A stretch of 64,000 nucleotides of DNA from Jiangella alkaliphila (lineage in GTDB: Bacteria > Actinomycetota > Actinomycetes > Jiangellales > Jiangellaceae), in assembly GCF_900105925.1 (NCBI RefSeq), contig NZ_LT629791.1, positions 558,001 through 622,000 of the forward strand, in the 5' to 3' direction. Under the pieces are notes generated by a model, which saw only the letters and a program-made list of their open reading frames with translations, was not told where the DNA came from and made no database searches. Made by a program: the position numbers and the translations under genes. Positions 1 through 64,000 of the stretch are shown piece after piece. The stretch's first letter is position 1, and each line of letters begins with the position of its first letter.

Positions 1-2134
1 GCTCGCCGGCGTACTCGTTGTTGAGGTCGGTGTAGCCGGCGTCGTACAGCGCCTGCATCGGGTTCTCGCCGCTGTAGGCGTTGAAGTCGCCGAGCAGGAA
101 CGCGTCGTCGGTCCCGGTGGCCGCCGCACGCTCGTCGGCGAACTCCGCCAAGGCCTGCGCCTGCGCCGTCCGGTCCGCGTCGAAGCAGCCCTCCGGCAGG
201 TCGCCGCACTCGCCGCCCTTGGACTTGAAGTGGTTGACGATCGCGTTGAACTCCCAGCCGCCGTCGAGCGCCCGGAACTCCTGCGCCAGCGGCTCGCGGG
301 CGTTGTGGAAGGCCGGGTGGTCGATGAGGATGACCGACTCGCCCACCGGCTCGACGTTCGCCGTCCGGTAGATGAACGCGGTGCGAATGACGTCCTCTGA
401 CGACGGCAGCTGCGCCGGCGACGGCACGTAGCCCCAGGTGCCCGGGCCGGCGTCCTCGTTGAGCGCGTCGACCAGCGTGGCCAGGGCGACGTCGCGGTCC
501 TGGCCGAACGCGGCGGAGTTCTCGATCTCCTGCAGCGAGACGACGTCGGCGCCGAGGCCGTTGATCGCCGCGACGATCTTCGCCTCCTGCCGGTCGAAGC
601 TCACCTCGTCCCACGCGCCGCGGGCGTCGCAGCCGCCCGAGACCGTGAGCGGGTTGCCGGCGCGGTCGGTGAACGCCTCGCAGCCGGGGACGTCGACGCC
701 CAGCGTGGTGAAGTAGTTCAGCACGTTGAACGCGGAGATCTGCAGGTCGCCGCCGACGTCCTGCGGTGCCGCGTTCGCCTCGCGCGTGTTGCCGGTGCCG
801 AACGTGACGACGTCAGGCGCCGGGCCGGTGACCGGCTCGGTCGGCTGGAAGTTCCACTGGAACCGGAAGTCGAAGATCATGTCGCTCTGGAACGTGGCGC
901 CGGCGCCGGTGCGGGCCGGGTCGTCGTTCGTCAGGTACGGCACCAGGCTGCTGGTCGCCGTCCGGTTGGACTGGCCGTCGTCGAGCGTGACGGCGCGGGC
1001 GGCGTTCGCGGCGACGGCCGCGTCGAACTCCGGCGTGCCGGGCAGCGCGACCTCGGTCTCCTGCACCAGCGGGCCGCCGAAGCCCAGGCCGATGGAGCCG
1101 AACGCCGTGCTGCCGAAGCCGCCCAGCTGGAAGGTGTCGGAGACGACGAAGCAGTTTGCCGGGCGGACCAGCATGCCCTCGTAGACCTCGCGGCCGGCCG
1201 CGCTCGCAGGGAGCGTGAACGGCACCGGCTTCACGGCCTCGGCCGGCTCGGTGAGCGGCTCCAGGCCGTCGGCGGGCACCTCGATCTCGGTGAGGCCGAA
1301 GTACTCGCTGACCTCGCCGGTGACGCGGACGTGGTCGCCGATCTCGACCTGCCCGACCGTCGACGGCGAGAAGACGAACACCGCGTCGGAGGCCGTCCGC
1401 GCCGCGTCGCCGCCGCTGCCCGCCGTCTGGAGGTAGTAGCCGCCGAAGCCGCCGGTCGGGTACACGGCGGTGACGACGCCGCTGGTGACGACCGTCGTGC
1501 CGACGAGCGGGGAGTCGGCGCCGGTGCCCTGGATCTCCGGGATCGTGGCCGGCTCGGGCTCCGGGTCGGGGTCAGGGTCGCCGCCGCCGTTGACGGCGCC
1601 GAAGGTGCTGGCGATCGGGCCGGTCCAGGCGTCCTGGACCTTCTGCAGCGACTGGCCGACCGGCGTGGAACTGGCCTGCGAGACGCCGATGTCGACGCTG
1701 GCCATGCCGTTCGCCGGGCCGCCGGCCGCGGTCATGCCGCCCTCGTAGGAGAGGAACTCCGCGACGGTGCCGTCGGGGCGCACGAGCGCGATGCCGTCGG
1801 GCGAGCCGTTCTGGATGCCGTCCGTCGGGTACGTCGCGACGACGACCCCCGCGGCCGGGACGGCGCCGGACAGCGTGCGCGTGTTGTAGGCCGCGTTGCC
1901 GTTGCCGTTGTAGAGGACGATCTGCCAGCCGGTCAGGTCGGTGCCCGGGTCGGCCTGGATCTCGATCGACTCGCCGGTGTCGGCGCCCGCGTTGTCGTAG
2001 TGGAGCTCGCTGATGAACGGGTCGCCTTCGGCCGCCCCGGCGGAGAGGGCGGGTACGGCCGCCAGGCTCGCGCCGGCCAGGCCGGCCGCGGCGACCGCCG
2101 CGAGCCAGCGGAGAGGACGTCTGGTCGAGTGCAT
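1..2134 (-). CDS. ExeM/NucH-family extracellular endonuclease, 3' end cut by window edge
   Basis: Secreted enzyme expected to hydrolyse extracellular DNA or RNA. The ATG at 2134 follows a GAAAGG-type ribosome site and opens a signal peptide (RRPLRWLAAVAAAGLAG, ending near ALSAGAAEG). Next comes a lamin-tail-like module (FISELHYDNAGADTGESIEI, roughly residues 35-100), then an OB-like stretch (VRVTGEVSEYFGLTEIEVP), then the endonuclease/exonuclease/phosphatase fold with VSLQEIENS, NHFKSKGGE and LLGDFNAYSGEN, the acidic and Asn/His residues typical of this fold. The frame runs off base 1, so the last catalytic His region and the C-terminus are not visible. It lies 119 bp downstream of, and in the same direction as, the 5'-nucleotidase, which suggests a shared role in nucleic-acid phosphorus salvage. 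Confidence 0.9.
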   Translation of the reverse strand, partial: MHSTRRPLRWLAAVAAAGLAGASLAAVPALSAGAAEGDPFISELHYDNAGADTGESIEIQADPGTDLTGWQIVLYNGNGNAAYNTRTLSGAVPAAGVVVATYPTDGIQNGSPDGIALVRPDGTVAEFLSYEGGMTAAGGPANGMASVDIGVSQASSTPVGQSLQKVQDAWTGPIASTFGAVNGGGDPDPDPEPEPATIPEIQGTGADSPLVGTTVVTSGVVTAVYPTGGFGGYYLQTAGSGGDAARTASDAVFVFSPSTVGQVEIGDHVRVTGEVSEYFGLTEIEVPADGLEPLTEPAEAVKPVPFTLPASAAGREVYEGMLVRPANCFVVSDTFQLGGFGSTAFGSIGLGFGGPLVQETEVALPGTPEFDAAVAANAARAVTLDDGQSNRTATSSLVPYLTNDDPARTGAGATFQSDMIFDFRFQWNFQPTEPVTGPAPDVVTFGTGNTREANAAPQDVGGDLQISAFNVLNYFTTLGVDVPGCEAFTDRAGNPLTVSGGCDARGAWDEVSFDRQEAKIVAAINGLGADVVSLQEIENSAAFGQDRDVALATLVDALNEDAGPGTWGYVPSPAQLPSSEDVIRTAFIYRTANVEPVGESVILIDHPAFHNAREPLAQEFRALDGGWEFNAIVNHFKSKGGECGDLPEGCFDADRTAQAQALAEFADERAAATGTDDAFLLGDFNAYSGENPMQALYDAGYTDLNNEYAGE

Positions 2135-2178
2135 CGGTCGTACCTTTCGGGTCGAGGGATCGGGTCCTCGGGGGTGAC

Positions 2179-2209
2179 GTGGCGCCCCGCCGGGTGGGCG
2201 GGGCGCCAC
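2179..2209 (-). terminator. Hairpin after the 5'-nucleotidase gene
   Basis: A perfect 13-bp stem (2179-2191 with 2197-2209, arm GTGGCGCCCCGCC) closes a 5-nt loop, 45 nt past the 5'-nucleotidase stop and before the nuclease start. There is no T-run, as is usual for actinomycete terminators. It may also act as an attenuator between the two genes. Confidence 0.75.
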
Positions 2210-2253
2210 GGTCGGTATGCCTCGGCCGGTGCGGCCGTCAGACGGTCGGGCGA

Positions 2254-4542
2254 TCAGGCCGCCGTGCCGCCGGTGCCGGTGCCCGTGCCGCCGCTCGCGC
2301 CCTTGCGCCGCGACAGCGCGAACAGCCCGCCGCCGAGCGCGAGGACCACGACGCCGCCGATGACCCACCAGAGCACGCCGGACGAACCGGTGTCGGGCAG
2401 CTCGTCGCCGTCGTCCGTCCCGTCGTCGGACCCGTTCTCGTCCGACCCGTTCTCGTCGGCGCCGTTGTCGGTCCCGTTCTCGTCGCCGTTCTCGTCGCCG
2501 TTGTCGTCGCCGCCGTCCTCGGTGCCGTTCTCGTCGCCGGTGCTCGAGGTATCGACGGTGATCGGGACCGTGAACACGGTCGAGTCCATGCTGACCACGA
2601 GCTCGACCTGCGTCGGGCCCAGATCGGCGGGAGCGGCGTCCGCCGGGATCGTCAACGTGGCGCGGCCCCGACCGACCTCGTCGGTGGTGTCGACGATGGT
2701 CGAGCTGACCACGAACGTCCAGAACTCATCGTTGAGCGACACCCTCCCGTGCTCGGAGATCGACTCGGGCGTGCTGAACATCAGCGAGGAGAACTGGATC
2801 TCTACCTCGTCACCAGGCCGGTAGACGGCGTTGGGGTCCGAGACCCAATGGACACCGACGGCCCGCTGGGCGTAGTCAGGCATGACGGGCGAGTTCTCGG
2901 CCAGGTAGTCGACCATGGCCTCCAGGTCGACCTGGCCGGTGTCGGTCGGGTCAGAGCCCTGGGCAAGGGTGGCGAAGTTGTCGCCGCCGGCGGCAAGGAA
3001 CGAGTTCACCACGACGCGGTACTCGCCGTCCGGGTCGAGTGGCTCGTCGTTCAGCGTGACCGATGTGATGCGCTCGCCCGCCGGTGCCTGCGGGTCGTAG
3101 GTGTAGAAGAGGCCCGCGGACGCGCCGAGCTTGAGGAACGGCCGCGAGGCGCCCGCCGGCTGCCACTGTTCCTCCAGTACCTGGACGATCTGCGTACCGG
3201 TGAGCGTCGTCGTCACCAGTGTGTTGGCGAACGGCTGCACCTCGGCGGCGTCCTTGTACGTGATGATGACGTCTTCGAGATTAGCCCGTAGGCCGCCGGG
3301 GTTCATGAACGCGAGCTGCGCCTCGGGGTCGGTCACCTGTGCGGCCGCGAGCTGGACGTCCGCAACGAAGTTGCCGAGTGTCGACTCGCCGCCGCGGTTC
3401 TCCGAGCCGTCGGACTGTACGGCACGCCGGAACGCAGCGTTCGCCACACCGAGCTCTTCGGCACCGAGCACCTCGGCGTTCGCCACCGCGTCGTCGACGA
3501 TGCCCTGGACGACATCGTCCGGCGCGAACTCCGGGTTCGGTTCCCACTCACCCTCGCTGTTCTGGATGGTCAGCGGGATGATCTCGGACTCGACGCCGGT
3601 GATCTCACCGGTCGTGGTCTCGACGGTGAACGAGAGGTCGTTGAGGTTGTAGCCATACTGACCAGCGCTGACGACCGGACGGCCGAAGTCGCGGTCAGTC
3701 CAGCCCGGCACCTCGATCTCGTGGTCATACGCGAGGTGCGTGTGACCCGAGATGATCGCGTCGACATTGTCGTTGACGCCGGTCACGATGCGGCCGAAGT
3801 CGCTGTCCGGATCGGTCGCGGACTCGATCTCGGTGGTGGCCGCGCCCTCGTGCACCAGCAGGACGACGATGTCGGCGCCGTCGGCCTTCAGCTCGTCGGC
3901 GGAGTCGTTCGTGGCCTCGACGATGTCGCCGACCTCGAGCGCCGCGATGCCACTCGGGCTGACCAGCTCGGGCAGGTGCTCGGTGACGGCGCCCACGAAG
4001 CCGACCGTCACGCCGCCGACCTCGGCGGTCCACGTGGGCGCCAGCTCCGTGTCGGACTCGCAGCCGGTGTCGGCGCCGTCGCGAACGGTGACGTTGGCAC
4101 CGATGTACTGCCAGGGCTCACGGCCGTGCTCGACGGCCTTCTGCTCGATGAACGGAATGACACGGTCGACGAGGTCGCAGTAGCCCTGGTCGAACTCGTG
4201 GTTGCCGACGGCGCTGACGTCGAGGCCGGCCGCCGTCAGTGCGTCGAGGGTCGGGTGGTCCTGGTCGACGAACGAGGTGAACGTCGATGCGCCGATGAGG
4301 TCACCGGCGGCGGCGAAGACTGTATTCGGATTCTCGGCCCGGAGGGTGTCGACCGCGCCGGCAAGAACCGCGGCGCCGGCCGCCTGGCCGTCCGCCTCGA
4401 GACGGCCGTGGAAGTCGTTGATGCCGAGAACGTCGATCTGGACCTCGGCAGCTTGCGCGGGGACGGCGGTGAGCCCGACCCCGGCCAGTCCCAGGGCGGC
4501 TGCGGCACCCAGGGCACGGTTGAAACGCCTGTTCAGGCGCAT
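2254..4542 (-). CDS. Cell-wall-anchored 5'-nucleotidase / metallophosphatase (762 aa)
   Basis: Surface 5'-nucleotidase (UshA/YfkN-like) that would release nucleosides and phosphate from nucleotides. The frame is open further upstream, but the ATG at 4542 follows a G-rich ribosome site (TAGGGGGTAG) and begins a signal peptide (MRLNRRFNRALGAAAALG, cleaved near PAQAAE). The N-terminal metallophosphatase carries INDFHGRLE, AAGDLIGAS, VGNHEFDQG and ISGHTHLAY, which supply the two-metal site. A 5_nucleotid_C domain follows (VNSFLAAGGDNF). The C-terminus has a roughly 50-residue Asp/Glu/Asn/Gly linker, then LPDTG, a hydrophobic helix and RRK: a class-type sortase signal. A long acidic linker of this kind would span the peptidoglycan. 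Confidence 0.93.
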   Translation of the reverse strand: MRLNRRFNRALGAAAALGLAGVGLTAVPAQAAEVQIDVLGINDFHGRLEADGQAAGAAVLAGAVDTLRAENPNTVFAAAGDLIGASTFTSFVDQDHPTLDALTAAGLDVSAVGNHEFDQGYCDLVDRVIPFIEQKAVEHGREPWQYIGANVTVRDGADTGCESDTELAPTWTAEVGGVTVGFVGAVTEHLPELVSPSGIAALEVGDIVEATNDSADELKADGADIVVLLVHEGAATTEIESATDPDSDFGRIVTGVNDNVDAIISGHTHLAYDHEIEVPGWTDRDFGRPVVSAGQYGYNLNDLSFTVETTTGEITGVESEIIPLTIQNSEGEWEPNPEFAPDDVVQGIVDDAVANAEVLGAEELGVANAAFRRAVQSDGSENRGGESTLGNFVADVQLAAAQVTDPEAQLAFMNPGGLRANLEDVIITYKDAAEVQPFANTLVTTTLTGTQIVQVLEEQWQPAGASRPFLKLGASAGLFYTYDPQAPAGERITSVTLNDEPLDPDGEYRVVVNSFLAAGGDNFATLAQGSDPTDTGQVDLEAMVDYLAENSPVMPDYAQRAVGVHWVSDPNAVYRPGDEVEIQFSSLMFSTPESISEHGRVSLNDEFWTFVVSSTIVDTTDEVGRGRATLTIPADAAPADLGPTQVELVVSMDSTVFTVPITVDTSSTGDENGTEDGGDDNGDENGDENGTDNGADENGSDENGSDDGTDDGDELPDTGSSGVLWWVIGGVVVLALGGGLFALSRRKGASGGTGTGTGGTAA

Positions 4543-4705
4543 ATTTCTACCCCCTACATGGCAGATTGACGGCGGCGACGCTATCTCCGCCGAGTGAACG
4601 GAGGGCATACACCACGGCACAGGCTGGTCGCGACCTCGGCCGGTCGTCAACAGCTCTGGGAGCCGAAACGCATTCGTGACAACCTGTCGGTGCGCTCGGT
4701 GATGG

Positions 4706-5710
4706 TCAGCGGGCGGACGACTCGCGCACGATCAGCTCGGGCTCGAACACGACCTGCCGGTGTTCGTGGTCGGCCTCCATCGTCTCGGCGAGCAGCAGCT
4801 CCGCCGCCGTCCGGCCGAGCTGCTGGCGCGGCTGGCGCACGGACGACAGCGGCACCGCCGCGGCGGCCGCGAAGTCGATGTCGTCGTAGCCGACGATCGC
4901 GACGTCGTCCGGCACCCGCAGCCCCGCGTGCGTCAGCGCCTGCAGCACGCCGAGCGCCAGCAGGTCGTTGGCGCAGAACACCGCCGACGGCAGCGCGTCG
5001 CGGCCAGCGGCGGCCAGCCGGTCCCCCGCCGCCCGCCCCGCCGCCACGTTGAGCGCCGGCGTCGTCAGGACGGTCAGCTCGACGTCGTCGTGCGCCGACG
5101 CGACGGCCGACACACCCTCGTACCGTTCCTGGACCTGCCGCAACGTCAGCGGCCCGCCGACGAACTGGATCGAGCGGTGCCCGGACTCGATCAGGTGGGT
5201 CGCCGCGAGCCGGCCGCCCAGCACGTCGTCGACGGCGACGGAGCACTCGACCGCGGGGTCGCCGCGCCGGTCGAACAGCACGACCGGGATGCCGCGGTCG
5301 CGCAGCGCGGCGATGCGGCCGTCGGTGTCGATCGGGTTGATCAGCACGCCCTGTACCCGCATCTCGGCGAGCAGGTCGAGGTGCGAGGCCTCCTTGATCG
5401 GGTCCTCGTCGGTGTTGCACAGGATCACGGCGAGGCCGTGCTGGTTGGCGGTGTCCTCGACGCCGCGGGCGACGTCGGTGAAGAACGGGTTCGCGACGTC
5501 CAACACGACGAGGCCGAGGGTGCGGCTGCGGCCGACCCGCAGCTGCCGGGCGGAGTCGTTGCGGACGAAGCCCAGCTCGGCGATGGCGGCGTAGACGCGC
5601 TCGCGGGTCGGCTCGGCGACCAGCTCGGGCCGGTTCAGGACGTTCGACACCGTGCCCACCGACACGCCGGCCCGCACCGCCACCTCGCGGATGTTCGGGG
5701 CTGCTGCCAT
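4706..5710 (-). CDS. LacI-family transcriptional regulator, likely of rhamnose genes (334 aa)
   Basis: Sugar-responsive repressor. The N-terminal helix-turn-helix (IREVAVRAGVSVGTVSNVLN, residues 6-25) and hinge region are typical of LacI proteins. Residues 60-330 form the periplasmic-binding-protein-like effector domain (TLGLVVLDVANPFFTDVARG; final section VAIVGYDDIDFAAAAAVPL). It is divergent from rhaI with a 126-bp gap that contains a CG-centred palindrome at 5800-5811, so it most likely controls the rhamnose operon, and possibly itself. The effector, L-rhamnose or a derivative, is inferred from context only. Confidence 0.9.
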   Translation of the reverse strand: MAAAPNIREVAVRAGVSVGTVSNVLNRPELVAEPTRERVYAAIAELGFVRNDSARQLRVGRSRTLGLVVLDVANPFFTDVARGVEDTANQHGLAVILCNTDEDPIKEASHLDLLAEMRVQGVLINPIDTDGRIAALRDRGIPVVLFDRRGDPAVECSVAVDDVLGGRLAATHLIESGHRSIQFVGGPLTLRQVQERYEGVSAVASAHDDVELTVLTTPALNVAAGRAAGDRLAAAGRDALPSAVFCANDLLALGVLQALTHAGLRVPDDVAIVGYDDIDFAAAAAVPLSSVRQPRQQLGRTAAELLLAETMEADHEHRQVVFEPELIVRESSAR

Positions 5711-5799
5711 CGCCGCAGCTTACCGGCTGGCCAGCGGGTCGAGCGGGCGCCCGGCCGGTTGACGTGCCACAGCCGGACCGCGTAGCTTGACGGAAAAGA

Positions 5800-5811
5800 T
5801 GAATCGGTTCA
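5800..5811. promoter_or_regulatory. LacI-type operator TGAATCGGTTCA before rhaI
   Basis: A near-perfect palindrome with arms TGAA/TTCA and the CG centre characteristic of LacI-family sites sits 25 bp before the rhaI start. A TTGACG hexamer at 5787-5792 could be a -35 box, which would put the operator in the spacer/-10 region and allow simple repression. No clear -10 is seen. Confidence 0.65.
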
Positions 5812-5836
5812 AACGCCGCCCGCTGGAGGCAGCACG

Positions 5837-7003
5837 ATGAGAAGTCACGACGAGGTGAAGGCGGCGGTCCGCGGACTCGGCGTCGAGACGGCGTCCTGGG
5901 CGTTCGGCAACTCGGGCACCAGGTTCAAGGTCTTCGGCCAGCCCGGTGTGCCGCGCGACCCGTTCGAGAAGATCGCCGACGCCGCGCAGGCGCACCGCTA
6001 CACCGGCTCGGCGCCGCGGGTCTCGCTGCACATCCCCTGGGACCTGGTCGACGATTTCGCCGCGCTGGCCGCGCACGCACGCGACCTCGGCGTCGAGATC
6101 GGCGCCATCAACAGCAACGTCTTCCAGGACGACGACTACAAGCTCGGCTCGCTGGCCAACCCCGACCCCACGGTTCGCGCGAAGGCCGTCGCCCATCACC
6201 TGCAGTGCATCGACGTCCTGCGCGCCACCGGCTCGAATGACCTGAAGATCTGGCTGGCCGACGGCCTCAACTACCCCGGCCAGGACTCCCTGCGCGACCG
6301 CCAGGAACGGCTGGCCGAGTCGCTGGGCACCATCTACGCCGCGCTCGACGACGACCACCGCCTGCTGCTCGAGTACAAGTTCTTCGAGCCGGCGTTCTAC
6401 TCCACCGACATCCCCGACTGGGGGACGTCGCTGACGCACTGCCTGGCGCTGGGCGAGCGCGCGCAGGTCGTCCTCGACACCGGCCACCACGCGCCGGGCA
6501 CGAACATCGAGTTCATCGTCATGATGCTGCTGCGTGCCGGCCGGCTCGGCGCGTTCGACTTCAACTCCCGGTTCTACGCCGACGACGACCTCATGGTCGG
6601 CGCCGCCGACCCGTTCCAGCTGTTCCGCATCCTGCACGAGATCGTCAGCCAGGACGCGCACCGGCCCGAGTCGCGGGTCAACTTCATGCTCGACCAGTGC
6701 CACAACATCGAGCCGAAGATCCCGGCGGTCATCCGCTCGGTGCTCAACGTCCAGGAGGCGCTGGCCAAGGCGCTGCTGGTCGACGCCGACGCGCTGGCGA
6801 AGGCGCAGGCCGAGGGCGACGTGCTCGGCGCCAACGCGGTGGTGATGGACGCCTACAACACCGACGTCCGCCCGCTGCTGGCCGAGCTGCGCGAGGACCA
6901 CGGCCTCGACCCCGACCCGATCGCCGCCTACCAGCGCTCCGGCTACTTCGAGACGATCAGCGCCGAGCGGGCCGGCGGCGCCCAGGCCGGCTGGGGAGCC
7001 TGA
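5837..7003 (+). CDS. rhaI: L-rhamnose isomerase, Gram-positive/Pseudomonas type (388 aa)
   Basis: Interconverts L-rhamnose and L-rhamnulose, the first intracellular step of the pathway. It is a TIM-barrel protein of the xylose-isomerase-like fold. LLEYKFFEPAFYSTDIP (Glu near residue 179), VVLDTGHHAPGTNIE (Asp near 214) and FDFNSRFYADDDLM hold the expected metal ligands. Length and motifs fit the RhaI subfamily found in Streptomyces and Pseudomonas stutzeri rather than E. coli RhaA. A GGAGG site precedes ATG 5837. It is first gene of a tightly packed operon, with rhaM starting 3 nt after its stop. Confidence 0.95.
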   Translation: MRSHDEVKAAVRGLGVETASWAFGNSGTRFKVFGQPGVPRDPFEKIADAAQAHRYTGSAPRVSLHIPWDLVDDFAALAAHARDLGVEIGAINSNVFQDDDYKLGSLANPDPTVRAKAVAHHLQCIDVLRATGSNDLKIWLADGLNYPGQDSLRDRQERLAESLGTIYAALDDDHRLLLEYKFFEPAFYSTDIPDWGTSLTHCLALGERAQVVLDTGHHAPGTNIEFIVMMLLRAGRLGAFDFNSRFYADDDLMVGAADPFQLFRILHEIVSQDAHRPESRVNFMLDQCHNIEPKIPAVIRSVLNVQEALAKALLVDADALAKAQAEGDVLGANAVVMDAYNTDVRPLLAELREDHGLDPDPIAAYQRSGYFETISAERAGGAQAGWGA

Positions 7004-7005
7004 CG

Positions 7006-7368
7006 ATGCCGCGGTACTGCTTCGTCTCGCGGGTCCGCACCGACCGGCTGGACGAGTACCGTCGCCGGCATGCGGCGGTGTGGCCGGAGCTGCTGCGGGC
7101 GCTGCGCGACACCGGCTGGCGCGACTACTCGATCTTCCTCGGCGACGACGGCCTGCTGGTCGGCTGCGTCGAGGCCGACGACCTCGCCGCGTCGCAGGCG
7201 GCCATGGGCGCCACCGACGTCAATCGTCGCTGGCAGGAGGAGATGGCGCTGCTGTTCGCCGACGGTGGCAGGCCGGACGAGAACTGGCGGCTTCTCGACG
7301 AAGTGTTCAACCTCGACGACCAGCTGGCCACCGTCCCCCGAGACGCCGCCCGAGATGAGGACCGATGA
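7006..7368 (+). CDS. rhaM: L-rhamnose mutarotase (120 aa)
   Basis: Interconverts the alpha and beta anomers of L-rhamnose so the isomerase receives its preferred form. The small ferredoxin-like-fold protein shows CFVSRVRTDRLDEYRRRH, the VWPELLRALRDTGWRDYSIFL core and NRRWQEEMALLF; the conserved His, Tyr and Trp residues of RhaM are present. Family length is about 105 aa, so there is a short C-terminal extension. It starts 3 nt after rhaI and its TGA overlaps the rhaD ATG (ATGA), so it is translationally coupled. Confidence 0.92.
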   Translation: MPRYCFVSRVRTDRLDEYRRRHAAVWPELLRALRDTGWRDYSIFLGDDGLLVGCVEADDLAASQAAMGATDVNRRWQEEMALLFADGGRPDENWRLLDEVFNLDDQLATVPRDAARDEDR

Positions 7369-9401
7369 CCGACGGCACCGTGAGCGAGTTGATCGAGCGG
7401 AGTAACCGGCTGGGGTCGGATCCGCGGAACACGAACTATGCCGGTGGTAACACGTCGGCCAAGGGCAGCGCGGTGGATCCGGTGACCGGTGGTGAGGTGG
7501 AGTTGTTGTGGGTGAAGGGGTCCGGTGGTGATCTGGGCACGTTGACGGAGTCCGGGTTGGCGGTGTTGCGGCTGGACCGCATGCGCGCGCTGGTCGACGT
7601 GTATCCGGGGGTGGAGCGTGAGGACGAGATGGTCGCGGCGTTCGACTTCTGCCTGCACGGTCGCGGTGGTGCTGCTCCGTCGATCGACACCGCGATGCAC
7701 GGGCTGGTCGACGCCGCGCACGTCGACCACCTGCACCCTGATTCCGGCATCGCGCTGGCCACGGCGGCCGACGGTGAGGCGCTGACCAAGGAGTGCTTCG
7801 GGGAGAAGGTCGTGTGGGTGCCGTGGCGGCGGCCCGGCTTCCAGCTCGGGCTGGACATCGCGGCGATCAAGGCCGCGCACCCTCAGGCGGTGGGGTGCGT
7901 GCTGGGCGGGCACGGCATCACCGCGTGGGGCGCCACCTCGGCGGAGTGCGAGGCGAACTCGCTGTGGATGATCCGCACGGCGGAGGAGTTCCTGGCCGCG
8001 CGCGGCAAGCCCGACCCGTTCGGCGCTGTTGTGGACGGGTTCGGCCCGCTCCCCGAGGCGGAGCGGCGGGCGCGGGCGGCCGCGTTGGCGCCGGTGATCC
8101 GGGGGTTGGTGTCGACGGACCGGCCGCAGGTCGGGCACTTCACCGACACCGACGTGGTGCTCGAGTTCGGGTCGCGGGAGAAGCTGGCCGCGTTGGCCGG
8201 GCTGGGCACGTCGTGTCCGGACCATTTCCTGCGCACCAAGGTCCGCCCGCTGGTGCTGGACCTGCCCGCCACCGCATCGTTGGAGGAGGCGGTGGCCCGG
8301 TTGCGGGAGTTGCACGCCGCCTACCGGGAGGAGTACGCGGCCTACTACCAGCGGCATGCCACGGCGGAGAGTCCGGCGATGCGGGGTGCGGACCCGGCGA
8401 TCGTGCTGGTCCCGGGGGTGGGGATGTTCTCGTTCGGCAAGGACGCGCAGACCGCGCGCGTCGCGGGCGAGTTCTACGTCAACGCGATCAACGTGATGCG
8501 CGGCGCGGAAGCGGTGTCGACCTACGCGCCGATTCCTGAGGGGGAGAAGTTCCGCATCGAGTACTGGACACTCGAGGAGGCCAAGCTGGCGCGGATGCCG
8601 AAACCGAAGCCGCTGGCCACTCGGGTCGCGTTGGTCACCGGGGGCGGGTCGGGCATCGGGAAGGCCATCGCGCAGCGGCTGGCCGCCGAGGGCGCCTGTG
8701 TCGTGGTGGCCGACCTCAACACCGACGCGGCCGCGCAGGTGGCGGCGGGCATCGGCGGCGCCGATGTGGCCGTGCCGGTGACCGTGGACGTCACCAGTGA
8801 GGAACAGATCAAGGCGGCGTTCGAGCGGGCCGTGCTGGCCTTCGGCGGCGTCGACCTGGTGGTCAACAACGCGGGCCTGTCCATCTCCAAACCGCTGCTG
8901 GAGACCACTGCCGCCGATTGGGACCTGCAACACGACGTGATGGCCCGCGGGTCGTTCCTGGTGTCCCGCGAGGCCGCCCGGATCATGATCGACCAGGGCA
9001 TCGGTGGGGACATCATCTACATCGCCAGCAAGAACGGCGTGTTCGCCGGCCCCAACAACCTCGCCTACGGCGCCACCAAAGCCGACCAGGCCCACCAGGT
9101 CCGGCTGCTCGCGGCCGAACTGGGCGAACACGGCATCCGCGTCAACGGCATCAACCCCGACGGCGTCGTCCAAGGGTCCGGCATCTTCGCCGCCGGCTGG
9201 GGCGCCCAACGCGCCGCCGTCTACGGCGTCCCCGAGGACCAGCTCGGCGCGTTCTACGCCCAACGCACCCTGCTCAAACGCGAAGTACTACCCGAACACG
9301 TCGCCAACGCCGTCATCGCGCTCACCACCGGCGACCTGTCCCACACCACCGGCCTGCACATCCCCGTCGACGCAGGCGTCGCCGCCGCCTTCCTACGATG
9401 A
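7365..9401 (+). CDS. rhaD: Bifunctional rhamnulose-1-phosphate aldolase / short-chain alcohol dehydrogenase (678 aa)
   Basis: Splits L-rhamnulose-1-phosphate into dihydroxyacetone phosphate and L-lactaldehyde, and the fused dehydrogenase would convert the lactaldehyde. Residues 1-400 are the class II aldolase/adducin domain (NTNYAGGNTSAKG, VKGSGGDL, HLHPDSGIALAT with metal-binding His). Residues about 415-678 are an SDR with Rossmann TGGGSGIGKAIAQRL near 424 and the active-site YGATK near 568. This RhaEW-type fusion is known in Bacteroides, Bacillus and actinomycetes. It overlaps rhaM and rhaB by 4 nt each. Its first two thirds use noticeably more GGT/TTG-type codons than its neighbours. Confidence 0.95.
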   Translation: MTDGTVSELIERSNRLGSDPRNTNYAGGNTSAKGSAVDPVTGGEVELLWVKGSGGDLGTLTESGLAVLRLDRMRALVDVYPGVEREDEMVAAFDFCLHGRGGAAPSIDTAMHGLVDAAHVDHLHPDSGIALATAADGEALTKECFGEKVVWVPWRRPGFQLGLDIAAIKAAHPQAVGCVLGGHGITAWGATSAECEANSLWMIRTAEEFLAARGKPDPFGAVVDGFGPLPEAERRARAAALAPVIRGLVSTDRPQVGHFTDTDVVLEFGSREKLAALAGLGTSCPDHFLRTKVRPLVLDLPATASLEEAVARLRELHAAYREEYAAYYQRHATAESPAMRGADPAIVLVPGVGMFSFGKDAQTARVAGEFYVNAINVMRGAEAVSTYAPIPEGEKFRIEYWTLEEAKLARMPKPKPLATRVALVTGGGSGIGKAIAQRLAAEGACVVVADLNTDAAAQVAAGIGGADVAVPVTVDVTSEEQIKAAFERAVLAFGGVDLVVNNAGLSISKPLLETTAADWDLQHDVMARGSFLVSREAARIMIDQGIGGDIIYIASKNGVFAGPNNLAYGATKADQAHQVRLLAAELGEHGIRVNGINPDGVVQGSGIFAAGWGAQRAAVYGVPEDQLGAFYAQRTLLKREVLPEHVANAVIALTTGDLSHTTGLHIPVDAGVAAAFLR

Positions 9402-10825
9402 CCACCCACACCGCCGCAGCCGTCGACCTCGGCGCCTCGAGCGGCAGAGTCATGCTGGCCCGGGTCGGTCGCGACCGGCTCGACATCACCGAGGTGCACC
9501 GCTTCGGTAACGTCCCCGTGCGGCTCCCCGGCGGGCTGCACTGGGACGTGCTGCGGCTCTACCGCGACGTGCTCGACGGGCTCGGGCAGGCGGCCCGGGC
9601 CTGCGTCGACGGCGAGGTGCTGGGCAGCATCGGCATCGACTCGTGGGCGGTCGACTACGGCCTGCTCGACGACACCGGTGCGCTGCTCGGCAACCCGCAC
9701 CACTACCGCGACGGGCGGACGTCCGGCGCCGCGGCGGCCGTTCACGCGAAGATCGGCGAGCGCGGGCTCTACGACATCACCGGGCTGCAGTACCTGCCGT
9801 TCAACACGATCTACCAGCTCGCGGTCGACCCGGCCGCGGCGACGGCCGCGCACGCCCTGCTCGTCCCCGACCTGCTCACCTACTGGCTCACCGGCTCACT
9901 CGGCACCGAGGCCACCAACGCGTCGACGACCGGGCTGCTGGACGTCCGATCCGGCGACTGGGCGGCGCCGCTGTTCGACGCTCTCGGGCTGCCGCCGGGG
10001 CTGTTCCCGCCGCTGCGCCGGCCCGGCGACGTCGTCGGCCCGCTGCTGCCCGAGGTGCTCGACGACACCGGGCTGGCCCCGTCCGCCGTCGTCACCGCCG
10101 TCGGGTCGCACGACACCGCCTCCGCCGTCGTCGGGGTGCCGGCCGCGGACGAGCGGTTCGCCTACATCTCCTGCGGCACCTGGTCGCTGGTCGGCGTCGA
10201 GCTGGACGCCCCGGTGCTGACGCCGGCCGGCCGGGCGGCCAACTTCACCAACGAGGGCGGCGTCGACGGCACCGTCCGCTACCTGCGCAACGTCATGGGG
10301 CTGTGGCTGCTGAGCGAGTCGATCGCGACGTGGAACCGCACCGGGCCGCCCGCCGACCTGCCGGCGCTGCTCGCGGCCGCCGCCGACGTCCCCGCCGGCG
10401 GTCCCGTCTTCGACCCCGACGACCCCGTGTTCCTGCCGCCGGGCGACCAGCCTGCCCGCATCGCCGACGCGCTGCGCCGGGCCGGCGAGCGGGTGCCGTC
10501 GAGCCGGGCGGAACTGGTCCGCTGCATCCTCGACAGCCTGGCCGCGGCCTACGCTCGCACCGTCCGCGAGGCGTCCGGCCTGTCCGGCTGCCCCGTCGAC
10601 GTCGTCCACCTCGTCGGCGGCGGCGCCCGCAACGAGCTGCTCTGCCGTCTGACGGCCGACGCCTGCGAGCTGCCGGTGCTGGCCGGCCCGGTCGAGGCGA
10701 CCGCGCTCGGCAACGTGCTGGTGCAAGCGCGCGCCCACGGCGCCGTCGCCGGCGACCGGTGGGCACTGCGCGAACTGCTCCGCTCCACCCAGCCGACGAC
10801 CCGCTACGAACCCTCTAGCATGTGA
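9398..10825 (+). CDS. rhaB: Rhamnulokinase (475 aa)
   Basis: FGGY-family kinase that phosphorylates L-rhamnulose to L-rhamnulose-1-phosphate using ATP. The N-terminal phosphate loop is AAVDLGASSGRVMLARV, followed by IGIDSWAVDYGLLD, the sugar-contacting section GLQYLPFNTIYQL, SHDTASAVVGVP, and HLVGGGARNELLCRLTAD near the C-terminus (adenosine motif). Length fits RhaB. The ATG at 9398 overlaps the rhaD stop. The pathway is complete here except for a transporter, which is not in the adjacent genes. Confidence 0.95.
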   Translation: MTTHTAAAVDLGASSGRVMLARVGRDRLDITEVHRFGNVPVRLPGGLHWDVLRLYRDVLDGLGQAARACVDGEVLGSIGIDSWAVDYGLLDDTGALLGNPHHYRDGRTSGAAAAVHAKIGERGLYDITGLQYLPFNTIYQLAVDPAAATAAHALLVPDLLTYWLTGSLGTEATNASTTGLLDVRSGDWAAPLFDALGLPPGLFPPLRRPGDVVGPLLPEVLDDTGLAPSAVVTAVGSHDTASAVVGVPAADERFAYISCGTWSLVGVELDAPVLTPAGRAANFTNEGGVDGTVRYLRNVMGLWLLSESIATWNRTGPPADLPALLAAAADVPAGGPVFDPDDPVFLPPGDQPARIADALRRAGERVPSSRAELVRCILDSLAAAYARTVREASGLSGCPVDVVHLVGGGARNELLCRLTADACELPVLAGPVEATALGNVLVQARAHGAVAGDRWALRELLRSTQPTTRYEPSSM

Positions 10826-10848
10826 ACTCAGCACGGGAGGTCTCGCCG

Positions 10849-11310
10849 ATGGCCGACGAACGTCCGCCGCGTCTGCCGCCGCGCTGGTTCATCCGGACGT
10901 TCTGGACGCTGCACCGTGCGCTGTGCCGCGTCAGTGGCGGACGGCTCGGGCTGTGGCGGCCGAAGCCCGGCAAGTGGGGCACGCTGCGCCTGACGACCAC
11001 CGGGCGGCGGACCGGCCGCGAGCGCAAGGTCGTCCTCGGCTATGTCGAGGACGGCCCGAACCTGGTCACGCTGGCGATGAACGGCTGGGCGGCGCCGGAG
11101 CCCGCGTGGTGGCTGAACCTGCAGGCGCGGCCGGACGCCACCGTCGAGCTGGCCGGCACGTCGCACCCGGTCCGGGCCCGGGCCGCCGAGGGCGCTGAGC
11201 GGACCCGGCTGTGGGAGACGTGGCGGGGCATCGACAAAGGGCTGGACGGCCTCGCGGCCAGGCGGCCGGCGGAGACGGCGGTGGTGATCCTGGAGCCGCG
11301 CGCCCACTAG
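10849..11310 (+). CDS. Nitroreductase/deazaflavin-dependent oxidoreductase family protein (153 aa)
   Basis: Small split-barrel protein of the F420/FMN-binding DDN-like group. TTTGRRTGRERKVVLGYVEDG and MNGWAAPEPAWWLNLQARPDATVEL match the family's cofactor-binding signature. The substrate is unknown. A GTG at 10822 overlaps the rhaB stop, but ATG 10849 is preferred because GGGAGG lies 8 nt upstream. It reads in the same direction as the rhamnose operon and may be read through from it, though no functional link is evident. Confidence 0.8.
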   Translation: MADERPPRLPPRWFIRTFWTLHRALCRVSGGRLGLWRPKPGKWGTLRLTTTGRRTGRERKVVLGYVEDGPNLVTLAMNGWAAPEPAWWLNLQARPDATVELAGTSHPVRARAAEGAERTRLWETWRGIDKGLDGLAARRPAETAVVILEPRAH

Positions 11311-11319
11311 GCTCGGCGC

Positions 11320-12675
11320 GTGATCCGGCCCACCACCGCCACCGACCTCACCCGTCTCGTCGCCGAGGAGCAGGCCGGCAGCCGGCTGCCCTCCGTCGTC
11401 GCCGGCATCGTCCGCGACGGCGAGCTCGTCTGGTCCGCCGCGCGCGGCACCATCGACGGCCGCGAGGGCAGCCGCGAAGCCGACGAGCACACCCAGTACC
11501 GCATGGGCTCGATCACCAAGACGTTCGTCGCGGTGGCGGTCATGCGGCTGCGCGACGAGGGCCGGCTCGACCTCACCGACCCGCTGGACAAGCATCTCCC
11601 CGGCACCGACGTCGGTGACGTCACCATCGCGCAGCTGCTGTCGCACGGCGCCGGGGTGCAGGCCGAGACCGACGGGCCGTGGTGGGAGCGCACCGAGGGC
11701 GGGCCCTGGCGGTCGCTGTCGACGCAGCTGGGCCGCCGGCACCCGGCCGGGCAGCGGTTCCACTACTCCAACGTCGGCTTCGGCGTGCTCGGCGAGCTGA
11801 TCGCCCGGGTGCACGGCCGGTCGTGGTCGAAGGTCGTCTCCGAGGAGCTGCTCGAGCCGCTCGGCATGGACCGCACGACGTCGCGGCCGGTCGCGCCGCA
11901 CGCGCACGGGCTCGCCGTCCACCCGTTCGCCGACCTCGTCCTGCCCGAACCCGAGCACGACGGCGGCGCGATGGCGCCGGCCGGCCAGCTGTGGTCGACG
12001 GTGCGCGACCTCGCCCGGTGGGCCGCGTTCCTCGGCGGCCGCACCGACGGGCTGCTGTCGGCCGAGACGCTGGCGGAGATGTGCCTGCCGCTGGTCGTCG
12101 TCGACGTGCCCGGCGCGCCGTGGACCGGGGCGCACGGCCTCGGCGTCCAACTGTGGAACGACGGCGGCCGCCGATTCACCGGCCACGGCGGCTCGATGCC
12201 CGGCTTCCTCGCCGAGGTGCGGGTCGACGTCGAGACCGGCGACGGCGTCGTCGTGCTCAGCAACACGACCGCCGGGCTGTCGCGCGGGTTCGCCGCCGGC
12301 CTGCTCGACGCATTCGCCGCCGACGAGCCGCGCACGCCGCCGGTCTGGCGGGCCGGCTCCGTGCCGCCGGAGCTGTTCGAGCTGGTCGGGCACTGGTACT
12401 GGGGGGCGACGACGTACGAGCTGCGGGCCGCCGGCGACGGCTGGCTGCGGCTCGGCCCGGCACACGGCGCCGGCCGGGCGTCGCGCTTCCGCCCCGACGG
12501 CGACGGCGGCTGGGTCGGCCTGGACGGCTACTACGCCGGCGAGCCGCTGCGGGTCGTCCGGCATGCCGACGGCAGCGTCAGCCACCTCGACCTCGTGTCG
12601 TTCGTCTTCACCCGGACGCCGTACGACCCGCGGGCCGGCGTCCCCGGCGGTGTCGACTCCGCCGGCTGGCACTGA
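11320..12675 (+). CDS. Serine hydrolase, class C beta-lactamase/DD-peptidase fold (451 aa)
   Basis: Penicillin-binding-protein-like esterase or peptidase, probably cytoplasmic as no signal peptide is seen. The S-x-x-K motif GSITK places the nucleophile at Ser64 and Lys67. The second motif is Y-x-N in FHYSNVGFGVLGEL (Tyr near 149), and GHGGSMPGF is the third motif region. A C-terminal lipocalin-like beta region of about 90 residues (FELVGHWYWGATTYELRAAGDG) is common in this group. Substrate is not predictable. The GTG start lies 9 nt after the previous stop. Confidence 0.85.
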   Translation: MIRPTTATDLTRLVAEEQAGSRLPSVVAGIVRDGELVWSAARGTIDGREGSREADEHTQYRMGSITKTFVAVAVMRLRDEGRLDLTDPLDKHLPGTDVGDVTIAQLLSHGAGVQAETDGPWWERTEGGPWRSLSTQLGRRHPAGQRFHYSNVGFGVLGELIARVHGRSWSKVVSEELLEPLGMDRTTSRPVAPHAHGLAVHPFADLVLPEPEHDGGAMAPAGQLWSTVRDLARWAAFLGGRTDGLLSAETLAEMCLPLVVVDVPGAPWTGAHGLGVQLWNDGGRRFTGHGGSMPGFLAEVRVDVETGDGVVVLSNTTAGLSRGFAAGLLDAFAADEPRTPPVWRAGSVPPELFELVGHWYWGATTYELRAAGDGWLRLGPAHGAGRASRFRPDGDGGWVGLDGYYAGEPLRVVRHADGSVSHLDLVSFVFTRTPYDPRAGVPGGVDSAGWH

Positions 12676-12698
12676 GACCGTCGGGAAACGCCGCATTC

Positions 12699-12715
12699 GT
12701 CACACCGAATGTGAC
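12699..12715. promoter_or_regulatory. Inverted repeat in the symporter promoter
   Basis: GTCACA-N5-TGTGAC gives perfect 6-bp arms upstream of the symporter gene. It overlaps a second small inverted repeat (ATTCG/CGAAT, 12695-12710). A possible -10 box TAAGGT is at 12729-12734, so a bound protein would sit about where the -35 belongs. The cognate regulator is unknown. Confidence 0.4.
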
Positions 12716-12764
12716 TAGTACTCGCGGGTAAGGTCACCGGGGATTCCGGCAACGGGAGGTACCG

Positions 12765-14450
12765 ATGACCCTGGTCGCGGACGCCAGCCTGCGGTTGGAC
12801 GCGGGCTTCTGGGATTACACGCTCATCGCGGTCTACTTCGTGTTCGTGCTGGGCATCGGCCTGATGGCACGGTATGCGGTGTCGGACAGCCTGGACTTCT
12901 TCCTGTCCGGGCGGTCGCTGCCGGCGTGGGTGACGGGGCTGGCGTTCATCTCGGCGAACCTGGGCGCGATCGAGATCGTCGGCATGTCCGCGAACGGCGC
13001 CGAGTACGGCATGCCGACGATGCACTACTTCTGGATCGGCGCGGTGCCGGCGATGCTGTTCCTCGGCGTCGTGATGATGCCGTTCTACTACGGGTCCAAG
13101 GTGCGCAGCGTGCCGGAGTTCATGCTGCGCCGGTTCGGCCCGACGGCGCACCTCGTCAACGCGATCAGCTTCGCGCTCGCGCAGGTGCTGATCGCGGGCG
13201 TGAACCTGTTCCTGCTGGCGACGCTGGTCGACGCGCTGCTGGGCTGGCCCCGTCCGGTGGCCATCCTCGCCGCTGCGATCATCGTGCTGAGCTACATCAC
13301 GCTGGGCGGGCTGTCCGCGGCCATCTACAACGAAGTGCTGCAGTTCTTCGTCATCGTCGCCGCGCTGTTCCCGCTGACGGTGGTCGCGCTCGACCGCGTC
13401 GGCGGCTGGGACGGGCTGACCAGCGGCATCCGCGACGCGACGGGGTCGACGGAGCAGCTGAGCGCCTGGCCGGGCAACGAGCTGGCCGGGTTCGACTCCA
13501 GCATCCTGTCCGTCATCGGGATCGTGTTCGGGCTCGGGTTCGTGCTGTCGTTCGGCTACTGGACGACGAACTTCGTCGAGGTGCAGCGGGCGATGGCGTC
13601 GAAGAGCATGTCGGCGGCCCGCCGCGCGCCGATCATCGGCGCCTACCCGAAGATGTTCATCCCGTTCATCGTGGTGATCCCGGGCATGATCGCCGCGGTC
13701 ATCGTGCCGGAGCTGGCCGAGTTCAAGCAGACCCAGTCCACCGAGGCCGGCGTCGACTACAACGACGCGATCCTGCTGCTGATGCGCGACCTGCTGCCCA
13801 ACGGCATGCTCGGTCTGGCGATCGCCGGCCTGCTGGCGTCGTTCATGGCCGGCATGGCCGCCAACATCAGCTCGTTCAACACCGTCTTCAGCTACGACAT
13901 TTGGCAGCGCTACGTCGTCAAGGACCGCGAGGACGGCTACTACCTGCGAGTCGGCCGCACGATCACCGTCGTCGCTACGTTCGCGGCCGTCGGGACGGCG
14001 TTCATCGCGGCCGGCTACTCCAACCTGATGGACTACCTGCAGCAGCTGTTCTCGTTCTTCAACGCGCCGCTGTTCGCGACGTTCATCCTCGGTATGTTCT
14101 GGAAGCGGATGACCGCCGCGGCCGGTTGGATCGGGCTCGTGGCGGGAACGCTGTCGGCCGTGACGGTGTTCGTGCTCTCCGAGACCGGGGTGATCGACCT
14201 CCCCGGTCAGGGTTCGGCGTTCCTCGCCGCCGGGGCCGCGTTCGTCGTCGACATCCTCGTCAGCGTGGTCGTGAGCCTCCGGACGGCGCCGAAGCCGGCC
14301 GCCGAGCTGGCCGGCCTGGTGTACGGGCTGACCCCGAAGGAGGACCTGCAGGATCCGCGTGACCGCAACGAGGCCTGGTACCAGCGGCCGGGGCTGATGG
14401 CCGGCATCGCCCTCGTCCTCATCATCATCCTCAACATCGTCTTCTTCTGA
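12765..14450 (+). CDS. Sodium:solute symporter, SSS/SGLT family (561 aa)
   Basis: Integral membrane protein that would couple Na+ entry to solute uptake. About 13-14 hydrophobic segments follow a short N-terminal periplasmic end. DFFLSGRSLPAWVTGLAFISANLGAIEIVGMSANGAEYG is the typical SSS early region, and AGLLASFMAGMAANISSFNTVFSYDIWQRY is the helix-8 region with Na+-site Ser residues. GGGAGG precedes ATG 12765. The substrate could be a sugar (the rhamnose operon lies 2 kb away and lacks a transporter), but this is only inference. The next gene follows after 14 nt. Confidence 0.9.
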   Translation: MTLVADASLRLDAGFWDYTLIAVYFVFVLGIGLMARYAVSDSLDFFLSGRSLPAWVTGLAFISANLGAIEIVGMSANGAEYGMPTMHYFWIGAVPAMLFLGVVMMPFYYGSKVRSVPEFMLRRFGPTAHLVNAISFALAQVLIAGVNLFLLATLVDALLGWPRPVAILAAAIIVLSYITLGGLSAAIYNEVLQFFVIVAALFPLTVVALDRVGGWDGLTSGIRDATGSTEQLSAWPGNELAGFDSSILSVIGIVFGLGFVLSFGYWTTNFVEVQRAMASKSMSAARRAPIIGAYPKMFIPFIVVIPGMIAAVIVPELAEFKQTQSTEAGVDYNDAILLLMRDLLPNGMLGLAIAGLLASFMAGMAANISSFNTVFSYDIWQRYVVKDREDGYYLRVGRTITVVATFAAVGTAFIAAGYSNLMDYLQQLFSFFNAPLFATFILGMFWKRMTAAAGWIGLVAGTLSAVTVFVLSETGVIDLPGQGSAFLAAGAAFVVDILVSVVVSLRTAPKPAAELAGLVYGLTPKEDLQDPRDRNEAWYQRPGLMAGIALVLIIILNIVFF

Positions 14451-14464
14451 GGGGAGCCGAGCAG

Positions 14465-14734
14465 ATGAGCGTCAGTGGAACCCGGACGCGACGCGCCGGA
14501 GCCTTCGACATCCGCGTCGTCATCGCCGCGCTGTTCTGCGTCTTCGGGCCGATCCTGGTCGGCATGGGGCTGTTCGGCACCAGCGACGCCGACCTCGAGA
14601 AGTCCGGCGGCATGAACGTCAACCTGTGGACCGGCATCGGCCTGATCGTCACCGCCGCCGTCTTCCTGTTGTGGACCTGGCTGCGGCCGATCGTCGTCGA
14701 CACCGAGGCCGCCGCGAGCGGCGACAGTGACTGA
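14465..14734 (+). CDS. Small two-helix membrane protein paired with the symporter (89 aa)
   Basis: Two predicted membrane helices (IRVVIAALFCVFGPILVGMG and LWTGIGLIVTAAVFLLWTWL) are joined by a short polar loop. It starts 14 nt after the symporter with GGGGAG as ribosome site, so the two are probably co-translated. I recognise no named family; small partners of this kind often accompany SSS transporters in actinomycetes and may stabilise or modulate them (inference). Confidence 0.7.
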   Translation: MSVSGTRTRRAGAFDIRVVIAALFCVFGPILVGMGLFGTSDADLEKSGGMNVNLWTGIGLIVTAAVFLLWTWLRPIVVDTEAAASGDSD

Positions 14735-14790
14735 CGCCACGTGAGGATCCAATCGATTCACCGTCCCTCCACGTATAAGAGGATGTGAGG

Positions 14791-15321
14791 GTGTCGGACG
14801 AGGCCCTGCTCGCTGGGATGGCCGCCGGCGACGCGGACGCGATGGCCGCGTTCGTCCGCCGTCACCAAGGGCGCGTCTACGGTCTGGCGTTGTCGGTCGT
14901 CGGGGTGCCCGCGATCGCGGAGGAGGTGGCACAGGAAGCGTTCGTCCGGGCGTGGCGGCACGCCGGCAACTATGACGCCCGCCGGGCGCAGGCGTCGACG
15001 TGGCTGCTGACCATCACCCGCAACGTCGCCATCGACGTCCTGCGGGTCCGCCGGGAGCTCGCCGTCGAACCGTCCGTCGTCGCGGAGATGCTGATCTCCA
15101 CCACCAACGACAGCGACCGGGTCGCCGACAGCGAACGCATCACCACCGCACTGCGGGCACTGCCCCGCGAGCAGGCGACCGCCGTCCTGCTGTCAGTACA
15201 TTTCGGCTATACCGCGCGGGAGATCAGTGAGCAGCAGCAGATCCCGCTCGGTACGGCCAAGACACGCATCCGCACCGGACTGTCGCGGCTGCGGGCGATG
15301 CTCGAGGTGAGTCATGGTTGA
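14791..15321 (+). CDS. ECF-type RNA polymerase sigma factor (176 aa)
   Basis: Alternative sigma factor. Region 2 (LSVVGVPAIAEEVAQEAFVRAWRHAGNYD, with the TWLLTITRNVAIDVLR core-binding segment) and region 4 (ALRALPREQATAVLLSVHFGYTAREISEQQ...GTAKTRIRTGLSRLRAML) are complete. GTG 14791 is chosen because AGAGGA ends 7 nt upstream; GTG 14785 is possible. A TATAAG hexamer at 14774-14779 is very close to the start. The anti-sigma gene overlaps the 3' end by 8 nt, so the pair is translationally coupled. Confidence 0.92.
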   Translation: MSDEALLAGMAAGDADAMAAFVRRHQGRVYGLALSVVGVPAIAEEVAQEAFVRAWRHAGNYDARRAQASTWLLTITRNVAIDVLRVRRELAVEPSVVAEMLISTTNDSDRVADSERITTALRALPREQATAVLLSVHFGYTAREISEQQQIPLGTAKTRIRTGLSRLRAMLEVSHG

Positions 15322-16147
15322 TCCGACGAGGTGCGGCGAGGTCGCCGACGCCCTGGCCGAAGTGGCCACCGGCGCCGCCAGCGGCCCGGACCGCGCGCGC
15401 GTGCTCGCGCACCTGGCCGACTGCCCCGACTGCCGCCGCGAGCTGGAGGAGCTGACCCGCGTCGCCGACGAGGTGCTGCTGGTCGCGCCCGAGCACGACC
15501 CGCCGGCCGGGTTCGAAGGCGCCGTCCTGGCCCGGATCGCCGCGCTGTCCGCAGGGCCGGCCGAGGAGCCGCCCGCCGAGGAGCCGCCGGGCGCCGTTCC
15601 GGCCGCGCCGGCGCCGCCTGCCGTGCCGCCCGCTGTGGCGGCCGCGCCGCCGTCCGCGCCGCCGTCCGCGGCGGACGACGCCGACACCGTCGTCACTCCC
15701 CTGCGGCCGCGGCGCTGGCGGCGGGCGCTGCCGTACGCCGCCGCCGCGGTGATCGCCGGGCTGGGCGGCGCCGGCGTGGTCTGGCAGGCGACCTCCGACG
15801 ACCGCGACCTCGCCGCCGGCTACCGCGAGACGCTCGACGTCGCGAACGGCCGCTACTTCCACGCCGCCCCGCTGCTGGACGACGCCGGCGAGCAGGTCGG
15901 CCACGTCTTCCTGTACCAGGGCGATCCGTCGTGGGTGTTCACCGTGCTCGGCGACACCGCGGCGCCCGGGACGTACGAGGTGTCCGCCGTCACCGAGGAC
16001 GGCACCGAGACCGTCGCCGAGTACGAGGTCAGCGGCTCCGGCGGCGGGTCCGGCGGGACGGTCGACGCGAACATCTACCAGATCGAGCGGGTCGACCTGA
16101 CCGGCCCCGGCGGCGTCGTGTACTCGGCCGACCTGTCCGACGATTAG
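15314..16147 (+). CDS. Membrane-bound zinc-finger anti-sigma factor (277 aa)
   Basis: Inhibits the sigma factor encoded just before it. The N-terminus has the zinc anti-sigma signature H33-x3-C37-x2-C40 (AHLADCPDC). A Pro/Ala-rich linker follows, then one membrane helix (ALPYAAAAVIAGLGGAGVVW, about residues 138-157) and an extracytoplasmic domain of about 115 residues of anti-sigma-K (RskA) type (FTVLGDTAAPGTYEVSAVTEDGTE). The signal is likely sensed outside the membrane. Its last bases overlap the 3' end of the convergent HNH gene by 4 nt. Confidence 0.88.
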   Translation: MVDPTRCGEVADALAEVATGAASGPDRARVLAHLADCPDCRRELEELTRVADEVLLVAPEHDPPAGFEGAVLARIAALSAGPAEEPPAEEPPGAVPAAPAPPAVPPAVAAAPPSAPPSAADDADTVVTPLRPRRWRRALPYAAAAVIAGLGGAGVVWQATSDDRDLAAGYRETLDVANGRYFHAAPLLDDAGEQVGHVFLYQGDPSWVFTVLGDTAAPGTYEVSAVTEDGTETVAEYEVSGSGGGSGGTVDANIYQIERVDLTGPGGVVYSADLSDD

Positions 16148-17599
16148 AAGGGCGGCGTCTCAGGAACGGGCGGATACGGCGCACATACGCCGGCGGGAAC
16201 CCGCACCGATGTGCTCATGACCGGCCCGACGATCTCCGGTTCGGCGGGGTAGCGATGGCCGGCTGGGGTGATCCACCAGGTGTCGCCGTGGTCGTCGGTG
16301 GCGATGGTGAAGGTGTGCCAGGTCTTGGCGCGGTGGTGGCCGTCGTGCAGAGCCCAGGTGTTGGCCGGGTCGGTGGTGCCGCCCTCGGCGTAGGGGATCT
16401 TGTGGTCGATCTCGGCCTCCGTGGCCGGTCGGTGGCAGGTGGGGAACCTGCAGGTGCGGTCGCGGGCGATGACGTGGGCTGTGAGGTCGGCCGGTGGGGT
16501 GTAGCTCGTGCGGCCGTACTCGAGCAGTCGCCCGTCGGAGGGGTCGGTGAGCAGCCTGCGCAGGGTGGCGTCGGCGGTGATGCGCCGCACGGTGCCGGCC
16601 GTGACCGGGCCGTACCCGTCGAGATGTCCGGGCAGGTCGTCCTGGCCAAGGTAGGCACCGACCGGCACGGCGACGTGCACGGTGGCCGCCCGGCCCCGGC
16701 GCCGCCCGAGCACCACCGGCCCCGCCGTTGGCGTTGGCGCCGGCCGGTGGCGGGGCCGCAGCGGTGGTGCAGGTGGGGTTGCAGCTGGGGTTGCAGCAGC
16801 CGAGGTGGCCGGACTCCAGCGCGGTCCAGGCCAGGCCGGTGAGCAGGTCGAAGCGCAGCTGGTCCAGGCCGCGGTCGTCGCCGGCGCAGCGGGCGTGGCG
16901 GGCGGCGGCATCGGTGGCCACCCACAGCGCGATGACGTCTTCGGCCGGTCCGTACAGCGTCATGGTCGCCGTGCCGTCGTCGCCGCCGGGCGAACCGGGC
17001 TCGGGCCGGCCGACGCAGCGGCGGTCAGCGGCCTGCCTGCGGCGGTCTTCGGCGCCGGCAGGGTCCGCGGTGATGACCTCGCTGCGCAGCCGCTGGTCCA
17101 GGACCCACCGGGTCCGGCCCTCGGCCACGGGCAGGACGGCCGTCTCCACCCGGTGGCGCAAGTCGGTGTCGGGCAGGCAGCGGGTGCGCTCGGCGATCAG
17201 CCGCGCCTTGTCCGCGTCGATACGGCCCGCCTCGAGCGCTTCGAAGGTGTCCGGGAGTTCCTGGAGCAGCTCGACCGCCAGCGCGACCTGTCCGGTCGCC
17301 CGGCCCGGCGTCCAGCGCGTGGCCAGGGACACCTCGTCGCCGGCAGCTTGGACCGCCCGATGCACGTGCCCCGCAGCCAGGTCGTCCGGGGCGTCGCAGC
17401 GCTGGTATTCCGGGCGGGCCGCCAGCTCGGCGAACACCCGCAGTTGCGCCGCTTCCTCGTGCGCCAGCTGTCGCTGCCTCGCCACCGCCACCACGACCAG
17501 CTCGTGCGCGGACAGCGTCGCAGGGTCCACGGCCGCCAACGCGACGCCCAATTCTGGCCCGGGCCGGACCACCGCCAGCCGATCGATCGATTCGCACAC
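16144..17599 (-). pseudogene. DUF222 / HNH endonuclease (13E12 family), apparently frameshifted
   Basis: The N-terminal DUF222 part (from the GTG at 17599, GGGAGG 7-8 nt upstream) reads in one frame as far as about 16740: LSAHELVVVAVARQRQLAHE, DADKARLIAERTRCLP, HLGCCNPSCNPTCTT. The HNH part reads in another frame from about 16725 down to 16144: GYGPVTAGTVRRITADATL and CRFPTCHRPATEAEIDH, then GGTTDPANTWALHDGHHRAK. Both halves look intact. The frame changes by +1 (one extra or two missing bases) in low-complexity Ala/Gly/Pro-coding DNA. It may be a real disruption, a sequencing error or recoding. These multicopy actinomycete genes have unclear function; the HNH core implies nuclease activity. 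Confidence 0.8.
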
Positions 17600-17870
17600 G
17601 CCTGATCCCTCCCGTCCACGAGGAAACGCGCCCCTACGTTCGAGCGCACACCACCCGCGTTGGCCCATGGCAGGCTGGGGTGGGACGACCGCAGACACAC
17701 TGACGGCTGCGACCGTGGACGAGGCGGGACACCTGGCGTGATGCCCTCTTCAACGCCCGGGAACCCCTTGCAGCCGCTCCCGGTGGCGGCGTGACTTCTA
17801 CAAATGATCTTACCGAACGCTCGTCCGGATCGCAATCCGTAAGCTGCGCAGAAGACAGGCGCGGCCGGCC

Positions 17871-18662
17871 CTAGAGCAACGGCAGGTACGACGAGAGGTC
17901 GGCGCGCTGCCCGCTGGCCAGGACGGCGCCGGCAGAGACCCCGTCGGCCCAGGTGGTGCGGCCGCCGGCCAACCGCAGCCACAGCGCCGGCGTGAGGTCG
18001 ACGGTGTTCGGGGGCGTGCCGCGGGTGTGGCGCGGCCCCTCGATGCACTGGACCGCCGCGAACGGGGCGACCCGCACCTCGACGCTGCGGCCGGGCGCAC
18101 GCTCGGCCAGCACGTCGAGGAGGGTGCGGACGGCGAGCCGGGTGGTGTCGCGCGGGAGCGCCGGCGGGTCGGCGTCCGGGACGGAGCGCGCGAGGTCGTC
18201 GGCGTGCACCGCGATCTCGATCACCCGGGTCAGCAGGTAGTCGGCCTGCCGCGCCGGCACCCGCCGCGTCGTCAGCACCATGTCGTCCAGCCCCCGCTCG
18301 TCGACGATGTCCGCGGCGGCCTGGTAGCGCGCGTCGATGGCGGCGAGGATGCCGTCCTTGTCGTGCCCTGCTCGGGTTGAAATCGCCAGCGTGCGATCCG
18401 AGAGGTCCGCGGCCACCGCCGCGTACGTCGACAGGTACTCGCTGAGGCTGCGCGCCGGCTCACCTCGCGGCGCCGCCGCCGTCGCCGTCACCGAGTCGGC
18501 CACCAGCGCGATGTGCGCCGCCAGGTCCGCGACGGTCCAGCCGGGCAGCACACTCGGGCCGGTCCAGTGCTCGGCCGGCAGCGCCGCCAGCCAGCCGCGC
18601 AGCGCCTCATGGCCGCTCCGGTACGCCGCCCACGCCGTCGCCGGGTCCATCCGCTTCGCCAC
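17871..18662 (-). CDS. DinB-like / maleylpyruvate-isomerase N-terminal domain protein (263 aa)
   Basis: Belongs to the actinobacterial TIGR03083-type group of the DinB/mycothiol-dependent superfamily. The N-terminal four-helix bundle carries LPGWTVADLAAHIALVADS and VIEIAVHADDLARSV, holding the metal-binding His residues (helix-2 H and the EIAVHADDL H). The C-terminal 90 residues resemble a sterol-carrier-like cap (VDLTPALWLRLAGGRTTWADG). A thiol-dependent role is possible but the substrate is unknown. It is a single gene in its orientation. Confidence 0.75.
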   Translation of the reverse strand: MAKRMDPATAWAAYRSGHEALRGWLAALPAEHWTGPSVLPGWTVADLAAHIALVADSVTATAAAPRGEPARSLSEYLSTYAAVAADLSDRTLAISTRAGHDKDGILAAIDARYQAAADIVDERGLDDMVLTTRRVPARQADYLLTRVIEIAVHADDLARSVPDADPPALPRDTTRLAVRTLLDVLAERAPGRSVEVRVAPFAAVQCIEGPRHTRGTPPNTVDLTPALWLRLAGGRTTWADGVSAGAVLASGQRADLSSYLPLL

Positions 18663-18762
18663 CCCGGCAGGCTACCCGTGGCCAGACGTAGGTCGAGCGC
18701 TCCGGACCCCGTCGGGCACGCCAGATATCTAGGTGCACGCGGTCATGGTGCTGCCGATCCGA

Positions 18763-18779
18763 ACTTGTAATATCAAGTG
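18763..18779 (+). promoter_or_regulatory. GntR autoregulatory operator and leaderless promoter
   Basis: The palindrome ACTTGTAATATCAAGT (18763-18778) contains TAATAT (18768-18773), a good -10 box, 6 nt before GTG 18780. The regulator's transcript would therefore be leaderless and its operator would cover the -10 and start. The same 16-bp motif occurs twice before the lasso precursor gene (20622 and 20655). Confidence 0.7.
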
Positions 18780-19556
18780 GTGTCCCAGTCGGCCGGCAGC
18801 AGCTTTCCTTACCGGAGGATCGTCGATGACCTCCGGACGGAGATACTCTCCGGGCGCCTGGAAGCCGGCGAGCAATTGCCGTCGGAGAACGATCTGGCAC
18901 ATAGGTACAAGACGAGTCGACCGACAGTCAGGCGTGCGATTGCCGTCCTGCGCAGCGACGGACTGGTCGTCACCGAGCAAGGACGCGGCGCGTTCGTCCG
19001 CCGGAAGCCGCATGTGCGCTTTCGACTGGAAGGAACGAACTATCGACGGCATCGCAGCGCCGGCCAGCCCGGATTCAACGCCCAGGCCGCAGAGCAGGGC
19101 CAGACGGCCAGCCAACAACTCCTTGAGGTCACCAGCGTTCCAGCCGACGCCGAGATCGCCTTACGTCTCGATCTCGACCCCGGCGAACTCGTCGTGGTGC
19201 GTCGTCGGCTGTTCATCGTCGACGACCAGCCGATAGCCCTCTGCAACAGCTTCTACCCCGCGGCCATCGCCGCAGGGACAGCGATCAGTGAGATGCGCCT
19301 GATCAAAGGCGGAGCGCATGCGGTCATCGAGGATCCCGAGGGCCCGATCAAGCGCTCCATCGCACGATCTGTCGATGAGCTCGTCGCCCGAATGCCGACG
19401 GCCGCCGAGATCGCTGCGTTGACTCTTCCGCCAGGTGAGCCCGTGGTTCGCGTCGTCCGGACGATCTTCGATGCCACCGACGAGCCTGTCGAGGTTCAGG
19501 AGACGATCGCCGCAGCTGATCGGCACGAGTTCCGATACGAGGTGGCGATGCGGTGA
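18780..19556 (+). CDS. GntR/HutC-family transcriptional regulator with UTRA domain (258 aa)
   Basis: Ligand-responsive repressor. Residues 1-75 are the GntR winged helix (FPYRRIVDDLRTEILSG, LPSENDLAHRYKTSRPTVRRAI, GLVVTEQGRGAFV). Residues about 95-250 form the UTRA effector domain (ALRLDLDPGELVVVRRRLFIVDDQPIAL). GTG 18780 is preferred to GTG 18777 because it fits a leaderless start 6 nt after TAATAT. The stop overlaps the next gene's GTG. Identical palindromes at its own promoter and in front of the lasso precursor make it the probable cluster regulator (inference from the sequence). Confidence 0.9.
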   Translation: MSQSAGSSFPYRRIVDDLRTEILSGRLEAGEQLPSENDLAHRYKTSRPTVRRAIAVLRSDGLVVTEQGRGAFVRRKPHVRFRLEGTNYRRHRSAGQPGFNAQAAEQGQTASQQLLEVTSVPADAEIALRLDLDPGELVVVRRRLFIVDDQPIALCNSFYPAAIAAGTAISEMRLIKGGAHAVIEDPEGPIKRSIARSVDELVARMPTAAEIAALTLPPGEPVVRVVRTIFDATDEPVEVQETIAAADRHEFRYEVAMR

Positions 19557-20581
19557 TTGGAACCGATACGCCCAACGTCACGTCGATCACGGTTGGCGCA
19601 TGCCTTTCACTCACCGGCAGATACGAGCGTTTCGGTTCCCAGGCGGCACAGGCTCTGACGATCATGACGTCCTTCGACGACATCGAGGTGCTCATCGAGG
19701 ATGATCAGAGCGATCCGCAGGCGTTGACCGCCGGCATACGACGTCTTGCCGGCCGATGCGATGTTCTTCTCGGCCCCTACTCGACACAACTGATGCGAAC
19801 CGCGAGCAACCTTGCCGCGGAGCACGACTGGCTCTTGTGGAACCATGGCGGCTCAGGCGATGACATCGAAGAATCGCACCCGGGTCACATCATTTCCGTA
19901 CCCACCCCGACGCGACACTACAGCGGCCCGTTCCTAAGGTGGCTGCGCCGTCGCACGACGCCGGCTCCGCTCCGCATCATCACCGGCAAAGGCAGCTTCG
20001 CGCGCCAAGTCGCAGCGGGAGCACTCGCTGAGGCAGGTCTCCACGAGCTCGAAGCAGAGCACCTCGAAGCGCAGCACCTCATGCCGGAGCTCACGTCAGT
20101 CCCCTGGGATCTTTTCTCGGCCGGCACGTTCGAAGCCGACGTGGAGATCGTTCGTCGTGCTCAACAGCTACGCAAACCTCCCCGCACGATCTGCTCGGTG
20201 GCGGCCGGCGTGCACGACTTCGCCGATGAGGTCCGCAACGTCGTGGACATATTCGGCGTCGGGCAGTGGTTCCCGGGAAGCTCGCCGCAGCCCGGACTCG
20301 GCCCCTCAGAGGACGAATTCATCGCGCGATACGTCTCGCGGTTCGGCTCGATGCCCAGCTATCCAGCCGTCCAGGCCGCCGCGACCGTCGCCCTTGCCAC
20401 GCATTGTGTGCGCACGGCCGGCACGTCCAGTCGGCAGGCGGCGTGGGACGTCGCGACCAGCTTGGCGACGTCGACCCTCTTCGGCCGATTCAGGATCGAC
20501 CCCGCCACCGGTCGACAGCTCGAACATGAACCAGTCCTCGTGCGCTGGACACACTCCGGCCTACGGCTGGCGCCTGAGTAG
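19553..20581 (+). CDS. Cytoplasmic leucine-binding-like (Peripla_BP_6/AmiC-type) sensor protein (342 aa)
   Basis: Type I periplasmic-binding-protein fold: ITVGACLSLTGRYERFGSQAAQALTI, VLIEDDQSDPQALTAGIRRLA, CDVLLGPYSTQLMRTASNLAAEHDWLLWNHGG, MPSYPAVQAAATVALATHCV and a C-terminal FGRFRIDPATGRQL section. No signal peptide or lipobox is present, so it probably stays in the cytoplasm like the amide sensor AmiC rather than serving an ABC importer. It overlaps the GntR gene by 4 nt. It may present or sense the ligand that relieves GntR repression (inference). No permease or ATPase gene is adjacent. Confidence 0.72.
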   Translation: MIGTDTPNVTSITVGACLSLTGRYERFGSQAAQALTIMTSFDDIEVLIEDDQSDPQALTAGIRRLAGRCDVLLGPYSTQLMRTASNLAAEHDWLLWNHGGSGDDIEESHPGHIISVPTPTRHYSGPFLRWLRRRTTPAPLRIITGKGSFARQVAAGALAEAGLHELEAEHLEAQHLMPELTSVPWDLFSAGTFEADVEIVRRAQQLRKPPRTICSVAAGVHDFADEVRNVVDIFGVGQWFPGSSPQPGLGPSEDEFIARYVSRFGSMPSYPAVQAAATVALATHCVRTAGTSSRQAAWDVATSLATSTLFGRFRIDPATGRQLEHEPVLVRWTHSGLRLAPE

Positions 20582-20618
20582 CTCCTGAGCCGAACCGGCA
20601 CGACTCCATCACCAGGGC

Positions 20619-20648
20619 TTGACTTGTATTTCCAAGTGACTCTACCCT
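20619..20648 (+). promoter_or_regulatory. Promoter of the lasso precursor operon with operator 1
   Basis: TTGACT (20619-20624) and TACCCT (20643-20648) are separated by 18 bp. The operator ACTTGTATTTCCAAGT (20622-20637) lies inside the spacer and overlaps the -35, the arrangement of a repressor site. It predicts a start near 20655 and a leader of about 88 nt before the precursor gene. Confidence 0.75.
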
Positions 20649-20654
20649 GGCGTA

Positions 20655-20670
20655 GCTTGTATTTCCAAGT
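20655..20670. promoter_or_regulatory. GntR operator 2 before the lasso precursor
   Basis: GCTTGTATTTCCAAGT is nearly identical to operator 1. The two centres are 33 bp apart, about three helical turns, so bound dimers would face the same side of the DNA. The consensus over the three sites is RCTTGTAWTWYCAAGT. Confidence 0.75.
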
Positions 20671-20742
20671 TGACTGACGCCCAGGTCAGCGACACAGACC
20701 CCGGGCAAGTCACACGAGACTGGCGGCGAAGGGAGGTGCCAG

Positions 20743-20883
20743 ATGGCAGACCGCGACCACTACCCGGGCTCGGCGGAACAAGACAGCAACCCGGACGCTG
20801 CGATCGCTCTCGGCGATGCAACCGCCCTGACGAAGGGCGGAGCGGAGAAGAGCATCGAGGCCAAACAACGCCCGTACGACTGA
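20743..20883 (+). CDS. Lasso peptide precursor, albusnodin-like (46 aa)
   Basis: Short gene with GGGAGG 6 nt before its ATG. The protein is a hydrophilic leader (residues 1-31, containing ALGDATALTK) and a 15-residue core GGAEKSIEAKQRPYD. Thr30 is at position -2 of the cut, the conserved leader Thr of lasso precursors. Gly1 and Glu8 of the core would close an 8-residue macrolactam ring, leaving a 7-residue tail with Lys10. As I recall, albusnodin has the same spacing (Gly1, Glu8, Lys10, Arg12, Tyr14) and is acetylated on Lys10. Downstream cyclase, peptidase and acetyltransferase genes support the call. Confidence 0.85.
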   Translation: MADRDHYPGSAEQDSNPDAAIALGDATALTKGGAEKSIEAKQRPYD

Positions 20884-20888
20884 CTCGC

Positions 20889-20925
20889 TGACAGCGGTCA
20901 CGGCGATGGGCCGTGACCGCTGTCA
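20889..20925 (+). terminator. Hairpin between lasso precursor and biosynthetic genes
   Basis: A perfect 15-bp stem (20889-20903 with 20911-20925) closes a 7-nt loop, starting 5 nt after the precursor stop and ending 21 nt before the cyclase ATG. There is no T-run. It probably acts as a partial terminator or 3' stabiliser that makes precursor mRNA more abundant than enzyme mRNA, as described for other lasso operons. Confidence 0.8.
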
Positions 20926-20946
20926 CCCACCCAGGAAGGGCCGGAA

Positions 20947-22617
20947 ATGCGCTGGTTCGGCGGCTGCGCTCCGGGAGATCACCTGCCGCTCCCATGCGAC
21001 GCAGACCTGATCTGGGACAGCCCACCCGTATGGACGATGGGTGGCTGGCCTGGCCAGACGCTTCGCGTCGTCACCGACGCAGAAGCTCGACTCGCGGTGT
21101 TCGGTGCGTGTTCTGCAGACCAGAGCTCGCTGCTCCGAGCCGCCAGGTCACGCGATCTCCCGGCAGCGTGCAGCGACTGGGCCGGCTCCTTCGTGGTGGC
21201 GCGACTGCCGGGGAACGGCACGCTCGACCTGGTCACCGATCCCGTCGGCGCGTGTCCCCTGTACCTGGCGCAGACACCCAGCGGAATCGTCTGGGGTTCC
21301 AGTTCGCTGGCCTTGTCGTCCTTGACTGGGTGCCGAATCGACCGGGAGTGGCTGTCCTCTTACTTGGCGGACAAGGACTCGATGCCTCGAGATCGCAGCG
21401 CATGGGCAGACGTCGCCCCCGTTCCGCCGGGGCATCAGATCACCCTCGCCGCCGGGCGCATTGCGGCGACCAGAGGTTGGTGGTCACCCACCCGACGCCA
21501 GTATGACGATGCGGTCACCCTCGTCCGGCGCTCGTTGCTCGGTGGAGTCAAGGCTCGAATGAATGCGCCGAAGGTATCCGTGGATCTGGCCGGGATGGAC
21601 TCGACGACCATCGCCGCGATCGCGGCGCGATACGGTCGCGTGCTCGCGATGACCGTGCACCCCGAGGGTCGCGACGAGGGCGGCGACCTGGACTATGCGC
21701 GAGCGTTCACAGACACGAACGTGACCCAGGCGTTGCTGCCGATGCCGACCGATCAGTTGCCGTTCGGCCGATCAGCAGACCGCCTGCCACCGTCAGACGA
21801 GCCGGCACCGTCGTCCGCGTCCTGGGCGTTCTTCTCGGCCCAGCTCCGAATGGCCGAGGCTGCCGGCTCGACCTGCCACCTGACCGGCGACGGCGGCGAC
21901 AATCTCTTCCTTCCTCCCCCTTCGCATCTGACGCTGCTGGCCCACCGGGGCAGGATCGTTCGCCTCTGGCGCGATGCCCATGGTTGGGCACGCCTACGAA
22001 GCGTCAGCCCTTGGGGCGTTGTCGCCGCCGCAGTCAGGGGTGATGCCCAGCAGCTAACCCAGCCGTGGAATGCCCGGCCGTCCTGGGTACGCAACGCGAC
22101 CGCCACCAGGCACCGGGCCGAAGCCGACCCCGATGCCTTGCTCATTCATGGAGTTCGCAGCGTGGCGCGTGCCGCGCACGCCGACCGCCAACTCGCCGAC
22201 CGGCTCGGTGTGGATCTGCACAACCCGTACTTCGACGGCACGGTTCTGGATGCGGTGACCTCGGCACCACCATGGATGCGATACTCCACCCGCCGGTACA
22301 AGCCGATGCTTGCCGATGCCACGGGCGATCTGTTGCCGCAGCAGCATCGTCGTCGATCCACCAAGGGCACGTTCGCCGGCGACTTCCATCGCGGTCTGCG
22401 ACTCAACTTGCGGCGCGTCCTCGATCTGACCTCCGGGCACCTGGCCGACCTCGGTCTGATCGAACCCTCGCTCCTCGGTTCGGCGATCAGAAGAGCCGCC
22501 CTGGGGGTCGACGCCATGTGGGCCACCCTGATGCCGACTCTCGACGCAGCGATGTGGTTGGAGGCGATCCAGCGCCGGCCTGGAATCTCGTGGACCACCA
22601 CACTCGGGTTGAAGTGA
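20947..22617 (+). CDS. Lasso peptide macrolactam synthetase (asparagine-synthetase-like cyclase, 556 aa)
   Basis: Uses ATP to adenylate the Glu8 side chain of the core and joins it to the Gly1 amine while the tail is threaded. The N-terminal 200 residues resemble the glutaminase-like domain of AsnB without a usable N-terminal Cys (the protein starts MRWFGG; SDWAGSFVVARLPGNG, VTDPVGACPLYLA). The synthetase half has the PP-loop variant VSVDLAGMDSTT (Asp218, Ser219) and HLTGDGGDNLF (near 312-321). GGAAGGG lies 6 nt before ATG 20947. Codons are less GC3-extreme than in flanking housekeeping genes. Confidence 0.88.
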   Translation: MRWFGGCAPGDHLPLPCDADLIWDSPPVWTMGGWPGQTLRVVTDAEARLAVFGACSADQSSLLRAARSRDLPAACSDWAGSFVVARLPGNGTLDLVTDPVGACPLYLAQTPSGIVWGSSSLALSSLTGCRIDREWLSSYLADKDSMPRDRSAWADVAPVPPGHQITLAAGRIAATRGWWSPTRRQYDDAVTLVRRSLLGGVKARMNAPKVSVDLAGMDSTTIAAIAARYGRVLAMTVHPEGRDEGGDLDYARAFTDTNVTQALLPMPTDQLPFGRSADRLPPSDEPAPSSASWAFFSAQLRMAEAAGSTCHLTGDGGDNLFLPPPSHLTLLAHRGRIVRLWRDAHGWARLRSVSPWGVVAAAVRGDAQQLTQPWNARPSWVRNATATRHRAEADPDALLIHGVRSVARAAHADRQLADRLGVDLHNPYFDGTVLDAVTSAPPWMRYSTRRYKPMLADATGDLLPQQHRRRSTKGTFAGDFHRGLRLNLRRVLDLTSGHLADLGLIEPSLLGSAIRRAALGVDAMWATLMPTLDAAMWLEAIQRRPGISWTTTLGLK

Positions 22618-22622
22618 TCTCG

Positions 22623-23246
22623 ATGGATGAGCGAACAACGGTCACGGTCGTCCTCCCACATGCGCACGTCACGGTCGACTACCACACGGGGCACACCACG
22701 CTCGCGCCGCCGCACTCCGCCACGAACCCCGAGATGGCTGTTGTACGACATCCAGGCGCGGGTCCGTCGTGGGGAACCCAGGAGGCATCCGTCGTGCTCC
22801 TCGACCCCGCATGGTCGCCACCGCTGTGGCGCCTGGCAGCGCTGCCGGCCGTGCTGATGACGATGGGGGTCAAGGCGTTCGGCCGCCAGCACCGTCAGTT
22901 CTCCCGCATGGTGCGGCTGGCATGCATCGGTCGGCGGCTACCGCTCGCCACCGACCAGCAGGCAAGAAACGCCGTCCTTGCGGTGCGCTGGCTGGCTCCG
23001 GCCATTCCGGTCCGCTGGGCGTGCTTGGAGCAGTCGGCCGCGGCCGCACTCCTTCTCGCTCTCCTCGGCAGGCGCACGGAGTGGCGACATGGGGTCGCCG
23101 TCGATCCCGTACGGATGCATGCTTGGATAACGGATCGGGCCGGGCGCCCGATCGAGGAACCCGCCGGCATCTCGTCCTACGTCCAGACCTGGACGCCCGA
23201 CGGTGCGGCGTCAGACGATCCCGGGATTGGACCGCCACTCGCATGA
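22623..23246 (+). CDS. Lasso leader peptidase, transglutaminase-like B protein (207 aa)
   Basis: Cysteine protease expected to remove the precursor leader. The C-terminal domain matches the B2 fold: RNAVLAVRWLAPAIPVRWACLEQSAAAALLL with catalytic Cys134, then RMHAWITD with His166 and a following acidic stretch. The N-terminal 80 residues (VTVVLPHAHVTVDYHTGHTTL) do not clearly show the PqqD-like recognition domain (B1) that normally binds the leader, so either it is very divergent or recognition differs. GTG 22614, overlapping the cyclase stop, is an alternative start. Its TGA overlaps the acetyltransferase ATG. Confidence 0.8.
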   Translation: MDERTTVTVVLPHAHVTVDYHTGHTTLAPPHSATNPEMAVVRHPGAGPSWGTQEASVVLLDPAWSPPLWRLAALPAVLMTMGVKAFGRQHRQFSRMVRLACIGRRLPLATDQQARNAVLAVRWLAPAIPVRWACLEQSAAAALLLALLGRRTEWRHGVAVDPVRMHAWITDRAGRPIEEPAGISSYVQTWTPDGAASDDPGIGPPLA

Positions 23247-23827
23247 ACAGCCCGCATGTCCTCCTGTCCGGCTCGCGGCTCGGGCTCGCACTGCCCCGTC
23301 GCGAACTGCTGCCCGAGTACCACCGCTGGGAGAACGACCCCCGGACGATCCTCGGCTACGGCAACCAGTTTCCGCAGTCGTGGGAGGTGCGCGACGCGGG
23401 GTGGGAACGCCAGCGTTCCAACCACCACTACCCCCAGTTCGAGGTCGTCCGGCTCGACGACCTGACCGCGGTCGGCATGACCACGCTGGACGTCAACCAG
23501 TACGTGCGCACGGCCGAGTTCACCGTGGTCCTGGCGCCTGAAGCACGCGGCCAGGGGTTCGCCGCCGAAGCGACCCGGCTGACGCTCGACTGGGCGTTCC
23601 ATCTGGGCGCGCTGCGCATGGTGTGGCTGAAGGTCCTCGAGCCGAACCGAGCGGGCATCGCGGCCTACGAGCAAGCCGGCTTCCGCGCCGCCGGCCGGCT
23701 GCGGCGGGCCGGCTACTGGCTCGGCGCACCATGCGACGAGCTGATCATGGACGCCGTCGCTGAGGAGTTCGAGGGCGAGTCCTGGGTGACCACCGCCGTC
23801 GAGAGTCCAGTGCCGCCGTCAGCGTAG
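23243..23827 (+). CDS. GNAT-family N-acetyltransferase, probable lasso-peptide lysine acetylase (194 aa)
   Basis: Transfers acetyl from acetyl-CoA. It has the RimJ/RimL-like layout: a YHRWENDPRTILGYG N-terminal segment, AEFTVVLAPEARGQGFAAEATRLTLDWAF with the RGQGxA pyrophosphate loop, and WLKVLEPNRAGIAAYEQAGFRAAGRLRRAG. It overlaps the peptidase gene by 4 nt (ATGA), so it is part of the lasso operon. The likely substrate is the lasso peptide or precursor, with Lys10 favoured by analogy to albusnodin and Lys5 also possible. Acetylation could also be self-protection. The 3' end overlaps the convergent TetR gene by 9 nt. Confidence 0.82.
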   Translation: MNSPHVLLSGSRLGLALPRRELLPEYHRWENDPRTILGYGNQFPQSWEVRDAGWERQRSNHHYPQFEVVRLDDLTAVGMTTLDVNQYVRTAEFTVVLAPEARGQGFAAEATRLTLDWAFHLGALRMVWLKVLEPNRAGIAAYEQAGFRAAGRLRRAGYWLGAPCDELIMDAVAEEFEGESWVTTAVESPVPPSA

Positions 23828-24406
23828 GCGCAGCGCGTCGAGCAGGGAGAGCAGGGCGGCGACGGTGTCGTCGAGGTCGTGGGGGTCGTCGGAGCGGGCG
23901 AGCCACAGGGCGGCCTCGTTCATCGCGCCGGAGAGCAGATGGGTGAGCGGCTCGACCGGCTGCGGCGCGATGACGCCGTCGTCGATGACGGGCTGGAGGG
24001 CGTCGCGCAGGTGCCGGCCGGACGAGGCGTCGTCGAGGGCGCGCCAGTCGTCCCAGCCGAGGACAGCGGGGCCGTCAATCAGCATGATGCGCTGGACGTC
24101 GGGGTCGGCGCCGGCCCGGAGGAACGCCTCGCAGCCGGCGGTGAGCTGGCCCCACGCGTCGGGTCGAGCCTCGGCCGCGGCGACGACCCGGTCGGCGACC
24201 TGGGCTTGGACCTGCTCGACGACCGCACGGAAGAGCGCGGCCTTGCTGGCGAAGTGGTGGTAGAACGCGCCCTTCGTGAGCCCGAGCGCGTCGACGATGC
24301 CGGCGAGGCTCACCGCGGCGTAGCCGTCGCCGGCGAACTGCCGGCGCCCCTCGGTGAGCAGGGCGTGGACCGTGGCCTGCCGCCGTTCGAGCTGGGTCGG
24401 GGACAC
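23819..24406 (-). CDS. TetR-family transcriptional regulator (195 aa)
   Basis: Repressor with an N-terminal helix-turn-helix (VSLAGIVDALGLTKGAFYHHFASKAALFRAV). The C-terminal ligand domain is of the TetR_C type seen near stress and drug genes (GPAVLGWDDWRALDDAS). ATGs at 24424 and upstream are in frame, but GTG 24406 has GGGAGG 4 nt before it, and the upstream ATG lies inside operator 1, so the shorter start is preferred. It is divergent from the VOC gene, and the two operators in between predict autoregulation and control of that gene. Confidence 0.85.
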   Translation of the reverse strand: MSPTQLERRQATVHALLTEGRRQFAGDGYAAVSLAGIVDALGLTKGAFYHHFASKAALFRAVVEQVQAQVADRVVAAAEARPDAWGQLTAGCEAFLRAGADPDVQRIMLIDGPAVLGWDDWRALDDASSGRHLRDALQPVIDDGVIAPQPVEPLTHLLSGAMNEAALWLARSDDPHDLDDTVAALLSLLDALRLR

Positions 24407-24421
24407 CGCACCTCCCGTTGA

Positions 24422-24436
24422 CATACCGACGGTATG
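24422..24436. promoter_or_regulatory. TetR operator 1
   Basis: CATACCGACGGTATG is a perfect 15-bp palindrome (7 bp arms, one central base) directly upstream of the TetR reading frame. A second, imperfect copy follows 35 bp away centre to centre. Confidence 0.75.
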
Positions 24437-24456
24437 CATTCTAGCCTGACGACTCA

Positions 24457-24471
24457 CATACCAACGGTAGG
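24457..24471. promoter_or_regulatory. TetR operator 2
   Basis: CATACCAACGGTAGG matches operator 1 at 12-13 of 15 positions and lies 27 bp before the VOC start, where it could block that gene's promoter. Confidence 0.65.
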
Positions 24472-24498
24472 TATCCAAATCAGCGAGGGAGCACCCCC

Positions 24499-24909
24499 AT
24501 GACCATCACGGGCTACTACCCGGTCCTCGGCAGCACCGACGTCGCCGCCGCGCGCGACTTCTACGTCGAGCACTTCGGCTTCACGCTCACGTTCGAGGCC
24601 GACTGGTACGTCAGCCTGCGCCACCCCAGTGCCGAGCACATCGAGCTGGCGCTCGTCGACCACCGCCACCCGACCATCCCCGACGGGTTCCGGCAGCCGG
24701 CCCGCGGGCTGCTGCTCAACGTCGAGGTCCCCGACGTCGACGCGTGGCACGAGCGCCTGGTGGCCGCCGGCCTTCGGGTCGCATTGGACCTTCGCAACGA
24801 GGCGTTCGGCCAGCGACACTTCATTGTCGAGGCGCCTGACGGCGTGCTGGTGGACGTCATCACGCCGATCGAACCGACGAGCGAATACGCAGGTCAATAT
24901 GTCTCTTGA
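24499..24909 (+). CDS. VOC (glyoxalase/bleomycin-resistance fold) protein (136 aa)
   Basis: Small metal-binding beta-alpha-beta-beta-beta protein: YYPVLGSTDVAAARDFYVEHFGFTLTFEADWYVSLRH and LLLNVEVPDVDAWHERLVAAGL, FGQRHFIVEAPDGVLVDVI. It may sequester or detoxify a small electrophile or drug; the substrate is unknown. GAGGGAG precedes the ATG. Its regulator is most likely the divergent TetR protein. Its stop codon lies within the -35 box of the next gene. Confidence 0.85.
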   Translation: MTITGYYPVLGSTDVAAARDFYVEHFGFTLTFEADWYVSLRHPSAEHIELALVDHRHPTIPDGFRQPARGLLLNVEVPDVDAWHERLVAAGLRVALDLRNEAFGQRHFIVEAPDGVLVDVITPIEPTSEYAGQYVS

Positions 24910-24936
24910 CAATATGGTCGGGATTGACCGACCATA
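24906..24936 (+). promoter_or_regulatory. Promoter and palindromic operator of the ArsR-like/MFS operon
   Basis: TTGACA (24906-24911), a consensus -35, is followed by a perfect inverted repeat TATGGTCGG-N6-CCGACCATA (24913-24936). Its right arm includes the likely -10 (GACCAT, 18-bp spacing), which would give a leaderless transcript from ATG 24942. This layout predicts strong autorepression. Confidence 0.7.
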
Positions 24937-24941
24937 CGGGA

Positions 24942-25547
24942 ATGGCCGACCAGTCCGCCACTCCAGACTATGAGCTGGCCGAGCAGCTCGAGCTCACCGA
25001 GCCGGCGCAGTACCGGGCGTTGTTCGACGCGACCCGAATGAAGATCGTGCACCTGCTCCTCGAGCGCGCCGCCACGACGTCGGAACTGGCGGTCGCGCTC
25101 GACAAGCCGAAGGGGACGGTCGGGCACCACCTGAAGGTGCTGGAGTACGCCGGGCTGGTGCACGTCGTGCGCACCAAGCAGGTCCGCGCCATCGAGGCCC
25201 GCTACTACGGCCGCACGGCGCGCGTGTTCCTGTACCACGACTGGGATCGCAGCTCGTTCGACGGCATCGGGCTGGAGCCGAAGGGGCTGCTCGCGGAGGC
25301 GACGGCGGAGATCACGCAGATCCCCGAGGCCTACCAGGACCTCCCCATGCTGACGAACTCGCGATACGCCCGCATCCCGGCCGAGCGGGCGGAGGAATGG
25401 CGGCAGCGGCTGATCGAGTTGCTCGACGAGTTCGTCCGCCAGCCACGTGGCGGCGAGGTGACGTACGGCCTGCTGGTCGGCATCTACCCGACCGGCCGCG
25501 GGCACCTGCCCGACCCCGGCGACGACGAGAAGGACGTCGCCGAGTGA
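24942..25547 (+). CDS. ArsR-like winged-helix transcriptional regulator (201 aa)
   Basis: The helix-turn-helix (LFDATRMKIVHLLLERAATTSELAVALDKPKGTVGHHLKVLEYAGLVHVV) spans about residues 20-75. The C-terminal 110 residues are a helical domain with no metal-Cys pair, so it is not a typical metal sensor (YYGRTARVFLYHDWDRSSFDG; AEEWRQRLIELLDEFV). ATG 24942 is chosen over GTG/TTG codons upstream because the -35 and operator occupy that DNA. The gene overlaps the MFS gene by 4 nt, so it likely controls that transporter. Confidence 0.85.
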   Translation: MADQSATPDYELAEQLELTEPAQYRALFDATRMKIVHLLLERAATTSELAVALDKPKGTVGHHLKVLEYAGLVHVVRTKQVRAIEARYYGRTARVFLYHDWDRSSFDGIGLEPKGLLAEATAEITQIPEAYQDLPMLTNSRYARIPAERAEEWRQRLIELLDEFVRQPRGGEVTYGLLVGIYPTGRGHLPDPGDDEKDVAE

Positions 25548-26902
25548 CCACGACCACGGACGAGAAGTCCACCGGGCTGGGCCGCAACTACTGGAAGCTC
25601 TGGAGCGCGTCGGTCGTCTCGAACCTCGGCGACGGCCTGTCGGCGGTGGCGATCCCGTGGCTGGCCACCGCCGTCACCCGCGACCCGCTGCAGATCGCGC
25701 TCGTCACGCTGTCCACCTACCTGCCTTGGCTGCTGTTCTCGCTGCCGGCCGGGGTCATCAGCGATCGCCTCGACCGCCGCAAGCTGGTCGCCGTCATGGA
25801 CGTGGCGCGGTTCGCCGTCATGGGCGCGTTCGCGTTCGTCGTGCTGGCGTGGCAGTCCGACCTGTCGACACCGGACCAGATCGCCGACGGCACGGCGCAA
25901 CCACCCGGCAACGCCGGCCTGCTGCTCGGCCTGCTCTACCTGATGGCCTTCCTGCTGGGCGCCGCCCAAGTGCTTCGCGACAACACCGCCCAGACGCTGC
26001 TGCCGTCGATCGTCAAGAAGGACCGCCTGGAGAAGGCGAACGGCCGCCTTTGGGCCGCCGAGGTCGTCCTCAACAACTTCGTCGGCCCGCCGCTGGCCGG
26101 TCTGCTGCTCGGCCTGGCGTTCGCGCTGCCGTTCTTCATCAACGCCGGCACGTTCGGCATCGCCGCGGCGCTGGTGTTCATGCTGGCCGGGCAGTTCGCG
26201 CCGAAGGGCAAGGTCAGCAGCGGCCGCATCAACTGGCGGGCGGAGATCGGCGAGGGCGTGCGGTGGCTGTGGGACCACCACCTGCTGCGGTCTCTGGCGT
26301 TCCTGCTCGGCGCGGCGAACGGCCTGAACGCCGCCGCGATGGCGGTCTACGTGCTGCTCGCGCAGGAGATCCTCCACCTGAACGCGACGGAGTTCGGCAT
26401 CATGCTCTCCGGCGTGGCGGTGGGTGCGGTGCTCGGGTCGCTGGTCGCGCACCGGGTCAGCGCCCGGATCGGCCCGGGGCCGTCACTGATCGTGTCGCTG
26501 GTCGTGCTCGGCGGCACCTTGGGCGCCATCGGCCTGCTGTCGTCGCCGGTGATCGTGTACGTGGTGTTCGTGTTCGAGGGCTTCTTCACCGTGCTGTGGA
26601 ACGTCATCACGGTGTCGATGCGACAGACGATCATCCCCGACCACCTGCTGGGCCGGGTCAACTCGGTGTATCGGTTCTTCGGCTGGGGCGCCCTCTCGGT
26701 CGGGACGTTGCTCGGCGGCGTCCTGGTCGTCGCCGGCGACGTCTGGCTCAGCCGCGAGTGGGCGCTGCGGCTGCCGTTCCTGGTCGCCGCGGCCCTGCAC
26801 GTGGTGATGGTGATCTACGCGCTGCCGCGGCTGACCACCAGCCGCATCGAGGCGGCAAGGACCGCCGCGGAGGCCGAGCCAAATGCCGACCGCGAGGTCT
26901 GA
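25544..26902 (+). CDS. MFS transporter, probable drug exporter (452 aa)
   Basis: Twelve predicted membrane helices of the MFS_3/enterobactin-exporter type: YWKLWSASVVSNLGDGLSAVAIPWL at the N-terminus, GVISDRLDRRKLVAVMDVAR (the loop 2-3 motif) and DNTAQTLLPSIVKKDRLEKANGRL, which is common in macrolide-type exporters. GTG 25544 overlaps the regulator's stop. It lies near a lasso cluster that lacks its own ABC exporter, but it belongs to a separate operon with its own regulator, so a role in lasso export is only a possibility. Confidence 0.85.
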   Translation: MTTTTDEKSTGLGRNYWKLWSASVVSNLGDGLSAVAIPWLATAVTRDPLQIALVTLSTYLPWLLFSLPAGVISDRLDRRKLVAVMDVARFAVMGAFAFVVLAWQSDLSTPDQIADGTAQPPGNAGLLLGLLYLMAFLLGAAQVLRDNTAQTLLPSIVKKDRLEKANGRLWAAEVVLNNFVGPPLAGLLLGLAFALPFFINAGTFGIAAALVFMLAGQFAPKGKVSSGRINWRAEIGEGVRWLWDHHLLRSLAFLLGAANGLNAAAMAVYVLLAQEILHLNATEFGIMLSGVAVGAVLGSLVAHRVSARIGPGPSLIVSLVVLGGTLGAIGLLSSPVIVYVVFVFEGFFTVLWNVITVSMRQTIIPDHLLGRVNSVYRFFGWGALSVGTLLGGVLVVAGDVWLSREWALRLPFLVAAALHVVMVIYALPRLTTSRIEAARTAAEAEPNADREV

Positions 26903-26931
26903 AGTCCAGTGAGTCCCGCAAGGGAAAGGCG
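26885..26931 (+). repeat. 48-bp dispersed element, copy A (3' end of MFS and purL)
   Basis: GACCGCGAGGTC (26888-26899) can fold into a GACC/GGTC stem with a GCGA tetraloop, and CCCGCAAGGG further on into a CCC/GGG stem with a GCAA tetraloop, followed by AAAGG. Copies lie at 30418 and 51463. It spans the MFS stop codon and ends 2-3 nt from the purL stop on the other strand. Confidence 0.6.
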
Positions 26932-26933
26932 AA

Positions 26934-29182
<2,249 letters not shown>

Positions 29183-29186
<4 letters not shown>

Positions 29187-29854
29187 GAACGGACCAGTCC
29201 TTCCAGGACAGACGTGAAGAAGCCGAGGCCGTCGGTGGTCGGCCCGGTGAGCGACTCGACCGCGTGCTCGGGGTGCGGCATCAGCCCGACGACGTTGCCG
29301 CGGGCGTTGGTGACGCCGGCGATGCCGCGGTAGGAGCCGTTGGGGTTGTCGCCGGCGTACCGGACGACGACCCGGCCCTCGCCCTCGAGCTCGTCGAGCG
29401 TGCGCTGGTCGGCGACGTAGCCGCCCTCGCCGTTCTTCAGCGGGATGACGATCTCCTGGCCGGCCGCGTAGCCCGACGTCCACGCCGTCGACGTCGACTC
29501 GACCCGCAGCGGCTGGTCGCGGCAGACGAACTTGCGGTGGTCGTTGCGGATCAACGCGCCGGGCAGCAGGTGCGACTCGCACAGCACCTGGAAGCCGTTG
29601 CAGATGCCGAGCACCGGCAGCCCGCCGCGCGCTGCGTCGACCAGCGGCTCCATGACCGGCGCGAACCGCGCGATGGCGCCGCAGCGCAGGTAGTCGCCGT
29701 AGGAGAAGCCGCCCGGCAGCACGACGGCGTCGACGCCGTGCAGGTCGGCGTCGCCGTGCCAGAGCGAGACCGCCTCGCCGCCGGCGACCCGGACGGCCCG
29801 GGCGGCGTCGCGGTCGTCGAGGGAGCCGGGGAACGTGACGACGCCGATGCGCAT
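29183..29854 (-). CDS. purQ: Phosphoribosylformylglycinamidine synthase subunit I, glutaminase (223 aa)
   Basis: Class I glutamine amidotransferase that delivers ammonia to Pur[21 protein letters not shown] opens the domain. The nucleophilic Cys is in [12 protein letters not shown], and the catalytic His/Glu pair is in [15 protein letters not shown]-subunit features such as [17 protein letters not shown] are present. ATG 29854 shares one base with the purS stop and its own stop overlaps purL, so the three are translationally coupled. Confidence 0.97.
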
Positions 29855-30105
29855 CAGACGCCGGCCTCCACGTGGACGGTGAAGTCCTCGATGACGGGGT
29901 TGGCCAGCAGCGTGGCAGCGGCGCGCTCGATCTCGGCGACGGCCTCGGGCGTCGCCTCGCTGTCGAGCTCGATCTCGAACCGCTTGCCCTGCCGGACCGA
30001 GGCGACTCCCTCGAAGCCGAGCCGGCCGAACGCGCCCTGCACGGCTTTGCCCTGCGGGTCGAGAATCTCGGATTTGAGCATGACGTCGACAACGACGCGG
30101 GCCAC
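29854..30105 (-). CDS. purS: Phosphoribosylformylglycinamidine synthase subunit PurS (83 aa)
   Basis: Small dimeric linker subunit that holds PurQ and PurL together. [46 protein letters not shown] matches the family from its second residue. GTG 30105 is chosen since GAGGAG lies upstream and the family begins here; the open frame continues upstream without similarity. First gene of the operon. A structured 108-bp repeat lies 60 nt before its start. Confidence 0.95.
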
Positions 30106-30165
30106 GGGCACGCTCCTCGCGCGGCGGGATACTGGGGCGTGCCCAGGATACCCAGCCCGTCTGCC

Positions 30166-30273
30166 GGCCGGGCGAGACCGGCGGTAAGAGGGGGCCGGAG
30201 GCCTCCTCGACATCGTCGGTGCGAGACGCCCGGACGAGTGGCTGTGCAGGAGCTCGCCCGGCCGGCGACTCCA
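30166..30273 (-). repeat. ~110-bp structured dispersed element, copy 2 (upstream of purS)
   Basis: Read on the minus strand, this matches 46389-46498 over its length, with shared blocks such as CTCGCACCGACG, CCTCCGGCCCCCT and ACCGCCGGTCT. The ends pair as GGCCGGGCGAG with CTCGCCCGGCC. In the other copy both arms differ together (AAG/CTT instead of GAG/CTC), which is covariation of a base pair. An inner GAGG-AGG-CCTC hairpin is also kept. Confidence 0.75.
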
Positions 30274-30317
30274 ATGTTCGGCGCGTGTCGACGGGCAGGA
30301 CCAGCTATCGCGCGGTC

Positions 30318-30360
30318 GACGGTGGTTCGGTCCGCGCCCTGCTCGGGCCGAACCACCGTC
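30318..30360 (-). terminator. Long hairpin downstream of the winged-helix regulator gene
   Basis: Perfect 13-bp arms (30318-30330, 30348-30360; GACGGTGGTTCGG) extend by three more pairs, one a wobble, to a 16-bp stem with an 11-nt loop. It lies 107 nt past the regulator's stop on the minus strand, so it most likely ends that transcript. Confidence 0.65.
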
Positions 30361-30417
30361 ACCGCACCCAACCCATCACCGGCCACTGCGGCAGCCGGCC
30401 GCGGGACCCGATCCATC

Positions 30418-30466
30418 GCCGACCGCGGAGGTTCAAACAGCGGTGAGCTCCACGAGGGAAAGGGGG
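30418..30466 (+). repeat. 48-bp dispersed element, copy B (touching the regulator stop codon)
   Basis: Resembles copies A (26885) and C (51463): GCCGACCGCG, AACAGC and GAGGGAAAGGGGG are kept. The first stem becomes GACC-GCGGA-GGTT. Its right edge is directly adjacent to the stop codon of the minus-strand regulator gene. Together with the 110-bp repeat and the hairpin it fills most of the 361-bp gap 30106-30466; I see no gene in that gap. Confidence 0.55.
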
Positions 30467-30976
30467 TCAGTCCGGGACGACCAGCCGGAAGCCGACGCCA
30501 CGCACGGACACCACGCGCAGCTCCTCGACCACCAGCGCCAGCCGCCGCCGCAGCCGTTTCACGGCGGACACGACGGGGTCGGCGTCGCCCAAGTAGCGGG
30601 TCTTCCAGATCCGGGACATCAGCTCCTCGAACGTCCAGACCCGGCCGACCTCCGCCGCGAGCGTGGCCAGCAGGTCGAACTCCCGCGCGCTCAGCGCGAT
30701 GTCGACGTCACCCCAGGTGACCAGCCGTGACACCAGGTCGACACGCAGACAGCCGCGCTCGATGACGCGGGTCTCGAGGTCCTCGACGCCGGCCGGGCTG
30801 TCGGGCACCCCGTCCTCGCCGACGAGCAGCCGCCGCGCCGCCTCCGTGTCGGGTGCGATCATCACGATCGCCCGCCGGTCGATCGCCTGCGCGATCGCGG
30901 TCGAGTCCTCCAGCGTCGTGCCGACGCAGATGACGAATGGCGTGATCGCTTCAATGTATGGCGCTGCGGACACCAT
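30467..30976 (-). CDS. Winged-helix (OmpR/PhoB-type DNA-binding) regulator lacking a phospho-acceptor domain (169 aa)
   Basis: The C-terminal 100 residues form a trans_reg_C domain: [40 protein letters not shown] and [15 protein letters not shown]...[12 protein letters not shown]. The N-terminal 70 residues ([38 protein letters not shown]) are receiver-sized but lack the acidic pocket and phosphorylated Asp, so activity would be phosphorylation-independent. ATG 30976 has GGGAG 7 nt before it. It is divergent from the large subtilase gene and may control it (inference). Confidence 0.8.
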
Positions 30977-31251
30977 GCACCAACTCCCTGCAAATCGCCC
31001 CACCGATTGCTTGGCAGCATGACAGGTTTCGCGACGGTTTGGTATGTCCAGCGGAATATTTCCGGTTAAATCCAGGGCATCCGGGAGTCAATCCCTCTGA
31101 CACCGCCCGCCAACGGCCTCCGTCTTGCCCCGGAACCGACCTTGTCGCGCTAGCCGGACGTAGCGAGGATGGCGCCACCGCATTCCGGACAAGTGTGACA
31201 CGGCCCCCGGTCACCTGCCTCCGCCGTGTCGCGCCCACACAGGAGGTCCCC

Positions 31252-34200
31252 GTGCAGCTTCCATCCCAGCGAAGGCGGCGATATCTCGCCGCCGTACTCT
31301 CGGTCTTCGCCTTGGTGTCGGCGGTCCTGGCCGCCACTCCGGCACAGGCCGATTTCGGCCGACCGGCCGAGCCCGCGTCGAAGATCGAGCCAGGGGTCTT
31401 CGACCCCGACGCCGTCAAGGACAGCGCGGACTTCTGGGTCCGGTTCAGCTCGTCCGCCCGGACGACGTCCGCGACGGCCATCGAGGACTGGACCGAACGT
31501 GGTCAGTTCGTGGTCGACCAGCTCAAGGCGACCGCCGACCAGTCGCAGGCCGCCGTCCGCAAGCTCCTCGACGAGCGCGGCATCGGCTACCAGGCCCACT
31601 GGATCACCAACGCGATCCTGGTCCAGGACGGCAGTCGCGCCCTGGCCGAGGAGCTCGCCGCGCTCGACGGCGTCGAGCAGATCCGGGCGCCGCGCACCTA
31701 CGAGCTGCCTGAACCGGTCGACGCAAAGCCGTCCAGCGGCATGGGCACGAACGCGGTCGAGTGGGGCGTCGCGAACATCAACGCCGACGACGTCTGGTCA
31801 CAGTTCGGCGTCCAGGGTGAGGGCGTCGTCGTCGCCAACATCGACAGCGGCGTCGACTACGACCACCCGGCGCTGGTCGGTCAGTACCGCGGCAACGAGG
31901 GCGGCAGCTTCGACCACAACTACAACTGGTTCGACGCCACCGGCTCCAGCGACACCCCGTTCGACGGCGCCGGCAACTCGCATGGCACCCACACGATGGG
32001 CACGATGGTCGGCGACGACGGTGCCGCCAACCAGATCGGCGTCGCGCCCGGCGCCACGTGGATCGCGGCGAACGGCTGCAACACCTGCTCCGACGCCGAC
32101 CTCATCGAGTCCGGCGAGTGGATGCTCGAGCCGACCGACCTCAACGGCGACAACCCGGACGTGTCGATGCGGCCGCACATCGTCAACAACTCCTGGGGGT
32201 CGATCATCCCGTCGAACGACCCGTTCATGGAGGACATCCTCATCGAGTGGGCCGACTCCGGCATCTTCGGCGTCTGGTCCAACGGCAACAGCGGCAGCGC
32301 GTGCGAGACCAGCGGGTCGCCGGGCAGCCGGACCATCAACTACTCCGTCGGCGCCTACGACGTCAACAACAACATCGCCGGCTTCTCCGGCCGCGGTCCC
32401 GGCCAGGACGGCGAGATCAAGCCGAGCATCTCCGCGCCCGGCGTGAACGTCCGGTCGTCGGTCAATGGCGGCGGCTACGGCTCGCTCTCCGGCACCTCGA
32501 TGGCGGCGCCGCACACGGCGGGCGCCATCGCGCTGCTCTGGTCGGCCGCGCCGGCGCTGGTCGGCGACATCGAAGGCACGCGGGCACTGCTGAACGACAC
32601 CGCCATCGACGTCGAGAACCTCCAGTGCGGCGGCACGGCGGACGACAACAACGTCTGGGGTGAGGGCCGGCTCGACGCGCTCGCGCTCCTCGAGGCCGCC
32701 CCGACCGGCGAGACCGGCACGCTGTCCGGCACCGTCACCGCGGCCGGCGCCCCGGTCGACGGCGCCACCGTCACCGTCGCCGGCCCGATCGAGCGGGAGA
32801 CCACCACCGCGGCCGACGGCACGTACTCGCTGGTGCTCACCGCCGGCGAGTACGACGTGACGGTGTCCGCGTTCGGCTACGAGACGGCGACGTCCACCGC
32901 CACCGTCACCGCGGACGGCACGACGACGCACGACGTCCCCCTCGAGCCGGCCACCAGCCACCCCGTCACCGGTACCGTCACCGACGCCCTCTCCGGGGCA
33001 CCGGTCGCCGGCGCCACCGTCAGCATCGACGGCGCGCCCGTCGAGCCGGTCACGACCGGCGCCAACGGCACGTACGCGTTCGCCGCGGTCCCGGCCGGCT
33101 CGTACGAGCTGACCGCCGACGGCGGGCAGTGCACCACCGCGCTCACGCAGGCGCTGACGGTCAGCGGGCCGTCGACGCTGAACTTCGCCCTGCCGAAGCG
33201 CACGGACGGGTACGGCTACTTCTGCACCACCGGACCGTCGGACTACGTCGAGGGCACCGACCTGGTGGCCCTGACCGGGGACGAGTCGACGGCGACGGTC
33301 GCGCTGCCGTTCGACTTCCCGTTCTACGGCGACAGCTACGACACCGCGTACCTGTCCTCCAACGGGCACGTGAACTTCGTGGCGCCGGTCACCAACTACA
33401 CCAACACCGCCCTGCCGAACGCGGCCGCGCCGAACGCGACGCTGGCGCCGTTCTGGGACGACCTGCACATCCAGGCCGGCGGCGGGGTCTACACCGGCGC
33501 CGTCGACGGCGGGTTCGTCATCGAGTACCGCAACATCTCGTTCTTCAACGTCGCGAACCTGCGGATCGACTTCAGCGTGACGCTGCACGAGGACGGGACC
33601 GTCACCTACGCCTACCGGAACCTCGACCCGGCCCAGGCGCGGGAGCTCGGCAACAGCGCCACCGTCGGCATCGAGAACGCCGCCGGCAACGACGCGCTGC
33701 AGTACTCGTTCAATGCGGCGGCGCTGTCCGACGACACCGCGATCACCTTCGCGCTGCCGCCGAACGGCTTCGTCACCGGCACCGTCACCGACGCCAACGA
33801 CGACCTGCCGATCGACGGCGCCACCGTGGCCGCCGTCGCGCCCGACGGCACCGTCGTCCGTCAGACCAGCACGGACGCGAACGGCGACTACAGCATGCAG
33901 CTGTTCTTCGGCGCCTACACGGTGCAGGCGAGCAGCGGCGGCTACGAGACCGGCTCCGAGGACGTGCTGATCAACCAGGACGGCGAGGTCAACACCGTCG
34001 ACTACGCGCTGCGCACCGGCATCGCCGTCGTCGAGTCCGACGAGCTGTCCTGGACGATCACCGAGGGGCAGACCCGCTCCGGCGAGGTGACCATCACCAA
34101 CGCCGGCTCCGCGGACCTGGCCTGGGAGGCCAGCGAGGTCGACCGCGGCTCCGGCCGTCAGACGGCGCCGACCCCGGCGCTGATGGGCAGCTCGAAGGTG

Positions 34201-35643
34201 GACCCGAACGCCACCAACGCGCTCGGCACGTACTCGAAGGAGCAGCTGGCCGACCTGGCGGCGCGGGACATGGCGCCGACCGCGCCCGGTGACGTGCTGG
34301 CCGAGTGGGAGGCCGCGGGCGTCTCGGTCGCCTGGGGTGTCGGCTTCGACGGCGACGTCTGGGTGTCCGACCCCGACGCGATCACCAACCACCAGTACTC
34401 CGTCGAGGGCGAGCCGGGCGAGGTGTTCCCGGGCAACTGGGGCGGCGTCTGGAACGGCGACATGGCACTGGACGCCAGCAGTGGCGCGATGTGCCAGGTC
34501 AACGTCGGCGGCGACAACGCGATCCACTGCTTCGACACCGGCGACGGCACCGAGCAGTACGTCATCTCGGGTTCCCCGTGGAACGGGATCTCGCAGCGCG
34601 GCCTCGCCTACAACCCCGTCGACGACGTCTTCTACATCGGCGGCTGGAACGAGGGCATCATCTACACCGTCGCGGGCCAGTCCCACGCCGACCCGGGTGC
34701 CACCCTCGCCCAGTGCGAGACCGAGGACGTGTCCATCGCCGGCCTGGCCTACAACCCGACGGCCGACGTACTGTGGATGGTCAACAGCTCGCTGACCACG
34801 TTCATCTACCAGATCGACCCGTCGGACTGCGCCACGATCTCGACCATCGAGTTCCCGGAGCAGGGCTCGGGCCCGGGCGCCGGCCTGGAGATGAACGCCA
34901 CGGGTGAGCTCTGGGCGACCAGCCAGCTCACGAACACGGCGTACCTCATCGACACCGGCGTCCCGAACGCCAGTGACGTGCCGTGGCTCACCGAGGACCC
35001 GTCCTCGGGGACGCTCGCTCCGGGTGAGTCGGTGACGGTGACCGTCACGGCCGACAGCACCGGCCTCGAGCCCAACCTGTACGAGGCCACGCTGACGATC
35101 GCGACCGACGCCGGCCGGGTGCCGAACCACCAGATCCCGGTCTCGCTGCTGGTGCCCGCCTACCAGGTGGGTGTCAACGCCGGCGGCGCGGCGTACACCG
35201 ACGGTGACCAGGACGTATGGCGGGCGGACAAGCAGTACACCGCCGGCACCTGGGGCTGGGTCGGCCAGCGGGTCGAGGTCTCGTCGACGAACCGGGCGAT
35301 CGGTGGCACCGACGACGACGCGCTGTTCCAGAACCGGCGGTCGGGCATCTTCAGCTACCGGTTCGACAACGTGCCGGCCGGCACCTATGAGGTGGAGCTC
35401 GGGTTCGCCGAGTTCCAGGCCAACATGTTGCCCGGACGCCGCGTCTTCGACGTCAGCGTCAACGGCGACTACGTCCTCGTCAACCACGACGTCGCCGCCG
35501 AGGTCCGTGGCCTCTGGGCCGACCAGCACACCATCGTCGTCGAGCACGACGGCGGGGCGCTGAACGTCCAGTTCCACGACCGCTTCGGCTACCAGCTGCC
35601 GATCGTCAACGCGCTGCGCGTGACCGACCGGCCCGACCTGTAG
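31252..35643 (+). CDS. Secreted multidomain S8 subtilisin-like protease with malectin domain (1463 aa)
   Basis: Exported serine protease. GTG 31252 follows AGGAGG and opens a signal peptide (RRRRYLAAVLSVFALVSAVL, cut after TPAQA). A propeptide follows (FWVRFSSSARTTSATAIEDW to about residue 150). The catalytic triad is Asp198 (NIDSGVDYDHP), His244 (HGTHTMG) and Ser416 (GTSMAAPHTAG), with NNSWGS holding the oxyanion Asn. Next come carboxypeptidase-regulatory-like beta modules (about 485-660 and near 840-920) around a beta-rich domain (YGYFCTTGPSDY), then a propeller-like segment and a C-terminal malectin-like domain (VGVNAGGAAYTDGDQDVWRA) likely to bind carbohydrate. No LPxTG or membrane helix ends the protein. 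Confidence 0.92.
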   Translation: MQLPSQRRRRYLAAVLSVFALVSAVLAATPAQADFGRPAEPASKIEPGVFDPDAVKDSADFWVRFSSSARTTSATAIEDWTERGQFVVDQLKATADQSQAAVRKLLDERGIGYQAHWITNAILVQDGSRALAEELAALDGVEQIRAPRTYELPEPVDAKPSSGMGTNAVEWGVANINADDVWSQFGVQGEGVVVANIDSGVDYDHPALVGQYRGNEGGSFDHNYNWFDATGSSDTPFDGAGNSHGTHTMGTMVGDDGAANQIGVAPGATWIAANGCNTCSDADLIESGEWMLEPTDLNGDNPDVSMRPHIVNNSWGSIIPSNDPFMEDILIEWADSGIFGVWSNGNSGSACETSGSPGSRTINYSVGAYDVNNNIAGFSGRGPGQDGEIKPSISAPGVNVRSSVNGGGYGSLSGTSMAAPHTAGAIALLWSAAPALVGDIEGTRALLNDTAIDVENLQCGGTADDNNVWGEGRLDALALLEAAPTGETGTLSGTVTAAGAPVDGATVTVAGPIERETTTAADGTYSLVLTAGEYDVTVSAFGYETATSTATVTADGTTTHDVPLEPATSHPVTGTVTDALSGAPVAGATVSIDGAPVEPVTTGANGTYAFAAVPAGSYELTADGGQCTTALTQALTVSGPSTLNFALPKRTDGYGYFCTTGPSDYVEGTDLVALTGDESTATVALPFDFPFYGDSYDTAYLSSNGHVNFVAPVTNYTNTALPNAAAPNATLAPFWDDLHIQAGGGVYTGAVDGGFVIEYRNISFFNVANLRIDFSVTLHEDGTVTYAYRNLDPAQARELGNSATVGIENAAGNDALQYSFNAAALSDDTAITFALPPNGFVTGTVTDANDDLPIDGATVAAVAPDGTVVRQTSTDANGDYSMQLFFGAYTVQASSGGYETGSEDVLINQDGEVNTVDYALRTGIAVVESDELSWTITEGQTRSGEVTITNAGSADLAWEASEVDRGSGRQTAPTPALMGSSKVDPNATNALGTYSKEQLADLAARDMAPTAPGDVLAEWEAAGVSVAWGVGFDGDVWVSDPDAITNHQYSVEGEPGEVFPGNWGGVWNGDMALDASSGAMCQVNVGGDNAIHCFDTGDGTEQYVISGSPWNGISQRGLAYNPVDDVFYIGGWNEGIIYTVAGQSHADPGATLAQCETEDVSIAGLAYNPTADVLWMVNSSLTTFIYQIDPSDCATISTIEFPEQGSGPGAGLEMNATGELWATSQLTNTAYLIDTGVPNASDVPWLTEDPSSGTLAPGESVTVTVTADSTGLEPNLYEATLTIATDAGRVPNHQIPVSLLVPAYQVGVNAGGAAYTDGDQDVWRADKQYTAGTWGWVGQRVEVSSTNRAIGGTDDDALFQNRRSGIFSYRFDNVPAGTYEVELGFAEFQANMLPGRRVFDVSVNGDYVLVNHDVAAEVRGLWADQHTIVVEHDGGALNVQFHDRFGYQLPIVNALRVTDRPDL

Positions 35644-35657
35644 GAAGAGGTTGCTGT

Positions 35658-35691
35658 CCGGGGGCGGTGCCGTTCGCGGCGCCGCCCCCGG
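35658..35691 (+). terminator. Terminator hairpin after the subtilase gene
   Basis: A 14-bp stem (35658-35671 with 35678-35691, arm CCGGGGGCGGTGCC, one wobble pair) with a 6-nt loop begins 15 nt past the protease stop, between convergent genes. Confidence 0.8.
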
Positions 35692-35747
35692 CGGCATGCC
35701 TGGTTTCGCGACGACTCCGCGCCGGGTTTCTGCTGCTCCAGCCCCCG

Positions 35748-37181
35748 CTACAGGATCGGGGACGGGGTGTAGGCGGCCGCCACCGGATGGGCGGCGGCGA
35801 TCTCGTCCACCCTCGCCACGACGGCGCCGACCTGGGCGCGAGCGGCGCCGGTGAACTCAAGCGGCGCCCGGACCAGCGAGTCCAGGTGCGCCCGGTCCAG
35901 CCCGAGCCGCGGGTCGGCGGCCAGCCGCGAGAACAGCTCGTTCCGCGACGCACCCTGCTCACGCATGGACAGCGCGACGGCGACGGCGTGCTCCTTGATG
36001 ACCTCGTGCGCCGTCTCGCGCCCGACGCCGGCCTTGACGGCGGCCATGAGGACCAACGTCGTCGCGAGGAAGGGCAGGTAGCGGTCGAGCTCACGGGCGA
36101 TGACCGCGGGGTAGGCGCCGAACTCGTCGAGGACGGTGAGGAACGTCTCGAACAGGCCGTCCACCGCGAAGAAGGCGTCGGGCAGCGCGACCCGGCGCAC
36201 GACCGAGCAGAACACGTCGCCCTCGTTCCACTGCGCGCCGGCCAGCTCCGCCGCCATGGACGCGTAGCCGCGGAGCACGACCGCGAGGCCGTTGACCCGC
36301 TCGCAGGAGCGGGTGTTCATCTTGTGCGGCATGGCGCTGGAGCCGACCTGGCCGGCCTTGAACCCCTCGGTGACCAGCTCCTGCCCGGCCATCAGCCGGA
36401 TGGTGGTGGCCAGCGAGGACGGCCCCGCGGCCACCTGGACCAGCGCGGACACGACGTCGTGGTCGAGCGAGCGCGGGTAGACCTGGCCCACGCTGGTGAG
36501 CACCCGCTCGAACCCCAGGTGCGCGGCGATGCGCTGCTCCAGCGACGCGAGCCGGGCGTCGTCGCCGCCGAGGAGGTCGAGCATGTCCTGCGCGGTGCCG
36601 ACCGGGCCCTTGATGCCGCGCAGCGGGTACCTCGCCAGCAGCTCCGACACCCGGTCGAACGCCGCGAGCGTCTCGTCGGCCGCCGACGCGAACCGCTTGC
36701 CCAGCGTCGTCGCCTGGGCGGGGACGTTGTGGCTGCGCCCGGCCATGACGGTCTCGGCGTGCTCGGCGGCCCGCGCGGCCAGCCGGACGAGGACGGCGAC
36801 CATGCGGTCGCGGACGTGCTCGAGGGAGAGGCGGATCTGCAGCTGCTCGACGTTCTCGGTGAGGTCGCGGCTGGTCATGCCCTTGTGGACGTGCTCGTGG
36901 CCGGCCAGCGCGTTGAACTCCTCGATGCGCGCCTTGACGTCGTGGCGCGTCACCCGCTCGCGCGCGGCGATGGAGTCGAGGTCGACGTTCTCGAGCACCG
37001 CCTGGTACGCCTCGACCACACCGTCGGGGACGTCGACGCCGAGGTCGCGCTGAGCCTGCAGGACGGCAAGCCACAGCCGCCGCTCCAGGACGATCTTGTT
37101 CTGCTGCGACCACAGCCGGGCCAGCTCCGGCGAGGCGTAGCGGGCGGCGAGGACATCGGGGATCGAGGGCTTGTCGGGCAC
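35748..37181 (-). CDS. purB: Adenylosuccinate lyase (477 aa)
   Basis: Fumarase/aspartase-superfamily lyase that forms AMP from adenylosuccinate and AICAR from SAICAR. GMTSRDLTENVEQLQIRLSL and SHNVPAQATTLGKRFASAADE supply the substrate-binding His/Thr residues, and GSSAMPHKMNTRSCERVNGL is the signature with the flexible active-site loop. Length is normal. GTG 37181 (VPDKPSIPDVLAARYASPE) fits the family start, but only a weak GGAG lies 2 nt before it, so the start is less certain than the identity. Confidence 0.93.
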   Translation of the reverse strand: MPDKPSIPDVLAARYASPELARLWSQQNKIVLERRLWLAVLQAQRDLGVDVPDGVVEAYQAVLENVDLDSIAARERVTRHDVKARIEEFNALAGHEHVHKGMTSRDLTENVEQLQIRLSLEHVRDRMVAVLVRLAARAAEHAETVMAGRSHNVPAQATTLGKRFASAADETLAAFDRVSELLARYPLRGIKGPVGTAQDMLDLLGGDDARLASLEQRIAAHLGFERVLTSVGQVYPRSLDHDVVSALVQVAAGPSSLATTIRLMAGQELVTEGFKAGQVGSSAMPHKMNTRSCERVNGLAVVLRGYASMAAELAGAQWNEGDVFCSVVRRVALPDAFFAVDGLFETFLTVLDEFGAYPAVIARELDRYLPFLATTLVLMAAVKAGVGRETAHEVIKEHAVAVALSMREQGASRNELFSRLAADPRLGLDRAHLDSLVRAPLEFTGAARAQVGAVVARVDEIAAAHPVAAAYTPSPIL

Positions 37182-37222
37182 GACTCCATTGTCCCGCACG
37201 ACGGCCCGCAGGTCGGCACCAC

Positions 37223-37256
37223 CCGTTTGGAGATCGGTCGTTCGGGCACCAAACGG
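37223..37256. promoter_or_regulatory. Inverted repeat between purB and the small membrane protein gene
   Basis: CCGTTTGG (37223-37230) and CCAAACGG (37249-37256) form perfect 8-bp arms, 26 bp before the small gene's start and 42 bp from the purB start. It may be an operator for either divergent gene. No regulator is identified. Confidence 0.4.
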
Positions 37257-37281
37257 TCGGGAATGAGAAGAAGGAGGCACC

Positions 37282-37425
37282 ATGGAATTCGTGCTCTGGA
37301 TCCTGGCCGTGATCCTCGTGATCGCGGGCATCGTCTCGTTGGTCCGCGGCCAGATGCTGTGGGGCATCGTCCTGATCGTCGTCGGCCTGCTGGTCGGGCC
37401 TGGCGGCGTGAGCATCTTCACCTGA
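37282..37425 (+). CDS. GPGG-motif small membrane protein (47 aa)
   Basis: Two short hydrophobic segments (VLWILAVILVIAGIVSLV and MLWGIVLIVVGLLV) end in GPGGVSIFT. The GPGG motif after the second helix marks a recognised group of tiny actinobacterial membrane proteins of unknown function. AAGGAGG 4-5 nt before the ATG supports real translation. It stands alone, divergent from purB. Confidence 0.8.
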   Translation: MEFVLWILAVILVIAGIVSLVRGQMLWGIVLIVVGLLVGPGGVSIFT

Positions 37426-37461
37426 CGCACGTACGCCGTGGCACGGCCGCGGCCGGCGCAC

Positions 37462-38076
37462 TCAGCCGGCCGCGAGCCGTGGCACTTCCGCGAGGAACCT
37501 GCGCAGGACCGCCCGGATCCGCCCCGGCGGCATCCGGCCGGGCACGAACATCGCCTGGGTGGCCAGCCCGTCGACGAACACGTGCAGGTACTCCGCCCAG
37601 GTCTCCACCCGCGGGTCGACGTCCACCGGCTCACCCTCGAAGCCGGCCAGCGCGAACACCGCCTCGACGTAGAGGCGGCGCTGCCCGTCCCACGCCTCCT
37701 CGGCGCCGGCCAGCGGCTCCTGACGTGACCACTCCGTCACCGCGAGCCACAGCAGGAACTCCTCGCGCCGCGGCTCGTCGAGCGGGATCAGCTCCTCGAC
37801 CAGCGTGGCGATCAGCTCCAGCAGCGGCAGCCGCGACCGCTCGGCCTCCAGCCGCTCGCGGATGCGCTGCCCCACCCGCTCGTTGACCACCGCCGCCACG
37901 AACTCGCGCAGCTCACGCTGGGTGGAGAAGTAGTAGCGCAGCGCCCCGGTCGACCAGCCGGCCTCGGCCGCCACCGTCCGCACGGACGCCCCCGCGGCGC
38001 CGTCACGCACCACCACTCGGAGCGCCGCCTCGGCCAGCTCGAGCCGGCGCTGCTCGTGGTCGACCACCTTCGGCAT
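37462..38076 (-). CDS. TetR-family transcriptional regulator (204 aa)
   Basis: N-terminal helix-turn-helix at residues 10-55 (LAEAALRVVVRDGAAGASVRTVAAEAGWSTGALRYYFSTQRELREFV). The C-terminal domain is of the BetI/TetR_C_6-like type (EFLLWLAVTEWSRQEPLAGAEEAW). It is divergent from the GAP-family gene, with a large inverted repeat in the 71-bp gap, so it probably represses both genes. Confidence 0.88.
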   Translation of the reverse strand: MPKVVDHEQRRLELAEAALRVVVRDGAAGASVRTVAAEAGWSTGALRYYFSTQRELREFVAAVVNERVGQRIRERLEAERSRLPLLELIATLVEELIPLDEPRREEFLLWLAVTEWSRQEPLAGAEEAWDGQRRLYVEAVFALAGFEGEPVDVDPRVETWAEYLHVFVDGLATQAMFVPGRMPPGRIRAVLRRFLAEVPRLAAG

Positions 38077-38089
38077 GGACTCTTTCTAT

Positions 38090-38122
38090 CACGGATGTGC
38101 TAATTTATTTCGCACACCCGTG
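38090..38122. promoter_or_regulatory. TetR operator in the TetR/GAP divergent promoter
   Basis: CACGGATGTGC (38090-38100) and GCACACCCGTG (38112-38122) are inverted with one mismatch, separated by an AT-rich 11-bp spacer. That spacer contains TAATTT (38101-38106), a probable -10 box for the GAP gene. Binding would occlude the promoter. Confidence 0.7.
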
Positions 38123-38147
38123 TTGCAACGTCCCGAAGGAGACCACC

Positions 38148-38870
38148 GTGGGGCTCGACGTCATCCTGCCGGTCTATGGCCTGGCCTTGCTCGACACCAT
38201 GAGCCCGGCCACCATCGGCATCTCGATCTACCTGCTGCTGACCGCCGGTGCGCGGACGCCGCGGCTGCTGTTCAGCTACCTGGCCACGGTCGCGCTGTTC
38301 TACTTCGGCCTCGGCACCGCGCTGATGACCGGGCTCGGCGCACTCGTCGACTCGCTCGGCGACGCGGTGAACGGCCGGACCGCGTACCTGATCCAGGCCG
38401 GCATCGGCGCCGCCCTGTTCGTCGGCGCCTGGTTCGTGCCGACGAAGAAGAAGGACGCCGGCGACGGTGCCGGCGAAGGCGGCGGGGGCGGACGGCGGGA
38501 GCGGCGGGCCGGGCGGGCGCAGACGGTGCCGGCGATGGTCGGGCTCGGCGTCACCACCGGCCTGCTGGAGGCCGCGACGGCGCTGCCGTACCTCGCCGCG
38601 ATCGGCCTGATGACGTCGAACGAGCTGAGCCCGGCGCAGTGGGCGCCGCTGCTGGCCGGCTACAACCTGATCATGGTGCTGCCGGGCGTGCTGCTGTTCC
38701 TGGTCTGGCGGGTGGCCGGCGAGCGCGTGCGGGCACGGTTCGAGCGGTTCCGCGACTGGCTGCAGGCCAACTCCGCCGAGACGCTGGGCTGGATCATGGG
38801 CATCGCCGGCGTCCTGCTGGTCCGCGACGCGGTCTACGTGCTGAACACCGAGTTCCAGCTCTTCGGCTGA
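38148..38870 (+). CDS. GAP/Sap-family (LysE-like) membrane protein (240 aa)
   Basis: Six predicted helices begin with VILPVYGLALLDTMSPATIGISIYLLLT, the family's N-terminal signature. The central cytoplasmic loop is unusually Gly/Arg-rich (GAGEGGGGGRRERRAGRAQ). Relatives include Mycobacterium Sap (linked to sulfolipid export) and LysE-type exporters, so lipid or small-molecule export is plausible but unproven. GTG 38148 is preferred since GAAGGAG lies upstream and the in-frame upstream codons cover the operator. Confidence 0.8.
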   Translation: MGLDVILPVYGLALLDTMSPATIGISIYLLLTAGARTPRLLFSYLATVALFYFGLGTALMTGLGALVDSLGDAVNGRTAYLIQAGIGAALFVGAWFVPTKKKDAGDGAGEGGGGGRRERRAGRAQTVPAMVGLGVTTGLLEAATALPYLAAIGLMTSNELSPAQWAPLLAGYNLIMVLPGVLLFLVWRVAGERVRARFERFRDWLQANSAETLGWIMGIAGVLLVRDAVYVLNTEFQLFG

Positions 38871-38880
38871 CGACCACGTG

Positions 38881-38893
38881 CTAGCATCCTAGC
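38881..38893 (+). promoter_or_regulatory. Direct-repeat operator and leaderless promoter of the RHH gene
   Basis: Two CTAGC boxes (38881-38885, 38889-38893) frame TAGCAT (38882-38887), a -10 box placed 7 nt before ATG 38895. Ribbon-helix-helix dimers commonly bind short paired boxes of this spacing, so autoregulation is likely. Confidence 0.55.
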
Positions 38894-38894
38894 C

Positions 38895-39050
38895 ATGGCC
38901 GACAAGGTGCAGTTCAACGTCTATCTGCCGCCCGACGTCGTCCGCGCCACGAAGCACCGCAGCATCGACGAGGAGCTGAGCCTGTCGGCGTTCGTCGAGA
39001 AGGTGCTCCGGCTGTACCTCGCCACCGCGGAGCAGGAGGATCCCCGATGA
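38895..39050 (+). CDS. Ribbon-helix-helix (CopG-like) small regulator (51 aa)
   Basis: [43 protein letters not shown] shows the beta strand and two helices of an RHH DNA-binding protein. It overlaps the following VOC gene (ATGA) and is probably leaderless. The pair recalls antitoxin-type operons, but the partner is a VOC protein rather than a toxin, so control of a resistance or detoxification gene is more likely. Confidence 0.75.
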
Positions 39051-39742
39051 CGCTGACCGTCCGCCCGGTGCGGCGCACCCCACATGCCGACGCGTGGGTC
39101 CGGGTCGTCGAGGCGCTCGGCGGCGTCGTCACCGGCCGCGACGGCGACCGCGTCGACCTCGCGCTGGGGCACGGCCGGGTCGCCGTCGTCCAGGCCGGCG
39201 AACCCGGCGCCGAGCTCGGCTTCGAGGCGCCCGACCTGCTCGCCGTGGCCGCCGAGTGCGAGCGCAACGGGCTGGCGACGGTGTCGGCCGGCGGGCGGCT
39301 GGAGGTCACCGGGCCTGACGGCCTGCGGGTACACGTCGACGAGCACCCACCGGTCATGCCGCCGCCCGGCGCCGACCCGGCGCTGTCCACGCTGCCGCTC
39401 TGGTACACGCCGGACGTCGCGGGCGCGGCCGGCGTGCTGAGCCGCCTCGGGCTGGCGCCACGCGTCGCGTCGCACCAGGGCGACTGGGTCGACTTCGTCG
39501 CGCCCGGCGGCGGGCTGGTGGCCGCGCACGGCACCGACCGGCCGAGCGTCCAGGTCTCGTTCGAGTACGACGGCGACGTCCGCCCGCTGGCGGCCCGGCT
39601 GACCGGCCACGACCTGACCGCGTCCGTCGTCGACGAGAACTACGGGCTCACGCTGCGGGTGCCCGACCCCGACGGCACGGGCGACATCTACGTCAACCAG
39701 GTCCAGACCGACCTGCACGGCTACCGCAAGGCGGGTAGTTAG
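39047..39742 (+). CDS. Tandem VOC-fold protein (231 aa)
   Basis: Two VOC-like halves: [43 protein letters not shown] (residues 5-50) and [46 protein letters not shown] (about 112-160), with [18 protein letters not shown] and [14 protein letters not shown] after. Function is unknown; binding or detoxification of a small molecule is typical. It is coupled to the RHH gene. Confidence 0.75.
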
Positions 39743-39774
39743 GAATGACGCGGTGACGTGACGGGGTTGTTGCT

Positions 39775-39796
39775 GACGGCCGGAGCCCCGGCCGTC
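39775..39796 (+). terminator. Short hairpin after the tandem VOC gene
   Basis: A perfect 9-bp stem (GACGGCCGG/CCGGCCGTC) with a 4-nt loop lies 32 nt past the VOC stop and 26 nt before the LLM oxidoreductase gene. A run of Cs follows, no T-run. Confidence 0.6.
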
Positions 39797-39821
39797 CCCC
39801 GATTCACGAACGAGGCCAGCG

Positions 39822-40601
39822 ATGACCCGACCGATCCGCATCGGTGTCCAGATCCAGCCGCAGCACGCCGACTACCGGGAGATCCGCCGCGCCGCCGCGG
39901 AGGCCGAGGACGCCGGCGTCGACATCGTCTTCAACTGGGACCACTTCTTCCCGCTGCGCGGTGAGCCCGACGGCAAGCACTTCGAGTGCTGGACCATGCT
40001 CGGCGCCTGGGCGGAGCAGACGTCGCGCGTGGAGATCGGCGCGCTGGTGAGCAGCGTCGGCTACCGCAACCCCGAACTGCTGGCCGACATGGCCCGCACC
40101 GTCGACCACATCAGCGACGGCCGGCTGATCCTCGGCATCGGCGGCGGCTGGTTCCGGCGCGACTACGACGAGTACGGCTACGAGTTCGGCACCGCGGGCA
40201 GCCGGCTCGACGACCTCGGCGAGGCGCTGCCGCGGATCAAGAGCCGCTGGTCGGCGCTGAACCCGTCGCCCACCCGCGACATCCCGATCCTCATCGGCGG
40301 TGGCGGCGAGAAGAAGACGCTGCGCCACGTCGCCGAGCACGGGACCATCTGGCACGCCTTCGGCGACGCCGGCGTGCTGCGGCACAAGAGCGAGGTGCTG
40401 GACGGCTGGTGCGCGACCGTCGGCCGCGACCCGAACGAGATCGAGCGCTCGACGGCGGTCAGCGGCCGGCCCGGCGCGGCGGCCGAGCAGCTGGTCGAGC
40501 TGGGCATCACCCTGTTCACCATCAGCGCGTCCGGCCCGCCGTACGACCTCGGCTCGCTGAGCGAGTGGGTGGCCTGGCGCGACCGCGTCAACGCAGCCTG
40601 A
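39822..40601 (+). CDS. LLM-class F420-dependent oxidoreductase (259 aa)
   Basis: TIM-barrel luciferase-like flavin/F420 enzyme: IRIGVQIQPQHADYREIRRAAAEAEDAGVDIVFNWDHFFPL, ALVSSVGYRNPELLADMARTVDHISDGRLILGIGGGWFRRDYDEYG and IPILIGGGGEKKTLRHVAEH. The GIGGGW and IGGGGEKKT loops bind the cofactor phosphate. It matches the actinobacterial TIGR03560-type group. The substrate is unknown. It is convergent with folE. Confidence 0.87.
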   Translation: MTRPIRIGVQIQPQHADYREIRRAAAEAEDAGVDIVFNWDHFFPLRGEPDGKHFECWTMLGAWAEQTSRVEIGALVSSVGYRNPELLADMARTVDHISDGRLILGIGGGWFRRDYDEYGYEFGTAGSRLDDLGEALPRIKSRWSALNPSPTRDIPILIGGGGEKKTLRHVAEHGTIWHAFGDAGVLRHKSEVLDGWCATVGRDPNEIERSTAVSGRPGAAAEQLVELGITLFTISASGPPYDLGSLSEWVAWRDRVNAA

Positions 40602-40623
40602 GCCGGGCCTGCCTGAGCGGCCG

Positions 40624-41210
40624 TCAGCGGCCGATGATCAGGCTCATCGCCTCGGCGCGTGTGGTGGCGTCGCGCAGCTGGCCGCGGACGGCGCTGGTGA
40701 CCGTCTTCGCTCCCGGCTTGCGCACGCCGCGCATCGTCATGCACAGGTGCTCGGCCTCGACGACGACGATGACGCCGGCCGGCTTGAGGAGGTCGACCAG
40801 GGAGTTCGCCACCTGAGAAGTGAGCCGCTCCTGCACCTGCGGCCGCTTGGCGAAGACGTCGACCAGCCGGGCCAGCTTGGACAGCCCGGCGATGCGCCCC
40901 GACGGTCCGGGGATGTAGCCGACGTGGGCGAAGCCGTAGAACGGGACCAGGTGGTGCTCGCACATCGAGGCCAGCTCGATGTCCTTGACCAGCACCATCT
41001 CCTCGTGGCCCAGCTCGAACGTCGTGGTCAGGACGTCAGCGGGGTCCTGGCGCAGGCCGTTGAACATCTCTTCGTACGCCCGGGCGACCCGCGCCGGGGT
41101 GTCGAGCAGGCCGTCGCGCTTGGGGTCCTCGCCGATCGCGACCAGCAGTTCGCGGACGGCCGCCTCCACCCGGGCGTGGTCGAACTGCCCGGGTGGAACC
41201 GGCTCTCGGC

Positions 41211-41214
<4 letters not shown>
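40624..41214 (-). CDS. folE: GTP cyclohydrolase I, type IA (196 aa)
   Basis: First enzyme of tetrahydrofolate synthesis, forming dihydroneopterin triphosphate from GTP. Zinc ligands are in [13 protein letters not shown] (Cys, His) and [16 protein letters not shown] (Cys), and the catalytic His lies in the HHLVPF region. [26 protein letters not shown] is the family core. GTG 41214 overlaps the ftsH stop (GTGA), so folE is coupled to ftsH, an order usual in actinomycetes. Confidence 0.96.
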
Positions 41215-43232
<2,018 letters not shown>

Positions 43233-43447
43233 GATGCGAGACCTGCTGGCCTCGTACCTCCTGTGATCAGCTGGCTTCAGCACACGCCGCGAACGCCCGG
43301 CATGTCCACCGAAGGTGTCGGATCGTCCGACGATACCTTGCGCGGGCCTGCGCGACCATTCCGGCAGGTCTGGTACATGCTGAGAACGTCGCAGGTGAGC
43401 CGCTGTGTTCCCGGTGGGCTCGACAACTCCGTCACATCGCTTGCACG

Positions 43448-43999
43448 TCAGCTGTAGACGTGCGGCGCCAGCGTACCGACGACCCGCAGGTTGCGGTACC
43501 GCTCGGCGTAGTCGAGGCCGTAGCCGACGACGAACGCGTTGGGGATGTCGTAGCCGACGTACTTGACGTCGACGGCGGTCTTGGCGGCCTCCGGCTTGCG
43601 CAGCAGCGTGCACACCTCGACCGACGCCGGCCCGCGCGAGCGCAGGTTCGACACCAGCCACGACAGCGTCAGCCCGGTGTCGATGATGTCCTCGACGACG
43701 AGCACGTGCCGGTCGGTGATGTCGGTGTCGAGGTCCTTGACGATGCGCACCACGCCGCTGGAGCGGGTGCCGGAGCCGTAGGACGAGATGGCCATCCAGT
43801 CCTGCTCGACGTGCCGCGACAGGTGCCGGCTGAGATCGGCCATCACCATGATCGCGCCCTTGAGCACGCCGACGAGCAGCAGGTCCTGGCCCTCGTAGTC
43901 GCGCTCGATGGCGGCGGCCAGCTCAGCCAGTTTTCCTTGGATCTCCTCCTCGGTCAGGAGGATCTTCTCGAGGTCGCCGTCGACGTGTTCTGGATCCAC
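43448..43999 (-). CDS. hpt: Hypoxanthine phosphoribosyltransferase (183 aa)
   Basis: Purine salvage enzyme joining hypoxanthine or guanine to [25 protein letters not shown] is the PPi-loop region, [20 protein letters not shown] is the PRPP-binding motif, and [26 protein letters not shown] is the base-binding and C-terminal segment. GAGGAG-type sites lie nearby and the ATG at 43999 fits the family. It lies downstream of tilS, separated by a 146-bp gap filled by a large inverted repeat. Confidence 0.95.
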
Positions 44000-44030
44000 A
44001 ACGGCAGCCTTTCACACGCGGGGCCTAGGG

Positions 44031-44131
44031 GTGTGGGGAGGCGGAGGTTGCTACGCAGGCTCCGCTTCGCGGCGGTGAAGCATGCCGCGCGCGCTCTTGA
44101 CGCCTGCTCCGCATCCTCCGCCTCCCCACAC
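44031..44131. repeat. Nested inverted repeat between tilS and hpt
   Basis: Perfect 17-bp arms (44031-44047, GTGTGGGGAGGCGGAGG; 44115-44131) enclose GCAGGC/GCCTGC arms and an inner hairpin CGCGGC-N10-GCCGCG. The 101-bp unit fills the gap between tilS (stop at 44146) and hpt (start at 43999), both read leftward. It could be a terminator/attenuator for tilS or a small palindromic insertion. Confidence 0.7.
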
Positions 44132-44145
44132 CGCGCCGGCTCTGC

Positions 44146-45228
44146 TCACCGGCCGCCGTCTCCCTTGCTGGGGGCGATGTGCAAGCGGCCGTCGCGGCGG
44201 GTGGCGCGCAGACCGCCGGGGACATCGATGCCGGCCTGCCCGCGCCACGCCGTCACGAGCGCGTCGACGGCCGCGACGTGGGCGGCGGTCAGATCGGTGG
44301 GCGGGCTGCCGGCGGCGATCGCGGCCCGGCGCAGCACCCGCCAGCGCACCGCCCGCGGCAGCTCCGCCAACCCGGCGACGTCCAGCCCCGCACCCTCCGA
44401 CTGTTGATCATGGAGAAGGTCGGCTTCCCGGCGCGCTGGGACCCGACCTTCTCCATGATCAACTCCGGAGTCGGGGGACGCGGGGGACGCGGGATCGGCG
44501 AGGGCGGCGAGGACGGCGGCGGCCTGGGCATCGAGGGCGTCGGCGTCGGCGCGGGCGAGGTCGGCGGTGCGGGCCAGCGCCTCGGCGACCCCGGGGCCGA
44601 GCTCGGCCTCGAGCACCGGCAGCACCCGATGCCTGACCCGGGCGCGCGCGTAGGCGGCGTCCTCATTGTGCGGGTCCTCCCACGGCGTCAGCCCGGCCGG
44701 CAGCGCCGCCCGCACGACGTCGCGGCGCAGGGCGAGCAGGGGCCGTCGCACCAGGCCCGATCGGTCCGCCATGCCGGACAGCGACCGCGGCCCGGACCCG
44801 CGGGCCAGCCCCAGCAGGACGGTCTCGGCCTGGTCGTCGAGCGTGTGCCCCAGCAGCACGGCCGCCGCGCCGACCCGGGCCGCCGACGCCGTCAGCGCCG
44901 CGTACCGGGCCGACCGCGCGTTGCCCTCCGGACCGTCCGGCCCGCGCGACGCGTCGAGGTGGACGGTGACGACGGGGTCCAGGCCCAGGCCGCCGCACAG
45001 CGCGGCGGCCGTCGACCGCGCACGCTGCGCCGAACCCGCCTGCAGTCCGTGGTCGATGCAGACCGCGCCGGCCCGCAGCCCGGCCCGCGCCGCCACCCAC
45101 GCCGTCGCCGCGGCGAGGGACAGCGAGTCGGCGCCGCCGGAGCAGGCGACCAGCACCGTGGCGCCGTCCGGCAGATCCGCGAGCGCCGTGCGGACGGCCC
45201 GCCGGACGTCGAGGTGCGGGTGCCCCAT
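44146..45228 (-). CDS. tilS: tRNA(Ile)-lysidine synthase (360 aa), with palindrome-derived insertion
   Basis: Modifies C34 of the tRNA-Ile CAU anticodon to lysidine so that it reads [27 protein letters not shown] has the PP-loop SGGADS, and [25 protein letters not shown] is the second N-type-ATPase motif, followed by [15 protein letters not shown]. The C-terminal domain carries an insertion at about residues 255-276 ([20 protein letters not shown]) encoded by an almost perfect 61-bp palindrome that keeps the frame. The gene probably still works, since the insertion is in a linker between helices. Classical actinobacterial order with hpt and ftsH. Confidence 0.93.
44403..44463. repeat. 61-bp palindromic element inside tilS
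   Basis: Perfect 21-bp arms (44403-44423 and 44443-44463, starting GTTGATCATGGAGAAGG) enclose a 19-nt centre that itself has TCCC/GGGA pairing. Short outer arms CCGACT/AGTCGG flank it. The inserted codons stay open through tilS. The motif resembles the GATCATGGAGAA palindromic elements I recall from actinomycete genomes; no other copy is visible in this window. Confidence 0.8.
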
Positions 45229-45238
45229 GGGCGGAGCG

Positions 45239-46345
45239 TCAGTCGTGGCCGAGCGCCGGCTGGCCGTGCACCCGGCGCACCCAGGCGATCGGGTCGGCGA
45301 TCTCGTCCTTGGTCGGCAGCGTGGCCGGCGACTCCCAGATGCGGTTGAAGCCGGCCATGCCGACCCGGTCGACGACGGCGTTCACGAACGCGGCGCCGTC
45401 GCGGTACTGGCGCATCTTGGCGTCGAGGCCGAGCAGCCGGCGGATCGTGCGGTCGAGCCCGACCGAGGAGTAGCGGCGGCGCTGGAACCGGCGCCGGATG
45501 GTCTCGACGGACGGGATGACGTCGGGGCCGACGCCGTCCATGACGACGTCGGCGTGGCCCTCGAGCAGCGACATGAACGCCGTCACGCGGTCGAGGACGG
45601 CCTTCTGCGCCGGGGTCTGGACGAGGTCGAGCACCGAGCCGGCGCCATCGGCGGACCGGGCGCTCTCGCCGAGTGCGCGGACGGCTTCGCGTGCCCGGGT
45701 CAGGAACGCGCCGGGGTCGACGTCGGTGGCCTCGACGAACGACTCGATCTCGCCGGCCAGGTGGTCGCGCAGCCACGGCACCGCGGTGAACTGCACCCGG
45801 TGCGTCTCTTCGTGCAGCGTGACCCACAGGCGGAAGTCGTGCGGGTCGACGCCCAGCTCGCGCTCGACGTGGACGATGTTGGGCGCGACGAGCAGCAGCC
45901 GGCCCTGCGCGCCGTCGTCGGGGCCGCCGAGCCGGCCGGACCAGAACGGGTCGAACTGGCCGAGCACCTTGCTGGCCAGGAACGCCAGCAGCGCGCCGGT
46001 CTGCAGCCCGGTGACCTTGGGGCCGACCCGCTGGAACGGGGTGCGCTCGCGGCCCTTCTGCAGCTTGCGCTGCAGCGGCGCGATGATCGTGCGCATGCTC
46101 TGAGCGTTGGCCCGGGCCCAGTTGCCGCGGTCGACGACCACCAGCGGCGCGTAGCCGAGCGAGGCGTCGAGGCCGGTGAAGCCCTTGACGTGCGCCTCGG
46201 CCTCGGCGGCGAGTCGGCGCAGCTCGGCCACCGCCTCGCGGGCCTCGGTGTCGGTGACGGCCGGGCCGGGACCGGCGAGTCGTTGCGCAGTCGCGACCGC
46301 GAGATCCCAGTCGACCATGTCGGGAGCGGCGTCAGCGGTCGTCAT
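45239..46345 (-). CDS. Zinc-dependent metalloprotease, DUF2342/TIGR03624 family (368 aa)
   Basis: Actinobacterial zincin of unknown substrate. [23 protein letters not shown] holds HEExH with a Glu-rich neighbour, [21 protein letters not shown] and [16 protein letters not shown] (a third ligand region) are conserved in the family. No signal peptide. ATG 46345 is probably leaderless: TAGCGT lies 6 nt upstream on the minus strand (46352-46357). It sits immediately upstream of tilS with an 11-bp gap, the usual arrangement. Confidence 0.88.
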
Positions 46346-46351
46346 ACCTCC

Positions 46352-46357
46352 ACGCTA
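46352..46357 (-). promoter_or_regulatory. Leaderless -10 box of the DUF2342 protease gene
   Basis: TAGCGT on the minus strand is separated from ATG 46345 by six bases (GGAGGT), the spacing expected when transcription starts at the ATG. The GGAGG itself is too close to act as a ribosome site. Confidence 0.5.
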
Positions 46358-46388
46358 CGTCACTGATCGCCAGGAGACGCCAATCACA

Positions 46389-46498
46389 TGGAGTCGTCGG
46401 CCCGGGCAAGCTCCTGTACGGCCACCCCGTTCCTGCGCCTCGCACCGACGGTTTCGAGGAGACCTCCGGCCCCCTGTCACCGCCGGTCTTGCCCGGCC
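46389..46498 (+). repeat. ~110-bp structured dispersed element, copy 1 (between dacB and the DUF2342 gene)
   Basis: Matches the minus strand of 30166-30273 at roughly four of five bases. The arms GGCCCGGGCAAG and CTTGCCCGGCC pair with one bulged C. An inner GAGG-AGA-CCTC hairpin is kept. It reads toward the dacB stop codon, ending 4 nt from it, and nearly fills the intergenic space. Confidence 0.75.
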
Positions 46499-46502
46499 CT
46501 CC

Positions 46503-47855
46503 TTAGGCACAGCCACAGCCGGCCAGCGCCGCCGCGACGTCGTCGAGCGCGGCCCGCGCCTCGGTCGTGTTGCCGACGTCGTCGGCGAGCACCGCGAACG
46601 CGTAGCCGACGCCGTCGGCGGCCACCACCACGCCGGCCAGCGCACTGACGCCGGTGAGCGTGCCGGTCTTGGCCCGGACCAGTCCGGCCGCGGAGGAGTC
46701 GCCGAACCGGTCGGCAAGCGTGCCGGTGAACGCGGCGACCGGCAGCCCGGTGACGACGGAACGCAGGCCCGGGTGGTCCGGTCCGGCCGCGAGGGCCAGC
46801 GTCTGGGTGATCAGCGCCGCCGGGACCGCGCTGCCGCGGGCCAGCCCGCTGCCGTCGAGCAGCGTCGCGCCGGACGCGTCGAGGCCCAGCTCGGTGAGCG
46901 CCGCGACGACCGCCGGGCCGGCCGCCTCGGACGTCCCGGCCGCACCCGACGCGATGGCGACGTGCCGCGCCAGCACTTCGGCGCCGTCGTTGTCGCTGCT
47001 GGTGAGGACGTCCTCGACGACGGTCGCGAGCGGCGCGGACTCGACGGCGGCCAGCTCGGCGGCGTCGGCGGGCGCGGCGGCCTCGACCGGTTCGCCGTCG
47101 ACGGCGATGCCCTGGTCGGCGAGCAGGCCGGCGAACTCCTCGGCCGCGTCGAGCGGCGGGTCGGCCGGCCGGTCCATGATGTCGGCCGCGAGCGCGGTGG
47201 TCGGCGAGACGACGCTGGGCACGTAGCTCGGCGTCCAGTCAGGGTCCACCGCCGGGCCGGTGAACAGCGAGGCGTCGTAGGACAACGTCACCGCCGCCAC
47301 GCCGGCCTCGGTCAGCGCCTGCGCCGTCGACGCGGCGAGGTCGGCCAGCCGGGTGCCGGCGCCGTCGTCCGCCGTGAGCGTGGGGTCGCCGCCGCCGACC
47401 AGCGTGAGGGCGGACGGGTCCGGCCCGCTGACGACCCGGGTGGTGAACGTGTGGTCCGGGCCGAGCGCGTGGAGGGCCGCCGCGCCGGTGAGGATCTTCA
47501 AGGTACTGGCGGGGGTGTGCGGGTCGGCGCCGGCGGACTCGTACGACGGCGCGCCGGTGCTGAGGTTCAGGACGCTGACGCCGACCCGCCCGCCCAGCCC
47601 GGCGACGCCGAGCGTGGGCGCGAGCACGTCACCGACGGCCGGCTCACCCGCCGTGCCGGCGGTGGCCGGAGCGGCCAGCACCCCCGGCGCGGGCGACCAG
47701 GTCGCCGCGGGCGGCGCCTCGGGGCGGAACAGCGGCGTCTCGGCCGCCGCGGCGTCGTCGGTCCAGGGCAGCCCGGCCGTCTGGTCGAGCACCACCCCGG
47801 CACCGGCCGCGAGCACGACGACACAGCCGGCCACAATCCCGGCCCGCCTCCACAT
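46503..47855 (-). CDS. dacB: D-alanyl-D-alanine carboxypeptidase/endopeptidase, PBP4 class (450 aa)
   Basis: Exported class C penicillin-binding protein that trims or cleaves peptidoglycan cross-bridges. A signal-anchor (RRAGIVAGCVVVLAAGAGVVL) starts the protein. SxxK is in HTPASTLKILTGAAAL, SxN in VLTSSDNDGAEVLARH, and KTG in LVRAKTGTLTGVSALAGVV. The intervening domain (GGDPTLTADDGAGTRLADLA) is typical of S13 peptidases. ATG 47855 is preferred because a G-run lies 5 nt upstream; GTG 47870 is possible. It is divergent from ppa, as commonly seen. Confidence 0.93.
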   Translation of the reverse strand: MWRRAGIVAGCVVVLAAGAGVVLDQTAGLPWTDDAAAAETPLFRPEAPPAATWSPAPGVLAAPATAGTAGEPAVGDVLAPTLGVAGLGGRVGVSVLNLSTGAPSYESAGADPHTPASTLKILTGAAALHALGPDHTFTTRVVSGPDPSALTLVGGGDPTLTADDGAGTRLADLAASTAQALTEAGVAAVTLSYDASLFTGPAVDPDWTPSYVPSVVSPTTALAADIMDRPADPPLDAAEEFAGLLADQGIAVDGEPVEAAAPADAAELAAVESAPLATVVEDVLTSSDNDGAEVLARHVAIASGAAGTSEAAGPAVVAALTELGLDASGATLLDGSGLARGSAVPAALITQTLALAAGPDHPGLRSVVTGLPVAAFTGTLADRFGDSSAAGLVRAKTGTLTGVSALAGVVVAADGVGYAFAVLADDVGNTTEARAALDDVAAALAGCGCA

Positions 47856-47951
47856 CGTCGCCCCCCTCACCTCGTGACACGGCCGACATCACCGTACGGG
47901 AGACTGGACCCGACCAGCACATCGGGACGCTGAGAGGTAAAGGACGTACAG

Positions 47952-48449
47952 GTGGAGTTCGACGTCACCATCGAGATCCCGGCGGGCAGCCGGAACAAGT
48001 ACGAAATGGACCACGAGACCGGCCGGATCAGGCTCGACCGCCGGCTCTTCACGTCGACCCGCTACCCCCACGACTACGGGTTCATCGACGACACGCTCGG
48101 CCTCGACAGCGACCCGCTCGACGCCCTGGTGATCCTCGAGGAGCCGACCTTCCCGGGCTGCCTCATCCGCTGCCGCGCCGTCGGCATGTTCCGGATGAAG
48201 GACGAGGCCGGCGGCGACGACAAGGTGCTCTGCGTGCCGGCCGGTGACCCGCGGAAGATCACCATCCAGGACATCGGCGACGTGCCCGAGTTCGACCGGC
48301 TGGAGATCCAGCACTTCTTCGAGATCTACAAGGACCTCGAGCCGGGCAAGTCGGTCGAGGGCGCCACGTGGGTCGACCGCGCCGCCGCCGAGGAGGAGAT
48401 CGAGGCGTCGCGCCGTCGCCTCATCGAGGCCGGCGGCCTGCCGCACTGA
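47952..48449 (+). CDS. ppa: Inorganic pyrophosphatase (165 aa)
   Basis: Hydrolyses pyrophosphate to phosphate and so drives biosynthetic reactions. Family I soluble enzyme: [44 protein letters not shown] and the metal signature [11 protein letters not shown], then [18 protein letters not shown] and [16 protein letters not shown]. Length is standard for the bacterial hexameric form. GTG 47952 has AAAGGA 8 nt upstream. Confidence 0.97.
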
Positions 48450-48459
48450 TGCGGGTGGG

Positions 48460-49812
48460 TCACACCCGGCCGTAGAAGGACGGGTCGACCCAGTAGAAGA
48501 CGTCCTGCACCTCGACGTCCTTGCCCGGCCGCGGCGCGTGGATCATCTGCCCGCCGCCGATGTACAGGCCGACGTGGTACACGCCGGAGGCCTGGCCGTT
48601 GTCGGACCAGAAGATCAGGTCGCCGGGGCGTAGGTCGGAGTACGAGACGCGGTCGACCTGTTGCGCCTGCGCGACGCTCCAGTGCGGCATGTCGACCCCG
48701 CCGGCCTCCCAGGCGCGCATGGTGAGGCCGGAGCAGTCGAAGCTGCCCGGGCCGTCGGCGCCCCACTCGTACGGCTTGCCGAGCTGGGCGTACGCGTAGT
48801 CGACGGCGGCCTCGGCACCGTCGGCGGGCGGATCCGGATCGGGCTCCTCCGGCTCCTCGGTCGGCTCCGGCGACGGCTCGACGGTGGGCTGCGGCGGCTC
48901 GGGCGGCGGAGGAGGCGGCTCGGTCGTGGGCTGCGGCGGCTGGCTCGGCTCGGTCGTCGGCTGCGGCGGCGTGGTCGGCTCGACCGGGACGGTCGGGTCG
49001 TCGGGCGGCCCGACGGACGGCTGGCCGGTCGGCGCCGGCGGCTCCGTCGGGTCCTGCTCCGCCTGCTCCTGTTCGAGCTCCTCCTGCTCGGCCTCCAGCG
49101 CCTCCTGGCGCTGTTGCTCCAGAGCGACGGTGGTGCCGCGGGCGGCGGCGAGCTGCGCGATCGCGGTGCTGCGCTGCGCCTCGACGGCGGCGACCGCCTG
49201 CTCCTGCCCGGCGACGGCGGCCTCGGCGGCGGCCCGTGCGGCGTCGGCCTGCTCGGCCGCCGTCGTCCGCTCCGCCAGCGCGGTCGCGGCCTGCGCCGCG
49301 GCGTGGTCGGCGTCGTGCCTGGCGTCGCGGGCCCGCTGCGCGATGGTGACCTGCGAGCGGGTGACGGCGCGCAGCGCGCCCATGCCCTCGTAGAGCGCCT
49401 GCCCGTCGTCCGCGCCGAGCACCATGCCGACGCCGGCCAGCTGGCCGCCATGGCTGTAGGTCGCCGACGCCATCCGGCCCAGCTCGATGCGGGCCTGCTC
49501 GGCCTCGGCGTCGCGCTGCTCGGCCGCCGCTCGCGCCGTCTGCTCCGTCTCGGTGGCCTGCTCGAGCAGCACCCGGGCGCCGTTGTACGCCTCGATCGCC
49601 TTGGCCGCCTGGATGTACAGCGCGTCGACCTGCGCCGACAGCTCGGCGAGCCTGGCCTCGAGCGCCGAGACGTCGCCGGCGGCGGCCGCCTCGGCGTCGC
49701 GGGAGTCCTGGATGTCGGACTCAGTGGGAACGGTCGGGTCGGCGAACGCCGGCCCGACCACGCCGGCTGCCAAAGCGGTGGCGAACACCCCCGCCAACAT
49801 CCCGTTTCGCAC
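48460..49812 (-). CDS. Secreted NlpC/P60 (C40) peptidoglycan endopeptidase with coiled coil (450 aa)
   Basis: RipA-like cell-wall hydrolase. GTG 49812, with GGGGGAGG 8 nt upstream, opens a signal peptide (GMLAGVFATALAAGVVGPAFA); longer open frame upstream is not needed. Residues 30-240 are long Ala/Glu/Gln-rich coiled coils. A Pro/Thr/Glu-rich linker of about 85 residues follows (PTTEPSQPPQPTTEP). The catalytic domain has SFDCSGLTMRAWEAGG (Cys360), VYHVGLYIGGGQMIHAPRPG (His) and a polar third residue. Such proteins cleave D-Glu-mDAP links and are held inactive by the coiled coil. Confidence 0.92.
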   Translation of the reverse strand: MRNGMLAGVFATALAAGVVGPAFADPTVPTESDIQDSRDAEAAAAGDVSALEARLAELSAQVDALYIQAAKAIEAYNGARVLLEQATETEQTARAAAEQRDAEAEQARIELGRMASATYSHGGQLAGVGMVLGADDGQALYEGMGALRAVTRSQVTIAQRARDARHDADHAAAQAATALAERTTAAEQADAARAAAEAAVAGQEQAVAAVEAQRSTAIAQLAAARGTTVALEQQRQEALEAEQEELEQEQAEQDPTEPPAPTGQPSVGPPDDPTVPVEPTTPPQPTTEPSQPPQPTTEPPPPPPEPPQPTVEPSPEPTEEPEEPDPDPPADGAEAAVDYAYAQLGKPYEWGADGPGSFDCSGLTMRAWEAGGVDMPHWSVAQAQQVDRVSYSDLRPGDLIFWSDNGQASGVYHVGLYIGGGQMIHAPRPGKDVEVQDVFYWVDPSFYGRV

Positions 49813-49972
49813 TCTGGCAACCTCCCCCGTACCTGGCGTCCCACGAAGCACAGTAGCCAATAAAGTCACGCCAGAGAACAGGAACCACAGGAATTTCACC
49901 AGTCACACGGCGTGTCGCCTTGACAAACCACACACGTGTAATTCGGGAACGCGCAGGACAACCCGGTCGAAG

Positions 49973-50446
49973 TCAGGCGTCGGCGGCCACGTCGGTCCGC
50001 GGCGCCTGGACCCGGCGCAGCAGCGGCGACAGCACCAGCACGCTGCGGGTCCGGGCCACGAACGGCTCGGCGGAGATCTCCGTCAGCACCCGCTCGAAGT
50101 GCTGCATGCTCCCGGCGAAGACGTGCAGCAGGGCGTCGGCGTCGCCGGTGACCATGAACGCCTCGACGACCTCCGGGTAGGTCTGCACGCGCCGGGCGAT
50201 CTGCGCGCCCGTCGTGCGCTGGTTGCAGAACAGTTCGACGTAGGCCTCGGTGCTCCAGCCGATCTCGGCCGGCTCGACCCTGACGGTGAACCCGGTGACG
50301 ACGCCGCGGGCGCGCAGCCGGTCGACCCGCCGCTTCACCGCCGGCGCGGACAGGCTGACCTTCGCCCCGATGGCGCCGTAGCTCGCGCGGCCGTCGGCCA
50401 TGAGGACCCGGATGATCTGCTCGTCCAGCGCGTCGAGTGTCGTCAT
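49973..50446 (-). CDS. Lrp/AsnC-family transcriptional regulator (157 aa)
   Basis: Amino-acid-responsive regulator. The N-terminal HTH (LDALDEQIIRVLMADGRASYGAIGAKVSLSAPAVKRRVDRL) is followed by the RAM-type domain (TYPEVVEAFMVTGDADALLHVFAGSMQHFERVL). ATG 50446 begins MTTLDALDEQ, the family start, though the frame is open upstream. It is divergent from ddaH-rocD across 135 bp with CAACGTTG-centred repeats, so it probably activates or represses arginine/ornithine catabolism there and itself. Confidence 0.9.
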   Translation of the reverse strand: MTTLDALDEQIIRVLMADGRASYGAIGAKVSLSAPAVKRRVDRLRARGVVTGFTVRVEPAEIGWSTEAYVELFCNQRTTGAQIARRVQTYPEVVEAFMVTGDADALLHVFAGSMQHFERVLTEISAEPFVARTRSVLVLSPLLRRVQAPRTDVAADA

Positions 50447-50507
50447 GGGGCGATCGTCCCCGTTCGCGCCCACCGCGCGCAACGAATCGCCGTCCGTTCG
50501 AGAGCGG

Positions 50508-50523
50508 ACGCAACGTTGTGCAT
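50508..50523. promoter_or_regulatory. Candidate Lrp-type binding site
   Basis: ACGCAACGTTGTGCAT contains the perfect palindrome CAACGTTG (50511-50518). Related half-sites CGCAACG (near 50478) and CGCAAC (near 50530) flank it, giving about 20-25 bp phasing, as Lrp-type oligomers like. It lies midway between the regulator and ddaH. Confidence 0.5.
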
Positions 50524-50569
50524 CCATACGCGCAACAGAACGGTCTCGATCGCCACCAGGGCCCCGCCC

Positions 50570-50575
50570 TACCTT
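50570..50575 (+). promoter_or_regulatory. Leaderless -10 box of ddaH
   Basis: TACCTT is followed by six bases and then GTG 50582, predicting transcription from the first base of the start codon. No -35 is recognisable, in line with regulator dependence. Confidence 0.55.
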
Positions 50576-50581
50576 TCAGAT

Positions 50582-51457
50582 GTGACTGTGAACGACGCCC
50601 CGGAGCTCACCCGGCTCCCGTCGGCCGGCCCTCGCGTCGCGACGACCCGCGACTACGTGATGTGCCGCCCGGACCACTTCGCCGTGCACTACTCGATCAA
50701 CGTCTGGATGGACCCCGCCCGGCCGGTCGACCACGACCGTGCGCTCGCCCAGTGGAAGACGCTGCGGGCGACCTACGAGCGGCTGGGGCACCGCGTGCAC
50801 CAGCTGGACCCGCGGCCCGGCCTGCCGGACATGGTGTTCGCCGCCAACGGCGCGTTCGTGGTCGGCGACCGCGCGCTGGGTGCCCGGTTCCGCGAGCTGG
50901 TCCGGGCCGACGAGGCGCCGGCGCACCGGGCCTGGCTCGGGGCCGCAGGTGTCGCCGTCACCGAGCCGGTCGCCGTCAACGAAGGAGAAGGCGACTTCGC
51001 CTGGGCCGGCGGGCGGATCCTGGCCGGTGCCGGGTTCCGGTCCGACCCCGCCGCGCACGCCGAGCTGGCCGCCGTCTTCGATGTCCCCGTCGTGCCGCTC
51101 GAGCTGGTCGACCCGCGGTTCTACCACCTCGACACCGCGCTGGCCGTGCTCGACCGGCGCACCATCGCGTACTACCCGCCGGCGTTCGCGCCGGCCAGCC
51201 AGGAGGTCCTGGCGACGCTGTTCCCCGAGGCGATCGTCGCCACCGAGGCCGACGCGCTGGTGCTCGGGCTGAACGCCGTCAGCGACGGACGGCACGTCGT
51301 GCTCGCCGCTCAGGCACGCGAGCTGGCCGACGCCGTCGCCCGGGCCGGGTTCGAGCCGGTCCCGGTCGACGTGTCCGAGCTGTTGAAGTCCGGTGGCGGC
51401 GTCAAGTGCGCCACTCTTGAACTGCACGCCCCATTGACCGCCGAGGAGATCTCATGA
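50582..51457 (+). CDS. ddaH: Dimethylargininase / amidinotransferase-family hydrolase (291 aa)
   Basis: Guanidine-hydrolysing enzyme of the pentein fold; members act on methylated arginine, giving citrulline, or on related guanidino substrates. YVMCRPDHFAVHYSINVWMDP, DMVFAANGAFVVGD (Asp), EGEGDFAWAGGRILAG (Glu/Asp), FYHLDTALAVL (catalytic His) and GGGVKCATLELHAPL (nucleophilic Cys) are all present. GTG 50582 fits a leaderless start; GTG 50588 is possible. Pairing with rocD and an Lrp regulator points to arginine/ornithine degradation, so true arginine-type substrates are likely but not certain. Confidence 0.87.
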   Translation: MTVNDAPELTRLPSAGPRVATTRDYVMCRPDHFAVHYSINVWMDPARPVDHDRALAQWKTLRATYERLGHRVHQLDPRPGLPDMVFAANGAFVVGDRALGARFRELVRADEAPAHRAWLGAAGVAVTEPVAVNEGEGDFAWAGGRILAGAGFRSDPAAHAELAAVFDVPVVPLELVDPRFYHLDTALAVLDRRTIAYYPPAFAPASQEVLATLFPEAIVATEADALVLGLNAVSDGRHVVLAAQARELADAVARAGFEPVPVDVSELLKSGGGVKCATLELHAPLTAEEIS

Positions 51458-51462
51458 CGATC

Positions 51463-51511
51463 GCTGACCGCGAGGTCGCTAACAGCCGCGAGTCGCGCAA
51501 GGGAAAGGGGG
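51463..51511 (+). repeat. 48-bp dispersed element, copy C (between ddaH and rocD)
   Basis: Shares GACCGCGAGGTC (51466-51477, GCGA tetraloop hairpin), AACAGC and GCAAGGGAAAGGGGG with copies A and B. It occupies almost the whole gap between ddaH and rocD, and its G-rich end doubles as the ribosome site of rocD. It has an open frame in rocD phase from ATG 51454. Confidence 0.6.
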
Positions 51512-51519
51512 ATCAGACC

Positions 51520-52737
51520 ATGCAGGCCACCCGCACCCAGGACGCGATCGCCCTCGTCGAGAGCAGCACCGCGCACAACTACCACCCGCTCCCCGTCGTC
51601 GTCGCGGAGGCCGAGGGGGCGTGGGTCACCGACGTCGAGGGCCGCCGCTACCTCGACTTCCTCGCGGCGTACTCGGCGGTCAACTTCGGCCACCGCCACC
51701 CCGACATCGTCGCCGCCGTCAAGGAGCAGCTGGACCGGGTCACGCTGACCAGCCGCGCGTTCCACCACGACGTGCTCGGCCCGTTCGCCCGCGAGCTGGC
51801 CGACCTCGCCGGCAAAGAGCTCGTGCTGCCGATGAACACCGGCGCCGAAGCGGTCGAGACCGGGCTCAAGGTGGCCCGCAAGTGGGGCTACGAGGTCAAG
51901 GGCGTGCCGGTGGACCAGGCCACCATCATCGTCGCGGAGGGCAACTTCCACGGCCGCACCATCAGCGTCGTCAGCTTCTCCACCGACCCGGTCGCGCGGA
52001 CCCACTTCGGGCCGTTCACGCCTGGCTTCCGGGTGGTGCCGTACGGCGACGCGGCGGCGATGGCGGCGGCCATCGACGACACGACGGTGGCCGTGCTGAT
52101 CGAGCCGGTGCAGGGCGAGGCCGGCGTCGTCGTGCCGCCGGCCGGATACCTGGCCGAGGTGCGCCGGCTGTGCGACGAGCGGCAGGTGCTGTTCGTCGCC
52201 GACGAGATCCAGTCCGGCCTCGGCCGCACCGGCACGACGTTCGCCTGCGAGCACGAGGGCGTCGTGCCCGACCTCTACCTGCTCGGCAAGGCGCTGGGCG
52301 GCGGCGTCGTCCCGGTGTCCGCGGTGGTCGGCGACAGCGACGTCCTCGGCGTCATCCACCCCGGCGAGCACGGCAGCACGTTCGGCGGCAACCCGCTGGC
52401 CTGCGCGGCCGGGCGCGCCGTCGTCGCGATGCTGTCGACCGGGCAGTGGCAGCGCGCCGCCGTGGAGCTGGGCGCGCACCTGCACGCGCGGTTGTCCGGC
52501 CTGATCGGGCGCGGGGTGGTCGAGGTCCGCGGGCGCGGGCTGTGGGCCGGCGTCGACATCAACCCCGAGCTGATGAGCGGCCGCGAGGCGTGCGAGGCGC
52601 TGCTGGGCGAGGGCATCCTCGTCAAGGACACCCACGGCTCGACCATCCGGTTCGCGCCGCCGCTGGTGGTGACCCGCGACGAGATCGACCTCGCGGTCGA
52701 CGCGCTCGGCCGGGTGCTGGCGGCGCGCGGAGCGTGA
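51520..52737 (+). CDS. rocD: Ornithine-oxo-acid transaminase (405 aa)
   Basis: PLP enzyme converting ornithine and 2-oxoglutarate to glutamate semialdehyde and glutamate. STAHNYHPLPVVVAEAEGAWV is the substrate-recognition start, NTGAEAVETGLKVARKWG binds PLP phosphate, ADEIQSGLGRTGTTFACEHEGVVPDLYLLGKALGGG contains the PLP-binding Asp and Lys. ATG 51520 matches the family N-terminus and has AGGGGG 8 nt before it. An in-frame ATG at 51454, overlapping the ddaH stop and preceded by GAGGAG, would add 22 residues that come from the inserted repeat. Confidence 0.94.
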   Translation: MQATRTQDAIALVESSTAHNYHPLPVVVAEAEGAWVTDVEGRRYLDFLAAYSAVNFGHRHPDIVAAVKEQLDRVTLTSRAFHHDVLGPFARELADLAGKELVLPMNTGAEAVETGLKVARKWGYEVKGVPVDQATIIVAEGNFHGRTISVVSFSTDPVARTHFGPFTPGFRVVPYGDAAAMAAAIDDTTVAVLIEPVQGEAGVVVPPAGYLAEVRRLCDERQVLFVADEIQSGLGRTGTTFACEHEGVVPDLYLLGKALGGGVVPVSAVVGDSDVLGVIHPGEHGSTFGGNPLACAAGRAVVAMLSTGQWQRAAVELGAHLHARLSGLIGRGVVEVRGRGLWAGVDINPELMSGREACEALLGEGILVKDTHGSTIRFAPPLVVTRDEIDLAVDALGRVLAARGA

Positions 52738-52785
52738 CGGTCGACACATCCACGCGGCGGTCATCTCAAGGACACCTGACGGGCG

Positions 52786-52791
52786 TACGGT
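52786..52791 (+). promoter_or_regulatory. Leaderless -10 box of the small-protein/subtilase operon
   Basis: TACGGT is followed by six bases and GTG 52798. The identical box and spacing occur before the ThrE-type gene (57657). Confidence 0.5.
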
Positions 52792-52797
52792 GACCCG

Positions 52798-52974
52798 GTG
52801 CCGAAGAAGCCGGACGACGAGGTCACCGTTCTCCGCGTCAACCCCGCCGTGTGGGCCCAAGCACTGAAGGCCGCCGACGGCGACGCCCGACGCATCGAGA
52901 TCCGCGGCGAGTTCGACGTCGTCGTGCACAACGAGCCGCTGCCGCCGGGAGAGCGGGTCAAGCGGCAGCCGTGA
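52798..52974 (+). CDS. Hypothetical 58-aa protein coupled to a subtilase
   Basis: Unrecognised small soluble protein, VTVLRVNPAVWAQALKAADGDARRIEI then RGEFDVVVHNEPLPPG. Mixed charge, no signal peptide or membrane segment. A leaderless promoter box lies 6 nt before its GTG, and its stop overlaps the GTG of the subtilase gene, so it is very probably translated. The C-terminal Pro-rich strand could be an inhibitor-like or adaptor segment for the protease, but nothing proves it. Confidence 0.65.
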   Translation: MPKKPDDEVTVLRVNPAVWAQALKAADGDARRIEIRGEFDVVVHNEPLPPGERVKRQP

Positions 52975-55262
52975 ACCGCCGATTGCTGCTCGGGATCTCC
53001 GCCGTCGTCGTCGCGATCGTGGCCGCGGTCGCGGTCGTGCTGGTCACCCGTGACGACGGTGACAACCCCAGCGCCACGCTCAGCGACGCGCTCAGCGACG
53101 AGCAACGGGCGCTGATCGAGCGCGCCGAGCCGAGCCCCGACTGCCCGGACGAGCCGGTCGCCGCGCCCGATGACGAGTCCCTGGTCGCGTTGGACGTCCT
53201 GCGGGTCGACGAGAACGACTGCCTCGTCGCGGCCACCGAGTACGTCGCCCCTGACGAGGTCGACGATCGGCGGGCCGAACTGCTGGAGGAGCCTGGCGTC
53301 GTCGCCGCCGGCGTGGTCGGCGAGGTCGGCCTCGACGAGGAGGACGACCGCCGCGACGACCAGTGGTCGCTGGACCGGCTGGGCGCCGAGGAGGACTCAC
53401 CGGACCTGCCCTGGCCGGACGGCCACGGCGCCGTGCTCGCGGTGCTCGACACCGGCGTCGACGAGACGCACCCGGACCTCGGCGACGCCGTCCTGGAGCG
53501 CCGCCATTACCCCGGCGAGGGCGAGCACGACCCGGACGGCCATGGCACGCACGTCGCCGGCATCGCGGCCGCCCGGCGCGACAACGGCGGCATCATCGGG
53601 GTCGCGCCGCGAGTGAGCGTCCTCGACGTGCCGGTCCGGCTGAAGGACGTCAACGACGCCGGGCCCAGCTGGCCGACCGGCCTCGCCTGGGCCGTCAACC
53701 ACGGCGCCGACGCGGTCAACATGTCCTTCGGCGGGCCGATCCCGGCGGCGCCGGACGTCGAAGAGCTCCAGGACCTGGAGGTCGAGGCGGCGGCGGTGTA
53801 CTTCGCCGTCAGCAACGACGTGGTCGTGGTCTCGTCCGGCGGCAACTGCGGACCGTCGCCGCTCACCGACTGCGCCGACGTCAACCAGCGGCAGACCCCC
53901 TCCTCGCTGCCGGGCGTGATCGCCGTCGGCGCGGTCCAGGACGACTTGGACCTGGCCGGGTACTCGACCCGGAACGAGGACATCGACCTCGTCGCACCGG
54001 GTGGCGGCGACCTGTTCACCGGCGTGCTCTCCACCTACCCCGGCGGTGGGTACGAGAGTCTCCAGGGCACGTCCCAGGCCGCGCCGCACGTGGCCGCCGC
54101 GGCCGCGCTGATCAGAGCCGCCGCGCCCGAGGCCTCCGGCGACGAGATCGGGCAGGCGCTGCTCGACACCGCCGACCTCGATCGGCTGGACGAGGGCGAC
54201 CGCGAAGGACGCGGCGTCGGCCGCGGCTTCCTGGACATCGCCGGCGCGCTGGAGCAGGTCCTGGCCGGGGCGCCGCCGGCGACGTCGCCGCCCGCGGACC
54301 GCACGCGCACGGCCTTCGTCCGCGACGACGAGCTGTTCGCCTTCGACGGCGCTGAGGTCGGCCCCGTCCGGACGATCGACCCCGGGACGGCCGTGCGCTG
54401 GCTCGACTGGACCGCCGACGGGTCGCTGCTCGTCGGCGCCGACGACGGCGAGCTGTTCGCCTGGGACGGGTCTGCGCTGGTCGAGGCACCGTGCGGCTGG
54501 TGCTCCGAGAGCCGGCCGGCGTTCCTCGAGGACGTCGAGGTCGAGGGCGCGACCGGCGACTTCGTCGTCGGCATGGACTACGCGGGCACGATGACCTGGT
54601 ACGACGCGGCGACCCTTGACGAGGTGGCCTCGACGACGCCGACCTTCCCGGCCGACGCCGTCGGCACGAAGACGCTGCTCGGCGCGGTGGGCGGGCAGCT
54701 GCTGGTGCACGAGTCCGGCGGCGCGCAGGCGTCGGAGCGGGTGTGGCTGCTCGATCCGGCGTCGGGCGCCGCCGAGCTGTCGGCCGACGTCATGGGCTCA
54801 CCGCAGGCGCCGATCGCCGTGGCCGCCGACGGCGCGCAGGTCGCCGTCGTCACCGGCTACGGCGCGTGCGGCGCCGAGGTCACGGTGCTCGACGCCGCCG
54901 GCCTGACGGAGCTCGCCGTGGCGCCGGTGCCCGAGGACCTGATCCTCGACGAGGTGTTCTTCAACGGCGAGGCGCTCTACGCGACGATGGAGGTGGCCGC
55001 GAGCGACTGCTCGGCCCTCCAGCCGGACGGGCTGTGGCGCCTCGACCGCGGCCGGTGGCAGGAGATCGACGAGTCGCCCATCGGCGCCCGGCCGCTCGAG
55101 GGCATCGACGACGACACGGCTGAGAGCTGGCTGGTGGCGGGCATCGACGGGCAGGGCGGGTTCAACCCGCCGCTGACCGGCGACCCGTCGGCGAACGAGC
55201 TCGGGCCCATCACCGACGGTCCATGGGCGACACCGACCACCACCGAGGTTCCGTGGCCGTAG
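52971..55262 (+). CDS. Membrane-anchored S8 serine protease with beta-propeller-like C-terminus (763 aa)
   Basis: Subtilase facing outward. The N-terminal helix (LLLGISAVVVAIVAAVAVVLV) is followed directly by an acidic stem with no cleavage site, so it looks like a signal anchor. The propeptide-like part carries two Cys (SPDCPDE, NDCLVAA). The triad is Asp160 (VLDTGVDETHPDL), His191 (HGTHVAGIA) and Ser368 (GTSQAAPHVA). The last 320 residues form repeated short beta motifs (DGSLLVGADDGELFAWDG) like a propeller. It lies upstream of the toxin-immunity pair with a 37-bp gap, so it could process that toxin (inference). Confidence 0.88.
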   Translation: MNRRLLLGISAVVVAIVAAVAVVLVTRDDGDNPSATLSDALSDEQRALIERAEPSPDCPDEPVAAPDDESLVALDVLRVDENDCLVAATEYVAPDEVDDRRAELLEEPGVVAAGVVGEVGLDEEDDRRDDQWSLDRLGAEEDSPDLPWPDGHGAVLAVLDTGVDETHPDLGDAVLERRHYPGEGEHDPDGHGTHVAGIAAARRDNGGIIGVAPRVSVLDVPVRLKDVNDAGPSWPTGLAWAVNHGADAVNMSFGGPIPAAPDVEELQDLEVEAAAVYFAVSNDVVVVSSGGNCGPSPLTDCADVNQRQTPSSLPGVIAVGAVQDDLDLAGYSTRNEDIDLVAPGGGDLFTGVLSTYPGGGYESLQGTSQAAPHVAAAAALIRAAAPEASGDEIGQALLDTADLDRLDEGDREGRGVGRGFLDIAGALEQVLAGAPPATSPPADRTRTAFVRDDELFAFDGAEVGPVRTIDPGTAVRWLDWTADGSLLVGADDGELFAWDGSALVEAPCGWCSESRPAFLEDVEVEGATGDFVVGMDYAGTMTWYDAATLDEVASTTPTFPADAVGTKTLLGAVGGQLLVHESGGAQASERVWLLDPASGAAELSADVMGSPQAPIAVAADGAQVAVVTGYGACGAEVTVLDAAGLTELAVAPVPEDLILDEVFFNGEALYATMEVAASDCSALQPDGLWRLDRGRWQEIDESPIGARPLEGIDDDTAESWLVAGIDGQGGFNPPLTGDPSANELGPITDGPWATPTTTEVPWP

Positions 55263-55299
55263 CCGTCACAGGAGCGGGACGCCGGGGACTTTCGCGGGT

Positions 55300-56445
55300 G
55301 TGAGCGGGTCGGGCCAGAGCGTGCTGCGCCAGGCGGTCGAGGGACTGCTGCGCGCCCGCGCCGACGCCGAACGCGGGCTCGACGAGGTGGCCGCCCGGGT
55401 CGCGACGGCCGCGGTGCGACCGGCCGAGACCGCCCGAGCCGGACGGCACCCGCTCGCCCGCCGGGTCGCCGACGAGGCGGCGGCTGTCGGCGCGCGGCTG
55501 CCCGACGAGCTGGCCGCGGTGGCGACGGCCACCCGCATGGCGATCGCCACCGAGGTGCACGCCCTCCTCGACCTCCTCGCCGTCGGCCACCACCAGCTGC
55601 CGCCGTTGCCGCCCCTGGACGCCGGGCCGCTCGCCGGTCCCGGTGACCGCGCCTTCCTCGCGGCGTTCTCCGAGGGCTTCGCCCGCTCCTACGTGGCGAC
55701 GGTGCTCGGTGACCTGGCCCGCGGGCGCGCGGTGTCCAAGGCGGACGCCGCGGCCCATCCCGGGGCGCTGCAGGTGGACGTCGACGCCGCCCGCTCCCTG
55801 ATCGTGGCGGCGGTCGCGCCGGAGCATCGGGAGCTGGTGCGGGAGTGGTTGTCGCATCCGAACTGTCATGCGGTGGAGATCCACGGTCCTCAGGTCAGCG
55901 ACCGCGACCTCGAACTCCGCGCCGGCTGGACCCGCCCGCCCGACCACGGCACCGACTCGGCCGACAAGTGGCGCGTCCGCCCCGACGGCCGGGTAGTGTC
56001 CGAGCACGCGGCCGGCATCGAGGCGAGCCGGTTCAGCAGTCCGGAAGCCTTCGCCCGCCCACTCGGCGTCTTCCTCGATGCCGCCGCTCGCCACCCGGGT
56101 GGCCTCGACGGCCTCCTGGACCAGCACTTCCCCGCCGGGATCGCCCCGATCTTCATCGACGCCGAGCGGGCGCGGCTCGCGCCGGGCGACGTGACCGGAG
56201 TCCGCGGCGCCGGGACGGGAACAGTGCCGGCCGCGAAGGACTGGCGCAAGCTGCGCAACTCGGCGATGAAGAAGGATGGCGAGTGCCTGCCGCCCGTGCA
56301 CACCGTTCCGTACGATCCGTTCCAGGACGGATCCGACGCCGGCGTGCGGCTGATCTTCAAGAAGCGGGGAACCTGGTCGATGACCACCTACTATCCGACC
56401 GGCGAGCCCGCCCACGACAACGTCCGGCTGGAGGAATTGACGTGA
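55300..56445 (+). CDS. Probable polymorphic toxin, C-terminal BECR-type RNase-like domain (381 aa)
   Basis: The N-terminal 160 residues are Ala/Arg-rich helices without a signal peptide. The C-terminal 190 residues resemble toxin domains of the Barnase/EndoU/ColicinE5-like group: HAVEIHGPQVSDRDLELRAG (His195), EASRFSSPEAFARPLGVFL near 242, then KKRGTWSMTTYYPTGEP near 353-370. The His, Arg and final Thr/Tyr-Pro strand match the usual pattern. The GTGA overlap with a 170-aa acidic protein fits a toxin-immunity arrangement. Export route and trafficking domain are unknown. The toxin call rests on motif memory, not on a search. Confidence 0.55.
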   Translation: MSGSGQSVLRQAVEGLLRARADAERGLDEVAARVATAAVRPAETARAGRHPLARRVADEAAAVGARLPDELAAVATATRMAIATEVHALLDLLAVGHHQLPPLPPLDAGPLAGPGDRAFLAAFSEGFARSYVATVLGDLARGRAVSKADAAAHPGALQVDVDAARSLIVAAVAPEHRELVREWLSHPNCHAVEIHGPQVSDRDLELRAGWTRPPDHGTDSADKWRVRPDGRVVSEHAAGIEASRFSSPEAFARPLGVFLDAAARHPGGLDGLLDQHFPAGIAPIFIDAERARLAPGDVTGVRGAGTGTVPAAKDWRKLRNSAMKKDGECLPPVHTVPYDPFQDGSDAGVRLIFKKRGTWSMTTYYPTGEPAHDNVRLEELT

Positions 56446-56954
56446 CCCCGCGCTCCACGAACTTCCGGAGCTGGTTCGCCTGGTTCAGCGACACCTCGCA
56501 GGAGGCCGACTCCTACATCGAGGGGTGTGAGCGCGTTCCCGAGTGGCTGGCCGAGGGCAACCAGGGCTTCATCGAGTTCCGCGCCGAACTGGCGACGCAC
56601 ATCAAGGAGTCCTCGTTGCCCCCTCGGCGCAACGAGTCGCAGTGGGGGATGGACGAGTGGTTGCGCGACATCTGGTTCGACGCGTTCGGGCCGGAGCCGG
56701 CACCCGGTGACCCGTACCCGGTGCCGCTCGACCGCTGGGGTCGTGTGCGGTTCACCGACTACCTGCTGCACGCGGTCGGCGAGGACGACGAGGACAGCAG
56801 CCCGGGCGCGGCCGCATGGCTGGCCGCCCGTGGCCTCGACGCCGCGACCGTGACAGCCACCCCCGACGGCGAGATGGAGAACGTGCGGCCGGAGCCGGCG
56901 GACTATGCGGACCGGCTGGCGCGGCTCACCGAGGCGGGTCTGCGGGAGCCGTGA
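56442..56954 (+). CDS. Probable immunity protein (170 aa)
   Basis: Acidic, aromatic-rich soluble protein: FRSWFAWFSDTSQEADSYIE, NESQWGMDEWLRDIWFDAFG, WGRVRFTDYLLHAVGEDDEDSSPG. It overlaps the preceding toxin-like gene by 4 nt. I recognise no family. The strong acid content and coupled position suggest that it binds and neutralises the partner. It is convergent with cbiX, whose stop lies 2 nt beyond its own. Confidence 0.5.
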   Translation: MTPRSTNFRSWFAWFSDTSQEADSYIEGCERVPEWLAEGNQGFIEFRAELATHIKESSLPPRRNESQWGMDEWLRDIWFDAFGPEPAPGDPYPVPLDRWGRVRFTDYLLHAVGEDDEDSSPGAAAWLAARGLDAATVTATPDGEMENVRPEPADYADRLARLTEAGLREP

Positions 56955-56955
56955 C

Positions 56956-57633
56956 CTAGCCCTCCGCCGCGGCGCGGTAGCGGTCGGCGATCAGCTGGGC
57001 GACCAGGGGGTGCGGGCCGATCGGCGGGGCGACGAGGTCGGCGCCGGCGGTGGAGAGTCGTTCCTGGAAGAGCCCCGGCGCCAGCAGGTACGACGCCACG
57101 GCGACGGTCGGGTGGCCGGCGGCGCGCAGGGACGAGACCGCGTCAGGCACGGACGGCGACGCCGTGGTGACGTAGGCGGGCTGGACCGGGCGGGCGACAG
57201 CGGAGGACAGCAGCGACGCCGCCACGTCCACCTCGGCCAGCGCCGATGCGTCGGAGGAGCCGGCGGCGGCCAGCACGACGGCGGACGGCAAGGCGTCGGC
57301 GGCCGACCGAAGCCGCGCCTCCACCGCCGCCACCACGGCCGCGTCCGGACCGAGCGCCGGCGTGACGATCGCCCGCCCGCCGTCCTCCGCCACGGCCGAC
57401 GGGACGTCCACCCGCACGTGGTAGCCGGACGCGAGGAACATCGGCACCACGACCGCCCGCTCGCCGTCAGGCACCGACGCCAGCACCGACGACAACGTCG
57501 GCCCGATCACGTCCACGTACGCCACCCGCACGTCGACCCCCGGCAGCAGCAGACGCACGCGGTCCAGCAGGGCGGCGAGGACGACGGGGCCTTCGGGGGC
57601 ACGCGTCCCGTGCGCCACGGCGATGAGAGTCAC
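56956..57633 (-). CDS. Sirohydrochlorin chelatase-like protein, CbiX family (225 aa)
   Basis: Likely inserts Fe2+ or Co2+ into sirohydrochlorin. Two CbiX-type halves: TLIAVAHGTRAPEGPVVLAALLDRV and VPMFLASGYHVRVDVPSAV in the first (metal-site His of AHGT and GYHV), and VASYLLAPGLFQERL in the second, where the equivalent His is missing. Double-length CbiX is common in actinobacteria. It lies 2 kb from hemD-cobA, with the exporter gene between, and probably completes siroheme synthesis for NirB. Confidence 0.8.
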   Translation of the reverse strand: MTLIAVAHGTRAPEGPVVLAALLDRVRLLLPGVDVRVAYVDVIGPTLSSVLASVPDGERAVVVPMFLASGYHVRVDVPSAVAEDGGRAIVTPALGPDAAVVAAVEARLRSAADALPSAVVLAAAGSSDASALAEVDVAASLLSSAVARPVQPAYVTTASPSVPDAVSSLRAAGHPTVAVASYLLAPGLFQERLSTAGADLVAPPIGPHPLVAQLIADRYRAAAEG

Positions 57634-57656
57634 GGGACAAGTCTGCGCGATGTTCG

Positions 57657-57662
57657 TACGGT
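57657..57662 (+). promoter_or_regulatory. Leaderless -10 box of the ThrE-type exporter gene
   Basis: TACGGT lies exactly six bases before ATG 57669, in the 35-bp divergent gap with cbiX. Confidence 0.5.
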
Positions 57663-57668
57663 CGGGTC

Positions 57669-59084
57669 ATGACCTCCGACGAGAGCGCCCAGGGCCCGTT
57701 CCGGCAGCGCGCCCGCCGCGTGGTCCGGCCCGAGGGACCGCCGACCCAGCCACTGGCGATCCGCGGGCAGCAGAGCCGGCTGACGGCAGAAGAAGAACGG
57801 CAGGTGCTGGACCTGATCCTGCGCACCGGCGACGCCATGGTGGCCACGGGCGCACCGGTGGCCGACGTGACGGCGGCGCTGCTGCGGCTGGCGGCCGGGT
57901 TCGGCGTGACGCGCCTGCAGGTCGACATCACGTTCATCTCGATCATCGCGTCCATCGACCGCGACGACGATCCGATCACCAAGGTCCGCGTCATCATGGT
58001 GCGCAACTCCGACTACAGCCGGCTGGCCGAGCTGTTCGACCTCGTCGACGAGGTGCACCGCGAGTCGCTCACGCTCCACCAGGCGCAGCAGAAGCTGGAC
58101 GAGATCCTGTGGGCGCCGCATCCGTACCGGCGCTGGATCGTGACGCTGGCCCTCGGCCTGATGGCCTCCGGCGTCGCGCTGCTGCTGAACGGCGGCCTGC
58201 TGGTCGCGCTGGTCGCGGCCGTCACCACGATCGTCGTCGACCGGATCCTGCGCGTCCTTCGCCGCAAGGGCCTGCCGTACCTGTTCCAGCAGGTCATCGG
58301 CGCCGCGCTGGCGACGGTCGTCGGGCTGGCGGCACTGTGGGCGACGGACCGGTTCGGCTGGTCGCCGACGCTGCTGCCGCCGTCGCTGATCGTCGCGTCC
58401 GGCATCGTCGTGCTGCTGGCGGGGCTGTCGCTGGTCGGCTCGGCCGAGGACGCCATCGCCGGGTATCCGCTGACGGCGGCCGCGCGCACCTACGAGGTGG
58501 TGCTGCATACGATCGGCCTGGTGGTGCGCATCGGCGTCATGCTCGACCTCGGCCAGCGAGCCGGCATCCCGCTGACGATCCTCGATCCCGGCACGTTGAG
58601 CATCCCCACCACGATCCAGATCCTCAGCGGCGGCATCATCGCCGGCGCCTGGAGCCTCGCGTCGTACACCCGGGCGCGCACCATCCCGGTGGTCGTCGGC
58701 GTCGGGATGGTGGCGGCCGGCGTGCTGCTGCTGGGCCGGCAGGTGCTCGAGCTCGGCCCGGTCGGCTCGTCCTTCCTCGCCGCCCTGGTGGTCGGCCTGA
58801 TCGCCGGCGGGCTGAGCGAGCCGCTGAAAACGCCGAACCTGGTCATCTCGGTGTGCGGCATCACGCCGCTGCTGCCCGGCCTCGCGATCTACAACGCGAT
58901 GTTCCGCATGGTCGAGGCGAACGACGTCGTCGGCGGCACCGGGCAGCTGATCGCCGCCTTCGGCATCGCGCTGGCGCTGGCCGCGGGCGTCACGCTGGGC
59001 GAGTACCTGGCCTCGCCGCTGCGCTCGGAGATGGACCGCTGGCAGCGCCGCGTCGCCCGCCGCGCCCGCGGCACCCGCAGCTGA
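57669..59084 (+). CDS. Threonine/serine exporter ThrE-type membrane protein (471 aa)
   Basis: Amino-acid exporter of the ThrE/DUF1212-DUF3815 fusion type. The N-terminal soluble section (LDLILRTGDAMVATGAPVADVTAALLRLAAGFGV, then VDITFISIIASI) precedes about ten membrane helices, including AGYPLTAAARTYEVVLHTIGLVVRIG and SVCGITPLLPGLAIYNAMFRMV. Length matches full ThrE. No ribosome site is visible; a leaderless start is likely. The 3' end has a 17-bp direct repeat (59061 and 59092, GCGCCCGCGGCACC...) that reaches into the gap. Confidence 0.88.
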   Translation: MTSDESAQGPFRQRARRVVRPEGPPTQPLAIRGQQSRLTAEEERQVLDLILRTGDAMVATGAPVADVTAALLRLAAGFGVTRLQVDITFISIIASIDRDDDPITKVRVIMVRNSDYSRLAELFDLVDEVHRESLTLHQAQQKLDEILWAPHPYRRWIVTLALGLMASGVALLLNGGLLVALVAAVTTIVVDRILRVLRRKGLPYLFQQVIGAALATVVGLAALWATDRFGWSPTLLPPSLIVASGIVVLLAGLSLVGSAEDAIAGYPLTAAARTYEVVLHTIGLVVRIGVMLDLGQRAGIPLTILDPGTLSIPTTIQILSGGIIAGAWSLASYTRARTIPVVVGVGMVAAGVLLLGRQVLELGPVGSSFLAALVVGLIAGGLSEPLKTPNLVISVCGITPLLPGLAIYNAMFRMVEANDVVGGTGQLIAAFGIALALAAGVTLGEYLASPLRSEMDRWQRRVARRARGTRS

Positions 59085-59093
59085 CCGGCGGCG

Positions 59094-59110
59094 CCCGCGG
59101 CACCTGCGGG
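59094..59110. terminator. Short hairpin between convergent ThrE-type and cobA genes
   Basis: CCCGC (59094-59098) pairs with GCGGG (59106-59110) around a 7-nt loop in the 26-bp gap. It is small and could serve either transcript. Confidence 0.35.
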
Positions 59111-59833
59111 TCACGACGCCATCAGGTCACGCAGCGCGACCACGTCACCCACCACGACGACGGCGGGCGGCTCGATCCCCTCCGCCGCACAACCCACCGT
59201 GTCCAGCGTCGCGACGACGACCCGCGCCCCGCTGTCGGCGACGACGGCGACCGGCGTGCTCCCGCGCCGCCCGCCACGCACCAGCCGCGCCGCGAGAGCG
59301 GCCAGGTGCGTCACGCCCATCAGCACGACGATCGTGCCGGTCCCGGCCGCCAGCCGGTCCCAGTCCACGGTCGACTCGGGCGAGTCCGGGTGGGCATGCC
59401 CGCTGACGATCGTCACCTCCTGCGTGACGCCGCGCTGTGTCACCGGGATGCCGGCCGCCGCCGGGACCGCGATCGCGCTGGTCACGCCGGGCACGACCTC
59501 GTAGGGCACACCGGCGGCAGCGCACGCGATCGCCTCCTCGCCGCCACGGCCGAACACGTACGGATCGCCGCCCTTGAGCCGGACGACGCGCAGCCCTCGG
59601 CGGGCGCGGTCCAGCATCAGCGCCTCGATCTCCCGCTGGCTGCGACGATGCCGGTGCGGCTCCTTGCCGACGTCGACGATCTCGACGTCCGGGCGCAGCG
59701 CGTCCAGCAGCGACCGCGGCGCCAGCCGGTCCACCAGCACGACGTCGGCCTGCTTGAGCAGGTCGAACCCGCGCAGCGTGAGCAGCCCCGGGTCGCCCGG
59801 CCCGCCGCCGACGATCGCCACGTGACCCGTCAT
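59111..59833 (-). CDS. cobA: Uroporphyrinogen-III C-methyltransferase (240 aa)
   Basis: SAM-dependent enzyme methylating uroporphyrinogen III at C2 and C7 to precorrin-2, the siroheme/B12 branch point. VAIVGGGPGDPGLLTLRGFDLLKQADVVLVDRL, VVRLKGGDPYVFGRGGEEA, VVPGVTSAIAVPAAAGIPVTQRGV and TIVVLMGVTHL are the conserved SUMT motifs. It is single-domain, without the CysG oxidase/ferrochelatase part. ATG 59833 overlaps the hemD stop. Last gene of the nitrite-reductase operon. Confidence 0.96.
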   Translation of the reverse strand: MTGHVAIVGGGPGDPGLLTLRGFDLLKQADVVLVDRLAPRSLLDALRPDVEIVDVGKEPHRHRRSQREIEALMLDRARRGLRVVRLKGGDPYVFGRGGEEAIACAAAGVPYEVVPGVTSAIAVPAAAGIPVTQRGVTQEVTIVSGHAHPDSPESTVDWDRLAAGTGTIVVLMGVTHLAALAARLVRGGRRGSTPVAVVADSGARVVVATLDTVGCAAEGIEPPAVVVVGDVVALRDLMAS

Positions 59834-61002
59834 GCCGACCCCCCGTACTTCACCGACCCGGCCGCCTCGGGCTCGAACGCCAGCCGGTACCCGCGCTTCA
59901 CCACCGTCTGCACCACCCGCGCCCCGACGGCGCCGCGCAGCCGCGTCACCGCCATCTCGACCGCGTGCTCGTCCGAACCCCCGCCGGGCAGGACGGCGAG
60001 CAGGTCGGCCCGCGAGACGACGACGCCCGGCCGGCGGGCCAGCTCGGACAACACGGCCATCGGCCCGGGCGGCAGCTCCCGCGCGACGCCGTCGACGACG
60101 ACGGCGTGCCCGCGCAGCTGGACGGCGTGCCCGGCCACCCGCAGCGTGCGGCACCGCGCCGGCAGCTCCGCCACGATCTCGCGCACGAGCGCGCCCAGCC
60201 GCGAGCGGGCCGGCTGCACCGTCGCCACCCCCAGCCGCTCCAGCCGCGCCCCGGTCACCGGCCCGACGCACGCGGGCAGCACCGACGACCCCAGCGCCTC
60301 CAGCACCGCCGACGACAGACCTAGAGACGACGCCAGCGCCAGCAGGCTGGCCACCGCCGGCGCGCTGGTGAACACGACGCAGTCGACCTGACGTGCGGCG
60401 ACGGCCTCGACCAGCCGGCCCAGCGGCGCGACGTCGTCCGGCGGCACCCATCGGTACACCGGCACCATCACCACCGACGCCCCCGCCGCGGCCAGCGCGT
60501 CGGTGAAGTCCGGCAGCGGCTCGCCGTGCAGCTGGACGGCGATGCGGCGGCCGGCGAGGTCCTGCGCCAGCAGGTGCTCCAGCACCTCGGCCGACGACTC
60601 CGATGGCGGCGACCAGTCGTCGGTCAGCCCGGCCGCCCGCATCGCGCCGCGCGCCTTCGGACCCCGCGCCAGCAGCGTCGCCGACCCCAGCCGCTCCAGC
60701 AGCCCCTCGCCGAGACCCCAGCCGTCGGCCGCCTCCATCCAGCCGCGGAACCCGATGCCGGTGGTCGCGACGGCGATGTCGATCGGCTCGTCGATGCACA
60801 GCCGGGTCGCGGCCAGCAGCTCCGCGTCGTCGTCCAGCGGCACGATCCGGATCGCCGGCGCCTGCACGACCCGGGCGCCGCGCCGTTCCAGCAGCGCGCC
60901 CAGCTCCTCCCGGCGGCGCGCGGCGGTCACCGCCACGGTGAACCCCGACAGCGGCGCCACCCCGGCGCCCACCCCCGCCGCGGCCGACGGCGCGACCGTC
61001 AC
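59830..61002 (-). CDS. hemD: Uroporphyrinogen-III synthase fused to a winged-helix DNA-binding domain (390 aa)
   Basis: Residues 1-275 are a HemD-type fold (LSGFTVAVTAARRREELGALLERRGARVVQAPAIRIVP, VATTGIGFRGWMEAA, VFTSAPAVASLLALA). Residues about 285-385 are a trans_reg_C winged helix (VVVDGVARELPPGPMAVLSELARRPGVVVSRADLLAVL, HAVEMAVTRLRGAVGARVVQTVVKRGYRLAF). Such fusions are known in mycobacteria and streptomycetes next to nitrite reductase. It may both make uroporphyrinogen III for siroheme and regulate nitrogen genes. Both ends overlap neighbours by 4 nt. Confidence 0.9.
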   Translation of the reverse strand: MTVAPSAAAGVGAGVAPLSGFTVAVTAARRREELGALLERRGARVVQAPAIRIVPLDDDAELLAATRLCIDEPIDIAVATTGIGFRGWMEAADGWGLGEGLLERLGSATLLARGPKARGAMRAAGLTDDWSPPSESSAEVLEHLLAQDLAGRRIAVQLHGEPLPDFTDALAAAGASVVMVPVYRWVPPDDVAPLGRLVEAVAARQVDCVVFTSAPAVASLLALASSLGLSSAVLEALGSSVLPACVGPVTGARLERLGVATVQPARSRLGALVREIVAELPARCRTLRVAGHAVQLRGHAVVVDGVARELPPGPMAVLSELARRPGVVVSRADLLAVLPGGGSDEHAVEMAVTRLRGAVGARVVQTVVKRGYRLAFEPEAAGSVKYGGSA

Positions 61003-61340
61003 GGCACCGCCACCTCGACGTCTCCGTCGCGTACCCGCACGTCGTACACCGGCACGAGGACAACGGGCTCGTCCAGGCACTCCCCGGTGAGCAGTGAGAA
61101 CACCTGCTTGTGCATCGGCGACGCCACGGTCGGCACGGCGCCGCGGGAGCCGACGATGCCGCGCGACAGGACGTAGGCGTCGCTGAACGGGTCCCGGTTG
61201 GCCAGTGCGTACAGCTCGCCGCCGAAGGTCCGGAAGATCGCCACCTGTTCGCCGCCGACCAGCGCCGCCACCCCGCGTTCGGGCAGCAGCCGGTCGTAGC
61301 GGCAGACGACGGTCCACAGCCGGACGTCGAGAACGGTCAT
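60999..61340 (-). CDS. nirD: Nitrite reductase small subunit (113 aa)
   Basis: Rieske-fold partner of assimilatory NADH-nitrite reductase. WTVVCRYDRLLPERGVAALVGGEQVAIFRTFGGELYALANRDPFSDAYVLSRGIVG and VPTVASPMHKQVFSLLTGECL match NirD. The iron-sulfur Cys/His ligands of true Rieske proteins are replaced, as is normal in NirD. Overlaps nirB (ATGA) and hemD (GTGA). Confidence 0.95.
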   Translation of the reverse strand: MTVLDVRLWTVVCRYDRLLPERGVAALVGGEQVAIFRTFGGELYALANRDPFSDAYVLSRGIVGSRGAVPTVASPMHKQVFSLLTGECLDEPVVLVPVYDVRVRDGDVEVAVP

Positions 61341-63838
61341 CGGCGCACCACCTCAAGGGTCGGGCCGGCCACCACTGGCCGGATCTGTCCGCGCTCCAGC
61401 TCGAACCGGATGCTCGGGTCGGGGGCATCGGGGGCGTTGACGAACGACACGAACCGGCCGAGCTTCTCCTCGTCGTCGAGGACCGCCGCCCACTCGTCGG
61501 TGTAGGCGCCGACGTGCGCCTCCATCGCGGCCGACAGCTCGGCCGCCAGTCCCAGCGAGTCCTCGACCAGGACGCGGCGCAGGTATGCGAGGCCGTCGCC
61601 GTGCTCGTCGGTGAGCGCCTCGATCCAGGCGGACGTGCGCTGCAGCCGGTCCGCCGTCCGCACGTAGAACATCAGGAACCGGTCCACCAACGCGACCAAC
61701 TCAGCCGACGAGAGGTCGGACGCGAACAGCTCGGCGTGCCGCGGCCGGAACCCGCCGTTGCCGCCGACGTAGAGGTTCCAGCCGTTCTCCGACGCGATGA
61801 TGCCGACGTCCTTGCTGCGGGCCTCGGCGCACTCGCGGGCGCAGCCGGAGACGCCGGCCTTGATCTTGTGCGGCGCCCGCAGCCCGCGGTAGCGCAGCTC
61901 CAGCATGATCGCCAGCGACGTCGAGTCCTGCACGCCGTAGCGGCACCAGGTGGAGCCGACGCACGACTTCACCGTCCGCAGTGCCTTGCCGTAGGCGTGC
62001 CCGGACTCGAACCCGGCGTCGACCAGCCGCTTCCAGATCGCCGGCAGCTGCTCGACTCGGGCCCCCAGCAGGTCGATCCGCTGCCCGCCGGTGATCTTGG
62101 AGTAGAGGCCGAAGTCGCGAGCCACCTCGCCGATCGCGATCAGCCCCTCCGCCGTCAGCTCGCCGCCCGGCACCCGCGGCACGACCGAGTAGGTGCCGTT
62201 GCGCTGGATGTTCGCCAGGAAGTGGTCGTTGGTGTCCTGCAGCGCCGCCTGCTCGCCGTCGAGGATGTGCCCGCCACCGAGCCCGGCCAGGATCGACGCG
62301 ACGACCGGCTTGCAGATGTCGCAGCCGCGGCCGCTGCCGTGCCGGGCGATGATCTCGCTGAACGTGCGCAGCCCGGTGACCCGGACGATGTCGAACAGCT
62401 CCGCCCGCCCCATGGAGAAGTGCTCGCACAGCGCCGGGTTCGCCTCGACGCCGGACTGCGTGAGCAGCGTCTTCAGCAGCGGGACGCAACTGCCGCAGAC
62501 GGTGCCGGCCCGGGTGCACGCCTTGACGGACCCGACGTCGGCGCAGCCCTCGTCGTGGATCGCGGTGCGGATGGCCCCGGCCGACACGTTCTGGCACGAG
62601 CACACCTGCGCGTCGTCGCCGAGGTCGGACGTCGACGGCCCGGCCAGCAGCAGCTGCTCCGGGGTGTCGGTGAGCGGCTGGCCGACCATCGTCCGCAGCG
62701 CCGCGTACGCCGACGCGTCGCCGACCAGCACGCCGCCGAGCAGCCGGGTCGCGTCGTCGGTCACGACCAGCTTCTTGTAGACGCCGCCGACCGGGTCGGC
62801 GTAGACCACCTCCAGCGCGTCCGGCGCCGCCGCGTGCGCGTCGCCGAAGCTGGCGACGTCGACGCCGAGCAGCTTGAGCTTCGTGGAGAGGTCGGCCTCG
62901 GCGAACGCCGCGTCGCCGCCGAGCAACCGGTCGGCCGCCACCTCGGCCATCTCGTAGCCGGGCGCGACCAGCCCGTACACACGGCCGCCGGCCACGGCGC
63001 ACTCGCCGATCGCCCAGATCGCCGGGTCCGACGTCAGGCATGCCTCGTCGACGACGATGCCGCCGCGCTCCCCGACGGCCAGGCCGGCGGCTCGCGCCAG
63101 CTCGTCCCGCGGCCGGATGCCGGCTGAGAACACCACCAGCCCGGCGTCCAGCGACGTCCCGTCGGCGAACGACATCCGCAGCCCGTCGTCGACCGCGCAG
63201 ATCCGCTCGGTCGCGGTGTCCAGCCGGGCCGTCAGCCCGAGCGCCTCGACCTTGCGCCGCAGCACCTCGCCGCCGCCCCGGTCGATCTGCGCCGGCATCA
63301 GCCGCGGCGCGAACTCGACCACGCTGGCCGCCAGCCCGAGCGAGAGCAGCGCGTTCGCCGCCTCCAGCCCGAGCAGCCCGCCACCCACGACGACGCCGGA
63401 CGACACCGACGCGGCCCGCGCCCGGATCGCGTCCAGGTCATCGATGGTCCGGTAGACGAAGCAGCCGTCCAGGTCCGCGCCCGGGACCGGCGGGACGAAC
63501 GGCCGCGACCCGGTGGCCAGCACCAGCGCGTCGTACGGCACGACCCGCCCGGCCGACGTCTCGACGACGCGCGCCTCGCGGTCCAGGCGCGTCACCGCCT
63601 CGCCGAGCACCAGCTCGCAGTCGGCGTCGTAGCAGCCGTCCGGCACCAGCCCGAGCTCCGCCTCCGTCGTCCCGGTGAGGTACGACGTCAGCGCGACCCG
63701 GTCGTACGCGGGCCGCGGCTCCTCGCCCAGGACGGTGATCCGCCACCGCCGCTGCGGGTCGCGCTGCCGGACCGCCTCGACGAGGCGCTGCCCGACCATG
63801 CCGTTGCCGACGACGACGAGCCGGCGTTGTACGCTCAT
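61337..63838 (-). CDS. nirB: Assimilatory NAD(P)H-nitrite reductase large subunit (833 aa)
   Basis: Reduces nitrite to ammonium in six-electron steps using FAD, iron-sulfur centres and siroheme. RRLVVVGNGMVGQRLVEAV is the FAD Rossmann motif; VVVGGGLLGLEAANALLSLGL binds NAD(P)H. BFD-type [2Fe-2S] motifs follow (VCSCQNVSAGAIRTAI, CTRAGTVCGSCVPLLKTLL). The siroheme/[4Fe-4S] half shows RTVKSCVGSTWCRYGVQDS and KAGVSGCARECAEA, which supply the four Cys ligands. ATG 63838 overlaps the upstream gene's stop. Confidence 0.97.
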   Translation of the reverse strand: MSVQRRLVVVGNGMVGQRLVEAVRQRDPQRRWRITVLGEEPRPAYDRVALTSYLTGTTEAELGLVPDGCYDADCELVLGEAVTRLDREARVVETSAGRVVPYDALVLATGSRPFVPPVPGADLDGCFVYRTIDDLDAIRARAASVSSGVVVGGGLLGLEAANALLSLGLAASVVEFAPRLMPAQIDRGGGEVLRRKVEALGLTARLDTATERICAVDDGLRMSFADGTSLDAGLVVFSAGIRPRDELARAAGLAVGERGGIVVDEACLTSDPAIWAIGECAVAGGRVYGLVAPGYEMAEVAADRLLGGDAAFAEADLSTKLKLLGVDVASFGDAHAAAPDALEVVYADPVGGVYKKLVVTDDATRLLGGVLVGDASAYAALRTMVGQPLTDTPEQLLLAGPSTSDLGDDAQVCSCQNVSAGAIRTAIHDEGCADVGSVKACTRAGTVCGSCVPLLKTLLTQSGVEANPALCEHFSMGRAELFDIVRVTGLRTFSEIIARHGSGRGCDICKPVVASILAGLGGGHILDGEQAALQDTNDHFLANIQRNGTYSVVPRVPGGELTAEGLIAIGEVARDFGLYSKITGGQRIDLLGARVEQLPAIWKRLVDAGFESGHAYGKALRTVKSCVGSTWCRYGVQDSTSLAIMLELRYRGLRAPHKIKAGVSGCARECAEARSKDVGIIASENGWNLYVGGNGGFRPRHAELFASDLSSAELVALVDRFLMFYVRTADRLQRTSAWIEALTDEHGDGLAYLRRVLVEDSLGLAAELSAAMEAHVGAYTDEWAAVLDDEEKLGRFVSFVNAPDAPDPSIRFELERGQIRPVVAGPTLEVVRR

Positions 63839-64000
63839 GCGGGGACCTCCACGGTCGATCGGGACGCGAGCAGCGCCGCGACGTCGGAGCGACAGCCGCC
63901 GCAGCCGGTGGTCGCGCGGGTGGTGGCGGCGACCTCGGCGACGGTGTCCGCCCCGGCCTCGCAGGCGGCCCGGACGCGGCCGGCGGTGACGCCGTTGCAG
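63835..64000 (-). CDS. C-terminal fragment of an upstream gene with BFD-type [2Fe-2S] domain
   Basis: The 54 visible residues (CNGVTAGRVRAACEAG...TTGCGGCRSDVAALL) form a BFD-like iron-sulfur domain with CN and CxxC cysteines. The stop overlaps nirB by 4 nt. This could be the tail of an assimilatory nitrate reductase catalytic subunit (NasC/NasA), which would complete nitrate-to-ammonium reduction, or an FAD-dependent nitrite reductase-like partner. The body of the gene lies outside the window. Confidence 0.75.
   Translation of the reverse strand, partial: CNGVTAGRVRAACEAGADTVAEVAATTRATTGCGGCRSDVAALLASRSTVEVPA

Follow-up and report, generated by a model that had tools for sequence, protein, structure and literature searches.

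A short, probably mobile element with a covarying fold forms putative MIRU-like leaders of genes in Jiangella

In the window, the whole 64,000-nt stretch of the Jiangella alkaliphila genome analyzed here (NZ_LT629791.1, positions 558,001 to 622,000), we found two copies of an element of ~115-125 bp (Table 1). It is probably a short non-autonomous mobile element that becomes the 5' UTR of its host gene, in the manner of the MIRUs (mycobacterial interspersed repetitive units, reportedly described by Supply et al. in 1997, as cited in PMC12548453), being confined to Jiangellaceae in our sample and amplified in part of Jiangella. The original prediction had placed the two look-alike stretches correctly, but its identity of ~80% was too low, with 93 identical columns among the 110 of the alignment (~85%). 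The score of this alignment is 72, while 500 dinucleotide-block shuffles give at most 17, and after the two copies the next best match of the covariance model R2 in the window reaches 17.5 bits.

Copy 2 starts at the stop codon of dacB and is in sense to the next gene (Zincin_2). Copy 1 occupies the gap between purS and the end of a regulator gene on the minus strand (30467-30976). It is oriented away from purS, with a conserved TATCCT box directly downstream of it. A strong hairpin (CGGTGGTTCGGTCC...GGGCCGAACCACCG, 30320-30358) also lies between the regulator gene and copy 1. It is likely a terminator, since a similar hairpin is found in the orthologous gap of several element-free relatives.

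Table 1. Element copies in the window, their parts and the adjoining genes. R2 scores are those of copies that belong to the R2 training set.
Feature	Position	Strand	Support
purS, adjoins copy 1	29854..30105	-	PF02700, E 2.3e-28
Element copy 1 (subtype A)	30157..30275	+	R2 76.6 bits, E 4.6e-15
Copy 1 P1, 5' arm GCCGGCCGGGCGAG	30163..30176	+	R2 alignment and sequence
Copy 1 P2 arm with CCGGAGG hairpin (30189-30207)	30177..30220	+	R2 alignment and sequence
Copy 1 P1, 3' arm CTCGCCCGGCCGGC	30253..30266	+	R2 alignment and sequence
Zincin-like metallopeptidase gene, sense-downstream of copy 2	45239..46345	-	PF10103, E 3.3e-112
Element copy 2 (subtype A)	46388..46507	-	R2 98.7 bits, E 4.8e-20
Copy 2 P1, 3' arm CTTGCCCGGGCC	46399..46410	-	Covariation count and R2 alignment
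Copy 2 P2 arm with internal loop, capped by the near-invariant CCGRAGG hairpin (46457-46475)	46444..46487	-	Covariation and R2 alignment
Copy 2 P1, 5' arm GGGCCGGGCAAG	46488..46499	-	R2 alignment; both-side changes in 10/10 pairs of the helix (A3)
dacB, S13-family D-Ala-D-Ala carboxypeptidase, upstream of copy 2	46503..47834	-	PF02113, E 1.6e-72

The element is far from being present only twice, as had been supposed. A blastn search with copy 2 returned 42 matches in the J. alkaliphila genome, a covariance model built from 16 copies (R1) gave 66 matches at E<=1, and the rebuilt model (R2, 101 rows) gave 64 copies at E<=1e-4. At this same threshold, the 11 congeners contain 57, 46, 34, 20, 14, 12, 6, 1, 0, 0 and 0 copies. 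From 393 genomes sampled from the class, the element was found only in Jiangellaceae (12 of 22 genomes), and none of the 371 genomes outside this family showed an R2 match under stricter filters with 9 candidates scored per genome. A pattern scan of genomes yielded 53 stretches, of which we regarded those from genomes other than Jiangella as chance matches. No match was found in plasmids with one element copy, in phages with another one, or in viral contigs with the exact element pattern. The absence of further copies and of conserved structure in relatives, which the original prediction had named as the outcome speaking against it, is the opposite of what we observed on both counts.

We sorted the copies into subtypes A to E, which are our own labels given by simple rules, some copies looking misplaced between B and D. 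Tandem pairs separated by 1-5 nt occur three times in the J. alkaliphila chromosome (403742-403984, 4006309-4006552 and 1922448-1922694) and once in a congener (G003:C1, 3737323-3737567), as if a copy had been inserted at the end of another or duplicated. At 5463195-5463491 of the J. alkaliphila chromosome, two divergent genes, encoding a helicase with a Helicase_C_2 domain and an S9 peptidase, each have their own sense copy, placed back to back.

Both window copies fold better on the complement of the strand originally written, with z of -5.0 on the plus strand against -3.8 for copy 1, and -2.7 on the minus strand against -0.5 for copy 2. The fold consists of a helix P1 (10 pairs plus one closing pair) and an arm P2 (9 plus 8 pairs) with the near-invariant CCGRAGG hairpin as its cap; a third, variable arm lies outside the model, which covers P1-P2. 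The fold alignment A3 comprises 101 matches in 96 distinct rows and was fitted to the model, which favors structure; in it, 97.0% of the P1 and P2 cells are paired, against 85.2% when shuffled. Changes on both sides were seen in 23 of the 28 pairs (313 cells), a value not reached in any of 500 shuffles, whereas slid controls gave 8-12 pairs and 10-40 cells. The inner P2 arms take part in this covariation, with both-side changes in 12 of 17 pairs. In the first alignment (A2), made with MAFFT and not fitted to the model, 9 pairs and 23 cells were found, against shuffled means of 3.8 and 6.9. Selection on secondary structure, as originally proposed, is borne out by these counts. The paired change in the terminal stem is real and reads GGGCGAG/CTCGCCC in copy 1 and GGGCAAG/CTTGCCC in copy 2. 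G.U pairs greatly exceed A.C pairs (267 against 16 cells, ~17 to 1), which indicates that the functional strand is the one opposite to that of the original prediction. The two-arm P1-P2 fold of the sense strand of the element is therefore strongly supported.

No Rfam family reached the gathering score anywhere in the window, and at relaxed thresholds the element was free of overlapping matches in the 15 loci searched at E<=5 and in 14 others searched at E<=2. Two Rfam RNAs were seen near copies, an msiK leader (L014, 1331-1389, minus strand, 60.9 bits) and an Ms_IGR-5 sRNA (L005, 498-727, minus strand, 83.3 bits). One strand of the element resembles a sequence that we take to be the core of the FMN riboswitch (ACCGGCGGTGA), a likeness that was dropped as cmscan gave no FMN match in those same 15 and 14 loci.

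Comparison with relatives reveals filled and empty sites. At 47 of 51 compared sites the element is missing from at least one relative, and its presence or absence at exact points between species indicates that the copies are insertions, in agreement with the original suggestion of a non-autonomous mobile element. Since the empty sites are exact and intact, these insertions would be gains in this lineage rather than losses in the relatives. Of these sites, 45 were evaluated by a fixed rule, using one or two orthologs each from four relatives holding 0-1 copies, and 6 by eye. The rule calls a clean empty site when, in at least one ortholog, the flanks score at least 40 and 60, the breaks fall within 45 nt and the flanks are no more than 60 nt apart. 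It was passed by 41 sites and failed by four (1032556, 1213539, 1134566 and 3863027), of which 1032556 looks empty by eye, its left flank being weak. The six sites read by eye come from 13 whose downstream gene starts were searched in 12 Jiangella genomes, and in all six the element is absent in several relatives. The remainder of the 66 matches in this genome comprises 7 further searched sites, 3 second tandem copies, 3 weak matches and 2 sites without ortholog match (4979176 and 2703773).

Among 10 congeners compared at the copy 2 site, G002 and G007 have copy 2 in common with J. alkaliphila. It is cleanly absent in G001, G004, G006, G009 and G010, G003 and G011 are also devoid of it, and G008 contains another sequence. 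The Zincin_2 gene itself is preceded by a subtype B copy immediately before its ATG in G001 and G007. At the purS site, copy 1 was found only in G011 and is absent in the other nine congeners, with gaps that differ in length and sequence. In nuoH, the J. alkaliphila copy lies within the initial codons, where it offers a new GTG start; other copies are found just before the start codon in G005 and G006. Target duplications could be read by eye at two sites, and they differ (TGTGCCT in G007 and GGTGCC in G005). Upstream of panC in G007 (C55, 5750-6550, L223), only the 3' part of the element is left, corresponding to a decayed copy.

Outside subtype A, 43 of 46 copies are in sense to the next gene (binomial 5e-10 against 50:50). 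The genes around the copies come from our own crude caller, so all distances are approximate. A separate sense gene follows 54 copies, and for 47 of them the called start lies within 70 nt of the element end, being inside the element in 5 of those 47. Subtype A fits a leader at start codons less well: 13 of its 19 copies are in sense to the next gene and 6 are not, some are located at the 3' end of a gene, and copy 1 of the window is one that points away from its neighbor.

A subset of the non-A copies directly follows a promoter-like motif. Of the 46, 14 have a TANNNT that ends 1-6 nt before the element, against 0.005 as the rate at shifted positions; none of the 19 subtype A copies has one. 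The count of 14 excludes 4979176, in which TAGGGT directly abuts the element. At 12 of these sites, ATG or GTG is preceded by TANNNT at a distance of 6-7 nt in all 26 orthologs used; the sites were preselected for TANNNT in J. alkaliphila, so that this count tests the orthologs and not the choice of sites. For panC, 7 of 10 orthologs were used, and of the other three, two also fit and the third (G007) has the element remnant. No usable ortholog was available for the TANNNT sites 4979176, 1213539 and 3785901. As background, 7 of 60 called genes of the window have TANNNT 4-9 nt before the start. The accessible text of PMC4128351 names TANNNT as the consensus -10 sequence of mycobacteria, and we infer that it acts as a -10 box in Jiangella too. 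With a spacing that we take for that of leaderless genes, the element-free orthologs look leaderless.

Other copies fill stop/start junctions. Some copies carry a reading frame of their own. In subtype C, one frame is open up to a TGA at the element end, shortly before the start, in 6 of 7 copies, and the called upstream gene reads on to this terminal TGA in only 3 of 7. In 3 of 4 subtype E copies, an ORF running from the 5' end of the element terminates at a DTGA that overlaps the next start, which for 1922573 is the start of the tandem copy. The corresponding ORF of subtype B is intact in only 3 copies and decayed in many. Conservation of the ORF at the peptide level was rejected because the reading frames differ between subtypes. 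By our own rule, 24 of the 46 non-A copies have an SD-like string at a distance of 3-12 nt from a following ATG or GTG, and the other 22 do not.

Five copy pairs inherited at shared sites show changes in 20 of 280 paired positions versus 54 of 322 unpaired ones (Fisher 3e-4), although the pairs are not independent, as two J. alkaliphila copies each occur in two of them. They were counted from nine pairs after exclusion of L197, L208 and L219, which are other insertions, and L238, a truncated match. This lower rate of change at paired positions suggests that the fold is maintained once a copy has been inserted. Changes on one side at these sites keep the pair in 8 of 16 cases, marginally above the neutral 0.28 (p = 0.049). 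No masking or exposure of the SD by the fold was seen, SD accessibility in 24 copies being no different from that in shuffled elements (p = 0.39). The fold may serve mobility, RNA stability or protein binding.

The mechanism that we suggest is one in which some activity would move the element in trans, with insertion in sense between the promoter, or a stop codon, and the start codon of a host gene. The inserted copy would then be transcribed as the 5' UTR of this gene. Translation of the host may be maintained by the SD-like string of the element and/or by its own ORF, which would couple translation by ending at or near the host start. If translation survives in this way, insertion in this slot would be tolerated. 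The fold would be needed for the movement of the element and/or for its behavior as a leader.

Several other explanations were weighed. Chance similarity, or low-complexity GC-rich sequence, could be suspected in a GC-rich genome that folds well in general, the more so as copy 2 has a z of only -0.5 on the strand originally read, but it is already refuted by the 64 copies, by the alignment score and by a covariation far above both controls. A stand-alone family of small RNA genes agrees with a stable and conserved fold. It is very improbable nevertheless, as most non-A copies lie in sense ahead of a start codon, with a host promoter or a stop codon on their other side, and so probably within host transcripts. 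A cis-regulatory RNA class, either a riboswitch or a protein-bound leader, kept before the target genes of a regulon, would be consistent with the strongly covarying fold in the sense strand, with the many copies that have a start codon right after them and with the tandem copies at three sites of this genome. However, 50 downstream proteins are unrelated by Pfam (from 51 distinct genes, a 27-aa ORF being left out). The genes include panC, nuoH, those of citrate synthase, NIF3, MOSC and cobalamin adenosyltransferase, regulators and transporters, and four have no family. The same genes occur in relatives without the element, some copies have antisense orientation or lie where genes end, SD accessibility is unaffected by the fold, and Rfam gave no match. 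We rejected the riboswitch or regulon reading on the lack of a common downstream function and on the element-free orthologous sites, and consider such a class improbable. The cis-acting RNA put forward in the original prediction is retained only insofar as most non-A copies would lie in the 5' UTR of the gene that follows them, the downstream genes having no evident common function.

The alternative of a miniature inverted-repeat element (MITE) at the DNA level, in which P1 would be merely a terminal inverted repeat and a DDE transposase would move the copies, deserves more weight than these and is still unlikely. The P1 arms do form an imperfect terminal inverted repeat, the copies are mobile, and short target duplications are seen at two sites. 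Against it, the inner P2 arms also covary, the excess of G.U over A.C (17 to 1) marks one functional strand, and orientation and start-codon position are strongly biased, none of which follows from a terminal repeat. A full-length parent was not found in a weak search, consisting of two end-pattern searches of the J. alkaliphila and G007 genomes that gave no usable pair among the matches listed, the second pattern being poorly chosen and excluding many real right ends. Bacterial MITEs such as MITEAba12, as far as the accessible descriptions go, are likewise small, non-autonomous, multi-copy elements with inverted-repeat ends; they differ from the Jiangella element, which has a conserved inner helix, a single functional strand, a location mostly at start codons and one orientation.

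REP/REPIN sequences, associated with RAYT (Y1) transposases, and elements derived from IS200/IS605 are also dispersed, folded intergenic repeats of high copy number. The Jiangella element differs from them by its larger, two-arm fold and its sense bias, and no Y1_Tnp was found at E<=0.001 in any of the 12 Jiangella genomes. Group II introns and retrons are, like it, mobile structured RNAs, but a reverse transcriptase was present in only one of the 12 genomes (G006) and not in that of J. alkaliphila, and Rfam found no match at the element.

The MIRU-like mobile leader that we favor finds its closest parallels in mycobacteria. According to the accessible text of PMC12548453, MIRUs appear to be mobile, inserting at start codons and carrying a coupled ORF. 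In that of PMC4128351, a gene that is leaderless in Mycobacterium marinum has an M. bovis ortholog whose 5' UTR, 77 nt long, is made up wholly of a MIRU. The Jiangella element is similarly short, dispersed, apparently mobile and, outside subtype A, mostly located at start codons. The MIRU ORF is coupled to the host start at -4 nt; in Jiangella, candidates for such an ORF are seen in 3/4 E copies, which end at a DTGA overlap, in 6/7 C copies, which end in a TGA shortly before the start, and in 3 B copies. Like the MIRU of M. bovis, the Jiangella element would form the 5' UTR of genes whose orthologs look leaderless. The Jiangella element is distinguished by its length of ~120 nt, its strongly covarying fold and its occurrence only in Jiangellaceae in the sample. 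The comparison with MIRUs covers described features of placement and apparent behavior. In the literature on MIRUs, Jiangella repeats, actinobacterial MITEs, leaderless-gene repeats and mobile structured RNAs, as far as it was accessible and with most subscription journals outside its scope, we did not find a description of the element.

MIRUs have been in use for typing for decades, and how MIRU-like units reach start codons is, to our knowledge, an open question. Jiangella provides a second system, with dozens of filled and empty site pairs, close relatives without copies and an RNA fold that can be mutated. With these features in soil actinomycetes, the question of start-codon targeting becomes testable. 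A tentative possibility, to which we give limited credence, is that the element represents a class of mobile RNA leaders in which the fold is part of a targeting mechanism. Acting in the form of RNA or of a folded single strand, the element would be directed to places where transcription or translation begins, such as stop/start junctions or the gap that separates the -10 box of a leaderless gene from its start codon, and leaderless genes would thereby acquire a leader, with MIRUs as a second instance. If this targeting reading is true, MIRUs are not a mycobacterial oddity. The insertions point to a natural route for leaderless genes to gain a 5' UTR, and they caution against reading every RNA with strong covariation in front of many genes as a riboswitch.

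Elsewhere in the window, the G+C content falls from ~0.72-0.74 to 0.64-0.68 between 19000 and 23000. Genes for a GntR/UTRA regulator and a Peripla_BP_6 protein lie in this segment, together with one for an asparagine-synthase-like protein whose coding score is weak in our own caller. The segment is possibly acquired DNA.
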